A program made the position numbers and the translations under genes. Shown one piece after another: positions 1-7,911 of a stretch of 7,911 nt of DNA. The DNA is from Desulfobacteraceae bacterium (lineage in GTDB: Bacteria; Desulfobacterota; Desulfobacteria; Desulfobacterales; Desulfobacteraceae), in assembly GCA_003354055.1 (NCBI GenBank), contig PIVQ01000313.1, forward strand, positions 1 to 7,911, given 5' to 3'. Position 1 is the stretch's first letter. The number at the start of each line of letters is the position of its first letter. Below the pieces are notes generated by a model, which had not been told where the DNA came from, made no database searches, and worked only from the letters and a program-made list of their open reading frames with translations.

Positions 1-109
1 TTTCACCCGGATCCTCCATGATTTTCACACTGGCAAAAACAATAAAAGGAAATAAAAATAGGAGTACTGTTGTTAACAACAACAGCCTCAAAGATCTTTG
101 CTTTAACAT
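1..109 (-). CDS. N-terminus of an exported protein (partial, runs off left edge)
   Basis: Reading the minus strand from ATG at 109-107 gives 36 codons to the window edge. The peptide begins MLKQRSLR (basic n-region), followed by a long hydrophobic stretch at residues 9-25 rich in L, F, V and I. It then has VFA at residues 24-26 followed by SVKIMEDPGE, which is a good signal peptidase I site (small or aliphatic at -3, Ala at -1). This is therefore the signal peptide of a Sec-exported periplasmic or outer-membrane protein, and the mature part lies outside the window. No lipobox Cys is seen. The reading frame stays open upstream of 109, but ATG 109 is preferred because it places the basic residues directly before the hydrophobic core. 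The ribosome binding site is weak (G-rich GGGGATCGGG just upstream). A promoter candidate lies at 200-228. The mature function cannot be told. Confidence 0.6.
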   Translation of the reverse strand, partial: MLKQRSLRLLLLTTVLLFLFPFIVFASVKIMEDPGE

Positions 110-176
110 AACCCGATCCCCATGGTTGACGTTTATGGATAGTTGTTTTCCACTTATCCTGATTTATACAGATAAT

Positions 177-228
177 TTCCTACTAATTTTGTAGGAATTA
201 AATAATCGAAAATCAGACTATTTGTCAA
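177..228 (-). promoter_or_regulatory. Candidate promoter with a downstream dyad, for the exported protein
   Basis: On the minus strand there is a perfect TTGACA (228-223), then 17 nt, then TTATTT (205-200) as a weak -10; TATTTA at 18-nt spacing is an alternative. Immediately downstream is a 7-bp dyad, TTCCTAC-N7-GTAGGAA (177-197), placed where a repressor operator or a 5' leader hairpin would sit. About 70 nt of leader separate it from the ATG at 109. The stretch 110-280 otherwise holds only AT-rich sequence. The promoter call is inference from hexamers only. Confidence 0.35.
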
Positions 229-280
229 TAAAAAAAAAGAGAATCTGTCCGGCCTAACCCCCTTTTTTCACAAGTAAACA

Positions 281-433
281 TTAATATTGTAGTTGCGACC
301 TTCGGTTTGTTATAGTTACAGCGTTCTGGTTAAGGGGGGTTGTTTTTTTGTAAGTTGCCCCCCTTAAAAGACTTTTTGGTATGACCAATTTGAAAAAGCG
401 TTTTGCGATGGGTACGAAAATATCGCGGATCAT
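281..433 (-). CDS. Doubtful 50-aa ORF overlapping the thioesterase stop (ATGA)
   Basis: The ATG at 433-431 overlaps the TGA of the thioesterase gene in an ATGA arrangement, the usual sign of translational coupling. The AGG just before it could serve as a poor ribosome binding site. The first about 25 residues (MIRDIFVPIAKRFFKLVIP and following) are basic and amphipathic and look protein-like. The rest is low-information, and its codons run through a 10-bp inverted repeat at 330-367. It matches no family I recognise. It could be a small coupled gene, the remnant of a longer gene, or chance. Confidence is low. Confidence 0.22.
   Translation of the reverse strand: MIRDIFVPIAKRFFKLVIPKSLLRGATYKKTTPLNQNAVTITNRRSQLQY
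330..367. repeat. 10-bp perfect inverted repeat (TTAAGGGGGG ... CCCCCCTTAA)
   Basis: The arms are at 330-339 and 358-367, separated by 18 nt that contain a T7 run. A third related arm, AACCCCCTT at 257-265, can pair with 332-341 instead, with one G bulged, so the middle arm has two partners. It lies just beyond the end of the thioesterase gene and may form a 3' hairpin for that transcript. On neither strand is it followed by a clean T-run directly after the stem, so it is not called a terminator. Confidence 0.5.
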
Positions 434-831
434 CCTAAAAACTTTAATTTTGGCATGGGAATTAATTTTTTTCCAGGTCCCAGGCAAACCAGTTCCAAAG
501 AACAGGTAACGGCTGGTTTTTCTTTTTCCGGCCGCCATGCTTCATGGGAAAATATGATCCGGTACGGCCCGTCTTTTTTCCAGGTGGTCCTGATATCCAG
601 AAGATCTCCGAAGGCGGCACCGTCATGATATCCGATATTGGCCTTGTATACCGCAAACCCGATCCCATCATCATGCCACATTTTTGAAAGGTTTTTTACA
701 CCGATAATATCTTCCCTGGCCCGTTCAAAGTACTTTAAATAGTTGGCATGGTAAACTACGCCTGAATGGTCTGTGTCTTCGTAATATACCTGGACTGAAA
801 AATGGTGGGTGGGTCTGGCAGGTTCTGTCAT
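430..831 (-). CDS. Acyl-CoA thioesterase, YbgC/4-hydroxybenzoyl-CoA thioesterase (hotdog) family
   Basis: This 133-aa cytoplasmic enzyme is of the usual length for single-hotdog thioesterases. Residues 14-39 carry the family signature, Y16-Y17-E18-D19-T20-D21-x-S-G-V-V-Y27-H28, followed by an NYLKYFERARE helix. By comparison with YbgC, D21 (the second Asp of EDTD) is the catalytic acid and H28 sits in the active site. Family members hydrolyse short- to medium-chain or aromatic acyl-CoAs; the substrate here cannot be read from sequence. The ATG at 831 is supported by AGGAG about 10 nt upstream and by the conserved N-terminal distance to the EDTD motif. No tol-pal genes are adjacent, so the E. 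coli Tol-Pal association is not implied. The gene lies 180 nt downstream of the hybrid kinase on the same strand and probably has its own promoter (911-939). Confidence 0.9.
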   Translation of the reverse strand: MTEPARPTHHFSVQVYYEDTDHSGVVYHANYLKYFERAREDIIGVKNLSKMWHDDGIGFAVYKANIGYHDGAAFGDLLDIRTTWKKDGPYRIIFSHEAWRPEKEKPAVTCSLELVCLGPGKKLIPMPKLKFLG

Positions 832-910
832 GGGGTGCTTTACTCCTGAAAATTTCGGTATTCTTGATAACCTTTTTAAGTGGTAAAAGTTCTGGGATGT
901 TGACCGCCTT

Positions 911-939
911 ATAGTAAAGGTTCATAAACCAGATTACAA
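911..939 (-). promoter_or_regulatory. Candidate sigma70-type promoter for the thioesterase gene
   Basis: The minus strand reads TTGTAA (939-934), 17 nt, then TACTAT (916-911); each hexamer matches 4 of 6 consensus positions and the spacing is ideal. It leaves a leader of about 70 nt before the ATG at 831. The rest of the 832-1011 spacer holds only an 8-bp palindrome GAAGCTTC (998-1005) beside the kinase stop codon, with no T-run. Inference from hexamer similarity. Confidence 0.35.
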
Positions 940-1011
940 GTCTGTACAGGTATGATGTCGTCCATAATAAATAAATGTTAGAGGCGTAAGGCTGGCCGAA
1001 GCTTCTTAGGC

Positions 1012-2856
1012 TTATTCATTCTCTCCACAATCAAGTACATTTCTGATTCTGATTGCCAACTCTTTTTTTGAAAAGGGTTTGGGTATGAAATTCACCCCTT
1101 GTTCCAACACCCCGCGGTGGGCAATGACATTGGCTGTGTATCCTGACATGAAAAGAATTTTTAGATCGGGCCGAACCGCCAGAAGTCTATCGGCCAGTTC
1201 CCTGCCGTTCATTTCGGGCAGGATCACATCTGTCAGCAACAGGTCTATTTTTCTATCTTTGATCAGCTCAATGGCCCGGGGGGGTGAATTAACAGCCCAC
1301 ACCTTATACCCTAAACTTTTAAGCATTTTCTGGCCTAACTCCAGAATGGAAGTGTCATCCTCAACAATCAGAATTGTTTCTCCCAAGCCCAGGGACGGCC
1401 CTCTGTCGGTCAGATCGTTCTGGTGGATCGGGCCCTGATGTCTGGGAATATAGATTTTTATCGTTGTACCCGCCCGGGGTTCACTGTAAACATTTATGAA
1501 TCCGTTGTTCTGCTTCACAATGCCATAAACAGTGGCCAGTCCGAGACCTGTGCCGTGGCCCATATTTTTGGTGGTAAAAAAAGGTTCAAAAATTTTATTC
1601 AGGGTTTCAGTGCCCATTCCCTGGCCGTCATCGCTGACGCCAATCATTGAAAAGTCTCCGGGTATAAAGCCTTCATGGTCGGTGCAATAATTCTCATCAA
1701 ATGAAATGTTTTTTGTTTCAATGGTCACTTTCCCGGTATCGGATATGGCATCCCGTGCATTCACACAAAGATTTGCCAGGATCTGGTCAACCTGTGTAGG
1801 GTCAATTTTTATGGACCAGACTTTTTTTCCAGGACGCCAGGCCAGGTCAATATTTTCTCCGATAAGCCGCCTTAAGATCTTGAGCATACTCTCAATGGTT
1901 AAATTTAAATCAATCACTTTTGGATCTATGGTCTGTTTTCTGGCAAAGGCCAGTAACTGTCGTGTGATGTCAGTGGCTTTTGTTGCTGCGTTGAGAATGG
2001 TCTCTAAATTTGAATACAGGGGATCATCCCGGGGTACCTTTTCCATGGACAATTCAGTATAACCGATAATAATGCTTGAGATATTGTTATAATCATGTGC
2101 CACACCACCGGCCAGCCGCCCAATGGACTCCATTTTCTGTGCCTGAATTAATTTGCCCTCAAGCGTCACATTTATTGTTTTCGTTTTCTTCTCTGCTTTT
2201 TTCAGCAGGGTGTTAAGCATAAAATCTCTTCTCGACATCAGTTCTTGTGAATAGCAGACCATTATCCCCAGCAGATTGATGCCCATCATATAGAACAGAT
2301 CGGTCAAAAGCAGTTTTGCAGAAGGCCCGAGAAAAATGAGTATTACCACAGTATAAAGGATGACAATTGCATTACCTGCGGCAACTGCCCATAAAAAAGT
2401 CAGCCGGATAAAGGCATAGCAGAAAAAAAGGCAGAAAATGATACCTACAAAATTATAGGCAGGGTACTCAGGGCCGGATAAAACAGCAACAACCATAAAT
2501 CCAGCCCCTGTGGACAGAACGTAAATTGTATAAAGCTGCTGCCAGTATCGTCCATAGAACTTCGGGCTTAGAAAGGATGAGGCCAGTCCAAGCAGGAATA
2601 TTAAGGATACAATGGACATCACCCATATCCAAATCTGCAGGCGGGAGCTATTAAGAATACCCCCATCCCAAAGACCTACCAGGCAATAAAAGAAAATCGC
2701 AATAATGTGACACGCCCGGCCAACCTGCAAATTGTTTTCAAAATAAGCTTTCCTGAACCGGTTTTCAGTTTTACTATCATGAAAGGCAAGGGTAACCTTG
2801 TTGATTGAAAAGGTATCTTCTCTGTCTTTGGAGTATTTGTTAAAATCTTTAAACAA
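1012..2856 (-). CDS. Membrane-bound hybrid sensor histidine kinase (6 TM - HisKA - HATPase - receiver)
   Basis: The protein has 614 residues. The N-terminus (1-45) is charged, with [12 protein letters not shown] just before the membrane. Six hydrophobic segments follow at about 47-65, 73-96, 108-128, 134-152, 153-177 and 182-203, and then a coiled linker (204-240). The HisKA domain has its phosphoacceptor H254 in GGVAHDYNN. The ATPase has the N box around N366 (CVNARDA), G1 D409-x-G411-x-G413, F box FEPFFTTK (423-430) and G2 GTGLGL (435-440). A C-terminal receiver follows with acidic residues E499-D501, phosphoacceptor D543 ([11 protein letters not shown]), S571 and K593. All catalytic residues are present. 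The short-loop membrane region has no large periplasmic sensor and resembles the polytopic N-termini of some bacterial class III cyclases (from memory), so it may sense a membrane or hydrophobic signal. The start is TTG at 2856 (see the start-site entry). A separate downstream partner is not obvious; the receiver may regulate the kinase or pass phosphate on. Confidence 0.93.
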
Positions 2857-2868
2857 TCATTTGCCCCT
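2854..2868 (-). promoter_or_regulatory. Ribosome binding site and TTG start of the hybrid kinase, overlapped by a 3-codon ORF
   Basis: On the minus strand AGGGG (2868-2864) is followed by 7 nt and then TTG (2856-2854), which opens the kinase frame. An ATG lies at 2860-2858 only 3 nt from the AGGGG, out of frame, and reads ATG ATT GTT TAA: a minimal Met-Ile-Val ORF whose stop lies inside the kinase start region. The spacing favours the TTG. No in-frame ATG occurs before the membrane segments. Confidence 0.55.
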
Positions 2869-2910
2869 ATATGATGGGAATCGTGGGTTCTTGGGCCTAT
2901 ATTATGCCTT

Positions 2911-2964
2911 AGAACAGGAGTTCTGATTCTTAAAGATCCCCTTATCTCTATGGGATATCTTTAA
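2911..2964. promoter_or_regulatory. Two adjacent dyads between the divergent kinase genes
   Basis: AGAAC-AGGA-GTTCT (2911-2924) is a perfect 5-bp dyad. A few bases on, TTAAAGAT-CCC (2930-2940) pairs with GGG-AT-ATCTTTAA (2952-2964), an 8+3 bp stem with a 2-nt bulge and an 11-nt loop. Both lie in the roughly 300-nt divergent spacer 2857-3155, where operators for the two kinases would be expected. They could instead form hairpins in the 5' leader of the minus-strand kinase. No known regulator site is recognised. The rest of that spacer is AT-rich, with an isolated TATACT at 3003-3008. Confidence 0.3.
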
Positions 2965-3091
2965 ATATATGCGTTAACTTAATTTTATAATTCGTTTGCT
3001 GGTATACTTAATAGACCTGACGGTATCAGAATACAGAAATAAAAATTGAAATGCAAAAAAAATATATGAGGCCTCCATTCCGCACTTGATC

Positions 3092-3121
3092 TTGACAAGC
3101 TTTGAACAGGCAAGGTACAAA
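3092..3121 (+). promoter_or_regulatory. Promoter candidate for the PAS kinase
   Basis: A perfect TTGACA (3092-3097), 18 nt, then TACAAA (3116-3121; 4 of 6). Transcription would begin near 3128, leaving a leader of about 28 nt with the ribosome binding site AAGGAGG (3144-3150). This also argues against the in-frame ATG at 3102, which lies inside this promoter. Confidence 0.5.
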
Positions 3122-3155
3122 ACAACGATCGCATACACCCATCAAGGAGGTAGGA

Positions 3156-4973
3156 ATGACCGATCACACCCCGGGAGTACTGGATGCCCTGAATGCTTTT
3201 GAAGAGGGCTTTTGTATCATTAACGAATATTATACCATTGAATACATGAATAAATTCATGACAGGATATTTCGGGGAGGGGGTTGGGAAAAAATGCTATG
3301 AAGTGCTGACCGGGTTTGATGTCCCCTGCAGCTGGTGCAAGCATGGTGAGGTGTTTGAAAAGAAAGAAACCCATCGAAGTGAAGTGTTTATTCCGTCCGT
3401 GGGGAAGACCTTTGCCCTGACGGAACTGCCGGTGAGCAACAGGGACGGCAGCCGGTCAAAACTCTCAATTTACAGGGATATCTCGGATGTGGTGGAGCAG
3501 AAGGCCAAACTTAAATCCTCCCTTGCCAGTTACCAGCGTCTGTTCACACATGCCGGGTGCGGGGTGTTTATCTCTTCCAAAGAGGGGCGGTTTCTGGATG
3601 TGAATCCTGCCCTGCTGGAAATGCTGGGCTACCAGGATAAAGACGAATTTCTTTCCCTGGACCTGGCCACGGACGTCTATCTGAGGCCCGAAGACCGGCG
3701 TCAATACAGAAGAAATGTTGAGAAAAAGGGGCAGTTAGTGGATTACGAGGTGAGGTGGCGGCGCAGGGACGGCCATATCCTTCATATTCTGCTGACCTCC
3801 AATGTCCGTTATGATGAAGGTGGAGAGGTGTTGGGCTATGAGGGTATTGTTGTGGATCGGACCCGGCGCAAGTTAAATGAAGACCGGATTCGGGAAGCCC
3901 GTGACTTTTTGGATAAAATTATCTCCTGTTCGCCCAATGCCACTATGACCATGGAGATGGCAGGAGATATTAAACTCTGGAATGCCGGAGCCCAGGAGGT
4001 TTTCGGACCGATCGCGGAAGAGGTGGTCGGCAAGATGAATATCCGGGATGTTTTCGGTAAAGATGTGACTGTCAATGTTCTGGATATGATGCGGGATACA
4101 GGCTTTGGGGGGAAAGGGCGGCTTAACTCTTTTTCTTTGAATTTGGCCCGGAAGGACGGAGAATCTCTGGAGGGGAATCTGTCTGCCAGTATTATTTATG
4201 ATGAAAAAGGCAGGGAACTGGCATGGATTGCCATTTTTGTGGACCTCAAAGAACGGCTAAAAACAGAACGGGAGTTGTCCGAGGCCCGTCAGCATTTGCT
4301 TCAGTCCGAGAAACTCGCTGCTATGGGACGGCTCACCTCCCAGGTTGCCCACGAACTGAATAATCCTCTGTTCGGCATCATGAATACCCTGGAATTGATG
4401 AAAACCGAAATCTCTCCCACAAATAAACGGCGCAAGCTTCTGGATATGTCCCTGTCCGAAACCATGCGGCTGGCGGATATGCTTAAAAAGATGCTTTCCT
4501 TTTCAAAACCGGATCAGGACATCCGGGTGGAACTGGATATTCATACGGTCTTGGATGAATTGCTTTTGCTCTATGAAAAACAGTTCAGAGAAAGCAGCAT
4601 AAAGCTGCTCCTGAATCTCATGGAAACCCCGGCTAAAATCAAGGCATCTAAGGATCAGCTCCGCCAGGTCTTTATCAACCTTTTTTCCAATGCTATGTAT
4701 GCCATGCCCGATGGCGGCGAGCTGAAAATCGGCACGGCCGTTACCTCGTCCACCTTGAAGATTTCAGTGGAAGATACCGGCACCGGTATCAAACCCGAAC
4801 ACATCGGCAAGGTGTTTGAATCGTTTTTTACCACCAAAACCGAAAGTGTTCAGGGGGTTGGCTTAGGATTGTCAGTCTGCTACGGGTTTATCCAGGAGCA
4901 TGGGGGGGACATCAAGGTGTCTTCGAGGTTGGGTGAGTGGACTAAGTTTGAGATATCACTTCCGCTGCTTTGA
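3156..4973 (+). CDS. Soluble PAS-PAS-PAS sensor histidine kinase
   Basis: The start at ATG 3156 has AAGGAGG 5 nt upstream; an in-frame ATG at 3102 has no ribosome binding site. That gives 605 residues with no TM segment, so a cytoplasmic sensor. Three PAS-type modules are visible: about 8-118 (LDALNAFEEGFCIINEYYTI, ending in YRDISDVVEQ), 124-245 (YQRLFTHAGCGVFI, VNPALLEMLGY, a PEDR turn, GIVVDRT) and 248-370 (FLDKIISCSPNATMTM, ending in FVDLKERLK). PAS1 contains C47-x10-C58-x2-C61, a Cys pattern often seen in PAS domains of anaerobes and suggestive of metal or redox sensing. HisKA has H399 in SQVAHELNNPLFGI. The ATPase has N512, D540-x-G542-x-G544, FESFFTTK (554-561) and GVGLGL (567-572), and it ends normally at ISLPLL. 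There is no receiver, so it must pass phosphate to a separate response regulator; the HTH-receiver protein at 6727 is the nearest one, but this is only inference. Confidence 0.93.
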   Translation: MTDHTPGVLDALNAFEEGFCIINEYYTIEYMNKFMTGYFGEGVGKKCYEVLTGFDVPCSWCKHGEVFEKKETHRSEVFIPSVGKTFALTELPVSNRDGSRSKLSIYRDISDVVEQKAKLKSSLASYQRLFTHAGCGVFISSKEGRFLDVNPALLEMLGYQDKDEFLSLDLATDVYLRPEDRRQYRRNVEKKGQLVDYEVRWRRRDGHILHILLTSNVRYDEGGEVLGYEGIVVDRTRRKLNEDRIREARDFLDKIISCSPNATMTMEMAGDIKLWNAGAQEVFGPIAEEVVGKMNIRDVFGKDVTVNVLDMMRDTGFGGKGRLNSFSLNLARKDGESLEGNLSASIIYDEKGRELAWIAIFVDLKERLKTERELSEARQHLLQSEKLAAMGRLTSQVAHELNNPLFGIMNTLELMKTEISPTNKRRKLLDMSLSETMRLADMLKKMLSFSKPDQDIRVELDIHTVLDELLLLYEKQFRESSIKLLLNLMETPAKIKASKDQLRQVFINLFSNAMYAMPDGGELKIGTAVTSSTLKISVEDTGTGIKPEHIGKVFESFFTTKTESVQGVGLGLSVCYGFIQEHGGDIKVSSRLGEWTKFEISLPLL

Positions 4974-5032
4974 AGCAGCGAGAGAAGCGGGGAAAGCGAG
5001 GAAAGCGAGGAAAGCTGGAAAAGCGAGAAAAG
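4974..5032 (+). repeat. Tandem 9-bp purine-rich repeat directly after the PAS-kinase stop
   Basis: From the base after TGA (4971-4973), six 9-bp units follow: AGCAGCGAG, AGAAGCGGG, GAAAGCGAG, GAAAGCGAG, GAAAGCTGG, AAAAGCGAG, then a partial AAAAG. The consensus is about RRAAGCKRG. A second array with the same units follows the crcB stop (5982-6026) in the opposite direction. The best-matching 26-nt segments are 5003-5028 and 5999-6024 (inverted), with 2 mismatches. The unit length keeps the coding phase, but the kinase domain is complete before the stop, so this is taken as untranslated. Confidence 0.8.
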
Positions 5033-5043
5033 TTAAGGAAGAA

Positions 5044-5178
5044 TTACATCATTATATGTATGAACAGTGTCTTGATCTGACCTTTGTCTGTAGGATTTAT
5101 CACAGGCTGGCTTACCAATCTGCTGACTCATAGATAGGATAATACTTGAGTCATCGAATCAACAGATTCTATTATCAT
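5044..5178 (-). pseudogene. Possible decayed cassette ORF, interrupted by one TGA
   Basis: On the minus strand an ATG at 5178 begins 5 nt after the core of the attC-like site. It reads MIIESVDSMTQVLSYL, then TGA (5130-5128), then 27 more open codons (including SQPVINPTDKGQIKT) to TAA at 5046-5044. The position right after an attC core is where the next cassette ORF would start. No ribosome binding site is seen and the product is not recognised. It may be a decayed cassette gene or chance. The plus strand here also has dyads TGACTCA/TGAGTCA (5124-5130, 5147-5153) and GAATC-AACA-GATTC (5156-5169). The tract 5033-5182 holds nothing else I can name. Confidence 0.2.
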
Positions 5179-5182
5179 TACT

Positions 5183-5269
5183 TTTTAACGATTGAGTTGA
5201 AGGGCCGCGCCAGAGCCTTTAAAAAAAGCGACTGAGCGTCTCGCGGTCCCGTCGAGCGATGAGTTATGG
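5183..5269 (-). other. attC-like integron recombination site, downstream end of the cassette
   Basis: Read on the minus strand, the site begins with an R''-type core CCATAAC (5269-5263) and ends with an R'-type core GTTAAAA (5189-5183), compared with consensus RYYYAAC ... GTTRRRY. The 87-nt element is an imperfect palindrome. CGACGGGACCGCG on one arm pairs with CGCGGCCCTTCAA on the other, with one base extra on one arm, like the extrahelical base of attC sites. The centre is a variable loop of about 25-30 nt with an A7 run. It lies 26 nt after the stop of the 78-aa ORF, as in a gene cassette. The end next to R' (AACGATTGAG on plus) is shared with the second site at 5559-5662. Confidence 0.65.
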
Positions 5270-5564
5270 CTCATTTCTATGATATAGTTGAAAATTTAGA
5301 TACCAATTAGCTTGCTAATATATATTCCTATTTGCTTTTGGCCAACAAATGATAAAAAAACAAAAAAGATTATCCCCACACCATACATTCCAACAATAAA
5401 CCAAAATCCTGTAGGATCTTTTTTTTTGTCATATAAAATACTTCCATCTCTTAATTTTATGTGGCCTCTTTTTATCAATAAGATAATATAGCCGGCTAAA
5501 AATATTGATATTACGAATGTGAAATACTCCAAATTAACACCTTTTGAAAACTATAGAGCTATAA
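5189..5564 (-). mobile_element. Integron-type gene cassette, about 376 nt
   Basis: Taking the usual G/TT cut in the R' core, the cassette runs on the minus strand from the TT of the upstream site (5564) to the G of the downstream site (5189). It contains a short leader, one 78-aa ORF and its own attC-like site. Size, single ORF, tight leader and orientation all fit known cassettes. No integrase gene or attI is in the window, so it would belong to a distant integron or to an integrase-less cluster (CALIN). The ORF part is visibly more AT-rich than the flanking kinase and crcB genes, consistent with transfer. Confidence 0.55.
5296..5532 (-). CDS. Small two-TM membrane protein of unknown function, in a cassette
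   Basis: The product has 78 aa. TM1 covers about residues 3-20 (FTFVISIFLAGYIILLI) and TM2 about 42-63 (FWFIVGMYGVGIIFFVFLSF). They are joined by a polar loop, KRGHIKLRDGSILYDKKKDPTGFW. The loop pattern G-x-I-x-x-R-x-G-x-x-x-(x)-basic-DP-x-x-FW is one I recall in small bacterial membrane proteins of unknown function; no activity is known to me. The start is TTG at 5532 with AAGGTG 5 nt upstream. The next in-frame Met is in TM2, so the TTG is required to keep TM1. The leader from the upstream attC core to the start is only about 30 nt, typical of a cassette ORF. No other promoter is seen, so expression may depend on upstream reading or on a promoter inside the attC or leader. Confidence 0.6.
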   Translation of the reverse strand: MEYFTFVISIFLAGYIILLIKRGHIKLRDGSILYDKKKDPTGFWFIVGMYGVGIIFFVFLSFVGQKQIGIYISKLIGI

Positions 5565-5662
5565 CGATTAAGCCAACCTTCCGACCAATGCTATTTGAGG
5601 CTTGTACAGCCTTTATAGGGAATCCGCATTGGCTTTCCGGTCAGGTTCCGCGCCTGATTATG
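5559..5662 (-). other. Second attC-like site, upstream of the cassette ORF
   Basis: On the minus strand the 3' core is GTTATAG (5565-5559) and the 5' core is a diverged CATAATC (5662-5656). Between them is a 104-nt imperfect palindrome. GCATTGG and CCAATGC (5626-5632, 5585-5591) pair perfectly, outer arms contain GGAACC/GGTTGG-type matches, and a nested AGGCT-TGTAC-AGCCT hairpin (5598-5612) lies in the centre. The plus-strand end AACGATTAAG (5563-5572) matches AACGATTGAG of the other site (5187-5196), as expected for attC sites of one array in the same orientation. The degenerate R'' core makes it weaker than the first site. Confidence 0.5.
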
Positions 5663-5781
5663 TGAAATTATATTTTTTCCATATAGATTGTTTTCAGTTT
5701 AACACACAATGTGATTAATGGATCTGGATATCCAGATCAAAATATCATCTTTTTATTTTCCGAGTAAATCGACTCTAATGG

Positions 5782-5883
5782 TCAACTGATTTTGAGAATA
5801 TCAATACCCTGCTCCAAATTGCAACTGTTAAGATTCTGTACAAATAAGTTTACCATTCGAGAGTTACGAATAACTTGCATCAT
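5782..5883 (-). CDS. Doubtful 33-aa ORF, possible remnant of the preceding cassette
   Basis: Minus-strand ATG-ATG at 5883 reads MMQVIRNSRMVNLFVQNLNS plus 13 more residues to TGA. The frame is open back to 5928 (48 codons in all). Its composition looks protein-like, but no ribosome binding site is visible and I recognise no family. It lies in the direction and place where the gene of the preceding cassette would be, 120 nt before the 5559-5662 site. The stretch 5663-5780 is AT-rich and otherwise empty, apart from a CTGGATATCCAG palindrome (5722-5733). Confidence 0.2.
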   Translation of the reverse strand: MMQVIRNSRMVNLFVQNLNSCNLEQGIDILKIS

Positions 5884-5964
5884 TGATAAAATTTGACTGT
5901 AGAATTTGTCGGTATTAATTGTTGACAGTCACTGGCAGATGTAGCCGTATATTATAATAAATGT

Positions 5965-5977
5965 TGCGCGTAGCGCA
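5965..5977 (-). terminator. Weak hairpin after crcB, possible terminator
   Basis: On the minus strand TGCGC-TAC-GCGCA is a 5-bp GC-rich stem with a 3-nt loop, followed by ACATTTATTATAATA. It lies about 50 nt beyond the crcB stop, just after the 9-bp repeat tail. The following tract is U-rich but broken by A's, so efficiency would be poor. Confidence 0.25.
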
Positions 5978-5981
5978 TCCT

Positions 5982-6026
5982 CAAGCTTTTCTTGCTGCTC
6001 TCGCTTTTCCAGCTCTTCTCGCTTGC
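5982..6026 (-). repeat. Tandem 9-bp purine-rich repeat directly after the crcB stop
   Basis: On the minus strand the units are GCAAGCGAG, AAGAGCTGG, AAAAGCGAG, AGCAGCAAG and AAAAGCTTG. The first unit shares its G with the crcB stop TAG. Same family as the array at 4974-5032 and likewise in sense orientation for the gene it follows, so the two arrays face each other about 0.95 kb apart. Confidence 0.75.
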
Positions 6027-6403
6027 TAAACCATCCTCGCCAAATTAAACCCGCCCCAGACGCCCAAAAGTCCCAATGTCAGTTGCAACACCACATTCAG
6101 CGCCGCCATCCCCACCTGGCCGTTGCGGATGAAGAAAAAAAGTTCGTATCCAAAGGTGGAGAAGGTGGTGAAACCGCCGAGAAAGCCTATAAAGATCAGG
6201 GCGCGTAGTTCCGGGCTGAATATGTCTTTTGTCTCTGCAATTCCGCCGAGAAATCCAATGGCAAGGCAGCCGGATATATTTACAATAAAGGTGCCTAAGG
6301 GGAGCCAGGCATTTTTGACCATGATCAGGGAGGCTTCGTAGATCATGTATCGGCAGATGGCTCCCATCCCGCCCCCAAGACCCACCATCAGTATTTTTAT
6401 CAT
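6026..6403 (-). CDS. crcB: Fluoride ion channel/exporter CrcB (Fluc)
   Basis: This inner-membrane fluoride channel lowers cytoplasmic fluoride; it works as a dual-topology homodimer. The 125 aa are the usual length, with four hydrophobic segments. Family motifs are all present: GGGMGAICRY (10-19, with R18), GTFIVNISGC (37-46, with the pore Asn N42), and GFLGGFTTFSTF (73-84), which carries the central Na+-site residues and the phenylalanines F81 and F84 of the fluoride path. ATG 403 of this minus-strand frame (6403) is preceded by GGAAAG, a modest ribosome binding site. It is divergent from the HTH-receiver operon, and its 3' end faces the cassette region. No second crcB copy is next to it, consistent with a homodimer. 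A structured leader is present (6438-6464), but no canonical fluoride riboswitch could be matched. Confidence 0.95.
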   Translation of the reverse strand: MIKILMVGLGGGMGAICRYMIYEASLIMVKNAWLPLGTFIVNISGCLAIGFLGGIAETKDIFSPELRALIFIGFLGGFTTFSTFGYELFFFIRNGQVGMAALNVVLQLTLGLLGVWGGFNLARMV

Positions 6404-6437
6404 TGGCTTTCCAAACTTTGTTATTTCATCAATCGTT

Positions 6438-6464
6438 GCTCCGGCACCGGATACGTGCTCCGGT
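6438..6464 (-). promoter_or_regulatory. Structured GC-rich leader of crcB
   Basis: Within an AT-rich spacer, ACCGGA (6446-6451) pairs with TCCGGT (6459-6464) across a 7-nt loop. GCTCCGG occurs twice (6438-6444, 6457-6463), and GTGC/GCAC allows a second overlapping stem, so alternative folds are possible. It lies 35-60 nt upstream of the crcB ATG, where a regulatory leader would be. It lacks the GGNGAUG opening of the fluoride riboswitch class (RF01734 type). A possible -10 TATTAT lies just upstream, at 6472-6477. The role is unknown. Confidence 0.35.
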
Positions 6465-6621
6465 CTCTACATAATAAAAAATTTAAGAGAATACCAGAAA
6501 GTTTTGTATTTTGGGGATAATTGGCAAGGGAATTGATTTTATTGTAAATTTTTTTTTAAGTTTTGCTTATCTCCTGTATCGCAGGTCTCACGGGGTGGTA
6601 GACATTTTTATTGATAAGTGA

Positions 6622-6689
6622 TATAGTTATTATAGTTATTATAATAATTATAATCGCTTGACAAACTGAATTCTTTATAATAACTATAA
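6622..6689. promoter_or_regulatory. Tandem and inverted operator-like repeats before the HTH-receiver gene
   Basis: TATAGTTAT occurs twice in perfect tandem (6622-6630, 6631-6639). Degenerate 9-bp units TATAATAAT (6640-6648) and TATAATCGC (6649-6657) follow. A perfect 15-bp inverted repeat is formed by TTATAGTTATTATAA (6630-6644) and TTATAATAACTATAA (6675-6689), centres 45 bp apart. The copies bracket a perfect TTGACA (6658-6663). This looks like a multi-site operator, most simply for the HTH protein encoded next to it (inference). Confidence 0.5.
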
Positions 6690-6690
6690 A
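6658..6690 (+). promoter_or_regulatory. Promoter of the HTH-receiver/MetF-like operon, with possibly overlong spacer
   Basis: TTGACA (6658-6663) is perfect. The best -10-like sequence downstream is TATAAA (6685-6690) at 21-nt spacing; at the normal 17 nt there is only TAACTA. MerR-type activators work at promoters with 19-20 nt spacing, so the overlong spacer may be functional. The leader to ATG 6727 is then about 30 nt, with AAAGGAGG (6715-6722). Confidence 0.4.
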
Positions 6691-6726
6691 ATCTATAATC
6701 CCATATATGCAAAAAAAGGAGGCATT

Positions 6727-7299
6727 ATGGAAGACACGTTGACTGTATTTACGGCAAGCAAGTATTGCAATGTCTCGTCTAAAACCATCATCAACTGGGT
6801 GGAGGCCGGTCATATCAAGGCCTATAAAACGGTGGGAGGCCATCGTCGCATCCAGAAAGATGACCTAGAGAGCTTTATGCGTAAACAGGGAATTCCCATT
6901 CCTGACGAAAAAGACGACAGCGGGAGGAAAAAAATTCTGGTGGTGGATGATGATATGATCATTGTGGAATCCATTGTCCAGGCCCTGGAAGAAGACGAGT
7001 TTAACTATGAGGTGATTTCCGCATCTGACGGGTTTGAGGCCGGGCTTCAGGTCAGTCATTTCCATCCGGACCTGGTAATTCTGGATATCATGATGCCGGA
7101 TATCAAGGGATATGAGGTCTGTAAAAAGATCAAAAGCAAAGCAAAAACCAAAGAGGCAAAGATCATTGTGTTGTCAGCCTATCTCGATGATGAGAAATTT
7201 GCCCAGATGAAGGAAAATGGTGCAGATGTCTGCTTTTCTAAACCCCTACCGCTTCCCCAGCTCAAAGATGAAGTGGCTAAATTGCTTGGATTAAAATAA
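6727..7299 (+). CDS. Orphan response regulator with N-terminal MerR/excisionase-like HTH and C-terminal receiver
   Basis: The protein has 190 aa. Residues 5-52 form a MerR/BldC/excisionase-type winged HTH: FTASKYCNVSSKTIINWVEAG is the helix pair and KTVGGHRRIQKDDLESFM the wing and following helix. A short charged linker (56-68) leads to a receiver domain (69-188) with acidic pocket D74-D76, phosphoacceptor D120 (VILDIMMPD), S150 and K172 (SKPLP). All phosphorylation residues are present. The order (DNA-binding first, receiver second) is opposite to OmpR or NarL regulators. The ATG at 6727 has AAAGGAGG 4 nt upstream. The MetF-like gene begins 14 nt after its stop with its own strong ribosome binding site, so the two are probably co-transcribed. 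No kinase is adjacent; the PAS kinase at 3156 is a possible but unproven partner. Confidence 0.9.
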   Translation: MEDTLTVFTASKYCNVSSKTIINWVEAGHIKAYKTVGGHRRIQKDDLESFMRKQGIPIPDEKDDSGRKKILVVDDDMIIVESIVQALEEDEFNYEVISASDGFEAGLQVSHFHPDLVILDIMMPDIKGYEVCKKIKSKAKTKEAKIIVLSAYLDDEKFAQMKENGADVCFSKPLPLPQLKDEVAKLLGLK

Positions 7300-7313
7300 T
7301 AAGGAGGCAGATC

Positions 7314-7911
7314 ATGAATTTAAAGGAATCTTTGGAAAAAAAGAGATTTGTGGTTACCTCTGAGATTCAGGCCCCTCTCGGTGATGAAGAACCCCAGGCC
7401 CTTATTGAGAGCCTGAGTAAAGTCAGAGGACGAGTAGACGGGGTCTCTATCCAGGAAACCGAACTTGAAGGTGTGGTCGGCGACAGCATAAAAACCTGTG
7501 AGCTGCTCAAGGAAAATAGATTTAATGCCATTTATCAGACCACTACCCGGGATAAAAACCGGTATCAGCTTCAGAAAGATCTGACCCAGGCCCATGAGAC
7601 GGGTGTGGACAATCTTCTGGTCTTTACCGAAGATTATCGGATCTCAGGAGGTACGCTTCAGGAAGACATGTTCTTTCATGTGGACTCGGGTAAACTGGGG
7701 TCGGTTTTGGATCATCTGAAGCAAGGGGTGACCATCGAAGGCAACGATCTTGACACCAAAATGGATTTCATGGTGGGGTCCGGCGTTGAAACCCCCTGGG
7801 GCAGGAACATGCCCAAGAAGGGGATGGAGGAGATGGAGGATATGATCAATGTGGGAACCGGTTATTTTCTGACCACCCCCATATTTGATGTGGATCAATT
7901 TGAAAAATTCA
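7314..7911 (+). CDS. Methylenetetrahydrofolate reductase-like (MetF family) protein, partial, runs off right edge
   Basis: The ATG at 7314 has AAGGAGG 6 nt upstream and opens a frame of 199 codons to the edge. MetF features are visible: VTSEIQAPLG (14-23), where E17 corresponds to the catalytic Glu near the N-terminus of MTHFRs; YQTTTRDKNRYQLQKDL (74-90), matching the QTTxRDxNR signature; GVDNLLVFTEDY (97-108), in place of the usual LTGD; and VGTGYFLTTPIFDVDQFEKF (180-199), matching the GAdfxxTQpvfD region. The family reduces 5,10-methylene- to 5-methyl-tetrahydrofolate with bound FAD. In complete-oxidizing sulfate reducers this step belongs to the Wood-Ljungdahl pathway. The protein is clearly diverged (TED for TGD, TTP for TQP), so it may be a MetF paralogue with another partner. 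The C-terminus is missing. Confidence 0.8.
   Translation, partial: MNLKESLEKKRFVVTSEIQAPLGDEEPQALIESLSKVRGRVDGVSIQETELEGVVGDSIKTCELLKENRFNAIYQTTTRDKNRYQLQKDLTQAHETGVDNLLVFTEDYRISGGTLQEDMFFHVDSGKLGSVLDHLKQGVTIEGNDLDTKMDFMVGSGVETPWGRNMPKKGMEEMEDMINVGTGYFLTTPIFDVDQFEKF

Follow-up and report, generated by a model that had tools for sequence, protein, structure and literature searches.

The window, by which we mean the whole 7,911-nucleotide stretch of DNA that was analysed, contains a PAS-domain histidine kinase gene and a CrcB-like gene in convergent orientation, with a gap of 1052 bases between them. Within this gap lie two putative attC sites that frame a small open reading frame (ORF), together with repeats. 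The features to which the text refers are as follows.

3102–4973, plus strand: PAS-domain histidine kinase, the left neighbour
4974–5033, plus strand: degenerate repeat of AGCGAGAAA-like units, directly after the stop codon of the kinase
5183–5269, minus strand: predicted attC site 1, at the 3' end of the cassette; R'' CCATAAC, R' GTTAAAA
5189–5564, minus strand: 376-nt cassette, as it would be released by recombination at the two G^TT points; read from the sequence
5296–5532, minus strand: ORF of the cassette, 78 amino acids, with a TTG start and 78 codons
5559–5663, minus strand: predicted attC site 2, the attC of the preceding cassette; R'' ACATAAT, R' GTTATAG
5718–5920, no strand assigned: stretch with matches to dispersed repeats, not recognisable as a cassette
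5971–6025, minus strand: inverted partner of the same AGCGAGAAA-like repeat, directly after the stop codon of crcB
6026–6403, minus strand: CrcB-like gene, the right neighbour, convergent with the kinase

The histidine kinase is 88, 84 and 77% identical to the kinases of loci L001, L002 and L003, respectively. Kinase and crcB are also neighbours in L002, L003 and L004, where the gap between them, by reading, is about 25 to 75 bases. As the flanking genes are adjacent in these three relatives, we take the block of about 1.05 kb in the window to be an insertion. L001, the closest relative, has a different gene after the kinase. When L002–L004 were compared with the window for an empty site, the insertion junctions were masked by divergence and by the repeats that border both sides, and no clean junction emerged from empty-site trials at L125 and L117, where two other sites lie. 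The G+C fraction is 0.29 in the cassette, against 0.45–0.51 in the kinase. A search of a plasmid collection with the DNA of the block returned one 27-base match in one record, and an Rfam search of the window returned no relevant family, just two weak matches to eukaryotic families. Although the gene at 6026–6403 is CrcB-like, there was no match to the fluoride riboswitch anywhere in the window at E-values of up to 1.

The AGCGAGAAA-like border repeat was found at 14 places in three of 86 genomes of the family. One could regard all of the DNA enclosed by the inverted border repeats as a single mobile unit. We did not adopt this, because ten of the 14 places have no inverted partner in the stretch that was fetched. 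In G001 (contig C500; L180 3190–3616) inverted copies of the repeat flank a gene for a four-helix-bundle protein (TIGR02436). Parts of the stretch 5718–5920 match DNA of G082, G083, G001 and G004 and, weakly, of G042, G054 and G073, with the portion 5794–5920 matching in the first four of these; the loci that match the stretch are L195, L203, L198, L199, L204 and L206. At one place in G082 (contig C176) a relative of the stretch lies about 70 bases from the same border repeat, as it does in the window, and the fetched loci that match the stretch gave no attC match. The original prediction took the ORF fragments on either side of the sites, at 5782–5928 and 5044–5178, for neighbouring and partly decayed cassettes. 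We had to abandon this for 5782–5928, which overlaps the dispersed repeat: its dispersed matches, the border repeat nearby in G082 and the lack of an attC there mean that it is better read as repeat DNA. A search with 5044–5178 gave matches confined to the border repeat, plus one match of 32 bases.

The two sites are imperfect palindromes in the same orientation, with cores GTTAAAA and GTTATAG and a shared motif beside the core; all of this, including the coordinates, can be read directly from the sequence and is just as first described. The cores are adjoined by AACGATTGAG (5187–5196) in site 1 and by AACGATTAAG (5563–5572) in site 2, and AACGATTRAG is common to both. The R'' box of site 1 has AAC, whereas that of site 2 carries AAT where AAC is expected. 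The L stem of site 1 is formed by GACGGG(A)CCGCG and CGCGGCCCTTC; its 5' arm carries one extra base, and there is one mismatch in the stem. From G^TT to G^TT the unit is 376 nt long and, again in line with the original prediction, it holds a single ORF of 78 codons that starts with TTG and lies 26 nt from each site. AAAAGGTG stands directly ahead of the TTG and is a plausible ribosome-binding sequence for this ORF. The 78-amino-acid protein looks membrane-bound, judged by eye; it has no Pfam match at 0.1, no NCBIfam match at 0.01 and no homologue by protein search. Among 389 genomes of the order there was one weak match to it (37% identity), which contains a stop and whose locus gave no attC match, and no cassette-borne homologue was found in the searches made.

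Our own attC scanners were too noisy (one of them gave 21 matches, against 13 on the reversed sequence) and were therefore replaced by a covariance model, R1, which we built from 23 aligned attC sites of relatives, excluding the window and imposing the attC structure. The attC calls rest on this model and not on that of IntegronFinder, and the E-values of a model of this type are rough. Run on the window with the filters off, R1 picked out exactly the two elements: site 1 (5183–5269, minus strand) with 73.5 bits (E = 1.4e-25) and site 2 (5559–5663, minus strand) with 23.3 bits (E = 1.8e-6), followed by a third-best match of 9.7 bits (E = 0.27). As a background, 80 related loci (1.23 Mb, default filters) gave three matches of at least 23 bits, some of which may be real sites.

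The bottom strand of attC corresponds here to the plus strand of the window. When the bottom strand of site 1 is trimmed to the element and folded as DNA, it gives a full attC-type hairpin of −11.9 kcal/mol; the values of the 23 relatives range from −10.4 to −22.4 kcal/mol and so include this one. Treated in the same way, site 2 prefers local hairpins and gives no full attC-type hairpin. With a few flanking bases included, the number of shuffled sequences that folded at least as well was 51 of 200 (minus strand) and 21 of 200 (plus strand) for site 1, and 14 of 200 (minus) and 24 of 200 (plus) for site 2; the fold energy with flanks is unremarkable for either site. Of the expected pair of attC hairpins, the one at site 1 forms in the trimmed fold; site 2 is found by the model but is weaker than was implied. 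Site 1 looks usable. Site 2 is probably a weak or decayed site, given its low R1 score, the AAT in R'', the lack of a full hairpin and the lack of a clear ORF before it (no ORF of at least 50 amino acids ends just before this site). With a usable-looking site 1 but a probably decayed site 2, clean excision of the cassette is unlikely today.

Integrons were initially thought to be unusual in sulfate reducers, and this view does not hold for the family. The integrase model TIGR02249 scored above its curated cut-off in seven of 12 related genomes in a first search and in 45 of 86 genomes of the family, and R1 had matches at E 1e-4 in 60 of the 86. Both were found in 37 genomes, the integrase alone in eight, R1 alone in 23 and neither in 18 (Fisher p = 0.010); part of the 23 genomes with R1 alone may be due to incomplete assemblies. 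The R1 search of the 86 genomes used stricter filters than an earlier one, and G002 has a match in the earlier search but none in the stricter. With site 1 as the query, blastn found matches in 19 of the 86 genomes at up to 81% identity; the query was 93 bases long with three flanking bases on each side, and so does not show where the similarity ends, and the match of 24 bases in G048, which counts among the 19, does not look like an attC by eye.

One of the nearest known counterparts is the integron of Desulfospira joergensenii (G008, L095 6344–10417), in which a full-length integrase of 325 amino acids is followed by small ORFs that each end in an attC; three of these attC sites were found by R1 and a fourth by our own scanner. 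The first two share TAAC, GACGGGACCGCGAG, CTCAG.CGC, GCGCGGCCC and CGTTA with site 1 and have the same length, so that the attC is nearly identical in motif and length and likewise preceded by a small ORF. In contrast, the window has neither the integrase nor several cassettes in a row.

The spacing of the ORF had been thought to fit attC biology. At 49 of 52 sites, the window included, a same-strand ORF of at least 50 amino acids ends no more than 120 nt before R''; 17 sites have the mirror arrangement. Site 1 of the window belongs to the 49 and site 2 does not. Six of 58 R1 matches had been dropped for this count (one a duplicate, five below 27 bits) and the two window sites added; two of the resulting 54 sites were too near the end of their locus, and the mirror arrangement was not assessable for two further sites. 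When the relatives are aligned, pairing is seen in 95% of cells in the L stem and in 58% in the R box, where the outermost three pairs are mostly unpaired. Exchange at G^TT would give exactly this variability, since the bases after the G come from the next cassette. Even the loop is conserved among the aligned relatives. The attC type shows strong conservation throughout the family and its sites are often scattered, which is a mildly new observation.

Cassettes move in and out as circles through the action of an integron integrase, IntI, which binds attC as a folded bottom strand and joins DNA at G^TT. On the evidence of the sites and of the unit between them, 5183–5663 is very probably a complete integron cassette together with the attC of the preceding cassette, that is, a minimal CALIN in a Desulfobacteraceae genome. 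The two sites lie in one orientation and at cassette distance, as the definition of a CALIN (at least two such attC sites) has it, with one ORF between them. In line with the absence of an integrase remarked on at the outset, none was seen among the ORFs examined in the 7.9 kb window, of which seven proteins were scanned; a complete integron, with intI and attI beside an attC array, is thus not what the window contains. The IntI that supplied the cassette would have been at work in an ancestor or at another place in the cell, and the cassette would have landed in the repeat-rich gap between the two convergent genes. It may have arrived by insertion at a non-att target (attG), or it may be the last piece of a lost array.

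The position of related sites bears on these two routes. We sampled ten chromosomes, from genomes with all of their listed sites on contig C1, and measured linear distances: 27 of 36 R1 sites are separated by more than 20 kb from every integrase match (E 1e-50), and for 21 of the 27 there is no second R1 site within 4 kb. Two pairs with spacings of 4.0 and 4.8 kb were counted as lacking such a neighbour, and singles may have unseen neighbours, since R1 detects mainly one attC type. G024 fits the criterion for the sample but is outside the ten; by coordinates, its three sites are at least 171 kb from its integrase. A tentative proposal, which we consider less likely than not, is that the Desulfobacteraceae keep many cassettes as scattered insertions of one or two cassettes outside intI arrays, with an attC conserved in the family down to its loop, that action of the integrase at attG-like targets rather than growth of arrays would be a main use of integrons here, and that the window holds one such insertion.

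It is rather unlikely that the block is instead what is left of a complete integron, formerly at this place, that lost its integrase and its other cassettes, with no insertion at a new position. The closest relative, G001, with just integrase-like fragments and one attC match at E 1e-4, would suit such a history. However, no integrase remnant was seen in the window, the three relatives have no integron at the kinase–crcB place, the flanks match dispersed repeats, and most sister sites on the sampled chromosomes are far from an integrase.

A further reading, which we regard as improbable, concerns site 2 alone: site 1 would be the sole true attC and site 2 a chance hairpin or one of another kind, which would make the element a SALIN with an undefined upstream border. 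The score of site 2 is similar to those of the three best background matches and its folding is poor, as this reading would have it, but the site lies one cassette length from site 1 in the same orientation and has AACGATTRAG in common with it, and its E-value within the window is low (1.8e-6). The AAT-type R'' is also not peculiar to it, as by eye the single attC of G001, on contig C418, has the same. That the palindromes are merely a dispersed hairpin repeat (REP-like or MITE-like), an attC lookalike with no tie to integrons, is hardly credible: copies are indeed scattered over chromosomes with a conserved loop, and the block holds other dispersed repeats, but D. joergensenii has the same sites after an integrase gene and one cassette apart, in G022 and G029 an integrase is found no more than about 3 kb from R1 sites, nearly all sites directly follow a same-strand ORF, and the outer R-box pairs vary freely beside a well paired L stem, as G^TT exchange would yield.

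The preferred reading, a minimal CALIN, can be set beside published systems, here as far as the available portions of the papers describe them. A threshold of two attC sites for a CALIN is given in PMC9024848; the two sites of the window, one of them weak, compare with an average of almost six per CALIN in a published study. Integrons in Desulfobacterota (PMC9668308) and deltaproteobacterial intI clades (PMC2426708) are already published. Families of attC specific to a taxon, including a covariance model for Deltaproteobacteria, have been described in PMC8352920, and the conservation of attC within a taxon is what our sites have in common with them. Elements with a single attC have been named SALIN (PMC12690207), and insertion of cassettes at attG sites is cited in PMC12901181 and PMC12444791. 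With the systems in these three papers our sites share the occurrence of single cassettes scattered on chromosomes at a distance from an integrase; the comparisons made here gave no empty-site junction at base resolution. By title and opening of the abstract we found no paper on scattered cassettes in Desulfobacteraceae, which does not exclude that one exists. As relatives carry scattered cassettes of the same type, the cassette of the window is real but of a known kind. It was confirmed from raw sequence, and ordinary gene annotation could easily miss a cassette such as this. The wider set, with matches in 60 of 86 genomes and 27 of 36 sites distant from an integrase, is a natural place to test out-of-array insertion in wild bacteria.

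Some further sites and integrases were noted in the relatives. The sole R1 match at E 1e-4 in the genome of the closest relative (L186 392–476; G001, contig C418) is a single site that ends in AATCGTTATC, like the sites of the window, and its R'' is by eye of the AAT type; the integrase matches of this genome are fragments. In the isolate genome of D. joergensenii, L190 (G008, C1: 505000–516000) has four R1 sites that all point the same way, at 1706, 4604, 7215 and 7695; about 0.9 Mb separate them from the closest integrase match (E 1e-50), and the locus is thus a CALIN. Sites on two D. joergensenii contigs (L191 3803–3888 and L192 3981–4066) have equal R1 scores of 71.7 bits and are perhaps a recent duplication. 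The integrase matches above the cut-off fall into two score groups, of about 405–480 and 312–385 bits, the latter being mostly open frames of about 410–490 amino acids; both groups occur in G006, G022, G029, G032 and G062.
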